Below, piece by piece: positions 1-35,741 of a DNA stretch of 35,741 nucleotides. The translations under genes and the position numbers were made by a program. This DNA comes from a virus, in the IMG/VR virus record IMGVR_UViG_3300042540_000731, positions 1 through 35,741 of that record. One strand, 5' to 3'. Below the pieces are notes generated by a model. That model was not told the origin of the DNA. It did no database searches and worked only from the letters and a program-made list of their open reading frames with translations. The number at the start of each line of letters is the position of its first letter. Position 1 is the first letter of the stretch.

Positions 1-2508
1 TTTATGAGTATTTAGCCAGTTTAAAGTTAAAGATTCTTTTTCAGTAGTTGCTTGACTAGGAGCTATTTGACCAGATTTTATTTTATTATTTATTTCTATA
101 TCAAATTGATTTTCAACTTCTGTTGGTATAGATTTTCCTGGCAAAATTACTTGAGGGCTTGATGTGTCAAGCAGTCCGTTGTCTAAAATAGGATACCAAA
201 TTCCAAGACCTACGTTAAATTGAACAGCATCATATTTAATTATTTCTCCACTAGAATATAAATATCCTTGATATCTAGTTGAGAAATATATATTTTCTCC
301 AAGATCAATTGTATTATTTATTACAACTCCATTTGAAACGGTTGGCAACTGATTTGATAAATCAGAATTTAACGGCATAGCCCCTAAAACATAAGATCCC
401 TGTTTTGATGCTATTTCATTAATAGTTTTATTTTGTTCATCACCAGAAACCTCCCAAAGTAATGATGGTTCATAGACCCAGCTTTTTTCAGCATCTACTA
501 AATTTTGTTCTCTAATTGATCCATAAGATCTTTTTATATATCTACTAGTATATGAAATTTGTCCATCATTGTATACCCGCTTGTCTTGAGATGATATTGA
601 AATAATATTTGGTAAATTTCCAGATGTGGCATTTTGTATTATTCCAGAATCTGTTTGATTGTTTGATCCAGAAAGAATAAAATTTGATTCCCTATCGTTT
701 TCTCCAGGCATTATATAATTTTTACTCATTACAATAAAATTATTATATTCATCAAAAAACATTGCAGATTGTGTAGATATAGCTAATTGATTTAGAACCT
801 CGGCTACATTCTGATCTGGTGCTACAAAGAAAAATGGTATTATAGGATCGTTTTCTCCAGATATTCTTTTGAATGTATAATTTGTAAATCCTATAAAATC
901 TAAAAGTGTTGATATCGCAACACTTAAAGATGTCTGTGTTAATAGTAATTGTGGTGCTGGCATTGATTCTAAAAAGAAATAAAAATCTCTTAAATTTATA
1001 GATATTGTGCCTGCAGTTATATCAGATTGAGGCATACCTTCCGAATATAGTGTTTTAATAGGTATAAAATAATCTATATCATTAACATTTAATATTTTTT
1101 CATAAAAAGAAAATTTAATATTTTTTTGTAGATAAGGAGAAATTATACTTAAATCATTATTATAATTAAAATATTGTTCTTCATCAAAAATATTTATGGA
1201 CCCAGTTGATGCTAGCAACTGTCCTACTGGTAAAGAGGTTATTCCAATATCAGATAATATCTTAGTAATTTTATAATCTATTACTCTATCAGATATATCA
1301 GCAACAAATCTTGGAGACATTTCAATTAAATCAAATGTACTATCAAACTTATTCATTGTTTCAACAATAACTCTAATTCCACTTATAAATTGAAACTCTC
1401 TATATTCAATAGATCCGCTGATTGGATTAGTATATCCATCTAAATAACTAAAATTTGTAGCAAAGTTGCTTTTATTTGAAACTTCTTCTGATCCAAGACT
1501 CCATCCATATGTAGGTATAAATGTTTGATATCCTGACTGTGTGTATATATAAAAAATTCCAATAGACCCTTCATCTTCAATAATTAAATAGGCATCTCCT
1601 ATATTTGCATTTGAAGGCAATAGGGTAGAGGAAGATAAGGTTTCTTTAAAATAAAAAATATCCGAGTAGTCTTCTGGAATAATTAACCCATACTGTATTT
1701 CCACATATCCATCAGATTTGATAATAGAAGATCCATCTTCTCTTGTACTATTTTCATTAAATGAAATAGCATCTATCCAGTTATTATTTACTAAATATTG
1801 AATTTTCCATCTAAGTGGAGTTGATTTATTCTGTTCTCCAAAAAGAGGATCATCAATTTGTCCAGTTTGAGTTATGTAAGGTCCAAGGTTTACTGTTCCA
1901 ACATTTGTTTGCATTTTAATAATAATGCGATTTGCTGGAACTTGATTTTTATAAACTACAAATGGAACAGCATCATCAATATAATTTAATCCATTTAATG
2001 TATTATTTGCTATCCCATATTCAACATTATTTTCAGTTCTATATGATGTCCAATATTTAAACTGATCATATCTTGATGCCATATAGTATCTTGGTCTTTC
2101 TGCCATAGCTGAACCTGAATTTGCTAAATATTTATTATTTAAATATAAGACTTTATTAATTCCAGATCTTGGTCTAAATGGTTTAAGGCAATCTTCTAAT
2201 GAATAAATCATTTTCATTTTATCTTTTTTATATGTAAATTGTTGAGGAATGTCGTTATCTGTAAATCCATTATCAATTACAACATCTGCATCTGTAGCAC
2301 CAGTGTAGTAATTACCTGAATCTAAATTATCAAAAGTATTTGGAACGGTGTTATAAATTGAAGAAGCATCGTCTGGCCTATATCTATAGTTGCCAACTAA
2401 AAATATATTGTCTGGCATATTCATGTTCCATTCAGAAAGAACAAGTGAGTTTAAACTGACAGTTGGAGAAGTCTCTAAATAATTTTGTAATTCTTCATTT
2501 ATAAACAT
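1..2508 (-). CDS. Tail hub or minor tail protein, C-terminus beyond window
   Basis: The frame is open for 836 codons from the ATG at 2508 to the left edge. The ATG directly follows the previous TAA, so translation is coupled. The body is beta-rich with many Y, N, S and I residues. Residues ~524-590 (S-V-A-I-S-T-L-L-D-F-I-G-F, then V-A-E-V-L-N-Q-L-A-I-S-T-Q-S-A-M-F-F-D-E) recall a domain of Tal/gp44-like tail hub proteins, where a helix pair is followed by F-F-D-E and a strand. It probably forms the tail tip and holds receptor-binding or lysis domains past the edge. No peptidase motif is visible in the part seen. Confidence 0.65.
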   Translation of the reverse strand, partial: MFINEELQNYLETSPTVSLNSLVLSEWNMNMPDNIFLVGNYRYRPDDASSIYNTVPNTFDNLDSGNYYTGATDADVVIDNGFTDNDIPQQFTYKKDKMKMIYSLEDCLKPFRPRSGINKVLYLNNKYLANSGSAMAERPRYYMASRYDQFKYWTSYRTENNVEYGIANNTLNGLNYIDDAVPFVVYKNQVPANRIIIKMQTNVGTVNLGPYITQTGQIDDPLFGEQNKSTPLRWKIQYLVNNNWIDAISFNENSTREDGSSIIKSDGYVEIQYGLIIPEDYSDIFYFKETLSSSTLLPSNANIGDAYLIIEDEGSIGIFYIYTQSGYQTFIPTYGWSLGSEEVSNKSNFATNFSYLDGYTNPISGSIEYREFQFISGIRVIVETMNKFDSTFDLIEMSPRFVADISDRVIDYKITKILSDIGITSLPVGQLLASTGSINIFDEEQYFNYNNDLSIISPYLQKNIKFSFYEKILNVNDIDYFIPIKTLYSEGMPQSDITAGTISINLRDFYFFLESMPAPQLLLTQTSLSVAISTLLDFIGFTNYTFKRISGENDPIIPFFFVAPDQNVAEVLNQLAISTQSAMFFDEYNNFIVMSKNYIMPGENDRESNFILSGSNNQTDSGIIQNATSGNLPNIISISSQDKRVYNDGQISYTSRYIKRSYGSIREQNLVDAEKSWVYEPSLLWEVSGDEQNKTINEIASKQGSYVLGAMPLNSDLSNQLPTVSNGVVINNTIDLGENIYFSTRYQGYLYSSGEIIKYDAVQFNVGLGIWYPILDNGLLDTSSPQVILPGKSIPTEVENQFDIEINNKIKSGQIAPSQATTEKESLTLNWLNTHK

Positions 2509-3147
2509 TTAAACTTCTTCCAGAGTTACCGAAATATTCCACATATCAAAATTATTTCCACCACGCTTTACAACTGAATATTGAAAATCTGAAAAATATA
2601 CTTGTATTACCTCATTATATTGATCTAAATGTGTAAACGCCTCATTATCATTTCCAAAATTAGAATAGTTATCATATGCTAAAAACATCCAAAATGGTCC
2701 AGGATGTGAGTTATACCAATTTAGTATTTCTACTCCGCCAGCACCACCGTCTGCAGTATATTCTTGATTATTATTTTGGTAAGGCGAAATACCAGTATTT
2801 GTATTAAATTCAGCATTTTGGAAAAAACCTCTTGATGGTAATAAATCCCAAGATAATCCTATTCTAACTTTATCTGCTATATGATATGATCTCATTCTTC
2901 CATTAATTGTTCTTTGTCTTTGTTCAATTCTTTCTACATTAAAACTAATTTCATTTCTGTTATGATCGGACAAAATAATAAATTGGTCTATTAGATCTGG
3001 ATCAGTACCACCTGGAACATCAGATCCTACTTCATATCCGTCTGGAAGATATACGCCTCCAGTTAGTGTACCAGGGTTATTTGACCATAATATAGCCTGT
3101 GGTCTTTGATACCTTCTTCTTCCTGCTAAATATCCTGCGCTAGCCAT
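2509..3147 (-). CDS. Distal tail-like minor tail protein
   Basis: A 212-aa protein immediately after the tape measure, coupled by TAATG. It starts A-G-R-R-R-Y-Q-R-P, then strand-rich sequence with F-I-I-L-S-D-H-N-R-N-E-I-S-F-N-V-E-R-I-E-Q-R and a final N-F-D-M-W-N-I-S-V-T-L-E-E. Position and beta-rich texture fit the distal tail protein ring that connects the tube to the tip. No catalytic motif is present. Confidence 0.55.
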   Translation of the reverse strand: MASAGYLAGRRRYQRPQAILWSNNPGTLTGGVYLPDGYEVGSDVPGGTDPDLIDQFIILSDHNRNEISFNVERIEQRQRTINGRMRSYHIADKVRIGLSWDLLPSRGFFQNAEFNTNTGISPYQNNNQEYTADGGAGGVEILNWYNSHPGPFWMFLAYDNYSNFGNDNEAFTHLDQYNEVIQVYFSDFQYSVVKRGGNNFDMWNISVTLEEV

Positions 3148-6100
3148 TATGCTCTTTGTCCTCTAATTCTTTGTAAATCAATATATTTAATTTCATCTAA
3201 GACAGCCCTAGCAATAGTATCTGCACTTGCATTAGTACCACCAACATTAATACCAACACTATAATTATACACTGTATTAGAATTATCGCTAACAGAATTC
3301 ATGTTAGTTTGAACTGGCATTGAAAATGCAGTTGGTTTAGAAATAGAATATATGGGCTGTTGAAAAGACTGGGTGACAATATTTTGTGGTATTAAGCTAG
3401 ATTCTAATTTTCTGGCTATTGAAGATGGATATTTAGATTCATTAATAGCTCCTAGCAATGGCCCAAATGATTTTGTTGCTGCTTTATTTATAACAAATTC
3501 TCCTGGCGTTAATAGTGTTGGAACTTTATCAATCATTCCACGTCCAGGAACAATGCCTCCAGATGCCATTTTTTTTATTTTTCCACCGTACATTTTTGCT
3601 TTAAAGCTTCCATATATGCTAGTTCCTGGACTATTACCAGTTGATTGATAAACGGTATTAATAATATGTGTAGTTGTTACTGTTTTATCAAGTCCATTAA
3701 TATTATCTAATGCCGCCTTAGTTTTTGCTTGAATACTTGCAAGAATTCCCTCATATTTGCCAGATTCTATTTGTGCTGCTTTAAGAGCAAGATCTGCTGC
3801 AATCCATTTTTGTTTTTCTAATTCAATAGCATCTTGTCTACCCTTTAATTCATCTTGAACAGCTTTTAGTGCAGCCTGTTTCTTTTCTAATTCTGCCTGA
3901 GCTGGCTCAAGCCTCTTTACTTGAATATTATAAATTTTATCTTCATCAAGTCTAATTGCAAGTACTGCTTTTTCTCTATCTTCTGTAAGATCATAAATCT
4001 CATCTTCTTTAATACGAATTTGATCAAGTATTGGTATTCTGTTTTGCTCAATAATATAAATTTGATCTTGTTTTGCTAAAATTTTTGCTTGAACTAAATC
4101 ACGTTTTTCTTCTAATGAAAATATTTCTTGTCCAATTTGAAATTGACGTTGTTCAATTTGTTCTCTTGTCATACCACTAGCAGAACGAAGTTTTGATATT
4201 TCTTCTTGTCTCGCTGCATCAATAAGACCAGTGGTGCGTTGTGATGCAGCAGAGGCAGCCTGTGCCCTAGATTCTTGTATGGCACGTGCAGCAGAAGAAA
4301 TATCCCCTTGTGTTAATGCATCTGCAATATCAAGTTGATTTTTTTGTTGATTTAATATTTCTTGATTAATTTCTGATACTTGCTCTAATGCTTTAGCTTG
4401 TGCATCATATTTTTTATTAATTGCTTCTGCAGATTTATCAATGAGTGTTAAGTCATTTGCTAAATCAGATGATTCTTCTTGAAGAGCAGCAATAGGTCTA
4501 TCAAATTGCTCTTCAATATTTCTTTGAAGTTTTTCAATTTGCCTATTTAATTCTTCAATAGGTCTATCAATATTTTTTTCAATATTTCTCTGTAGGTCTG
4601 AAATTTCCTCTTGAATATCATCTATTGGTCTATCAAATTTTTCAACAATAACTCTTTGTGCTTTATCAATTGTTTTTTGTATACTGTCAATTTCAGAATT
4701 AATGTCATCAACAGTTTTTTGTGCACTTTCAACCTCTTTTTCAGCATTAACTATTTTTGGTTTATATTCTGCTTCAGCAAGGTCTGATTGAATATTAAAA
4801 TATTCCATAGCACTGTCAAATGCTTCTTTAAACTGATCTTGTGGATTTTCCAGAAGAATTTTAATCTTTTTTAATTCTGGAATTTGATCAATATAGTTTT
4901 TTAATTCTAAGGCATTTAGTTGTCCATCTTTAAGATCTTTAATAAACTCTTTTGCAATTATTGGATTAGATAGTATATCTTGGATATCTTCTGCTTCCAA
5001 CCCAAGACCTTTTAGTAATGGAATTATTTTAGCAAAATTTTGTTGAAATTTTACTTCGGCATCTCTTGTTTCAAAGAAATTTTTTAATTCTGATAAAGAT
5101 AACTCTTTATTAACATCTTTAATAAGTGCAAGCAATTCTTTCCATTTTTTACTTCCTACCTTTGTCGTAGCGATTGCTGCAGCAAGAATGGGATCTGATG
5201 CTATTTCAAATGCCCTTGCAGTATTAATTCCATTTTTCCTTAGCTTATTATATGCATCACTTGCATTTAAAAGATTTTTTCTTTGTTCTGTTAGTTGCTC
5301 TATAGCTTTTTGAAATGCAGATTTTTCTCCATCACCAGATCCAGTACGAGTACCAGTAATTTTTTTAATCCATTCTTCAGACTCTTTAGCAGCAGCCTCT
5401 AGCATTTTTTTATAACGATCTAAGTCAAGTTGGGCCTGAACAAATGATGTTGCATCTCCAGTATATCCAGCATTTACTGCTTTGATAGCACTGGCTAATC
5501 CTGGAAGAATTGCTGTTAATCCCAGAGCTTGTGCTCTCAGCATAAGCATTATGTCTTCTGTTTTTGTAAGATTATCAAATAACTTTTGTGTTTCTGGATT
5601 AAGTTGTTTAATAGCGGACTGCATCATTAAAAGAGCTGCAGATGGATTTGTTTTTTCAACAGCTTTCATAGTAGATTCTAACTGTGTAAAACCTTGATTA
5701 AATTCTTTAGCTCCAATTGCTCCACTCTCTAATCCTCCAGCCAAACCAGTCATCATATTAAATAGTTGCTGTCCGGATGCATTTGCTGCTCTTTGTAATG
5801 AAATTGTTGGCTTTAACTCTGTTGTCCATTGGCTATAAGCCTGACCTGTTTCTGAAACTACACCCTTAAGAATTTGAACTTCTTGATATCCATTTTTTGC
5901 AGCAACTGACAGTTGATTTGTAATGTCAGATGCGAGTTTTGCAAATCCGCTTTGCCCTTCTTTTGTTTTTAAATCTAAAGACTTTAAATCAATAAGAACG
6001 TCAGTTTTTCCTGCTTCTTCACGAAGCGCATCTATAATATCTTTTATTTGTTCTTTAGCAAATCCTTGTCCACCCAATGATAACGCTATACTCTTAAATA

Positions 6101-9100
6101 CAATTTCTGCTTCTTTAGCAGTTGCCTTTCTAAGTTCTTCTATATCGTCTGCAAAATCTTTTTTAAATGATTCGCTTGCCTTAAGCTCATCAACTCTGCC
6201 ACGTCTTTCTGCTGTCATTCTTATTTGTGGAACAGCCTGCAGCATTGGATTTTTTACTGGTTTTATTCCAAAGAAATCTCCGAGTGTTTTTAATTTTTCT
6301 GCAGTAATATTGGATGCATCTGCAAGACCCATTATTGCTTTGCGTTCTTTTTCTCTTTCTTTGTTAACCCATTTAAATGCAGCAATTGAAAGAGTTACTA
6401 CACCAACTAGTGCACCAATCCCTCCTGCAAATCTTGCTAAAAATTTTCCAGCTGTTAATAATTTAGATCCAAATCCAGAAGTGTTTGCAAACAATGTTTT
6501 AAAGCTAGTTGCTCCCATAATATTTGCTACCTTGTTTGCTCTATTAGCAACAACATTAGCAAACATTTCTTGTGTTAATAATTGCACTACTGACATTAAT
6601 CCAAACATTAATCCTGATATTTTAAATACCGCTTCAGATAAGCCCTGAAATCTGCCACCAAATGCAGAAGCAATACCGCTTACACTGGTCATTGCAAAAG
6701 AAACTCCCATTAAAGCACTATTGAATTTAGCAAGGTTTCTAGTAGGTGCAGCAACTCCTCCAGTGCCACCAGCACCGCTAGCTCCAGCTGCTGCTGCTCC
6801 AGCTACTCTTCCGCCAGCACCTCCACCAGTTCCCATACTAATTCCATCAATTGCAGAGTCTCCAAGTTTTTGTCCAGCTAAGGATGCATCATCCATTCCT
6901 TCTAAAATACCTTGCTCAAATCCATTATCAACATTTCTTCCTTCTTGAATTGCACGTTTAGAATTTGAGTTAGACTGTGTCCCTTTTGCAATACCACGAA
7001 TTGCAGCATCTCCTAATTCAAATCCAGCTATGCCAGCCTCTTGTGCTTCATTAAATAACGCTTGTGTAAATGCATTGGCATCATTTTTTAACTCTAATAA
7101 TCTAGCTTTTGCCTCAACACCTAGCTGATCCCAAACATTTTGTATTCCTTGTGTGCTCATTCCAGCAATTTGTGCTATTTCATCACTTATATTAAATGCA
7201 TTGACAATTTTTTGTCTAAACTGTATGAGTTTTTGCTCAACTTGTTCCAATGACCTTAAATCTTTTTCTGGATCGTACGCTCTTTGTCTAGCTGTTTCAT
7301 AAAAGTCTCCAGATAATCTTTCTCCTAAACCAGCCGAAACTGCCCTGCTTTGGTAAGCGAGTCTAATATCTGAAGAATCTACTCCACGCTCAGAGACTGC
7401 TTTTAATACAGATGCACTAGATCTAGTGGTTGGATGAATTCCTTCTGATAAATTAGCAAGTTCTTGTTCAAACTGATCTATTGACATATTGAGTTGTTGT
7501 GCCATTTCCTCAATATCGCTTCTCTTTAAGCTTTGTGTAATCTTATGTATACTATTTAAATAATTATTTATTCCACCTAAATCAGCAATTAAATTATCTG
7601 CATTCCAAAGCTTTACATCTACAACCTCTCCAGCAACCTCTATCTGCTGAACCTGTTTTGTAATATGAGATGCTTGTTTTTGTGTTAGCTGCTTCATAAT
7701 AGATGCAATTTTTTGTGCAGACATTCCTTGATCTTCTAAATACTGTCTAACAGAATTTTCCATCGCAGATATTTCTGCTTCATAAGTAGCCCAAGCCATG
7801 CCAGTTGTTTGTGATTTAATAGCAGATGGAGCTTTATATAGTCCAATATCTTCTTTTAATGTAGAAGCACTTGTAGTAAATGTTCCAGCAGCACTTCCTT
7901 TTCTTCCTAATTTAAATCCAGGAATATTGTCTGCAATTATTCCTGCAATAAGTGGTGCATATTTTTTATTTTGTTTTGCTGGTATTACTGCTTCTCCAGC
8001 TGCTAACATTGCTGGATATTTATCTTCACTTCCGCTTCCTGGAACAGAGATTATTCCATCTGCAAATCCAGGTAGAAATGGCTGCCTCATCATTCCTGGA
8101 TTTGTTTGTGCAAATCTCATTCCAGAGGCTATTGCTTTATCGTAAGAATTTGCTAACTTTTGTACTGCTATGGATTCGGCGGTAAATGTTTGAACAAGTC
8201 TGGCATGTGATTGATCTAATGAACTTGCTACTGCTAACGCATTTTGTTGTTCTAAAGTTAAAAATTGTGTTTGTTCGCCAAGAACTTGTGTTTGCCCAGT
8301 TAATCTTAAATATCCGTTTCTTAAGAGCATTAATCCTTTAATGCCATTTGCCATAAAGTTTGCAAGCAAGCCAAATGTCATAAGTGCTACTGGAGCGATT
8401 GCCCCTAATGCTACAGTTATAACCGTTATTGCTTTTTTCATGCCGCTTGATAAATTATTAAACTTATCTAAAATATTGCCTACAAACTCAAGTATTGGAG
8501 TAACAGATTCTAGAAAAACCTGTCCTACTGGCACTAAAGCTAACTTTAAATCTTCTACAGCCTTTCTAAATTTATTCATACTAGATTCTGCAGTCATTCC
8601 TAATTCTGATTCTGCAGTTGCTGCTAAATCTTCTGCTGAATATCCTGCTAAATCTAAAACACGGGCAGCTTGTGTTCCTCCAGCAGTTACATTTTCAAAT
8701 AAAGTTGATAAACGAGCAAATTGGAATTTACCAAATAATTGTTCAATAGCACGAGCACGAGTAAGCGGATCCAATGTATCTAGTGCTTTTGCAAATTCAA
8801 CTACTGTAGCTCTTAAATTACCCTGATTTCCCTCTACAATTTTTTTAATATTAATTCCCATATTTGCTAACATTGCTGCTGCTTTTTCTGTTGGGTTAAT
8901 CAATGCTGCAAGACCTGACTTCAGCGCATTAGCACCTTCAGAAGCATTGACTCCACCTTGTTTCATAGCAGTCATAAAAAATGCTAAATCTTTTACATTT
9001 CCTCCAAGTTGCATAATAACTGGGGCAACTTTAGGAATTGCTGTTGTTATGTCATCTAAAGATACAACTGTTTGATTTTCAACTGCATTTAAAAAATTAA

Positions 9101-10058
9101 TTGAATCAGACAGATCTTCGTTAGAAAGTTTAAATGCATTTTGTAAAGATATAGTTGTTTCAAGTGCTTTTTGTTGATCAATTTGACCAAGAACCTGCAA
9201 TCTTGTTGCTTCAGTTACTTGTCTTTGTAGATCTATTCCTTGAAAACCTGCTGCGGCAGCATCGGCTGCTAAACTAACTGTAGCAGATACTGCTATACCA
9301 TATTTAGTAAAAGATTCTCCAAGTTCTTGAATAGCGGATAAAGCCTGTTCTCTTTCTTCTGTTGGAGTAAATAAATCTCCATAAACTTTTCTAAATTTAA
9401 GTGCAGCAGCTTCCATATCCATGAATGTTCTTGAAGCTGTAGTTCCAAGAGCCATTAATGGCAAAGTGAAACCAACCATAAGTTGGCGACCAGCCCATTG
9501 TGTATTTTTACCAAAATTAAGAAGATTCGTAGATCCTTGTTTTATAAGTTGATTAAAAATTGCTTGACGTTGTGCAGAAATTTGAAGCTGAGTTGATATA
9601 TTTGACATATCCAACTCATTAGGCATAATTGCAATTGCTCGCATTGCACCAGATGCGTCTCTTCCCATTTTAATGTACTGTGTTTGTAGTCTTTTAACAT
9701 TTTCTTCAGATACTTTATTAATAGTGTCAAACTCTGACTTAAAAAGTTTTCCAAATGTTTTTGTAGCACCGCCAGCAAAACGAAAATACTCTCGCATTGA
9801 AAATTTGTTTTTTTCTAAAGAATCTGTGAATGATTCTGCAGTAGTTTTTATTGTTCGTAATTCTGCAGAGAAAGCACCAATAGAGTTAACACTATTAATA
9901 AAGTTTCTCTGCAGATCACGTTGTGCAAGTGCAGCAGCTTCGCTGCTTTTTGATATAGAGGTATGAAATTGAGAAATTTGACGCTGAAGCGCCTTAAGCT
10001 GTGATAATGCATTTGACGTATCTATATTTACGCCAATATTAGCATTAACGTCAGCCAC
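3147..10058 (-). CDS. Tail tape measure protein, 2303 aa
   Basis: Starts at GTG with GAGGTG 6 nt upstream. The N-terminal ~530 residues include a TP901-type tape measure core (~190-470, with A-T-R-L-Q-V-L-G-Q and M-K-Q-G-G-V-N-A-S-E-G). Hydrophobic segments occur near 540-580, 1111-1170 and 1200-1228, probably for membrane passage of DNA. A Gly/Ala linker lies at ~1075-1110. Two copies of a P-x-M/L-L-x-x-G-E-x-V-I module are at ~661-714 and ~2163-2206. The C-terminal third is coiled coil with exact 22- and 21-residue repeats. The length sets tail length. TAATG-coupled to the next gene. Confidence 0.95.
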   Translation of the reverse strand: MADVNANIGVNIDTSNALSQLKALQRQISQFHTSISKSSEAAALAQRDLQRNFINSVNSIGAFSAELRTIKTTAESFTDSLEKNKFSMREYFRFAGGATKTFGKLFKSEFDTINKVSEENVKRLQTQYIKMGRDASGAMRAIAIMPNELDMSNISTQLQISAQRQAIFNQLIKQGSTNLLNFGKNTQWAGRQLMVGFTLPLMALGTTASRTFMDMEAAALKFRKVYGDLFTPTEEREQALSAIQELGESFTKYGIAVSATVSLAADAAAAGFQGIDLQRQVTEATRLQVLGQIDQQKALETTISLQNAFKLSNEDLSDSINFLNAVENQTVVSLDDITTAIPKVAPVIMQLGGNVKDLAFFMTAMKQGGVNASEGANALKSGLAALINPTEKAAAMLANMGINIKKIVEGNQGNLRATVVEFAKALDTLDPLTRARAIEQLFGKFQFARLSTLFENVTAGGTQAARVLDLAGYSAEDLAATAESELGMTAESSMNKFRKAVEDLKLALVPVGQVFLESVTPILEFVGNILDKFNNLSSGMKKAITVITVALGAIAPVALMTFGLLANFMANGIKGLMLLRNGYLRLTGQTQVLGEQTQFLTLEQQNALAVASSLDQSHARLVQTFTAESIAVQKLANSYDKAIASGMRFAQTNPGMMRQPFLPGFADGIISVPGSGSEDKYPAMLAAGEAVIPAKQNKKYAPLIAGIIADNIPGFKLGRKGSAAGTFTTSASTLKEDIGLYKAPSAIKSQTTGMAWATYEAEISAMENSVRQYLEDQGMSAQKIASIMKQLTQKQASHITKQVQQIEVAGEVVDVKLWNADNLIADLGGINNYLNSIHKITQSLKRSDIEEMAQQLNMSIDQFEQELANLSEGIHPTTRSSASVLKAVSERGVDSSDIRLAYQSRAVSAGLGERLSGDFYETARQRAYDPEKDLRSLEQVEQKLIQFRQKIVNAFNISDEIAQIAGMSTQGIQNVWDQLGVEAKARLLELKNDANAFTQALFNEAQEAGIAGFELGDAAIRGIAKGTQSNSNSKRAIQEGRNVDNGFEQGILEGMDDASLAGQKLGDSAIDGISMGTGGGAGGRVAGAAAAGASGAGGTGGVAAPTRNLAKFNSALMGVSFAMTSVSGIASAFGGRFQGLSEAVFKISGLMFGLMSVVQLLTQEMFANVVANRANKVANIMGATSFKTLFANTSGFGSKLLTAGKFLARFAGGIGALVGVVTLSIAAFKWVNKEREKERKAIMGLADASNITAEKLKTLGDFFGIKPVKNPMLQAVPQIRMTAERRGRVDELKASESFKKDFADDIEELRKATAKEAEIVFKSIALSLGGQGFAKEQIKDIIDALREEAGKTDVLIDLKSLDLKTKEGQSGFAKLASDITNQLSVAAKNGYQEVQILKGVVSETGQAYSQWTTELKPTISLQRAANASGQQLFNMMTGLAGGLESGAIGAKEFNQGFTQLESTMKAVEKTNPSAALLMMQSAIKQLNPETQKLFDNLTKTEDIMLMLRAQALGLTAILPGLASAIKAVNAGYTGDATSFVQAQLDLDRYKKMLEAAAKESEEWIKKITGTRTGSGDGEKSAFQKAIEQLTEQRKNLLNASDAYNKLRKNGINTARAFEIASDPILAAAIATTKVGSKKWKELLALIKDVNKELSLSELKNFFETRDAEVKFQQNFAKIIPLLKGLGLEAEDIQDILSNPIIAKEFIKDLKDGQLNALELKNYIDQIPELKKIKILLENPQDQFKEAFDSAMEYFNIQSDLAEAEYKPKIVNAEKEVESAQKTVDDINSEIDSIQKTIDKAQRVIVEKFDRPIDDIQEEISDLQRNIEKNIDRPIEELNRQIEKLQRNIEEQFDRPIAALQEESSDLANDLTLIDKSAEAINKKYDAQAKALEQVSEINQEILNQQKNQLDIADALTQGDISSAARAIQESRAQAASAASQRTTGLIDAARQEEISKLRSASGMTREQIEQRQFQIGQEIFSLEEKRDLVQAKILAKQDQIYIIEQNRIPILDQIRIKEDEIYDLTEDREKAVLAIRLDEDKIYNIQVKRLEPAQAELEKKQAALKAVQDELKGRQDAIELEKQKWIAADLALKAAQIESGKYEGILASIQAKTKAALDNINGLDKTVTTTHIINTVYQSTGNSPGTSIYGSFKAKMYGGKIKKMASGGIVPGRGMIDKVPTLLTPGEFVINKAATKSFGPLLGAINESKYPSSIARKLESSLIPQNIVTQSFQQPIYSISKPTAFSMPVQTNMNSVSDNSNTVYNYSVGINVGGTNASADTIARAVLDEIKYIDLQRIRGQRA
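3893..4082 (-). repeat. 21-residue coiled-coil repeats in tape measure
   Basis: Units with an x-x-D-x-I-Y core (Q-D-Q-I-Y, E-D-E-I-Y, E-D-K-I-Y) start near residues 1993, 2014 and 2035 (63-bp period), i.e. three heptads each. Confidence 0.75.
4440..4703 (-). repeat. 22-residue coiled-coil repeats in tape measure
   Basis: Units beginning F/I-D-R-P-I start at residues 1808, 1830 and 1852 (66-bp period), each with L/I-Q-R-N-I-E near its end where the pattern is complete. A degenerate unit precedes them. A 22-residue period equals two hendecads. Confidence 0.8.
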
Positions 10059-10085
10059 TTAATTCACCTCTTTTTAAGTTATATG

Positions 10086-10409
10086 TTATTGTGCTGCGCT
10101 AAAATCATTTAGGTCAGCAGCAAGCCTTGTGCCTGATGCAGCCTCAACAATTTTATAAACAGTGGGCAAGTCCAAAACTTCTTCAAGTTTTGAAATGTCT
10201 TCAGCCAATTCTGGTTTATATTGCTTCATAGCAATCTGAACACACTCAACAAGGAGAGTCATAGACTTCTCATTATCATCCGCCACTGCCGCAACTCCCT
10301 CAAACTTCTTCATGAAAGGACGAAGAAGTGATATTTTGAGAGGACGTACAGAAATCTCTGTACCATCAATAAGCGTGAGTTTTTCAGTCTCATACTTAGT
10401 TGTAGCCAT
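10086..10409 (-). CDS. Tail assembly chaperone, short (G-like) form
   Basis: A 107-aa protein equivalent to the N-terminal domain of the preceding gene product, without the extension. In lambda-type phages the short form binds the tape measure in excess. AGGAGG stands 5 nt before the ATG, an extended -10 lies upstream, and codons are clearly more G+C-rich than in the long paralogue, all pointing to higher expression. Only 27 nt separate its stop from the tape measure start, so a downstream frameshift extension of the usual kind cannot exist here. No clear slippery heptamer is seen near the end. Confidence 0.7.
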   Translation of the reverse strand: MATTKYETEKLTLIDGTEISVRPLKISLLRPFMKKFEGVAAVADDNEKSMTLLVECVQIAMKQYKPELAEDISKLEEVLDLPTVYKIVEAASGTRLAADLNDFSAAQ

Positions 10410-10436
10410 TATTTCCTCCTATATAGGTTAATGTTA

Positions 10437-10465
10437 ATTATAGCATAAAAGGCTTATTTTTTCAT
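10437..10465 (-). promoter_or_regulatory. Promoter for the short chaperone gene
   Basis: TGC-TATAAT (10437-10445) on the minus strand has ATGAAA 17 nt upstream (10460-10465), which matches four of six -35 positions. It gives the short chaperone its own transcript, with an AGGAGG ribosome site in the leader. Confidence 0.5.
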
Positions 10466-11167
10466 TACTGCTGGATCACGCATATCATCATAATCTAAAC
10501 CCATACCTATACCAAAACCTGCTTTTTTAGCATTTTGTCCCTGTAGCGATAATACATCATTTGAATCTGTTGCTTTACCCTTACTAAATACTCTGGCCTT
10601 CATGTCTTCCCATTCTTTCTGCCCCCTGCTTGATCCAGAAGCAGTATCTAAATCTATGCCCTGAATTGCTGCTAAAAACTTTTTTTCTTGATAGTCTAAC
10701 TCTCTTTTGCTAGATAAAGTAACCATCAATTCTGGCATAGATAATGATTTTTCTAATTCATAATAATCTTTCCAAATACCTAAAACAAAGACTTCTGATT
10801 CTAATTTTGCAAGATCTAGCTCGTCCCAACTTTGGCCACTATTATTTGCCTGATCTTTTACTGTTTCTTCAGAATTTTCTTTAATTCTAATTCCAGCAGC
10901 TATATCAACTATTTTATATATTGTGGGTAAATCAAAATTATCTTCTATTACTTCTTTATTTATTGATAACTCTGGACAATATTGTTTCATACATATTCTT
11001 ACACATTCTGCCAGAATAGCTATTGCTTCATTATCGTCTTTTGTTTTTTTTATATTATCAAAAACTAACATAAATTCTCTGAGATAAAATATTTTTAATG
11101 GTATTATTTCTAACTCTGTTCCATTTATTAAAAATATATTATCTTTATTATAAATTTCAGTAGCCAT
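10454..11167 (-). CDS. Tail assembly chaperone, long (GT-like) form
   Basis: A 237-aa protein. Residues 1-96 are a paralogue of the next gene's product (roughly 45 of ~95 residues identical by hand alignment: G-T-E, P-L-K-I, D-D-N-E, M-K-Q-Y, D-L-P-T-x-Y-K-I-V). Residues ~105-237 form an extension rich in charged helix (W-D-E-L-D-L-A-K-L-E-S, M-V-T-L-S-S-K-R-E-L-D-Y-Q-E-K) and a glycine-rich end. The layout corresponds to the frameshift product GT of lambda-type phages, which coats the tape measure and recruits tube protein. Codons are AT-rich and the start appears leaderless, suggesting modest expression. Confidence 0.7.
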   Translation of the reverse strand: MATEIYNKDNIFLINGTELEIIPLKIFYLREFMLVFDNIKKTKDDNEAIAILAECVRICMKQYCPELSINKEVIEDNFDLPTIYKIVDIAAGIRIKENSEETVKDQANNSGQSWDELDLAKLESEVFVLGIWKDYYELEKSLSMPELMVTLSSKRELDYQEKKFLAAIQGIDLDTASGSSRGQKEWEDMKARVFSKGKATDSNDVLSLQGQNAKKAGFGIGMGLDYDDMRDPAVMKK

Positions 11168-11173
11168 TTTATA

Positions 11174-11182
11174 TATTCTATC
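11174..11182 (-). promoter_or_regulatory. Extended -10 promoter, leaderless type
   Basis: TGA-TAGAAT on the minus strand begins just 10 nt after the terminator hairpin and ends 6 nt before the ATG at 11167. There is no ribosome site. Confidence 0.5.
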
Positions 11183-11192
11183 ATAACAACAA

Positions 11193-11212
11193 AGCCCACC
11201 AGTATAGGTGGG
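11193..11212 (-). terminator. Intrinsic terminator after the tail tube gene
   Basis: Perfect 7-bp GC-rich arms (GCCCACC and GGTGGGC) enclose a 6-nt loop. On the minus strand TTTGTTGTT follows. It isolates the tail tube message from the chaperone gene downstream. Confidence 0.8.
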
Positions 11213-11238
11213 CCTGCTGTTAATCTAAACCTAGATTA

Positions 11239-11874
11239 TTAGGTTGCGGGAGTCCAAGTACGATCTATGATCTTACCATAGGAAGCCGATGTATCTTCAG
11301 GAAGAAGACGGAAAGAAACCTCAAACATAGAAGGTTCATCACGCTTTGCAGACACGGTTACGTTCTCAATTGAGAGCGCACGGTAAGCAGCGTAAACACG
11401 CTCTACGTATGCTGAATCTTCGCAGTCTCCAGTTCCAGGTCCAACAGCAACAATACCACGCTCAACTGGACATTCTCCAATGTCACCTGCTGAGAGATTT
11501 AGTGTTTGTCCTGCTGAAGTAGATTTTGTTCCTGATAATTCATCAGAGCTATAAGCAAGAGCCAAAAGAAGGTTCTCAAGGGTAGCCTCAGCAAAAGCAG
11601 TAGCAAGATTTACTTGCATACCCTGCTTGTACAACTTAGCAACGTCAAGAATTTGATCAACCTGTACTTCGCCGAAGTCTGGTTGGAACTGTAGTTCAAG
11701 ACCGTTCATGGTATAACCTACATTTGTAAAATCTAATTCATCAGCAAGAGTCTCTTTATAAGACTCGCTTGAAGTAAATGCAGGTAGCGATGTTGAAGTC
11801 AGAGTAGTATCTGCTACAAAAAGCGCTGCAGCACCAACAATAATATTAGTTGACGTACCACGAGTATATGCCAT
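11239..11874 (-). CDS. Major tail (tube) protein
   Basis: A 211-aa protein starting M-A-Y-T-R-G-T-S-T-N-I-I-V-G. Alternating beta-strands, with V-G-Y-T-M-N-G-L-E-L-Q-F and a late V-T-V-S-A-K-R-D-E-P-S-M-F-E-V-S-F-R-L-L, fit tail tube proteins whose rings stack to form the tail. It precedes the chaperones and the tape measure, the standard order. Codons are less AT-rich than flanking genes, as in the capsid gene, which fits high copy number. It has its own promoter and is followed directly by a terminator. Confidence 0.75.
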   Translation of the reverse strand: MAYTRGTSTNIIVGAAALFVADTTLTSTSLPAFTSSESYKETLADELDFTNVGYTMNGLELQFQPDFGEVQVDQILDVAKLYKQGMQVNLATAFAEATLENLLLALAYSSDELSGTKSTSAGQTLNLSAGDIGECPVERGIVAVGPGTGDCEDSAYVERVYAAYRALSIENVTVSAKRDEPSMFEVSFRLLPEDTSASYGKIIDRTWTPAT

Positions 11875-11933
11875 TTTTTCACCTCTACTTTCAATAGAAT
11901 ATATATGAAGTTTTGGCGGGTTTCCTCTGTATA

Positions 11934-11942
11934 ATTATAACA
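11934..11942 (-). promoter_or_regulatory. Extended -10 promoter for tail tube gene
   Basis: TGT-TATAAT on the minus strand gives a leader of ~50 nt ending with AGAGGTG before the ATG at 11874. It is the longest leader in the window and suits a gene needing strong, independent expression. Confidence 0.5.
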
Positions 11943-11949
11943 GTATTTT

Positions 11950-12507
11950 TTAGGTATATGGGTAGTTTGCAGGATCTTTTGTATGATAATCATACTCAAC
12001 AATAAGCTTATTTGCATATACTGTTCTGGCTGAGGCTAGCTCTAGAATATCTCTAGTTTCGTCTGCCTGATATACCCTTATATTATGAAAAAATATATTA
12101 AATGGTAACTGTGAAGTAGAGGCTTCTGCACAAAATGCGTTTATATCTTGTGCTGCAGAATCTTCACGATCAAGTGCATCTGTGATAATTCTGTGGGCAT
12201 CCATTATTTTTGAAAGATCTGTACAATATAAATAATAAACTACCTGTTCTCTTTTGCGACGATAAAATGGTGTAGGCCTAAACCTTATCAATCTTTCATA
12301 TTGTATAAGTAAGGGATCATCAACAGATGGTGCACCTATATAATTTTTAAATACATCTTCTATATTAGTGGGTGAAGTAGGAAATATAGGAGTCATTTGT
12401 TCTGTACCAGCTAATATACCAAATAATTGAAGTTGCTCAACTATATACTGATTTACAAAAAGTGGAGGAAAGGCTGTATTAAGTACATTTGGTGTATAAG
12501 AACTCAT
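11950..12507 (-). CDS. Tail terminator-like protein
   Basis: A 185-aa protein lying between the neck gene and the tail tube gene, the usual position of the tail terminator that caps the tube. Residues ~85-115 (E-Q-V-V-Y-Y-L-Y-C-T-D-L, I-M-D-A-H-R-I-I-T-D-A-L) give a strand-helix pattern like that family. A second strand-rich part follows (F-N-I-F-F-H-N-I-R-V-Y). No convincing ribosome site close to the ATG; it may depend on readthrough coupling. Assignment is from position and secondary-structure texture. Confidence 0.5.
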   Translation of the reverse strand: MSSYTPNVLNTAFPPLFVNQYIVEQLQLFGILAGTEQMTPIFPTSPTNIEDVFKNYIGAPSVDDPLLIQYERLIRFRPTPFYRRKREQVVYYLYCTDLSKIMDAHRIITDALDREDSAAQDINAFCAEASTSQLPFNIFFHNIRVYQADETRDILELASARTVYANKLIVEYDYHTKDPANYPYT

Positions 12508-12511
12508 ATAT

Positions 12512-13189
12512 CTATTCTACCTCAATCTTAGCGTTTGCTATCCATTTAAATCCTGTAGATATTCCTTTTGATCTGCCCTGCTTTGCTCCAGAAGATATAT
12601 TCTTTTTATAAATTACTGGATTTTTAATATAGTCAAAAATACCACTTGATTTTAAAAATGCTTGTGTAAAATATTTTTGCATAAACTCATCAAAAACTCT
12701 TTCAAAACTGCCCTGCACTTCTTCACCGCCAGGATCTGTTATAGTAATTGGTTTTTTTACAAAAATAGTATTACCGCCGTCATAAAATCTAAGCGGTCTA
12801 TCACCTTTAGGCTTTATTACAACAGGAATGCCGTTTTCCATAATTCTTGCTTTATCATAAAATGGCTTTGATGAATCTGGCTTTATGGTATTTGATTGTT
12901 TAAATGTAGCATTAATAGATAAGCCAGTATTGTTTATAATATATTGCAAGTCAAAAAGTCTTGCTTCTGGACTTCCAGACCTATACCATTCATAAACATG
13001 ATGCAATGCAGATGGATTTGTCTTTGCTTCAATATCAATATATTTTCCAAGAACAAAAACTAAACCTTTTCCAAGATTGTCTAAAAATATTTTTTTACCA
13101 CGATTTATTCCATCTAAAAAACCAACAGAATACTTAACTACATTAGTTAAAGTTTTTTCTAAATTATTTGTTGTAAGTGAAACTCTCAT
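12512..13189 (-). CDS. Neck protein, HK97 gp10-like candidate
   Basis: A 225-aa protein. The N-terminal M-R-V-S-L-T-T-N-N-L-E-K and the following amphipathic helices resemble HK97 gp10-type neck proteins; later there is a beta region with P-L-R-F-Y-D-G-G and a basic C-terminus (G-R-S-K-G...K-W-I-A-N-A-K). It probably helps seal the head and join the tail. TAATG-coupled to the upstream gene; 4-nt gap to the next. Confidence 0.5.
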   Translation of the reverse strand: MRVSLTTNNLEKTLTNVVKYSVGFLDGINRGKKIFLDNLGKGLVFVLGKYIDIEAKTNPSALHHVYEWYRSGSPEARLFDLQYIINNTGLSINATFKQSNTIKPDSSKPFYDKARIMENGIPVVIKPKGDRPLRFYDGGNTIFVKKPITITDPGGEEVQGSFERVFDEFMQKYFTQAFLKSSGIFDYIKNPVIYKKNISSGAKQGRSKGISTGFKWIANAKIEVE

Positions 13190-13635
13190 TAATCACCAAC
13201 TGCTTGATTTTCAGTTCTTCTTAAAAGAATTTTAAAATACTCAATAGCCCCAAATGGTCCAATAAATGGTTCAACAGTAGCAACCTCATATATTGTTCCT
13301 TTGCCACTTCTAGGACCCGCTGTTTCTTTATATATTAAAATATTATCTATAGATCTTATATTTGTTATTAAAATATTTGTAAGTGCATTATTTTCATTAT
13401 TAGAAGAAACTCTGATGTCTGTTTTACATCTTGATATTAATTTATTTTCATATTGTAAAAATTCTGCAGGCTTAATATCTTCCGTTCCAGCTCCTCCCGC
13501 AGAAGTTGCATTTATAGAAATTGTTCTATCAAATACCCAATTTTTATTTGGTTGACCATATTGATTCTGAGTAATAATAGGATAATAAATATCTGCTCTC
13601 ATAGGAAAAATAAAATCAATATCACAAGAGTTCAT
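13189..13635 (-). CDS. Head closure (stopper-like) protein
   Basis: A 148-aa protein with N-terminal M-R-A-D-I-Y-Y-P-I-I and N-Q-Y-G-Q-P-N-K, then a beta-rich body and a final E-Y-F-K-I-L-L-R-R strand. Size, position and the early Y-P...Q-Y-G-Q pattern fit small beta-barrel head-closure or stopper proteins that sit under the portal adaptor. CAGGAG precedes the ATG, which also overlaps the previous stop as TAATG. Function is inferred mainly from gene order. Confidence 0.5.
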   Translation of the reverse strand: MNSCDIDFIFPMRADIYYPIITQNQYGQPNKNWVFDRTISINATSAGGAGTEDIKPAEFLQYENKLISRCKTDIRVSSNNENNALTNILITNIRSIDNILIYKETAGPRSGKGTIYEVATVEPFIGPFGAIEYFKILLRRTENQAVGD

Positions 13636-14603
13636 TATAAAACTCCTGGGGTACCAAAATTTGTAATATATTTCTGTAGTATTTTATCTACTAAAATATT
13701 CCCTGTTCCATCTAAGGCAGATTTATCAATTTGAATTTTATACTGATCTGTATTATATGATGTTATATACCTTTTATGATATTCCATTTTTCCACATTTT
13801 AAATCATCTATAAGCATTGTTATTGCATCTTTAATGTCATATGGAACTACTTTATACCCTGTTTCAATAGAAAACAAATAATTCCATCCCATAGGAAATG
13901 TTACTCCTGGGGCTACTGCAAAAGTAACTGTACTATCTTCTGTATCATATAAATAATAGGAATCTGATTCTGCTAGTGGAACCCCTTTTGGACTTCCAAC
14001 TTGACGAATATATGAATCCTCCTGTTGTACCCAATCTTTAATAATTGCTGTTTTATCTTTAGTCAATAAATAATTCCACTGACCTAATGCTTGAGGGTTG
14101 TCATTATAATCCCAAACTAATTCATTATTTTCATAAACTTTCAATATTTTATAAGTACGATCCCATAATGGCATAAAATCTGTATTGTTTCCTGTAGTTT
14201 CATACCAAGATCTTTCATAATAAAATCCGCCAGGGACAATTGAATCAATAATTGCCCTTGCGAGTCCTTCTAAATAAATATATTCTGCTTTTTCTGAAGC
14301 AGTAGTCCCCATAGAGTTTGGGTTTATATATGGCCTCATTATTTCTAAGTTATCTTCTACAACAATATCTGCTTTTTCTCCCTCAAATGATTCATAAATT
14401 GCTAAATAATATGATTCATCATAGGTATTAAAAAGTGATGGAAGGGTATATTCTATTTTAGAATTTAAGTCAGAAACTAAATTTTCTTCTACCTCTACCA
14501 CGTTTCTAGAGCTATCTTGAATTACTAAAATATAGTCTTCTTCAGAATCGGGAACATCATAAGATATTGAAAGCGGATATGGCGGTAGACGTAGTAATTG
14601 CAT
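13635..14603 (-). CDS. Head-tail connector or adaptor candidate, 322 aa
   Basis: A predominantly beta N-terminal third (residues ~1-90, with P-P-Y-P-L-S-I-S-Y and regular D/E/T strands) is followed by an aromatic-rich middle and a helical section near 255-280 (D-I-K-D-A-I-T-M-L-I-D-D-L-K-C-G-K-M-E-Y). No enzymatic motif. It is unusually long for a simple adaptor and may combine an adaptor helical bundle with an added beta domain. Both ends are TAATG-coupled. The assignment rests on gene order between capsid and neck genes, not on a recognised family. Confidence 0.5.
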   Translation of the reverse strand: MQLLRLPPYPLSISYDVPDSEEDYILVIQDSSRNVVEVEENLVSDLNSKIEYTLPSLFNTYDESYYLAIYESFEGEKADIVVEDNLEIMRPYINPNSMGTTASEKAEYIYLEGLARAIIDSIVPGGFYYERSWYETTGNNTDFMPLWDRTYKILKVYENNELVWDYNDNPQALGQWNYLLTKDKTAIIKDWVQQEDSYIRQVGSPKGVPLAESDSYYLYDTEDSTVTFAVAPGVTFPMGWNYLFSIETGYKVVPYDIKDAITMLIDDLKCGKMEYHKRYITSYNTDQYKIQIDKSALDGTGNILVDKILQKYITNFGTPGVL

Positions 14604-14959
14604 TAGATTTTACCGTAGTGTTTGGCTACTTCCTCTGGAGTTGCTTGACGCACACTTTTGTGAGTTAGCCACTTAACGGATGCCTCCTTTGTGACAATAT
14701 TATAACCCTTTTCAAGGTCCCCCACTCCATTCCAATGAATATTGCGCTCTGAATAAACTGCAATTTTTTCTTTTAAACTTTCGTTTTTTATTTTCTTTTC
14801 TTCATTATCTTGTCTTGGAACAAAAGGCAGTATTGCCTCTAATATCTCTAATTTTGTGTTTGCACCAACTAAGTCTATCTTATTTTTCTTTGCATAAGAC
14901 TTTAATTGTGGCATTGTCATTTTGTTAAATTTTTCTATTACTTCTTTTGTTGTTGCCAT
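14603..14959 (-). CDS. SAP-like domain connector protein
   Basis: A 118-aa protein. The ATG at 14959 is preferred because GGAGG lies 5 nt upstream; an in-frame GTG at 14971 overlaps that site. Residues ~14-45 (M-P-Q-L-K-S-Y-A-K-K-N and T-K-L-E-I-L-E-A-I-L) have the helix-turn-helix layout of SAP/HeH domains, which bind DNA or act as small docking domains in phage head proteins. Residues ~70-118 form a second, beta-rich unit. Location after the capsid gene and the TAATG overlap with the next gene suggest a head-completion role. Confidence 0.5.
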   Translation of the reverse strand: MATTKEVIEKFNKMTMPQLKSYAKKNKIDLVGANTKLEILEAILPFVPRQDNEEKKIKNESLKEKIAVYSERNIHWNGVGDLEKGYNIVTKEASVKWLTHKSVRQATPEEVAKHYGKI

Positions 14960-14975
14960 TTTATCCTCCACTGCT

Positions 14976-14984
14976 ATTATATCA
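14976..14984 (-). promoter_or_regulatory. Extended -10 promoter for connector genes
   Basis: TGA-TATAAT on the minus strand, followed by a short leader with GGAGG and the ATG at 14959. It restarts transcription after the capsid terminator. Confidence 0.5.
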
Positions 14985-14991
14985 GAATTGA

Positions 14992-15204
14992 CTATATACG
15001 AAATGTTTGTGGTTTTTTAATTCCTGCTGGAGTACCACTCATTATTATATTTTCTCCAAAATTTGCTGTGGGAATACACCCCATGGCAAATCTTTCTGTA
15101 ATAATTCCATTTGGTCCACTAATAACTGTTCCAATACCTCCAGCAGCTATTGCTCCATCACCAGAATGTTGATGATTTATTGTTGGATTTCCTGGATAAG
15201 ACAT
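14992..15204 (-). CDS. Small protein resembling the capsid N-arm
   Basis: A 70-aa protein with AGGAG 5-6 nt before its ATG. Residues 3-22 (Y-P-G-N-P-T, H-Q-H-S-G-D-G-A, A-G-G-I-G) match residues ~10-32 of the major capsid protein. Residues 57-62 (G-T-P-A-G-I) match its G-T-P-G-G-I, so the small protein parallels the whole N-arm. It may coat or lock the capsid as a decoration protein, or share an interaction partner with the arm. No family is recognised. It sits directly after the capsid terminator and before the connector genes, a usual place for decoration proteins. Confidence 0.6.
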   Translation of the reverse strand: MSYPGNPTINHQHSGDGAIAAGGIGTVISGPNGIITERFAMGCIPTANFGENIIMSGTPAGIKKPQTFRI

Positions 15205-15223
15205 TTTATCTCCTAATGAATAA

Positions 15224-15247
15224 GGAGGGCAACTTGCGCTGCCCTCC
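15224..15247 (-). terminator. Hairpin after the major capsid gene
   Basis: Perfect 8-bp arms (GGAGGGCA and TGCCCTCC) enclose an 8-nt loop. On the minus strand the hairpin is followed by TTATTCATT. The T-run is short, so it is probably a partial terminator or 3'-end stabiliser that lowers expression of downstream connector genes. Confidence 0.65.
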
Positions 15248-15269
15248 CTAAACTTTTAGTTTTTACAAA

Positions 15270-16415
15270 CTATGCGGTTGGGTCAACTGCTGCATCCGCA
15301 TAAGCGACTGCATCAAGTTCTTCCCATTGTAAACCAAAGCGGACGAATACTGTGTATTCAATTGTATCCTTCTTTGGCTTATATTCACGATTTACCGTGA
15401 TATCACGCTGGAAGCCCCATACACGGTTTGCAGGGAATGTTAAATCAACATATCCACCTGGGTAGTAAGGAACTTCTTGAACATCAATTCCGAGAACACG
15501 TGTTGTACGTGCTCCACCGAATGTTTGTGCAGCACCGTCAAGATATGCTTGACGATTGCGCTCTGTGCCACCAGTACGTGGTGCAAAAGCTTCAGCAATA
15601 GCATCAGCAAGTGTACCGTTATTCTTAACAATGCCTTGGAATGCATCAGTACCAGCATAGAACTTAAGATTTGTCTTAAGTGCACGGTACTTACGTGGCA
15701 TTGCAAGAATAATATCCTGCATTACCTCTGTAGTCCAAGCATCATCAGAAACAGTTACAACTGCCTCATGAGCATCTGAACCTTCTGTTACCTTTGGAAC
15801 GAAACCTTCCATGATAGAAAGGAATGCTCCATCTCCACCATTTCCAGTACCATTAATTGCTAGATCTTCAATATCATTAGCAAATGCATTGGTCATCAAG
15901 CGAACTAGATGATCCTCCAATGCACCTCCTTCAATATTGTCTTCAAGCGCTTCAGTAGACACTTCCCAATCAAGACGAATCTTTTTGGTTGTTAGCTCTA
16001 CCTTTGTGAATGTAGCACCAGCGTTTGTATAATCGTTATTTGCTTGTGCAGCAGCACGAATAACACGCTCACCAACGTTAACTTTTTCAAGTTCCATGGT
16101 GTTTGCTCGCATTGTAACTCTACGACCATCTTTGGCGAGAACTGTTGCATCCCACACATAGTCAATGAAGCGGCGAGCCTGCTCTGGAAGGAGAATACCA
16201 CCTGGAGTACCAGTAGGATTTACTGCGTTTGCTCCAGTCGTAGCACCCCATTCAGGTGTAGCGATATTACCTAGGTTAGCACCGATATCAGATGTGCTTG
16301 GGCTTGTAGCCGTTGCACCTCCAATATCACCTGATGCAAAAGCACCATCGCCACCATGTTGGTGTGATACGGTTGGAGCGCCTGGATAATTCTTTACGAT
16401 TTCTTGTTCCGACAT
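15270..16415 (-). CDS. Major capsid protein (HK97 fold)
   Basis: A 381-aa protein. The ATG at 16415 is chosen because AGGAGG lies 8 nt upstream; a GTG at 16424 overlaps that ribosome site. Residues ~1-75 are a glycine-rich N-arm containing Y-P-G-A-P-T and H-Q-H-G-G-D-G-A. From ~75 on comes the capsid fold: L-L-P-E-Q-A-R-R-F, T-K-K-I-R-L-D-W-E-V-S, a long helix with N-A-F-A-N-D-I-E-D-L, and a C-terminal beta section (V-W-G-F-Q-R-D-I-T-V). Codons are visibly richer in G and C than in neighbours, as expected for the most abundant virion protein. A hairpin terminator follows the stop. Confidence 0.87.
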   Translation of the reverse strand: MSEQEIVKNYPGAPTVSHQHGGDGAFASGDIGGATATSPSTSDIGANLGNIATPEWGATTGANAVNPTGTPGGILLPEQARRFIDYVWDATVLAKDGRRVTMRANTMELEKVNVGERVIRAAAQANNDYTNAGATFTKVELTTKKIRLDWEVSTEALEDNIEGGALEDHLVRLMTNAFANDIEDLAINGTGNGGDGAFLSIMEGFVPKVTEGSDAHEAVVTVSDDAWTTEVMQDIILAMPRKYRALKTNLKFYAGTDAFQGIVKNNGTLADAIAEAFAPRTGGTERNRQAYLDGAAQTFGGARTTRVLGIDVQEVPYYPGGYVDLTFPANRVWGFQRDITVNREYKPKKDTIEYTVFVRFGLQWEELDAVAYADAAVDPTA

Positions 16416-16442
16416 ATTGTTCACCTCCTAGTGAATTTACCT

Positions 16443-17006
16443 TTAGTTAAATAGGTCGGCATTTGTGAGGAAACGACCGCCCCATAGGGATTTTTGAACC
16501 TGCTTTACAACAGGTTCCTGTACGATCTCGCCTAGATCGCCAGACTTGCGGAAAGCCGTATCTTTTTCAACAAGATCTACTCGCTTTCCAAACTCATTAA
16601 AAGTTCCCTTTACTTGGCTTACCTCACTTGCTACAGACTTTACTTCGCCTGTAACTGTTTCAAGGGACTTTGTTATTGCATCAACATTTGCTTGCATATG
16701 TTTTACTGTTTCTGCAAGATTGCTCAAGGCATTAGTTAAAGAGTTATTGATTTCTGAAACAGATTTTGCAATTTCTGCAGCTGTATCAACAACTGTATCA
16801 ACTGATTTTTCTGCCATATCATCAACAGTAGGAGCATCCTCTGCAGCTACTGATTCCTCTGCCACTGGCTCTTCTGCTACAACATCTGTAATAATTTCTA
16901 CTGATGTATTTTCTTCTGGAGCCTCTGGAGCAACCTCAACATTTGGAACAACTGATTCACCCTCAACAAGTAATGCTGGAGATACTTCATTTGTTTCTTC
17001 TGTCAT
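16443..17006 (-). CDS. Nested scaffolding protein from an internal start
   Basis: Within the protease gene, in the same frame, an ATG at 17006 (Met248, followed by T-E-E-T-N) is preceded by AAGGAGG with an 8-nt spacer. This is the same strength and spacing as the ribosome site of the major capsid gene. The product would be 187 aa: an acidic N-terminus, a coiled coil and a basic, aromatic C-terminus (S-L-W-G-G-R-F). It matches the logic of phage lambda, where scaffold Nu3 is made from an internal start in protease gene C. Separate expression is inferred. Confidence 0.65.
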   Translation of the reverse strand: MTEETNEVSPALLVEGESVVPNVEVAPEAPEENTSVEIITDVVAEEPVAEESVAAEDAPTVDDMAEKSVDTVVDTAAEIAKSVSEINNSLTNALSNLAETVKHMQANVDAITKSLETVTGEVKSVASEVSQVKGTFNEFGKRVDLVEKDTAFRKSGDLGEIVQEPVVKQVQKSLWGGRFLTNADLFN

Positions 17007-17747
17007 AGGATTTTCCTCCTTTGTTATCTTAATTGTCTTAATGCCTTTTGCACTATCAACTAAGAACTTTAGTGTTTCTGTATCATTTTGATCTTCAACA
17101 AAACCAATATTTTTCATTGTACCGCTACAAGATGGACAATTTTCATCAGATTCTTTTGATAATCTAACAATGTCATCTGAACTGCACCAGTAAACTGTAT
17201 CTATAACAGCTTTTGCAAGAAAACCACCTAGCTGCCCCTTTTCAATAGAAATTACATTAGCAAATTGATTTGCTGGATTATCTACCAAAGATAATTCATG
17301 TAAGTCATACTCTTTAATTATACGTACTGATTTGTCAATTTTTTCATCATACATGTCATCAGATTTCGTAATATTCCCGCCAATTGAAAATCCTGTTAAA
17401 GTACCATCAAGAACTTTTTCCCAAGTATCTTGGGCACCTTTGGAAACATATGCTGATACATATACTCCACTATAAAATTTTTTTTCTCTAGGATCAAAAT
17501 ATCGGTCTTCTTTAAATGAAACAACTTTTCCTACAGCACTTGGCTGATGCATTTCACGCAAATTACCACGGAATTTTTTAAATGCATCTATACTAGCTTC
17601 AGTTGTAACGATATCACCTTGCTTATCTACATTATCCAATGTAGCAAAACCAGAAACGATACGACGTTCCTGATCTACTTTGCCAATAGGCATTGAAAAG
17701 CGAACGTTGTCGCCATCAGTAATCCAATGTGCTTTATTTATAATCAT
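16443..17747 (-). CDS. Prohead protease fused to scaffold (S78 family)
   Basis: A 434-aa protein. Residues ~1-165 are an HK97-type S78 maturation protease: catalytic His67 in E-M-H-Q, nucleophile Ser121 in G-F-S-I-G-G, and the E-L-S-L-V-D-N-P-A-N motif (151-160). Residues 184-210 hold C188 and C204-P-S-C207, like a zinc ribbon with one ligand changed. Residues ~248-330 are acidic and rich in V, E and A. Residues ~330-400 form a coiled coil (S-V-S-E-I-N-N-S-L, V-A-S-E-V-S-Q-V). This C-terminal half fits a scaffold that guides capsid assembly and is then cleaved. It precedes the major capsid gene by 27 nt. A strong internal start at residue 248 would release the scaffold alone. Confidence 0.85.
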   Translation of the reverse strand: MIINKAHWITDGDNVRFSMPIGKVDQERRIVSGFATLDNVDKQGDIVTTEASIDAFKKFRGNLREMHQPSAVGKVVSFKEDRYFDPREKKFYSGVYVSAYVSKGAQDTWEKVLDGTLTGFSIGGNITKSDDMYDEKIDKSVRIIKEYDLHELSLVDNPANQFANVISIEKGQLGGFLAKAVIDTVYWCSSDDIVRLSKESDENCPSCSGTMKNIGFVEDQNDTETLKFLVDSAKGIKTIKITKEENPMTEETNEVSPALLVEGESVVPNVEVAPEAPEENTSVEIITDVVAEEPVAEESVAAEDAPTVDDMAEKSVDTVVDTAAEIAKSVSEINNSLTNALSNLAETVKHMQANVDAITKSLETVTGEVKSVASEVSQVKGTFNEFGKRVDLVEKDTAFRKSGDLGEIVQEPVVKQVQKSLWGGRFLTNADLFN

Positions 17748-17756
17748 GGCACCTTA

Positions 17757-17765
17757 ATTATATCA
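17757..17765 (-). promoter_or_regulatory. Extended -10 promoter for the protease-capsid unit
   Basis: TGA-TATAAT on the minus strand ends 9 nt before the ATG at 17747. An AAGGTG lies in that interval but only 2 nt from the ATG and partly upstream of the likely start site, so the protease message is probably leaderless or nearly so. Confidence 0.45.
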
Positions 17766-17788
17766 TTCCTTTATAATACTTTTCTCAT

Positions 17789-19441
17789 TTATTGAGATGA
17801 TCTACCTTCTCCTTGAGGATTTCTTCCAGATATTGTTGTTGTAGAATCTGAATTATTATTTGTTCTTTCTGCGTCTCTTTCTCTATTACCCGCCAAGTTT
17901 GCCCTAGTATCTGTAGCCTGCCTTGGAGACATCACGAAAGGATCATCTCCATCTGGGCGCTGTGACATATTTAGTATTTCACGAGCCTCATTTGGAGTAA
18001 TAATCTGTGTTTTAACTAAACGCTCAAGAATCTGAGATTGTGCAATTTCATCAGTGAGAGTTAGTTCGTTGAATTTCAATTGCAAAATATCAGTCTTTTC
18101 ACGAATAATCTTATTAATAACTTTTTCAATATTTCTTTGTTCTGGTCTCGCTACCTGCTCCTTAAATGTTCTATCTTGAGACATAGCGGCAGCTATTGCA
18201 GAAGAGTCAGATCCACCAAGTTTAGAGATAGGAACTTGATGAGCAATCAAAATCTCATCACGATTTTGTTTACGATATTTTTCAAATGAACCTTCTTGTA
18301 CACCACTTTCAATAGGTTTCATATCAAACTCAACTTTATTTCCTTCTGTATCTCCGGGAAGTGGAATATAAAGTGTTCTATGATTTTGTCCTCTAAGACC
18401 AGTTTGCATAAATCTAAACATCTTGTCTTCTGCATCAGCAGAAAGCTTTGCACCTTTTACCGTAATAATATATCTTGGCACAGCTTTGTTTTGAAAATAA
18501 TCAATATTGTACTGAGATGCAAGCGAATCTCCAACCACTGACTGAATTGCAGAAAGAATATCTGGAACTCCATAAAATGTATTTAGTGGAGAGTAGGACT
18601 TGTAATGTATAATTTCATTTGGTCTTGGATCAGATGTAATTGGATTTTGATTTTTTGCTCCAAAATTACGAAAATAAACTAATTTTTGTCCAATAATTTG
18701 TACAAATCCATCACGCAATCTACGAACACGAACAGTTGTTGCGGGTATATGCCCAATATACCCAATCTCTCCACTTACTGTTCTTCCTATTTCAAGAAAT
18801 CCGTTACCAGTTGCTTGAACATCTGTATAAAATTTTACCATTGTTTGTTCAAAACTATCATCATCATTTAAAGATTCTATCCAATCACGCACTTCTAGTT
18901 TTAATCTTTCAATACGGCGACGTGCTCTTTCAACTTGTCCACTATCATCATTCATCTCAAAGCGAAGCATTGTACGATCTGTAATTTCAAAGTCATAACC
19001 TAGACCAACAACATTTTCTACTTTAGCATCAATAGCAGCATGATTAGCAAAAGAATTATCATAATAGCTTGCCAACTCATACATGTTATATGGAGGCGTA
19101 ATTACATCAAATAGTCCGTAGCCATTTCTATATACGGTGCCTGGATTAATTTGTTTAGAATAACTTCCATCTTTGCCTGAAGGAACTGAGTTTGCTGCTG
19201 CCAAATATGCTGGTGTAGGATTTACTGCTGGATATTTAGGATCATATCCATTTGTACTAGAACTAGGACTAATATATTTTGATACATTTCTAGTTGTTCT
19301 TCGTTTAAAATTAATATCAATTCCAGATAAATCTCTTAATTCGTCCCAAGATTTTGAAAATGGGTCACTATTTAAAAATGGATTTTCTTCTTCTGTTTGA
19401 GTATGTAAGCTTGCCTGTATGTAATCAAAGTCTTTATTCAT
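17789..19441 (-). CDS. Portal protein (HK97-type family)
   Basis: A 550-aa protein when started at the ATG at 19441, which overlaps the previous stop as ATGAATAA. The frame is open to an ATG at 19462, so seven more residues are possible. Residues ~190-400 follow the portal core: G-N-G-F-L-E-I-G, V-R-V-R-R, the I-I-H-Y-K-S segment, then a long helix with F-Q-N-K-A-V-P-R-Y-I-I, and the late G-G-S-D-S-S-A-I-A-A-A-M-S and I-T-P-N-E-A-R-E-I-L-N-M elements. The C-terminal tail is polar and disordered. Portals form the dodecameric ring for DNA passage at one capsid vertex. The next gene is the head protease, the standard order. Confidence 0.88.
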   Translation of the reverse strand: MNKDFDYIQASLHTQTEEENPFLNSDPFSKSWDELRDLSGIDINFKRRTTRNVSKYISPSSSTNGYDPKYPAVNPTPAYLAAANSVPSGKDGSYSKQINPGTVYRNGYGLFDVITPPYNMYELASYYDNSFANHAAIDAKVENVVGLGYDFEITDRTMLRFEMNDDSGQVERARRRIERLKLEVRDWIESLNDDDSFEQTMVKFYTDVQATGNGFLEIGRTVSGEIGYIGHIPATTVRVRRLRDGFVQIIGQKLVYFRNFGAKNQNPITSDPRPNEIIHYKSYSPLNTFYGVPDILSAIQSVVGDSLASQYNIDYFQNKAVPRYIITVKGAKLSADAEDKMFRFMQTGLRGQNHRTLYIPLPGDTEGNKVEFDMKPIESGVQEGSFEKYRKQNRDEILIAHQVPISKLGGSDSSAIAAAMSQDRTFKEQVARPEQRNIEKVINKIIREKTDILQLKFNELTLTDEIAQSQILERLVKTQIITPNEAREILNMSQRPDGDDPFVMSPRQATDTRANLAGNRERDAERTNNNSDSTTTISGRNPQGEGRSSQ

Positions 19442-19832
19442 TTTCGTAAGCATCTCTTCCATGAGTATTTAAAGTGTCTTGTGCTGCTTTCCAAGCTCCT
19501 AAATCATTCATTGATGGTATTAAACCATTTTTCATTCTATCAACTTGCTCTGTATATTCTTCATCAGTTATTCTTGTCAAACCAGGGACAAATACTGCCT
19601 TGCCATCACCCGAATCTCCATAGTAAATAGCAGCCTCTTTAAGCTTTGTTATTTGAGAAATATCACCTTTCATTGATGGTATATTTAATACATTTCCGTC
19701 ATTATCTGTAAACCATTTTCCATTTGATTTTTTATAAACATATAAGCCCCAGTCATATGACTTATCTATTACCTTTCTACGCACATTTTGAACAATCGGC
19801 TTACCAGTTTTTTGACTAAATAAAGGATTCAT
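19434..19832 (-). CDS. Small protein of unknown function before the portal
   Basis: A 132-aa soluble protein. Visible features are an N-terminal basic stretch, S-Y-D-W-G-L-Y-V-Y, a central A-A-I-Y-Y-G-D-S-G-D-G-K segment, and an acidic helical C-terminus. Position directly upstream of the portal, with an 8-nt ATGAATAA overlap, suggests a role in head assembly or packaging, but no family is recognised. It opens a transcription unit with a leaderless-type start. Confidence 0.5.
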   Translation of the reverse strand: MNPLFSQKTGKPIVQNVRRKVIDKSYDWGLYVYKKSNGKWFTDNDGNVLNIPSMKGDISQITKLKEAAIYYGDSGDGKAVFVPGLTRITDEEYTEQVDRMKNGLIPSMNDLGAWKAAQDTLNTHGRDAYENE

Positions 19833-19839
19833 ACACTAA

Positions 19840-19848
19840 AGTATACCA
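19840..19848 (-). promoter_or_regulatory. Extended -10 promoter, leaderless type
   Basis: TGG-TATACT on the minus strand is followed by 7 nt and the ATG at 19832, with no ribosome site. An upstream TATAAT, overlapping the stop codon of the 1201-aa gene, lies in a small inverted repeat (ACCAG and CTGGT, 19845-19860). Confidence 0.5.
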
Positions 19849-19850
19849 GA

Positions 19851-22800
19851 TTATACTGGTGTCCCTACTCTAATTGTCCATATCGTATCATTATATATTT
19901 TGAGATTTTCAGCGTCAAATATCATGCCTTCTTCATCATCAAATATAATTTTGTTGGTTCCTATATATGTATCATATACTTTAGACGGATCTACTCCATA
20001 TAAGTCTGCTGATGAAACCACAAGAACTTCTTGCCAAGTATAACTTTCTTTCCAGTACGACCAATCGCCCTCTGAATTGACACGTGCCCATGGTCTTAAA
20101 ATATTGCTTTGGACTTGCTGTAGGTTATTAGCTTGATAAAAAGCAATATTATTAAATACTAATGGACCTGTTAAATTTATTGATCCTAAAAATGCATCAA
20201 AAATTAAATTAGAATCAAATTTAATACCAATAACACTCCATTCTCCAACAGTTAATACTGGAGAATTTACATAATAACCATTTTGATAATATGAAATATT
20301 TGTTATTTCTTCACCAGTTGATAGACTTTTTCCAAATATTTTTGCTCTAGTACCTGCTTCATTTGTTGCAATAGTATAAAATTTAAAAATATCGTCTTTA
20401 TGCACAATTTCAAAAATTTCTATCGGAACCCCGGAAAATTTTTCTAAGTCATATCTCATCCATATTTGTGAAGCGCTAACTTTATATTCACTTGCAACTG
20501 TCTGATTAATTGGAATTGATATCCCCCTGCTTTCTTCAGTATCAAAATCTCCACGAAGTTCTATTCCAGACTTTCTATTTAAATATAAATACGGAGTGCT
20601 TCCTTTATATATGCTATATGGATTTGGTGCTTTATAGTCAAAATATAGTCCTGCTTTAGTAAAAGGAAACATATTAACTCCAAACCTAGTTCCTATAGGA
20701 TTAAAAGAGTTATCATTAAATGCTTGTGAAGATACTTCTAGCTTTTTAAGTTTTATTGGTTTTGTCAATATTCCACGACTATTAAATTCTACTCTATTAA
20801 CAATAGCTAGCTTGTTAAAGTTTACAGTTTTTGTTGGATATATCAATGTATTATCTATTGTTTCAAACTTTGTAGTAGACCAATCAGGGTAACTATCTAA
20901 AGAAATAACTGCACCTTCTCTAGCTGGCTCAATATTTGTAAAATAATTTTGTGGTTGATTTGATCCATCTTTAACATATTGAAATGTTACATATGTTCTA
21001 ATCACTGAATCTGATGTATCATATTCATAATATTTTTCAGCTTTCTGATTCATATCTTCATAGTTATTCCATCCAGTAAATAAAAAGTTATCTAGTTGAT
21101 AATATGTTTTTTGAGATGGATGTGCATATGACTCCTTTAATTGATCATATGTCCATGATCCTACTGTTTCATACTCTGCCAACTTTGTGGGAGATGGATT
21201 TGCTATGTTAAATTGTAAAAAATCTAAATCATAATATTTATTTCCAATATCATTAGTAACAAACTGTGCAAAATATGATAATGGTAAATAATCTTCCCAA
21301 AATCCAGAAACACCTATATCTAAGTAATATGTTTCATAAGCCTCAGACGGAAGTATCGTATAGCTAGCTGTGTGTGCTAATAACTCGTTTGCATTTTCTG
21401 ATTCTTCAGATCCAGTTGCCAGATAACTATCAAGTATTGCAGTACCATTTTCTTCAAAATTACTTAAAATTTCATCTGCATTATATTGTGTTGATATTCC
21501 TATAGAATATATATTCCCCGTAAACTGATAAAGATTTGTATCATCTCCCGCAACATACATTTGTAAATTGCTCTGATTTCCAAAAAATGAAATTACATTT
21601 GATCCAAAATAATTTATTAGTTTCTGTATTTGTATTCCTACCGCATATTTTTCGTCTTCAACTATTATTCCAGATGTGTATAAAATTTGTTCGGAGCCAT
21701 TAAAATTTAATGAATATGTAATCTCATCAAGATTTTTTTTAATAACAAAATAATTTAAAGTATTTGGGCTATAAATTTTAAATAATATTTCTTCTGTATT
21801 TAAATTATTTGAACTAAAAACTCCATAAATTGCTCCTATAGATGCATTTAAAATGTTTAGTTTTGGAAAATTAAAATAACATTGTGTTGTATCCCATTCG
21901 GAATTTGGTCTAAATGTTATAAATTTATTTTCAGAAGACTGTATAGACTGATTATCGTCATATAGCTGCTGTATATTTTTATCTCCTAAAAATATTTCTG
22001 GTAAGGAATATTGAGGTGTTTCTAATGAAAAATTAGTTGTAGTTAAATTATCAAAATTACCCTGTTCCCATTTTGCAAAATCTGGATAATTATAGTTTGC
22101 GGTATAGTCTGCAAAAGTATAATCTATAAAAGCTTGAGTTCCTCCATAAGCTGAATTTATTGCTTCTGGAGATACAACGCCCTGTCCATAAACCCATCTT
22201 CTTTTTGCAACATTAACAGATACTGAATATGAATAAATTGCAATACAATCAATTTCAATTGGGCTTACATCTTCATAACAATAAAAACCTAACCAATCTT
22301 GATTTTTATCATTTATATCATATTCATCTGGCAATGATAAAGAACTAAAATCTACAGAGAAAGATATAACTTCTTCTCCATTTATTAAAAGACTGGCATT
22401 ATTACGAATTAGTTTTATATGAATAAGCATTGGCCTAAACCATTCACCTACAAAATATGATGCAAACTTGTTTCCAATTACTAAAGTTAAAAATCCAGAC
22501 TCTACATATAGTCCATCTGTAGATGACACTGGACCAAAAATTCTTTTTGGTGTATAAGAATTAGAATTAATACGCATCCAAAACTCAACAGTATAATCTT
22601 TATATTGTCCTATTTTATTTAAAAAACCATATCCAGGAACTATCATTGATGGGTCTTCATCTGGGTTGGGAAAAAGTTTAGTGACTGCATTTGATCCATA
22701 AACCATTGGAACACTACTATTTTTTGCTAGTAGGGAATTATTTTTTACTAAATAGTATCCAACCTCTCCTGCAAGTCCATATGGATCTGCCTCTATGCAT

Positions 22801-23456
22801 TGTGTTCCTACAGGTGTTATTGATGTCGGGAATATAATTGGATCTACACCAAGAGATGTAGCATTAAACTCTTCTGACCATTGACCAGCAGTTATTCCAT
22901 TGACATAAAAATCATAATTTACACTGGATGTAGTAGAATTATTAATATTAAACTTTAATACTATCCTAAAGTCTGTATTTTCTTTAGGAATACTAAAAGT
23001 TCCAGATATAAAAGACCATTGCTGAAAAATATTGGTGGATATAGTTTCTAGCTTTTGAACAATTTGAGAAGTGCTTGTATCTGTATACTCATATCCAACT
23101 GAAACAGATTCTAAAAATACGCTATTGGAATAAAAATATGTTCCTATTGAAATGTTTTCAAGATCTTGATTTAAATCTAAAAAATTAATTAAATCTGGAC
23201 TAACACATGATAATATCTCAGATGTGTTACCTGATACAGTGCCTTCTAAAAGACTCAATTCACTATCTAAAAATGGTTGCCCAATAACTGATGTTGATGC
23301 TGTAGCAGTTCCATTAGTAACAGTCCATCCATCTGATATATCTCTTTGGCCCTCTGTTATTAATGAAACATAATTTGCATTGTCATCTAATGCCCACAGT
23401 ATAAGTGGATGTTCCGAATATATCTTTTCTGCATATAAATTAGATGGGGTAGTCAT
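19851..23456 (-). CDS. Large LamG-like minor structural protein, 1201 aa
   Basis: The start has the motif L-Y-A-E-K-I-Y-S-E-H-P-L and L-W-A-L-D-D, a pattern I associate with actinophage minor structural proteins. Residues ~285-400 (Y-T-V-E-F-W-M-R-I, I-R-N-N-A-S-L-L-I-N-G) have the order of strands of a LamG/concanavalin-like lectin domain. Similar beta-sandwich texture recurs near 510-650 and 960-1110. The protein is rich in Y, N, S and T with no cysteine-rich or enzymatic motif. Such proteins are usually exposed on the tail or capsid and bind glycans, which is inferred here. It lies upstream of the portal gene, not after the tape measure where tail adhesins are usual. Confidence 0.6.
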   Translation of the reverse strand: MTTPSNLYAEKIYSEHPLILWALDDNANYVSLITEGQRDISDGWTVTNGTATASTSVIGQPFLDSELSLLEGTVSGNTSEILSCVSPDLINFLDLNQDLENISIGTYFYSNSVFLESVSVGYEYTDTSTSQIVQKLETISTNIFQQWSFISGTFSIPKENTDFRIVLKFNINNSTTSSVNYDFYVNGITAGQWSEEFNATSLGVDPIIFPTSITPVGTQCIEADPYGLAGEVGYYLVKNNSLLAKNSSVPMVYGSNAVTKLFPNPDEDPSMIVPGYGFLNKIGQYKDYTVEFWMRINSNSYTPKRIFGPVSSTDGLYVESGFLTLVIGNKFASYFVGEWFRPMLIHIKLIRNNASLLINGEEVISFSVDFSSLSLPDEYDINDKNQDWLGFYCYEDVSPIEIDCIAIYSYSVSVNVAKRRWVYGQGVVSPEAINSAYGGTQAFIDYTFADYTANYNYPDFAKWEQGNFDNLTTTNFSLETPQYSLPEIFLGDKNIQQLYDDNQSIQSSENKFITFRPNSEWDTTQCYFNFPKLNILNASIGAIYGVFSSNNLNTEEILFKIYSPNTLNYFVIKKNLDEITYSLNFNGSEQILYTSGIIVEDEKYAVGIQIQKLINYFGSNVISFFGNQSNLQMYVAGDDTNLYQFTGNIYSIGISTQYNADEILSNFEENGTAILDSYLATGSEESENANELLAHTASYTILPSEAYETYYLDIGVSGFWEDYLPLSYFAQFVTNDIGNKYYDLDFLQFNIANPSPTKLAEYETVGSWTYDQLKESYAHPSQKTYYQLDNFLFTGWNNYEDMNQKAEKYYEYDTSDSVIRTYVTFQYVKDGSNQPQNYFTNIEPAREGAVISLDSYPDWSTTKFETIDNTLIYPTKTVNFNKLAIVNRVEFNSRGILTKPIKLKKLEVSSQAFNDNSFNPIGTRFGVNMFPFTKAGLYFDYKAPNPYSIYKGSTPYLYLNRKSGIELRGDFDTEESRGISIPINQTVASEYKVSASQIWMRYDLEKFSGVPIEIFEIVHKDDIFKFYTIATNEAGTRAKIFGKSLSTGEEITNISYYQNGYYVNSPVLTVGEWSVIGIKFDSNLIFDAFLGSINLTGPLVFNNIAFYQANNLQQVQSNILRPWARVNSEGDWSYWKESYTWQEVLVVSSADLYGVDPSKVYDTYIGTNKIIFDDEEGMIFDAENLKIYNDTIWTIRVGTPV

Positions 23457-23473
23457 TAATTTCTCCTACCCCA

Positions 23474-23482
23474 ATTATAGCA
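23474..23482 (-). promoter_or_regulatory. Extended -10 promoter
   Basis: TGC-TATAAT on the minus strand, 17 nt before the ATG at 23456, with a GGAG ribosome site between them. It serves the 1201-aa structural gene, separating it from the ribonucleotide reductase. Confidence 0.5.
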
Positions 23483-23483
23483 T

Positions 23484-25514
23484 TTAGGATATTTTTATCA
23501 TACAGGTATCTGTAGTACAGTATGCTTCGCCTTCAGCCTCTAGATTATCTACCCCGTCATAAATAGCAGACCAGTTAATCTTCTTAATCTGTCCAATATA
23601 TTCGTTATATTCCTCTTTTGTAATTTGGGTATATGGCTGTTGTGGATATGTCTTATTGCCCATTGGCAAGAATGATACCGCCTTCAACTGCCCCTCATAC
23701 ATATGAAGTGCTGGAGCAATATGCTCTGTTTCTTTTTCCTTGTCAAATGAAAGGGTAACAGAAACACCGTTATCAGACCAATACTTCTGAGTTGTAGCAG
23801 CAAGACCAATCTTCTCAAATAATGTTACATCCTTCTCTGATCTTGCATGTCCAGAATGAACTGGGAAATATACAACAGTTGTATTAGCAGACACTAAATC
23901 TGGTTCCATCTTATACCCTGCTGCTTTGAACAAACTGATCATTGGATCCTGATTTCCAAATCGGATTGCACGAAGGAAGAAGTTTCCTCCTGGACCCCAG
24001 TGAACACCTGGAGTTGCGCCAGATAGAAGAGATACTGAACCTGATGGCTTTACTGTTGTTACACGAATTGATTCACGAACACATAGCCACTCAGAATATG
24101 AATGATCATATTTACGAATTGTCTTGTATCCTTCATCCATCCACTCACGAACTGCTGGCAAACCTTTTTGATCTGCAAAGGATGCAATACCAGTAAGGGA
24201 TGTTCCGATACGGCGATTACGCTGCATAATGCCGTTAGTAATCTGCCAGTGCGTAGGAACAAGAGTAACTGTTTTTCCATACAAGTAAGCAAACTTAAGA
24301 GTACGCAAGAAATCTTCTTTGGAGTCATGACGATTTAAATGTACTTCTACAAGTGTGCAAAGTTCATAAGATTCTAGTGGCTGTTCTGCACACGGATTGA
24401 ACCCCATAACACGATAATCTTTTCCATCTGCAGGATCTGCAAGACGACCAAAGTTACGAGCAACATCAAGCCAAATAAATCCTGGCTCTCCGTTATCTGC
24501 AATTAAATTAACATAGTCTTCATATTTTGTTCCAACATTTGCAGCAATAGAATTATTGCTCATCCATGCCCATCCAGGATTTTCTGGATCAAATGAATTT
24601 CTATCAGGAAATATTTCTGCATTTTTTAAATTAATAAAATCTTTATCTTCTGGTGCTCCAAGTGCAAGGGTAGCAGAACGACGAACATTTCCTGCTACAA
24701 CACATGTACCAATAAGATTTACAATATCTACAATTGCACGAGAATCAAGAGTCTGTCCTGCTCTATCTCCAATTACAATACGCAAAGTATCATGTAGTTT
24801 GATTAATGGTGCTGGGCCAGAGGCGGTACCACCAAAACCCTTAATAGGTGCACCCAATGGTCTAATCTGAGAATAATCAAAATTAATCTTAGCCTGACCT
24901 TGTTTCAAATATGAATTAAGTAGTAATCTTACAGATTCTACCCACCCTTCTCTTGTATCAGGAATTAGATATGTTATTTCTTCTTTGGTGTTGGCATATA
25001 TTTCCATACCCTTTTCTTGTCCAAGAGTATCAAATCCTACTCCTACTCCAAGCATCAGAGCATCCATAACCCAGCCAAAAAGGGCACCAGGGTCGTTTCT
25101 ATCAATATCCCTAGTAGAAACCATAGCACAGTTCTGCAAAGCTGCTGAATTGCGTCTCTCCATCGTCATAGGGGTACCAAAAGCCCATAGCCCACGTCCT
25201 GGTGGAGTCCATTTAAGATTAAACATACGATCATAGGCTTCCTGAGCAGATTTCTGAGCCTTATTATCATTCCATGGAAGGCGATTTTCTTTAGCGTGAT
25301 TTTTTTGTACAGAATACATACCTTCAATTACACGCTTACAAACCTCATACCAGCGTTCTTTTGTTCCATCATTTTTGACCCGTGAATAAGTACGGATAAA
25401 TGTAATTTCTCCTAACGAGTTGCCGCCTGCGTCGGTAAAGCCAAAAGGAGACTCAAGATCCCTATATTTATTTACGAATTCATCCAATAAACGAAAAGAA
25501 AATATATCTGACAT
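23484..25514 (-). CDS. nrdJ: Class II (adenosylcobalamin-dependent) monomeric ribonucleotide reductase
   Basis: A 676-aa enzyme reducing ribonucleotides to deoxyribonucleotides, here supplying precursors for phage DNA. The active-site motif N373-P-C375-A-E377 contains the thiyl-radical cysteine and the catalytic Asn and Glu. C129 and C386 are the redox pair. The spacing C375 to C386 (11) equals that of the Lactobacillus leichmannii enzyme (C408 and C419). The C-terminal C666-x4-C671 corresponds to its C731/C736 regenerating pair. The segment V-K-P-S-G-S-V-S-L-L (488-497) is also conserved. The family member is ~739 aa, so this one is slightly short. It needs no NrdB or NrdD partner and works with or without oxygen if the host supplies B12. 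It is flanked by virion genes, an unusual site, and has its own promoter and palindrome. Confidence 0.92.
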   Translation of the reverse strand: MSDIFSFRLLDEFVNKYRDLESPFGFTDAGGNSLGEITFIRTYSRVKNDGTKERWYEVCKRVIEGMYSVQKNHAKENRLPWNDNKAQKSAQEAYDRMFNLKWTPPGRGLWAFGTPMTMERRNSAALQNCAMVSTRDIDRNDPGALFGWVMDALMLGVGVGFDTLGQEKGMEIYANTKEEITYLIPDTREGWVESVRLLLNSYLKQGQAKINFDYSQIRPLGAPIKGFGGTASGPAPLIKLHDTLRIVIGDRAGQTLDSRAIVDIVNLIGTCVVAGNVRRSATLALGAPEDKDFINLKNAEIFPDRNSFDPENPGWAWMSNNSIAANVGTKYEDYVNLIADNGEPGFIWLDVARNFGRLADPADGKDYRVMGFNPCAEQPLESYELCTLVEVHLNRHDSKEDFLRTLKFAYLYGKTVTLVPTHWQITNGIMQRNRRIGTSLTGIASFADQKGLPAVREWMDEGYKTIRKYDHSYSEWLCVRESIRVTTVKPSGSVSLLSGATPGVHWGPGGNFFLRAIRFGNQDPMISLFKAAGYKMEPDLVSANTTVVYFPVHSGHARSEKDVTLFEKIGLAATTQKYWSDNGVSVTLSFDKEKETEHIAPALHMYEGQLKAVSFLPMGNKTYPQQPYTQITKEEYNEYIGQIKKINWSAIYDGVDNLEAEGEAYCTTDTCMIKIS

Positions 25515-25550
25515 TTAAAATTAAAACCTTCCACTAAAAATATTATAAGA

Positions 25551-25569
25551 ACTTTGCATTTTGCAAAGT
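25551..25569. promoter_or_regulatory. Perfect palindrome before ribonucleotide reductase
   Basis: ACTTTGCATTTTGCAAAGT has two 8-bp arms around a 3-nt centre. It sits at the predicted transcription start and between two -10-like boxes, so it may be a repressor operator or a 5'-terminal RNA hairpin. It does not look like the usual NrdR box. Confidence 0.5.
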
Positions 25570-25575
25570 ACTATA

Positions 25576-25584
25576 AGTATATCA
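25576..25584 (-). promoter_or_regulatory. Extended -10 promoter for ribonucleotide reductase
   Basis: TGA-TATACT on the minus strand. A start site ~7 nt downstream would fall at about 25569, the first base of the 19-bp palindrome. A second -10-like TATAAT at 25542-25547 lies after the palindrome but lacks the TG. The 158-bp gap 25515-25672 contains these elements and no gene. Confidence 0.45.
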
Positions 25585-25588
25585 GAAA

Positions 25589-25604
25589 TTTTGACTAATC
25601 AAAA
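25589..25604. repeat. AT-rich inverted repeat in the ribonucleotide reductase promoter
   Basis: Arms TTTTGA and TCAAAA are separated by 4 nt, just upstream of the extended -10 box and overlapping where a -35 box would be. It could be an operator half of a regulated promoter, or part of a weak terminator for the upstream fibre gene. Confidence 0.35.
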
Positions 25605-25672
25605 ATTGTATTTATAATTTTTTATAAAGTTTAAACATAAAGTTTAGAGTTGAAAATTTTTAAAAATAATCT

Positions 25673-27154
25673 TTAAGTACTCAAGTCTCCAATTAAAACC
25701 CAACTATCAGTTGATCTTTTAATTAATGTGGCAGCAGACCATTGCGCTCTTAATGATAGTGTTGGTGTTCCATTTATAGTTGTTGTACCTGGACTTGAGG
25801 CAGCAACAGTTACCTGACCAACACCAGTTTGTAATATATTTATTTGAGATCCTACTGGAAAAGCTACAAGACTATTTGTTGGCACATATAATGTTATTGC
25901 TGCAGCGTTACTTAATTCAACCATTTTATCTTTATCTGATAAAACCAACGTATATGTTGTTGTAGATTGCGAACTTGTTAAAATTGTTGATGGTGCGAAT
26001 TCTACTGCAGCAGATCCATCTCCAACAATAATTTTATCATTTGTAGAATCAAAAGATATTCTTCCAGATGTAGTTGATGACGTAGATGAAAGCGTCAATG
26101 TTGGGGTATCAATAGTGGGTGATGTTCCAAATACCAAAGATCCACTACCTGTCTCATCTGTTATTGCACTTCTTAAATTTGAAGAAGATGGAGTTCCAAG
26201 AAATGTTGCAATTCCAGTACCAAGAGAAGTAATTCCAGTTCCACCATTTGTTGCTGCTAATGTTCCAGTAATTCCAGTTGTCAAAGAAACATTTGTGATT
26301 GTATTAGTTGTACCATCCAATATCTTGTTTTCTAATGTTGAAAAAGATTTTTCAGATACTAAATTATCTATTCTTATAGGTGTATTTGCTGGTAAAGGAA
26401 AATCTCTGTCAGACAATGTGTCTGAGGAATTAATATATGAGTTATATGTTTTTGTACCTACTAAAGATCTTCTTATCTGGCCCGTAACACCACCCGCTAT
26501 CCAAAGGTCGTTACCATAGGCTACTGATCTAATTACTGTAGTTCCAAAGTTGGAGGTTTGGGTAGTCCATGTAATACCGTCTGTTGATGTGCGGAGTTGG
26601 CCTGCATCAGCGCCTGCTATCCAAAGGCTGTTGCCATATGCTACTGACCATATAAAAGTATTTCCAAAGTTGGAGGTTTGGGTAGTCCATGTAATACCGT
26701 CTGTTGAGGTGCGGAGTTGGCCTGTAGCACCGCCTGCTATCCAAAGGCTGTTGCCGTAGGCTATTGAGTTAATAATTGTGGTTCCAAAGTTGGAGGTTTG
26801 GGTGGTCCATGTAGTACCGTCTGTTGAGGTGCGGAGTTGGCCTCCATCACCTACTGCAATCCAAAGGTTGTTGCCGTAGGCTATTGAGTTAATTGCTGAA
26901 GTTCCAAAGTTGGAGGTTTGAGTGGTCCATGTAATACCGTCTGTTGAGGTGCGGAGTTGGCCTCCATCAGCACCTACGATCCAAAGGCTGTTGCCGTAGG
27001 CTACTGAGTTAATTGTTGTATTTCCAAAGTTGGAGTTTTCTGCAATCCATGTATCTGCCGTAGTTGAAACTATTGTATTTGAAAAATTTATGCTTTTATC
27101 TAAAGCAATAGATAGTCCCTGTTTGACTACAAAATCTTTATCTACAGTTGCCAC
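25673..27154 (-). CDS. Fibre with recombinogenic Asp-box propeller array, 493 aa
   Basis: Translation starts at a GTG. It is chosen because the resulting M-A-T-V-D-K-D-F start matches the adjacent fibre; the only G-rich ribosome site is ~13 nt away and weak. Residues ~35-228 are five Y-G-N-x-L-W-I blade units with four exact Asp-boxes (S-T-D-G-x-T-W-T), encoded by near-identical 120-bp repeats. After residue ~240 comes a fibre shaft (N-G-G-T-G-I-T-S-L-G-T-G) and a beta-rich C-terminal domain (~390-493) of the kind found at fibre tips. Five blades are fewer than most closed propellers, so either the fold is completed by other sequence or by oligomerisation, or blade number varies. Host binding is the likely role. 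It ends ~160 bp before the ribonucleotide reductase. Confidence 0.65.
   Translation of the reverse strand: MATVDKDFVVKQGLSIALDKSINFSNTIVSTTADTWIAENSNFGNTTINSVAYGNSLWIVGADGGQLRTSTDGITWTTQTSNFGTSAINSIAYGNNLWIAVGDGGQLRTSTDGTTWTTQTSNFGTTIINSIAYGNSLWIAGGATGQLRTSTDGITWTTQTSNFGNTFIWSVAYGNSLWIAGADAGQLRTSTDGITWTTQTSNFGTTVIRSVAYGNDLWIAGGVTGQIRRSLVGTKTYNSYINSSDTLSDRDFPLPANTPIRIDNLVSEKSFSTLENKILDGTTNTITNVSLTTGITGTLAATNGGTGITSLGTGIATFLGTPSSSNLRSAITDETGSGSLVFGTSPTIDTPTLTLSSTSSTTSGRISFDSTNDKIIVGDGSAAVEFAPSTILTSSQSTTTYTLVLSDKDKMVELSNAAAITLYVPTNSLVAFPVGSQINILQTGVGQVTVAASSPGTTTINGTPTLSLRAQWSAATLIKRSTDSWVLIGDLST
26524..27050 (-). repeat. Tandem 120-bp propeller-blade repeats
   Basis: The element TCCAAAG recurs at 26543, 26663, 26783, 26903 and 27023, an exact 120-bp (40-codon) period. 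About 60 bp per unit is almost invariant, while two short windows per unit vary strongly: just before TCCAAAG, and around the G-L-W-I strand end. This is a conserved frame with variable loops. Confidence 0.9.
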
Positions 27155-27183
27155 TGAAGTTCACTATCCCCTCGTGGTTCACT

Positions 27184-29256
27184 TTACGCCTCTATTAGCG
27201 TTTTGTGTACCTTTACTGTTGTTCCATTTGTTGAAGTTACTAACAATCTTACATCTCCAGATAGATAGTCTGCATCAACAGTGCCAATTTGAGCATTACT
27301 AATTATATCTGCATATTCTGTTATATATACATTATTATTTCCATCAACTGTTATTAATACTTCTATTGCTTCTATATCGTTACCGTTTTTCATTTGAACA
27401 ATATATTTTGCAGTGTCATATGTGGTTGCAGACCAAGTATCAACAACAGTTACGCTTGTTCCCGAAATGCTTGTTGTAGCAGTACCGATAAGGGCATCTG
27501 TTAGAGTTACGGAACCAGCGGTTAATGATCCTGAACCTACAGACAGTCCTGCGAATGTTGGACTAGATGATGCAGCAATACTCTGTGGTAAAGATAATGT
27601 TACTGAGCCTGTTGAAGCAGATGCTGTTATTTGATCTGCAGTGCCAGCTATACTTGTTACGCCAGAGTTACCTATTGTAAGAATATTGCTTGTAGAAGCA
27701 TATGATACGCTAATTCCAGTACTACTAGTAACTGCATTTCCAAATCCGTCTATAGCAGTTTCAATATCTGATGTAAATGCTACTGTTCCTGTAGCATCCT
27801 TAAATGTAATTGTATTATCTTGTGTTGGATCTGTAAATGTAAGAGTAGTCTCATGTGTATCATTTGTTCCTTCAATTACAATATTATTATCTGATAGATA
27901 TAATCCAGATACTGTTGGGTTTGTAATTGTTGGACTTGTAAGGGTTTTATTTGTTAATGTTTGAGCAGTACTTAAGTCTGCTGTAATACCAGTATTAATG
28001 CTAAATGTATTACCTGTTAGGGTTAATCCATTACCCGCCAAATATGTGCCAGCACCTGAGAACTGCTCAAATACGATTGGATCAGTTCCAAGAGTTGTAA
28101 TGTTATTTACTTGTACCCAGCCAGTATTATCATATGCTGTACCGCCAGATACAAAGAAGAAGTCACCAGCATCAATTTCTGCTGCTGTATTGTAATCAGA
28201 TGCACGAACCGCTGCTCCTGAAGTTGAAGCAACGTAGATACCATTTTGTGAAGTTGTAGACTGGTTTTTGACAAGAACCCGGTCTCCTGCAGCAAGTGTT
28301 ACACCATCAATAATATCTCCAGCCTCAAGATCTGTGCTTAGATCAATATTTGATGTTGTTGCTGCTTTTACTGAAGCATGTACATGAAGTCCTTCTGCAA
28401 CTGCATCAACATATTGTTTGGTTGCTGCATCAAGAGGATTTACTGGATCTGCATTAAGAGTTACAGACCCTGGGAATGTTACTGCGCTTGGGAATGATAA
28501 GGTTACTGCTCCAACTGAAGTATTTGCAGCAATTTGATTTGAAGTTCCTGCAATACTTGAAACTCCACCAGATGCATTGAATGAAAGGGTTCCTGCTTCA
28601 TCATTATAAGTAATTGTAATATTTGTTTGTGTACCAGCCGCAATTGCTGCTGCTACTGCGTCTACAGAAGCCTCTGTAAAATCTGAAACATTTCCAGATG
28701 TTACTGAAATTGTGTTGCTTGTAGAACTAATTGTTTTATTTGTAAGAGTTTGTGTTCCAGAAGTTGTAGCTACTGTTGAATCAATTGCTATAGTTACTGC
28801 TGAAGATCCATTATATGAAGTTCCAGAAAGCCCAGTTCCTATTGTTAATGCATTTGGAGCAGATGCAGTTATTGTTGTAGATCCTCCAAGTGAAACAGAG
28901 CTTCCATTTATTGTTACTGAAGAATTTGTTAATTTATCATTTGCAATTGATCCTGCAAGCATTGTATTTGTGACAGTTCCAGTATCTCCGCTGGTTATTA
29001 CTGTTCCAGTGACATTAGGGAAAGTAATGGTTCTGTCATCTGTGGGATCTACGACTGTTAAAGTTGTTTCATAAGAATCTGCTGTTGAGCCCTCAAATAT
29101 AATGCCACTTCCATCAATAATTGGGGATGTTAAAGTTTTATTTGTAACTGTACTAGTGCTTGCTTCTGTAAGAACATTTGATCCATTTACAGTAGCAGAT
29201 GAGCCTTCTACTACAAGGCCATTTTTAATTCTGAAGGCTTTATCTACTGTTGCCAT
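27184..29256 (-). CDS. Tail fibre-like structural protein, 690 aa
   Basis: The N-terminus M-A-T-V-D-K-A-F-x-x-K-N-G-L is shared with the next fibre and probably forms the anchor. The shaft is low-complexity beta-structure with recurring T-N-K-T-L-T-S-P-x-I and D-x-T-I-T-F-x-x-x-T-G-T-V units typical of phage fibres. Around residue 275-430 is an A-A-T-K-Q-Y-V-D-A-V helix followed by a domain with D-R-V-L-V-K-N-Q and G-I-Y-V, also usual in fibres. The last ~95 residues are the domain shared with the 145-aa protein. An AGGAG lies 6 nt before the ATG. It is probably a trimeric adhesin. No enzymatic signature is seen. Confidence 0.65.
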   Translation of the reverse strand: MATVDKAFRIKNGLVVEGSSATVNGSNVLTEASTSTVTNKTLTSPIIDGSGIIFEGSTADSYETTLTVVDPTDDRTITFPNVTGTVITSGDTGTVTNTMLAGSIANDKLTNSSVTINGSSVSLGGSTTITASAPNALTIGTGLSGTSYNGSSAVTIAIDSTVATTSGTQTLTNKTISSTSNTISVTSGNVSDFTEASVDAVAAAIAAGTQTNITITYNDEAGTLSFNASGGVSSIAGTSNQIAANTSVGAVTLSFPSAVTFPGSVTLNADPVNPLDAATKQYVDAVAEGLHVHASVKAATTSNIDLSTDLEAGDIIDGVTLAAGDRVLVKNQSTTSQNGIYVASTSGAAVRASDYNTAAEIDAGDFFFVSGGTAYDNTGWVQVNNITTLGTDPIVFEQFSGAGTYLAGNGLTLTGNTFSINTGITADLSTAQTLTNKTLTSPTITNPTVSGLYLSDNNIVIEGTNDTHETTLTFTDPTQDNTITFKDATGTVAFTSDIETAIDGFGNAVTSSTGISVSYASTSNILTIGNSGVTSIAGTADQITASASTGSVTLSLPQSIAASSSPTFAGLSVGSGSLTAGSVTLTDALIGTATTSISGTSVTVVDTWSATTYDTAKYIVQMKNGNDIEAIEVLITVDGNNNVYITEYADIISNAQIGTVDADYLSGDVRLLVTSTNGTTVKVHKTLIEA

Positions 29257-29273
29257 TCTTTTCTCCTTATAAG

Positions 29274-29291
29274 GGTCTAAGCCTTTAGACC
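29274..29291 (-). repeat. Perfect hairpin at a gene junction
   Basis: Seven-bp arms (GGTCTAA and TTAGACC) with a 4-nt loop span the stop codon of the 145-aa gene and end ~18 nt before the next ATG. There is no T-run after it, so it is not a classical terminator. It may tune translation or RNA stability of the 690-aa fibre. Confidence 0.35.
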
Positions 29292-29714
29292 AGTTCGGTA
29301 AAACCTAATAGTCATTGGGCTAAGTGTTGGTGTCACTGTCATGCTAATTGTACCAGAATTTAAGTTAGCAGAGATAGTCCCCACATCGTTGCCACTACTG
29401 GAAACTGATGCAAACTCTGTTATATTTTGATTAGTACCATCAAAAACTATATTAATTTCACTACTTCTATAAGAACTAGATCCAGCATGTGATAGTTGAA
29501 CCATATATTTTATAGTTCTCCAAGTAGATGTATCTATGGTATCAAATACTGTAGCCGATTCTATACCATTAATAATTACTCCATTATTTCCATCCCCACC
29601 CAAAACATCAGCCCTAAAAGAAGTAGTGTCAATTAAATCTGCGTAATCTTGGCCATTTGGCTTATCACCAGTTTCAAATTTTGATTTTAATTGACTAATT
29701 GGAATTATGGCCAT
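29277..29714 (-). CDS. Phage structural protein sharing a C-terminal domain with the adjacent fibre
   Basis: A 145-aa protein. Residues 1-30 carry F-E-T-G-D-K-P and D-Y-A-D-L-I-D, an attachment-type start common on phage fibre proteins. Residues ~52-145 (D-T-x-x-x-x-x-W, K-Y-M-V-Q-L, I-V-F-D-G-T-N, I-T-E-F-A) match the last ~95 residues of the neighbouring 690-aa fibre (D-T-W, K-Y-I-V-Q-M, I-T-V-D-G-N-N, I-T-E-Y-A). It therefore looks like a minimal fibre in which an N-terminal anchor is joined directly to the terminal domain. It could assemble with, or compete with, the long fibre. Confidence 0.55.
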   Translation of the reverse strand: MAIIPISQLKSKFETGDKPNGQDYADLIDTTSFRADVLGGDGNNGVIINGIESATVFDTIDTSTWRTIKYMVQLSHAGSSSYRSSEINIVFDGTNQNITEFASVSSSGNDVGTISANLNSGTISMTVTPTLSPMTIRFYRTGLKA

Positions 29715-29720
29715 ATTAAG

Positions 29721-29729
29721 ATTATATCA
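29721..29729 (-). promoter_or_regulatory. Extended -10 promoter, leaderless type
   Basis: TGA-TATAAT on the minus strand, with 6 nt before the ATG at 29714 and no ribosome site between, so transcription should begin at or beside the start codon. Confidence 0.5.
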
Positions 29730-29954
29730 TAAAATATAGTTATTAATACCTATAATAGCGATACCAATTGGTGCTGGATTAGTAGGGTTATATCCAGGAA
29801 TGGTTATATTTGTTACACGAATTTTAAAGGGGGTATCATAAATAACATATACTTCATAGGGGTTTTTATATATAACTTGTGAAAAACGACTTTTACAGTC
29901 CTCTATTATTTTTGAGTACCGTTTATTTTTTTGAATAACTGTTGCTGTAGCCAT
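29727..29954 (-). CDS. Small protein of unknown function
   Basis: A 75-aa protein not recognised. The N-terminal third is basic (K-N-K-R-Y-S-K); the rest is hydrophobic and beta-prone (Y-E-V-Y-V-I-Y-D, I-G-I-A-I-I-G-I). No signal peptide or clear membrane helix. It is coupled to the upstream gene by TAATG. Its TGA stop is also the TG of the extended -10 box of the next unit. A small structural or accessory protein is the simplest guess from position. Confidence 0.5.
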   Translation of the reverse strand: MATATVIQKNKRYSKIIEDCKSRFSQVIYKNPYEVYVIYDTPFKIRVTNITIPGYNPTNPAPIGIAIIGINNYIL

Positions 29955-30331
29955 TAATCTGTAAAATCTTCAATAATTTTTACTGTACCCTGTAAAACTG
30001 TCCATACTATTGAATTTCCTTCTGTTGAAATTTGAATATCAAATTGATCACCTGTTTCTAAAATTTCTGTTTCATCATGTGCAAGAAATACGGTAAATTC
30101 TCCTGGACCATCGTCTGGATCAGATTCTGGAGTTATTTCAAGAACTATCGTTTCTGTTGATGGTCTATAAAAGTCCATACTAATAGTCCAGTCTTCAATT
30201 ACCAATGGATTTCCACTATCATCTTGTACATACATTTTAAATGATGCAGTATCTCCACGAACAATTGTCCATAATGACTGTGGTGGTTCTGAGCCTATTG
30301 AAACATTTCCTTGATTTCTATATTGTGCCAT
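29954..30331 (-). CDS. BppU-like baseplate or fibre N-domain protein
   Basis: A 125-aa protein. The start is taken as the ATG at 30331, which overlaps the previous stop as TAATG; the frame is open ten codons further up but there is no better ribosome site. The pattern R-G-D-T-A-S-F-K-M, D-D-S-G-N-P-L and a central D-W-T-I-S-M-D-F strand resembles the immunoglobulin-like N-terminal domain of BppU-type upper baseplate proteins, which anchor receptor-binding modules to the tail. It covers essentially the whole protein, so no receptor domain is attached. Its stop overlaps the next ATG by 1 nt (TAATG). Confidence 0.45.
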   Translation of the reverse strand: MAQYRNQGNVSIGSEPPQSLWTIVRGDTASFKMYVQDDSGNPLVIEDWTISMDFYRPSTETIVLEITPESDPDDGPGEFTVFLAHDETEILETGDQFDIQISTEGNSIVWTVLQGTVKIIEDFTD

Positions 30332-30873
30332 TATGCCAAACCTGCCTTCAAAGATCCCCACGTACCATTTCCTTTAAATGCTCCAACTATTATAATTCCA
30401 TTTGCATTAGATTTTGCTACTACTCCAATAACACCGGAATTAGTTATTTCTGTTATTGGTTGTGTAGTTGTTAAGCCACCAGAAGATCCGACATACAATC
30501 TGCTACCAATTGAATAAGAAACTGTATTTACACCAGTAAAAATTCCTGATATAACGACTACTCCATCTGAAGAATCTGCAATTGCTGCCTGAGCTAATCC
30601 CAATACTGGAAAAGTTGTTAAATTTGATGCCTGAGATTTTGTTATTTCTGGTTTTCCAGACACAGAATCAAATCCTGAAATATATACTGGATCTGTTTTA
30701 TTTATTGTTGTACCACTATTATTTGTTACTTCAATTGTATGATATGGCAAACCTATAGTAGGCAAGACAGACTCCAGCCTTTCAGCCAAAGACTGTATAT
30801 CTGATGCAACATCTACTGGATCAGATAGTAGTGGGTAAGGTAAATCGTATGTTGGTGTTTCGCCTGATGCCAT
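30331..30873 (-). CDS. Phage structural protein, fibre-like
   Basis: A 180-aa protein. Residues 1-40 form an N-terminal segment with Y-D-L-P-Y-P and a helix D-I-Q-S-L-A-E-R-L-E-S, a start often seen on phage baseplate and fibre proteins. The rest is beta-rich and rich in G, S, T, V and I (V-Y-I-S-G, V-V-V-I-S-G-I-F-T-G-V, G-V-I-G-V-V), as in small capsid- or tail-bound fibres. No catalytic motif. It is the first gene of its transcription unit and appears leaderless. It ends in a TAATG overlap with the next gene. A virion surface role is inferred from composition and neighbours. Confidence 0.5.
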   Translation of the reverse strand: MASGETPTYDLPYPLLSDPVDVASDIQSLAERLESVLPTIGLPYHTIEVTNNSGTTINKTDPVYISGFDSVSGKPEITKSQASNLTTFPVLGLAQAAIADSSDGVVVISGIFTGVNTVSYSIGSRLYVGSSGGLTTTQPITEITNSGVIGVVAKSNANGIIIVGAFKGNGTWGSLKAGLA

Positions 30874-30882
30874 AATCAGTCT

Positions 30883-30891
30883 ATTATATCA
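30883..30891 (-). promoter_or_regulatory. Extended -10 promoter, divergent, leaderless type
   Basis: TGA-TATAAT on the minus strand ends 9 nt before the ATG at 30873, with no ribosome site between, so the transcript would start within about 3 nt of the ATG. It diverges from the plus-strand promoter ~20 bp away. The 69-bp gap 30874-30942 is taken up by these two promoters. Confidence 0.5.
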
Positions 30892-30904
30892 TTAAAACAA
30901 AGTT

Positions 30905-30923
30905 TGGTATAATGGAATATACC
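30905..30923 (+). promoter_or_regulatory. Extended -10 promoter inside an inverted repeat
   Basis: TGG-TATAAT (30905-30913) precedes the plus-strand gene. The box lies in a perfect inverted repeat, GGTATA (30906-30911) and TATACC (30918-30923) with a 6-nt centre. A repressor or activator bound there would cover the -10 and start site. No good -35 box is seen. Confidence 0.5.
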
Positions 30924-30942
30924 TATAAATGGAGGGAAAAAT

Positions 30943-31599
30943 ATGAATAATGTTTGGATAGTAGTTCCAATCATTTCCAATGACTTAGATTTATCTGATT
31001 TTGTAGAAAAATTTACTGGTAGCTATATTGCCCCAGAATTCTATGAATCTGAAGTATTTAATCGGGAGACCAGAGAGATAGAAAAAAATAATATAAGCCA
31101 TCCTCATTTTAGAGAATCTGGCCCTGATTTTTCTAATAAAATTATTTTTGTTAATACAAAGCCTGGTTACACGGAGTATGAAAATGTTGTTCATTTAGAA
31201 GATTTTAATGATATTAGCATATACCGTTATTGGAATTTAGGAATTGACTATGCCGTAGCTAACGGTGCAGAATATGTTGTTTTATTAAATGGAGTAATTA
31301 ATTTTGACCCATTTATTATTAATGACTCATATGATGAAATTATTAAACAAGAAAAAGAATTAGTAAATATATTTGACGGCGCTGTAATGATTTTATCTGC
31401 ATCATCATCCTTACGGCCAGATAATCAATTTCAAATTTGGTTTGGAGATAATGACCTATATCGCAGATCGGAATCTGTTTTAGGATATAGTAGATCTGAC
31501 TATTTTAAACTAGACTATTTAATTGATCATAATCATGATGAATCTTTTAATGCAATTGTTAAGTCTGATGAGATTAAATATAATGCTAAATGGAACTAA
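30943..31599 (+). CDS. GT2-like protein, the only plus-strand gene
   Basis: A 218-aa protein beginning V-W-I-V-V-P-I. Residues ~95-115 read N-L-G-I-D-Y-A...G-A-E-Y-V-V-L-L-N-G-V, closely matching the GT2 core, except that the usual aspartate of the metal site after L-L-N is replaced by G-V. A later W-F-G-D-N-D-L-Y-R-R motif (~166-175) matches the GT-A acceptor and base region. It may be a glycosyltransferase with an altered metal site or a non-catalytic relative. A GGAGGG ribosome site lies 6 nt before the ATG. It has its own extended -10 promoter and runs toward the GT4 gene, overlapping it by 14 bp. It is the only real gene seen on this strand. Confidence 0.6.
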   Translation: MNNVWIVVPIISNDLDLSDFVEKFTGSYIAPEFYESEVFNRETREIEKNNISHPHFRESGPDFSNKIIFVNTKPGYTEYENVVHLEDFNDISIYRYWNLGIDYAVANGAEYVVLLNGVINFDPFIINDSYDEIIKQEKELVNIFDGAVMILSASSSLRPDNQFQIWFGDNDLYRRSESVLGYSRSDYFKLDYLIDHNHDESFNAIVKSDEIKYNAKWN

Positions 31600-32554
31600 T
31601 TTTTTCAAATAGCTCATTCCATTCTCTTGCTCTTGCTTGCCAAGAATAATTTTCATTATAAAAATCAGACTGTTTTTGTAATTTACTTTGTGTTGCAATA
31701 GACCAGTAGTTATCTATTTCTTCGTTAAGAATCTTGGCATATGCTGGAATAAAAGTTTCTGGTACTGCTTGCATTGGCATTAATCTTGCATATTCTGACC
31801 CAGTTTCATATAAAGCTCCTAAATTAGTAGTAACCATACGGCACCCAGCAGCTCCTGCTTCAACCATAGCTAAACAACATGTTTCTTCAAATGTACTTGG
31901 ATAAGCAAAAATATGTGCTTCCTGCAAAGCTTTTTTAATTACATCATTTGTAGCATAACCCATATAGTTAACATTTTTCATATTACGAGCTATTTCAAAG
32001 TGTTCTTCATATACCCCGTTTGTATGTGCTTCATATCCAGAGCCATACATTTTTGCTGATGAGTATATATCAAGCTCAACATCATCTCTATTTAGCATCT
32101 CAAACGCTGGCAAAAGCATGTCTAAGCCACGAAAAGGAGCAGAGGTATATATAAGCTTGATCTTTCCATCTTTTGGCTTTGGTTTAAACTCTATTGGCTC
32201 AATAGCGTTTTTAATAACATACGCATTTTCAAGCGGTATTCTAAATAGCCATCTATATTTTTCATGCTGCCAATTAGATACATAAACAAATGAATTAATA
32301 GCATTCATAAATGATGGATCCAAATACCCTGGTTTTAACGATGTATCACTATGAGCCAGATGCTGCCATAATATATTCTTTTTTGTATATTTAATATTTT
32401 TAAAATATGGGTTAGACAATATAATATTTATATCTTTATGCTGTTCTATATTTGTGTATTTATATAGTCCATTTTTTAATATTTCCGTGCCGCCCATTGG
32501 AGGCATAATATCATCCACATTTAAAGAGTTTTGTGTCTTTTGTAGCCAATCCAT
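31586..32554 (-). CDS. GT4-like glycosyltransferase (GT-B fold)
   Basis: A 322-aa protein. The C-terminal half has the retaining GT-B signature E-x7-E (E224 to E232, in F-E-E-T-C-C-L-A-M-V-E-A-G), preceded by F-A-Y-P-S, with the donor-domain opening strand K-L-I-Y-T-S-A-P-F-R-G-L (~133-144). The N-terminal half has G-G-T-E near residue 21 and a Y-V-S-N-W-Q segment (~91), usual in this family. It would transfer a sugar from a nucleotide donor to an unknown acceptor. It follows the upstream gene after 8 nt, with AGGAG at proper spacing. Its 3' end overlaps the 3' end of the plus-strand gene by 14 bp, so the two units converge. It is rather short for a GT4 enzyme, as phage versions often are. 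Confidence 0.75.
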   Translation of the reverse strand: MDWLQKTQNSLNVDDIMPPMGGTEILKNGLYKYTNIEQHKDINIILSNPYFKNIKYTKKNILWQHLAHSDTSLKPGYLDPSFMNAINSFVYVSNWQHEKYRWLFRIPLENAYVIKNAIEPIEFKPKPKDGKIKLIYTSAPFRGLDMLLPAFEMLNRDDVELDIYSSAKMYGSGYEAHTNGVYEEHFEIARNMKNVNYMGYATNDVIKKALQEAHIFAYPSTFEETCCLAMVEAGAAGCRMVTTNLGALYETGSEYARLMPMQAVPETFIPAYAKILNEEIDNYWSIATQSKLQKQSDFYNENYSWQARAREWNELFEKISSI

Positions 32555-32562
32555 ATTTGCTC

Positions 32563-33285
32563 CTAATTATATGTTTTTTTCTGCCAAAACTGTTGTTTAT
32601 ATGAGCGAACAATTTTTGATTTTAGTAAAAATCCATTTTTACGATTAGCATCTTCATCAAACTCTATTATTTTACTTTTCCAATCTTCTCTTTTTAAAGG
32701 AATAACTTGGCAAATTGGAGTACCCTTTTCAAGAATAAAAATATCTTTATCAATTACAGAATCAAGCAATTGAAATGGAAATTCTACTCCAAGATTATAT
32801 ATATCAGTATCAACTACTCCAGAAAAGGTTCTAAATGGTAAATCATGTCTATTTAATGGATGAGTGAATAAAGCACTATATCCTTTTGGAGTAATTATCC
32901 TCCATCCTGGTCTCCATTTAAGAAGACTTGACGATCCTCCAAATGGGGCTGGAAGACCTGGTGCTTGTTCTGGTCCATGCTGTCCTATAAAATTGATATT
33001 AGTAGCCCAACGAATATTTATCATTCCTTTGTCATTTTTTCTAAATTCCATATCAAACGGTAATTCAAAAATATACCCAGAACTTAGTCCATCAAGAAAT
33101 GGAGAACATCCTTTTAGAGTAAGATTACTAACAGCAACTCCATCTTTTGATAAGCCATCAATTTTTTCATCATCCATTCTTGTTGGCATATTTTTATACC
33201 ATTCAGGAATTGCTTGAATTGCTGGCTTTGGACTATCAAAAAGTAACTCTGTCTCTTTATCAAATGGCTCAAATTCAATATTCAT
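32563..33285 (-). CDS. Conserved-looking protein of unknown function in glycan operon
   Basis: A 240-aa soluble protein with no signal peptide or membrane segment. Visible landmarks are an N-terminal P-K-P-A-I-Q-A-I-P-E-W-Y-K segment (~20-32), G-C-S-P-F-L-D (~69), P-G-W-R-I-I-T-P-K-G-Y-S (~128), a T-H-P-L-N-R segment, and a C-terminal half with G-T-P-I-C-Q-V-I-P-L. The pattern recalls a DUF6065-like family of phage and bacterial proteins, but that is from memory and unverified. It lies between glycosyltransferase genes and is coupled to the upstream one by TAATG, so a role in making or modifying a sugar or its acceptor is reasonable. No catalytic motif can be named. Confidence 0.45.
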   Translation of the reverse strand: MNIEFEPFDKETELLFDSPKPAIQAIPEWYKNMPTRMDDEKIDGLSKDGVAVSNLTLKGCSPFLDGLSSGYIFELPFDMEFRKNDKGMINIRWATNINFIGQHGPEQAPGLPAPFGGSSSLLKWRPGWRIITPKGYSALFTHPLNRHDLPFRTFSGVVDTDIYNLGVEFPFQLLDSVIDKDIFILEKGTPICQVIPLKREDWKSKIIEFDEDANRKNGFLLKSKIVRSYKQQFWQKKTYN

Positions 33286-33989
33286 TACTTATCCATTTGT
33301 GGGTACATTTTTTGCAGTACATCTATCCAATGTAGTTTAAAAGTTTTTTGATGGGTTACTCTAATTTTTGGATCCACCCAAATATCAAACCCACAATTAA
33401 TTGCTTTTGTACACCAAGAAAGATCTTCTCCTATTAATATAAATTCTGGACTTGTATCTTTATTCTCATCTGTATTGGGAATAGCAACTGGTCCAAACCA
33501 TGGTCTTGGCATTTTTTCAAATACTCCATTTTTAACTGCTAAAAAACCAAATCCAACTCCAGCAACTTTAAATGGTTCTTTTTTTTCAAGAAGCATTTGT
33601 TCTGGCATCATCCCACCTCTTGGTTGGTTATAAATTGGAACATGACGGTCTTCCATTAAATAACAACCTGAAATAATATCTTTATCTGAATTGTATAATC
33701 CAAAAAAATCTGATGGCTCCCACTCTATATCTGAGTCAATCCAAACAATTTTGTCATATGTCCATTCACCACTACATGGTTCTGTCATCTTAATATTATT
33801 TGTATCCCAACCACCAATTGTAGACTCTCTTGCCATTGCGACTAAAGATCCACCCTGATTTAAAAAATTCCATGTAAGACCTTCTTGATTTAGAATATAA
33901 GTTGTTTTTAAAATACTTCTCATATATCCAGGAGTAAAACTATTTCCTGGTGTAGCTATTACTACATTAAAATGTGGTTTATTATTCAT
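33285..33989 (-). CDS. Phage GT-A-like glycosyltransferase, second of a tandem pair
   Basis: A 234-aa paralogue of the preceding gene. It keeps the I-A-T-P-G start, W-I-D-S-D-I (D85-S-D87), an A-G-V-G-F-G-F-L segment, M-P-R-P-W-F, and the I-G-E-D-L-S-W-C motif followed by R-V-T-H. The DxD-type acids and the GED motif are intact, so both copies look catalytically competent. The two proteins differ mostly between these motifs, which suggests divergent acceptors or sugars after duplication. Its start overlaps the previous gene by 8 nt, and its stop overlaps the next gene by 1 nt (TAATG), placing it in one translationally coupled operon. Confidence 0.7.
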   Translation of the reverse strand: MNNKPHFNVVIATPGNSFTPGYMRSILKTTYILNQEGLTWNFLNQGGSLVAMARESTIGGWDTNNIKMTEPCSGEWTYDKIVWIDSDIEWEPSDFFGLYNSDKDIISGCYLMEDRHVPIYNQPRGGMMPEQMLLEKKEPFKVAGVGFGFLAVKNGVFEKMPRPWFGPVAIPNTDENKDTSPEFILIGEDLSWCTKAINCGFDIWVDPKIRVTHQKTFKLHWIDVLQKMYPQMDK

Positions 33990-34650
33990 ATTTTTCTAGT
34001 TTTACCCTAACTTTTTTATAATGTGAAACTCTAATTGTAGGATCTAAGTATATCTTAAATCCAGACTGTCTTGCTTTTTTACACCAAGAAAAATCTTCTC
34101 CATAAGGAATAAATATTTCTTTTTGATTGTCCTCTGATGTCATTTTTTCAAATAAAGATTCAAACCACGGTCGTTGCATTTTTTCAAAAATACCCTGTTT
34201 CATTGCAATAAATCCAAAACCAGCTGCAAATATTTCTTCTTCATCATTACTTTTAAGTATTCTATCAATTTCTTTTGCTGCATCTTCTGAACTAACAGAA
34301 AACATTGGTGTCATTTTTTCATTAAAATAAAGTCCAGATACTATATTTTTTTCTGATTTATATAATTTTATAAAATCTTCAATTTCCCATCCAATATCTG
34401 AGTCAATCCAAATAATTTTATCATATGTCACTACACCACGTGCTGGTGTATTATTAAATGGATCTAAATATGTATCACCCATAGCCGTTGCTTCTCTTGC
34501 AGAACTAACCATTGACGAGTACTGATTTAAAAACATATAAGTAATATTGTTATCATGTAAATATGAAATAGTATTAATCAAGCTTTTTACATATTCTGCT
34601 TCCATATTTCTACCTGGAGTAGCTATTAATATATTAATATGTTTTTTCAT
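33982..34650 (-). CDS. Phage GT-A-like glycosyltransferase, first of a tandem pair
   Basis: A 222-aa protein with an N-terminal I-A-T-P-G strand and loop, a W-I-D-S-D-I motif (D83-S-D85) that fits the DxD metal and nucleotide-sugar site of GT-A enzymes, an A-G-F-G-F segment (~143-147), and a late G-E-D-F-S-W-C motif (~184-190) followed by R-V-S-H. It probably moves a sugar from a nucleotide donor to an unknown acceptor. The next gene is a clear paralogue. The start ATG has an AAGGGGG ribosome site 4 nt upstream. The reading frame ends 8 nt inside the next gene (ATGAATAA overlap), so the two are probably co-translated. Donor and acceptor cannot be read from the sequence. Targets could be virion proteins, phage DNA or the host surface. 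Confidence 0.7.
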   Translation of the reverse strand: MKKHINILIATPGRNMEAEYVKSLINTISYLHDNNITYMFLNQYSSMVSSAREATAMGDTYLDPFNNTPARGVVTYDKIIWIDSDIGWEIEDFIKLYKSEKNIVSGLYFNEKMTPMFSVSSEDAAKEIDRILKSNDEEEIFAAGFGFIAMKQGIFEKMQRPWFESLFEKMTSEDNQKEIFIPYGEDFSWCKKARQSGFKIYLDPTIRVSHYKKVRVKLEKYE

Positions 34651-34667
34651 ATTTCCCCCTTATATCT

Positions 34668-34695
34668 ATTATACCAAATATATTTTTTTTGTAAA
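34668..34695 (-). promoter_or_regulatory. Promoter of glycosyltransferase operon
   Basis: On the minus strand a TTTACA -35 box (34690-34695) is followed after 16 nt by TATAAT (34668-34673) with an upstream TGG, giving an extended -10. It starts immediately after the stop codon of the propeller gene and precedes an AAGGGGG ribosome site and the ATG at 34650. It is the best -35/-10 pair in the window. Confidence 0.65.
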
Positions 34696-34696
34696 G

Positions 34697-35741
34697 TTAT
34701 ATAACCTTTATATCTTTTATTATATCAGTTGATACTGGTAATGATAAAGTTTCGGTAGTCCAGGAAGTTCCATTTGTAGATGTATATATACCATAATTTT
34801 GATTTACATTAGAGTATCTTGTTTTTCCATCTGAACCACCAAATAACCAAATATTATTTGCATAAATTATTGAACTGATTGTTGATGTATGACTAGAAGT
34901 ACGAGTAGTCCATGTAATATTATCAGTTGATATACGAATTTGGCCTTGATCCCCTACTGCTGTATAAAAACTATTTCCATAAGACACTGCTAATATATTC
35001 GTAGCTCCAAAATTTGAGGTTTGAGTAGTCCATGTAATTGCATCTGTTGAGGTGCGAAGTTGTCCTGCATCACCAACTGCTACCCATATATCATTTATAT
35101 AAGATATTGACTCTATGTTTGTGTTGCCAAAATTTGAAGTACGGGTAGTCCATGTAGTTATATCAGTAGATGTTTTTACTGGTTCAGATTGTCCGTATGA
35201 TAACCACAATCCGTTTCCATATACTATATAATACGGTTTATTGCTTGTAAGATTATACTGTGGAGTAGTCCACGTCAATGAATCTGTTGAAGTTATAATG
35301 CTAAATTTATTTTGTGAAGACTCAATTTGTCCATCATTAGTTCCTATAATTAATAAATTATTACCGTAGGCTACTGAGTTAAGTGATGAATAAATAAAAT
35401 TGTGATTTTTTGTAGTCCATGTAATACCGTCTGTTGAGGTACCGAGTTGGCCTGTAGCATTTCCAGCTATCCAAAGACTATTATCATATACTATTGATAA
35501 AATATTTGTAGTTGCAAAGTTAGAGGTTCTAGTAGTCCATGTAGTACCGTCTGTTGATGTACGCAATGCATTTGAGAAACCTCCTGCTACCCAAAGGTTG
35601 TTGCCGTAGGCTACTGAATAAACTGTAGCTGCAAAGTTGGAGGTTCTGGTGGTCCATGTAATACCGTCTGTTGAAGTACGGAGTTGGCCTGCATCACCTA
35701 CTGCAATCCAAAGGTTGTTGCCGTAGGCTATTGATCTAATT
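34697..35741 (-). CDS. Asp-box beta-propeller fibre or receptor-binding protein, 5' end beyond window
   Basis: The reading frame is open to the right edge, so only the C-terminal ~347 residues are visible and the true start lies outside. It is built from about eight blades of ~40 residues, each with an Asp-box (S-T-D-x-x-T-W-T) followed by a Y-G-N-x-L-W-I strand. Asp-box hairpins are known from sialidase-like and other beta-propellers. Two blades carry ~10-residue insertions before the Asp-box. Blades near the right edge are almost identical in DNA to the 493-aa fibre at 25673-27154, while blades toward the C-terminus have diverged. The gene lies just upstream of the glycosyltransferase operon. 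A receptor-binding or adhesion role is inferred from the repeat type and from the related fibre among structural genes; no catalytic signature is visible. Confidence 0.7.
   Translation of the reverse strand, partial: IRSIAYGNNLWIAVGDAGQLRTSTDGITWTTRTSNFAATVYSVAYGNNLWVAGGFSNALRTSTDGTTWTTRTSNFATTNILSIVYDNSLWIAGNATGQLGTSTDGITWTTKNHNFIYSSLNSVAYGNNLLIIGTNDGQIESSQNKFSIITSTDSLTWTTPQYNLTSNKPYYIVYGNGLWLSYGQSEPVKTSTDITTWTTRTSNFGNTNIESISYINDIWVAVGDAGQLRTSTDAITWTTQTSNFGATNILAVSYGNSFYTAVGDQGQIRISTDNITWTTRTSSHTSTISSIIYANNIWLFGGSDGKTRYSNVNQNYGIYTSTNGTSWTTETLSLPVSTDIIKDIKVI
34900..35741 (-). repeat. Diverged tandem ~120-bp propeller-blade repeats
   Basis: Successive ~120-bp units encode Asp-box blades. Units nearest the right edge are close to one another and to the units at 26524-27050. 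Units further left have drifted and include insertions. The array probably continues outside the window. Confidence 0.75.

Follow-up and report, generated by a model that had tools for sequence, protein, structure and literature searches.

The programmed frameshift of tail chaperone genes ranks with the best conserved recoding events known from phages, and the usual explanation is that the short product G and the extended product GT are needed in a fixed ratio. The lambda pair gpG/gpGT has reportedly been studied by Levin in 1993 and by Xu in 2004 and 2013. In lambda, G and GT are made at about 30:1; abundant G and scarce GT associate with the tape measure protein, and recruitment of the tail tube protein falls to T (PMC5009743). 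A two-gene tail chaperonin without frameshift, gp143/gp144, has been described for the Bacillus thuringiensis phage 0305phi8-36 (Virol J 2007, PMC2147016); the authors regard the pair as a recapitulation of lambda G and GT, and state that essentially no recognisable ribosome-binding sequence belongs to the long gene. Equally, for some Microbacterium cluster EA phages a remark mentions two chaperone ORFs without evident frameshift and proposes their separate expression (PMC7302621). The literature searched for a duplication replacing the frameshift yielded only this paper (PMC2147016) and this remark (PMC7302621).

Layout of the locus and identity of its proteins

The window, that is the whole stretch of 35,741 nucleotides analysed here (IMG/VR virus record IMGVR_UViG_3300042540_000731), carries on its minus strand, in the direction of transcription, a major tail protein gene, a long gene, a short gene and the tape measure gene. 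The features of this locus are as follows.

11239..11874, minus strand: major tail protein gene, the upstream neighbour (position; PHROG 885, E 7e-4; PHROG 2175, E 9e-34; annotation in relatives)
11192..11215, minus strand: intrinsic-terminator-like hairpin between the major tail protein gene and the long chaperone gene
11175..11183, minus strand: extended -10 promoter TGATAGAAT of the long gene, with its end 7 nt 5' of the ATG; a leaderless mRNA is predicted
10454..11167, minus strand: long chaperone gene (GT-like), 237 aa, N-domain and T-domain fused in one frame
10880..11167, minus strand: N-domain (G-like) of the long gene, diverged and AT-rich (48% identity to the short gene; GC3 9%)
10457..10840, minus strand: T-domain of the long gene; its identity to the ORF in the -1 frame in Streptomyces phages is 40-46%
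10437..10445, minus strand: extended -10 promoter TGCTATAAT of the short gene, a perfect match
10415..10420, minus strand: Shine-Dalgarno sequence AGGAGG of the short gene
10086..10409, minus strand: short chaperone gene (G-like), 107 aa, heir of the ancestral G (PHROG 10504, E 2.5e-20; N-domain tree; fold model)
3147..10058, minus strand: tape measure gene, 2303 aa, whose product is presumably the client of the two chaperones (position, length, annotation in relatives)

As proposed in the first-pass annotation, the long form is encoded by a separate upstream gene whose N-terminal part is paralogous to the short protein (residues 1-96, 48% identical, 68% similar, E 1e-29), and the N-domain occurs at these two places only in the contig. 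Both N parts fall into phrog_10504 and the remainder of the long protein into a separate small family, phrog_10474, a division of the long protein over two families which suggests that the N and T parts are separate ORFs elsewhere. The earlier claim that neither room nor a slippery site for a frameshift exists after the short gene held up as well: its stop codon is separated by 27 nt from the GTG of the tape measure gene (10058), no T-like ORF lies behind it and no X_XXY_YYZ heptamer was found at its 3' end.

The assignment of the two proteins as tail assembly chaperones is supported by the gene position, by annotated relatives, by a homologous -1 frameshift layout with slippery sites and by a weak fold match to 2ob9, and the two proteins probably act as such chaperones. 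In profile searches, Pfam and NCBIfam produced no match above cut-off for either protein, and a few family members match PHROG tail-chaperone families weakly, the PHROG families matched by the N and T parts themselves being of unknown function. A tail chaperone annotation is present in many of the about 130 phage records of relatives. AlphaFold modelled the short protein with modest confidence (mean pLDDT 65.7), and the best two matches of this model among 350,542 PDB chains are chains A and B of the HK97 tail assembly chaperone 2ob9, matches which are weak alone (probability 0.75/0.35, E 0.22/0.68). The model of the long protein (pLDDT 74) matches viral tail assembly chaperones in BFVD; a fold search of the PDB with this model and a PDB sequence search returned nothing.

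Other parts of the window deserve mention in their own right. A 70-aa gene (14992-15204, minus strand) just downstream of the major capsid gene (15270-16424, minus strand) is, over its whole length, paralogous to the first 84 residues of the capsid protein (37%, E 6e-12); with the capsid gene it makes another short/long pair of paralogues in this virion module. The 70-aa gene has no family match, and tblastn with its protein or the capsid N-terminus gave matches in 82 of the loci collected. A plus-strand ORF of 218 aa (30943-31599, plus strand), equally without family match, is located in an otherwise minus-strand module; the extended -10 before it and the promoter serving the minus-strand gene at 30873 stand back to back (30883-30913). 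Furthermore, a B12-dependent ribonucleotide reductase gene (23484-25514, minus strand; PHROG 367, E 1.5e-146) resides amid structural genes.

Frameshift relatives and complementary distribution

A tblastn search over 50,697 phage records recovered 130 relatives, 127 Streptomyces phages and three Rhodococcus phages, and the Streptomyces relatives looked up with lineage belong to the Stanwilliamsviridae. In Streptomyces and Rhodococcus relatives the gene at the place of the upstream neighbour is annotated as major tail protein. The Streptomyces phages, with a portal protein 44-46% identical to that of the window, have a single N copy per genome, in a gene often annotated as tail assembly chaperone, with a T ORF behind it in the -1 frame; for the Rhodococcus phages NiceHouse and Dorin, joined frameshift products are annotated, with GGGAAAA near the end of the first ORF. 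Homologous T-domains and the same gene position connect the window pair with the Stanwilliamsviridae Streptomyces phages and with NiceHouse and Dorin, and homology of the N-domain extends to the Streptomyces phages. Unlike the window, these G/GT loci possess one N copy, a T in the -1 frame and no second G gene, with a slippery site in the overlap of most. This frameshift layout of the relatives and the terminator hairpin are both additions to the first-pass annotation. One further relative, of the split type (T in the -1 frame), was found in a genome collection in a MAG labelled as cyanobacterium, a label that was not accepted as host evidence.

Five scans of IMG/VR, a large sample and not a census, in which loci were classed by frame and number of N-domains, provided 401 loci among the matches listed, 279 of them distinct after dropping identical N+T sequences. 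Among these matches, 275 loci (178 distinct), which represent a large group of uncultured phages, have N and T in one frame and a second N gene immediately downstream, hereafter duplicated loci, and 126 loci (101 distinct) are split, with one N gene and a T whose frame is -1 in 126/126. No untruncated locus with an in-frame gene alone, or with a split gene and a nearby second copy, was present among the matches listed; the four in-frame loci without second copy are all on sequences that end 7-139 nt past the long gene. This complementary distribution over the 279 distinct loci listed lends support to the earlier proposal that separate genes replace the frameshift. Assembly error or chance as the source of the layout is ruled out by the 178 distinct duplicated loci among the matches listed.

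A canonical in-frame X_XXY_YYZ heptamer is located in the overlap of 91 of the 101 distinct split loci among the matches listed (CCCAAAC 61, CCCAAAT 16, GGGAAAC 9, others 5), and the split genes listed contain 94 heptamers at 1639 overlap codon positions versus 12 at 9616 upstream positions. The remaining 10 of the 101 listed split loci represent one Streptomyces type with CCCGGAA; these loci (L163 and L168-L176, mostly Streptomyces phages) read C_CCG_GAA where others have C_CCA_AAT, possibly an unusual frameshift site. In the duplicated loci among the matches listed, a heptamer occurs at the 3' end of the short gene in 12 of 178 and at the N/T junction of the long gene in 26 of 178, there mostly as A-runs in AT-rich DNA, and at neither place was a conserved slippery site found. 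With no conserved heptamer, and no T-like ORF behind the short gene, a frameshift after the short gene or inside the long gene was rejected. At the position where many split relatives have GAC CCA AAT, the short gene of the window has GAC CTA AAT, a single comparison that is no more than suggestive.

The position between major tail protein and tape measure gene and the existence of short and extended forms with a common N-domain, both features of tail chaperone pairs, are found in the window. Production of the extended form by programmed frameshift, a common but not universal feature, is found in the split relatives and not in the window, which displays the frameshift-free form with separate paralogous short and long genes. 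Judged from its sequence, the window pair would work like G/GT and is not of the frameshift type. Chaperones of the G/GT type are further characterised by a fold of the HK97 gp13 type, by binding of N to the tape measure and of T to the tail tube protein, and by their absence from virions.

Order of events and start signals

In a tree built on the tape measure (119 loci, 705 columns) with its root at Rhodococcus phage Dorin, the duplicated loci are one clade with a support of 99, nested in split lineages; the sister of this clade is a split group (L191, L221, L203 and others), beyond which further split groups and then the Streptomyces phages branch. In the N-domain tree the long-N sequences are one clade (98) and short-N groups with split-N, the N-domain of the sister split group having 58% identity with short-N and 42% with long-N. 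Both trees and these identities indicate that the frameshift layout is ancestral, that one duplication took place and that the short gene is the conservative heir. As the duplication looks like a single event, the co-occurrence of in-frame long gene and second gene reflects one origin that was maintained, not many independent ones. A reversal from duplicated to split in the L191 group is hinted at by the short T-domain tree, where this group is nested among duplicated loci, and was rejected: a tree with the duplicated loci as one clade is not rejected by the T-domain data (p-AU 0.82) and has the better likelihood, and the position of the L191 group as sister to the duplicated clade in the tape-measure tree (support 99) speaks against it. 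Long-N and short-N share a median identity of 41% (range 28-53%). With dN/dS of about 0.20 for long-N, 0.20 for T and 0.13 for short-N, at near-saturated dS, both N copies are by this estimate under purifying selection, and long-N evolves faster than short-N.

The own promoter and AGGAGG of the short gene, pointed out in the window by the first-pass annotation, recur throughout the clade: among the matches listed, a Shine-Dalgarno sequence precedes the short start in 171 of 174 distinct duplicated loci and an extended -10 is positioned 13-50 nt, mostly 23-28 nt, before the start in 173 of 174, with a hexamer that is nearly always TATAAT (TGnTATAAT in 99/99 of a smaller set). The long gene, which had been described as leaderless-looking, has in the window no Shine-Dalgarno sequence before its ATG, and its mRNA is probably leaderless, given the closeness of the promoter. 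In 163 of the 174 distinct duplicated loci listed, the long start is preceded by an extended -10 (TGnTAnnnT) that ends at a distance of 5-12 nt, mostly 6-9 nt (expectation from shuffles, 2.4%), and a Shine-Dalgarno sequence is present in 0 of 174; the hexamers of these listed loci are mostly non-consensus (TAGAAT 69, TATACT 39, TAAAAT 33, TATAAT 25). A terminator-like hairpin just 5' of the long gene occurs in 148 of the 174 loci listed, versus 2 in shuffles. The split relatives among the matches listed mostly have a -10 before their single G gene and, in 98 of 100, an SD-like stretch, so that the short gene has kept the ancestral type of signal. The G+C-richer codons claimed for the short gene are equally a feature of the clade: N-domain GC3, 33% in the short and 9% in the long gene of the window, is higher in the short gene in 98 of 99 loci among the matches listed, with medians of 21% for long-N, the AT-richest, 32% for short and 29% for environmental split genes.

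The starts at 17747, 19832, 29714 and 30873 (minus strand) also have an extended -10 (TGATATAAT or TGGTATACT) 6-9 nt upstream, mostly without Shine-Dalgarno sequence. The leaderless type is thus not peculiar to the long gene, and the window phage may use leaderless expression more generally. The efficiency of leaderless messages would depend on the host, which is presumably actinobacterial. From the contrast between fixed promoter and Shine-Dalgarno signals it is well suggested that separate expression sets the G:GT ratio, promoter strengths being estimated here from the consensus.

Proposed explanation and comparison with known systems

Very probably, the window carries a pair of the lambda G/GT type as two genes, in which duplication and in-frame fusion have replaced an ancestral frameshift and expression is now separate. 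In the ancestor, normal translation would have yielded G, and a -1 frameshift near the end of G, at CCCAAAC, CCCAAAT or GGGAAAC, a small amount of GT. In one lineage the G part was duplicated: the upstream copy was joined in frame to T and its slippery site disappeared, which leaves GT as its only product, and the downstream copy lost T and retained the ancestral G sequence and type of promoter and Shine-Dalgarno signal. Paralogy, complementary distribution, slippery-site loss, order of events and fixed signals are documented in this reconstruction at the level of sequence. In the present phages, the major tail protein transcript would stop at the conserved terminator, the long gene with its -10 right at the ATG would give a leaderless mRNA without ribosome-binding site and presumably little GT, and the short gene with consensus extended -10 and AGGAGG presumably abundant G. 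The tape measure protein would then be coated by many G and few GT, with T recruiting the tail tube protein, as in lambda. The G part of GT, no longer bound to match G, has diverged and may have specialised. In broader terms it is likely that this clade dropped a widely conserved frameshift by G duplication and fusion, with control of the ratio moved to transcription and initiation and with specialisation of the G part of GT.

The divergence of the two N-domains can also be seen in a different light, namely as a division of labour in which the long protein serves as initiator, has a separate binding site on the tape measure or tail tube, and dosage is not the point. That long-N is at the median only 41% identical to short-N and evolves faster, where the two G parts of lambda are identical by construction, fits such a role, but both domains keep the same predicted secondary structure, and the contrasting promoters and Shine-Dalgarno signals fixed across the clade fit a dosage role; a division of labour as the main explanation is rather unlikely, and it is compatible with, not exclusive of, the replacement of the frameshift by two genes. 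Far less credit can be given to a frameshift that persists inside the long gene and leads to a truncated G-like product and hence three forms: against the 26 long genes with a heptamer near the N/T junction, mostly A-runs, stand 152 of the 178 listed without any, none of the sites is conserved, and heptamers occur elsewhere in the same listed genes at 258 of 37,253 codon positions. It is just as improbable that two structural or regulatory proteins other than chaperones came by chance to be encoded before the tape measure gene. The empty Pfam and NCBIfam searches and PHROG families of unknown function would agree with such a coincidence, but the order of major tail protein, G/GT and tape measure genes, the relatives with -1 layout and slippery sites, the chaperone annotations in many of their records, the weak PHROG tail-chaperone matches and HK97 chaperone as top fold match (E 0.22) argue against it.

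Replacement of the frameshift by two genes would have consequences beyond this locus. The loss of the frameshift in step with the appearance of a second gene suggests that the purpose of the frameshift is the supply of two unequal products, not recoding as such. Split sister and duplicated lineages offer a natural comparison of whether the ratio, or the identity of the G parts, matters, and with the help of relatives that retain the ancestral frameshift the switch can be traced in sequence. For annotation, two chaperone genes should not always be taken for a missed frameshift.

Compared with lambda, where a -1 frameshift produces gpG and gpGT with identical G parts, the window has two diverged genes, for which a lambda-like function with G in excess and GT scarce is assumed by analogy. 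Those Microbacterium EA phages that have two chaperone ORFs have no paralogous fused long form reported in the remark that mentions them, whereas the window has one (PMC7302621). The closest likeness, drawn from the published description, is to 0305phi8-36, with short and long chaperones as separate paralogous genes. In that description, however, the G-like gene is numbered first and has an additional N-terminal domain, and no frameshift ancestor is identified, whereas in the window the long gene comes first, the ancestral layout is retained in close relatives and hundreds of loci have fixed promoters. The idea of a two-gene frameshift-free pair is thus already known, and the form in the window is apparently independent of that in 0305phi8-36. 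New, as far as the literature was searched, are the lineage and its reversed gene order, the recognition of a frameshift ancestor, the scale of the phenomenon and the fixity of the promoters.

Follow-up and report, generated by a model that had tools for sequence, protein, structure and literature searches.

A tandem array of predicted propeller blades with two hypervariable clusters in a fibre-like gene of an uncultured phage

A fibre-like gene with five tandem blades

The window, meaning the whole stretch of DNA analysed here, comprises 35,741 bases and corresponds to an IMG/VR virus record, a metagenomic contig from an uncultured phage that is probably of freshwater origin. It contains portal, protease and head genes together with fibre-like genes. 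One of the latter, designated FIB (25673..27154, minus strand), is an open reading frame of 493 codons with a GTG start and a product of 493 amino acids. From the N-terminus, this product comprises an anchor-like segment, a strand d, five blades of 40 residues each, a linker and a C-terminal domain. The anchor-like segment (27068..27154, minus strand), which begins MATVDKDFVVKQGL, was recognized through a direct repeat (D9, 73% identity) and is similar in kind to that of the neighbouring fibre gene at 27184-29256; the FIB orthologue of L165 has a similar start (L-numbers are labels of the compared contigs and loci). The adjoining predicted strand d, STTADTWIAEN (27035..27067, minus strand), was assigned from its position and a W motif as in relatives. 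Comparison of the units delimited blades 1 (26915..27034), 2 (26795..26914), 3 (26675..26794), 4 (26555..26674) and 5 (26450..26554), all on the minus strand; blade 5 is diverged and does not contribute its own strand d.

The linker and C-terminal domain (25673..26449, minus strand) have bladeless counterparts in L165 (62%) and L041 (56%), and residues 391-491 match the 'minor tail protein' family phrog_8780 (PHROG, E 1e-17). The PHROG matches of FIB fall in this C-terminal part, and no PHROG family was found for the blades. Pfam likewise provided no family for the blades, as every match fell below its cut-off, including those to DUF6242 (PF19755; 22.6 bits vs a gathering cut-off of 29) and Kelch; WD40, NACHT and HET gave no Pfam match in FIB up to E 1. 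On balance, FIB probably encodes a tail protein or fibre-like protein of the phage, with the blade cassette placed after the N-terminal anchor and before the C-terminal domain. Among neighbouring features, the gene at 23484-25514, between FIB and a gene of 1201 amino acids, is 80-99% conserved in relatives and was presumptively called ribonucleotide-reductase-like from a reading of its sequence. A 66-bp tandem repeat occurs at 4473-4650 within a gene of 2303 amino acids (3147-10058).

An initial annotation of this DNA had described five 120-bp units at 26524-27050, nearly identical over ~60 bp each, matching even at third codon positions and differing at two clustered spots. Tandem Repeats Finder reported a single array at 26488-27053 with a period of 120, 4.7 copies, 86% matches and zero indels, and on the minus strand the five units span 26450-27034; the array is thus found in the described range but extends to ~26450. 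Near-identity describes units 1-4, which share 82-90% of their DNA, but not unit 5, whose identity to the other units is 71-74% and which becomes divergent beyond its strand c. Exact direct repeats in the array are at most 46 bp long. At scaffold positions with a common amino acid in units 1-4, the codon is identical in 84% of comparisons vs 48-49% expected by codon usage, so the agreement at third positions is real. The GC3 of the array is 0.42 (0.44 for blades 1-4), whereas the remaining parts of FIB have 0.18 and 0.12. The two clustered variable spots were confirmed; in the unit of 40 residues they occupy columns 5-9 and 20-24, with lesser differences at columns 11, 16 and 34. In blade 1, hypervariable cluster 1 (columns 5-9) lies at 27008..27022 and hypervariable cluster 2 (columns 23-26) at 26957..26968, both on the minus strand, and each recurs in blades 2-5 at positions 120, 240, 360 and 480 bp lower. 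The count of five blades rests on one contig.

Predicted fold and variability across the blade family

AlphaFold2 models were obtained for the five-blade segment of FIB (pTM 0.81) and for a seven-blade relative, L009 (pTM 0.89), and both place strand a at columns 8-14, b at 17-22, c at 27-30 and d at 37-39. The seven-blade model matches solved seven-bladed propellers with Z reaching 33 (272 residues, 2.2 A), including 2ymu (Z 32.6), and WRAP designs also align. These matches and the four-stranded blades of the models bear out the earlier designation of the unit as a propeller-type repeat. The FIB model aligns with five of the seven blades of WDR5 (Z 20.9, rmsd 2.9, 201 residues) and with the five-bladed WRAP fragment 6r60 (Z 19.8, rmsd 3.0, 181 residues). 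In seven-bladed relatives the N-terminal strand d serves as the 'velcro' closure, and in the L009 model it closes a ring of seven four-stranded blades. This strand is formed in the seven-blade model and not in the five-blade model, which is therefore an open arc with an unclosed ring. FIB itself has five blades, not seven, and this number is anomalous in a family of seven-blade propellers.

The variable spots correspond to the loop between strands d and a (columns 40 to 7) with the start of strand a, and to the loop between strands b and c (columns 23-26). Because the strands alternate in direction, these two loops lie on the same face. When the variable sites were mapped as the initial annotation had proposed, strand order in two AlphaFold2 models thus put both hypervariable clusters on one predicted face of the propeller.

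One scan of viral contigs recovered 31 loci with the same blade. Over 331 distinct blades, variability reaches 3.7 bits at column 7, 3.5 at column 23, 3.35 at column 9 and 3.0 at column 24, with further variable columns at 5 (2.4 bits), 26 (2.1) and 6 (2.0); the remaining columns are mostly well below the hypervariable ones. The bottom-face turns YGNN and TSTDGxTW are nearly invariant despite being loops. An independent column set (5, 6, 7, 9, 23, 24, 26) was derived from 282 blades, leaving out the window virus, L021 and the near relative L020, and was applied to the seven most alike blades of the window virus, namely FIB blades 1-4 and blades 3-5 of a second propeller gene, P2. Fourteen of the 21 amino-acid changes among these blades fall in the hypervariable columns (permutation p=3e-5), so that the claim of variation aimed at the loop spots holds with columns defined from other contigs. 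Column by column, variability among these blades follows that of the family (Spearman 0.64, p=7e-6), and synonymous changes tend the other way (3 vs 12, Fisher p=0.008). The two hypervariable spots are weakly linked, with 283 combinations vs 325 expected under independence, and the mean within-array rank correlation between them is 0.20, which fits recombination and convergence alike. Aquatic phages thus encode a large family of such seven-bladed propellers, whose blades each combine a near-fixed 40-residue scaffold with approximately seven hypervariable positions.

Blade number, exchange between arrays and selection

Parsed arrays in the relatives contain 7, 14, 21 or ~42 blades, and in these the strand d of the last blade is supplied from the N-terminus. 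Every parsed single propeller has seven blades; counts detected by HMM miss degenerate blades. Since the arrays of the relatives are multiples of seven, the suggestion that blade number changes unit by unit was not borne out in them. Approximately 42 blades, or six propellers, occur in single genes of 1736-2058 residues (L020:1474-7647; L022 and L025:3691-8898). Similar blades with 27-45% identity are present in contigs of many bacterial genomes (L278-L328), several of them from lakes, which contributed 26 usable units.

The closest relative of the window virus is L165, with identities of 84% for the fibre neighbour, 97% for the ribonucleotide-reductase-like gene and 91% for the 1201-amino-acid gene. 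Its FIB orthologue has 197 residues and zero blades, compared with five in FIB, and blades were found in the FIB slot of neither L165 nor the other syntenic loci; the counterpart of the linker and C-terminal domain in L041 is also without blades. Because the fibre gene of the closest relative is bladeless, the blade cassette is considered lineage-specific. Exact searches for either junction found the same insertion in no second contig, in a record set from which near-identical entries may have been withheld. In several of L186-L194, a bladeless FIB-like gene is the immediate neighbour of the large propeller gene, as against a distance of ~8 kb in the window.

P2 (34697..35740, minus strand) is cut by the end of the window and continues in L021, a contig from a different sample that overlaps it at 100% over 431 bp and holds its upstream part, giving ~14 blades by reading. 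L175, which shares its sample of origin with L165, has an orthologue of P2 that contains ~42 blades and is accompanied downstream by the same genes, and the difference between ~14 and ~42 blades therefore implies that whole propellers are gained or lost. The blades of FIB are nearest to those of P2/L021, with DNA identity up to 95% (blade 3 to blade P3 in L021). Identity of scaffold codons is 0.872 between FIB and P2 blades 3-5, 0.843 within FIB and 0.862 within P2, against an expected value of ~0.48, and GC3 is 0.44 in FIB blades 1-4 and 0.43 in P2 blades 3-5 but 0.20 in the later P2 blades. As the two groups agree in codons well beyond expectation and have in common a GC3 not seen in the other parts of either gene, FIB and P2 were connected by recent transfer, and the blades of these paralogous genes, ~8 kb apart, form one homogenised DNA pool. 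The large propeller gene is adjoined by phrog_2170, phrog_1574 and phrog_7084 (31586-34650), which are glycosyltransferase-like and related genes; sugar-modifying genes beside the propeller gene are also found in L175, L177, L186 and others, a conserved linkage.

Exchange at a larger scale is seen in L022 and L025, near-identical phage contigs that are otherwise 99% identical. In their ~42-blade gene, 141 of 840 nucleotides (17%) differ in one propeller (residues 757-1036), whereas the remainder of this gene differs at 67 of 4368 positions and the sequence beyond it at 26 of 4836; we read this as an allelic replacement of a whole propeller with the blade number kept. Between L013 and L022, the arrays are 76% identical and the flanks 94%. 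Within units, the left half of blade 2 resembles the paralogous blade P4 and its middle resembles P5, and by eye the blade looks like the left half of P4 joined to the right half of P5. None of 164 triplet tests for within-unit mosaics was significant after correction (best p=0.0036), and blade-level mosaics in FIB are suggestive only. A larger mosaic run that included very diverged blades returned many low p-values and was set aside as confounded by rate differences along the unit. The proposed recombination of repeats is thus supported by the pool shared between FIB and P2 and by the exchange between L022 and L025, but not for shuffling within units. In distant arrays, the mean within-array synonymous divergence is 0.49; because synonymous sites are far more diverged there, scaffold identity in these arrays mostly reflects purifying selection and not homogenisation, and continuing homogenisation is not general.

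Scaffold dN/dS was ~0.2 in every set tested. At the hypervariable columns, dN/dS was 0.61 (95% 0.2-1.1) for the unreplaced blades of L022/L025, 1.32 (0.9-2.0) for the replaced propeller and 0.95 for L017/L025, so that the values between orthologues, 0.6-1.3, are not clearly above 1 and give no clear support to the diversifying selection proposed in the initial annotation. The pool of FIB and P2 blades gave 2.3 (1.9-2.8), with pairs that are non-independent. The diversification without a reverse transcriptase proposed in the initial annotation agrees with the lack of any RVT_1 match in 11 records, all of them fragments of genomes and including ones of 160 and 172 kb.

Competing explanations and known systems

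The explanation toward which we lean is that of a propeller associated with the tail, with a ligand-binding top face that is diversified by recombination of arrays and by substitutions at approximately seven positions per blade. The hypervariable face would bind ligands on the host surface, arrays recombining homologously, both inside one genome and from phage to phage, would change specificity with the fold kept, and substitutions that are tolerated or favoured at these positions would add diversity. In effect, the pattern would amount to recombination-driven diversification of a binding surface that requires no reverse transcriptase, which we consider somewhat probable as part of the same account. 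A plainer explanation, which we regard as possible though doubtful, is recent amplification with relaxed loops, in which a few newly duplicated blades still have codons in common, purifying selection for folding preserves the scaffold, the top-face loops vary freely, and neither selection for diversity nor special recombination is involved. It is consistent with the orthologue dN/dS near 1 at hypervariable columns beside a scaffold value of ~0.2, with the high synonymous divergence of distant arrays, and with the continuous amplification of new propellers from single blades described in one report (PMC9218822). Relaxation of loops does not readily account for YGNN and TSTDGxTW, which are turns of the bottom face and yet nearly invariant, and the clear exchange of a whole propeller between L022 and L025, the single homogenised pool common to two genes and the window-pool dN/dS of 1.9-2.8 at hypervariable columns, though drawn from non-independent pairs, also argue against it.

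The number of blades in FIB could instead be an assembly artefact in which a seven-bladed propeller collapsed to five in the metagenome contig. The seven blades of all parsed single propellers, the unclosed AlphaFold2 model and the failure to find either junction in a second contig are all as expected from such a collapse, but an array whose longest exact repeat is just 46 bp offers little occasion for it, relatives whose exact repeats reach 107 bp were assembled as multiples of seven, and the architecture is regular, with an N-terminal strand d and a last blade without d; we consider a collapse unlikely. We give a similarly low probability to a structural or enzymatic module, for example one that cleaves or decorates glycans, whose variability is unrelated to host recognition. 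Such repeats occur in baseplate genes of some phage relatives, and the matches to DUF6242 and Kelch, being below curated cut-offs, document no binding function; variability limited to a few positions of one face would be unusual for an enzyme, however, and no conserved catalytic residues are apparent, the same scaffold being present in each blade. In tail proteins of phages, variation aimed at loops usually marks the action of a diversity-generating retroelement (DGR), yet mutation of the blades by such an element is very improbable given that RVT_1 is missing from all 11 records and that codon differences at hypervariable positions are of all base types and not adenine-specific.

In logic, this system has its nearest analogue in the HNWD genes of Podospora anserina (het-d, het-e, het-r), which carry WD40 repeats of high internal conservation; blades are 80-100% identical within a gene, units are exchanged within and between loci, and the interaction face of the propeller has a few hypervariable positions, four of them under positive selection (PMC12222747, PMC2873952). 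FIB resembles these genes in unit identity above 80% (82-90% among units 1-4, with unit 5 at 71-74%), in having few hypervariable positions on one predicted face, as judged from AlphaFold2 models and strand order, and in exchange between loci, as FIB and P2 share one pool. In contrast, blades in the phage relatives come in sevens whereas HNWD repeat number varies unit by unit, the fungal proteins are immune receptors with WD40 blades and HET-NACHT domains, and selection at four codons is established there, compared with a phage dN/dS of ~1 between orthologues and ~2 in the non-independent window pool. Because FIB lacks WD40, NACHT and HET, shows no unit-by-unit change in copy number, and selection is established only in the fungal genes, FIB is not classified as a member of HNWD. 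Its place is, as a variant, among the seven-bladed BNR/YCF48-like propellers of phages.

Phage propellers of the latter kind, such as the baseplate wedge initiators of Synechococcus phages, have the same blade type in a phage gene, and a 'photosynthesis system II assembly factor' of the Actinomycetia phage DSL-LC01 matches at 46%, and a match to Ycf48 was obtained by sequence profile; blades in these proteins are far more diverged and form no homogenised array. Recently amplified beta-propellers (WRAP 2YMU; PMC9218822, PMC6805158) share with FIB near-identical blades that result from recent amplification. These two reports stress amplification, and phages go unmentioned in the passages found, whereas the phage case is characterized by variable columns and exchange of whole propellers. 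As in FIB, the WRAP fragment 6R60 has five blades of the seven-blade type, and five-blade WRAP fragments form dimers (PMC6805158); those fragments are engineered, in contrast to the natural five-blade segment of FIB. DGR targets in phage tails (Tentaclins, PMC10743442) are similar in that variation is aimed at a binding surface of a tail protein, putative in our case, but differ in that here the repeat units carry the variation and the 11 records contain no reverse transcriptase. A phage propeller with hypervariable blades was not found in the literature searched, which took in few subscription journals.

If the favoured explanation is correct, phages without a reverse transcriptase would have a simple way to adjust a binding surface without putting the fold at risk, and the hypervariable columns name the positions to examine for binding. 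Phage adhesins would then be linked to the logic of immune receptors with high internal conservation, and metagenome contigs may hold many allelic propellers. We propose, more tentatively, that tandem seven-bladed propellers, with a fixed scaffold and two hypervariable spots on the top face, may constitute a combinatorial recognition repertoire of aquatic phages, generated through recombination of whole propellers and blades within and between genomes; such a repertoire would parallel the HET-E/D system of fungi on the viral side and offer a route to diversity other than DGRs.
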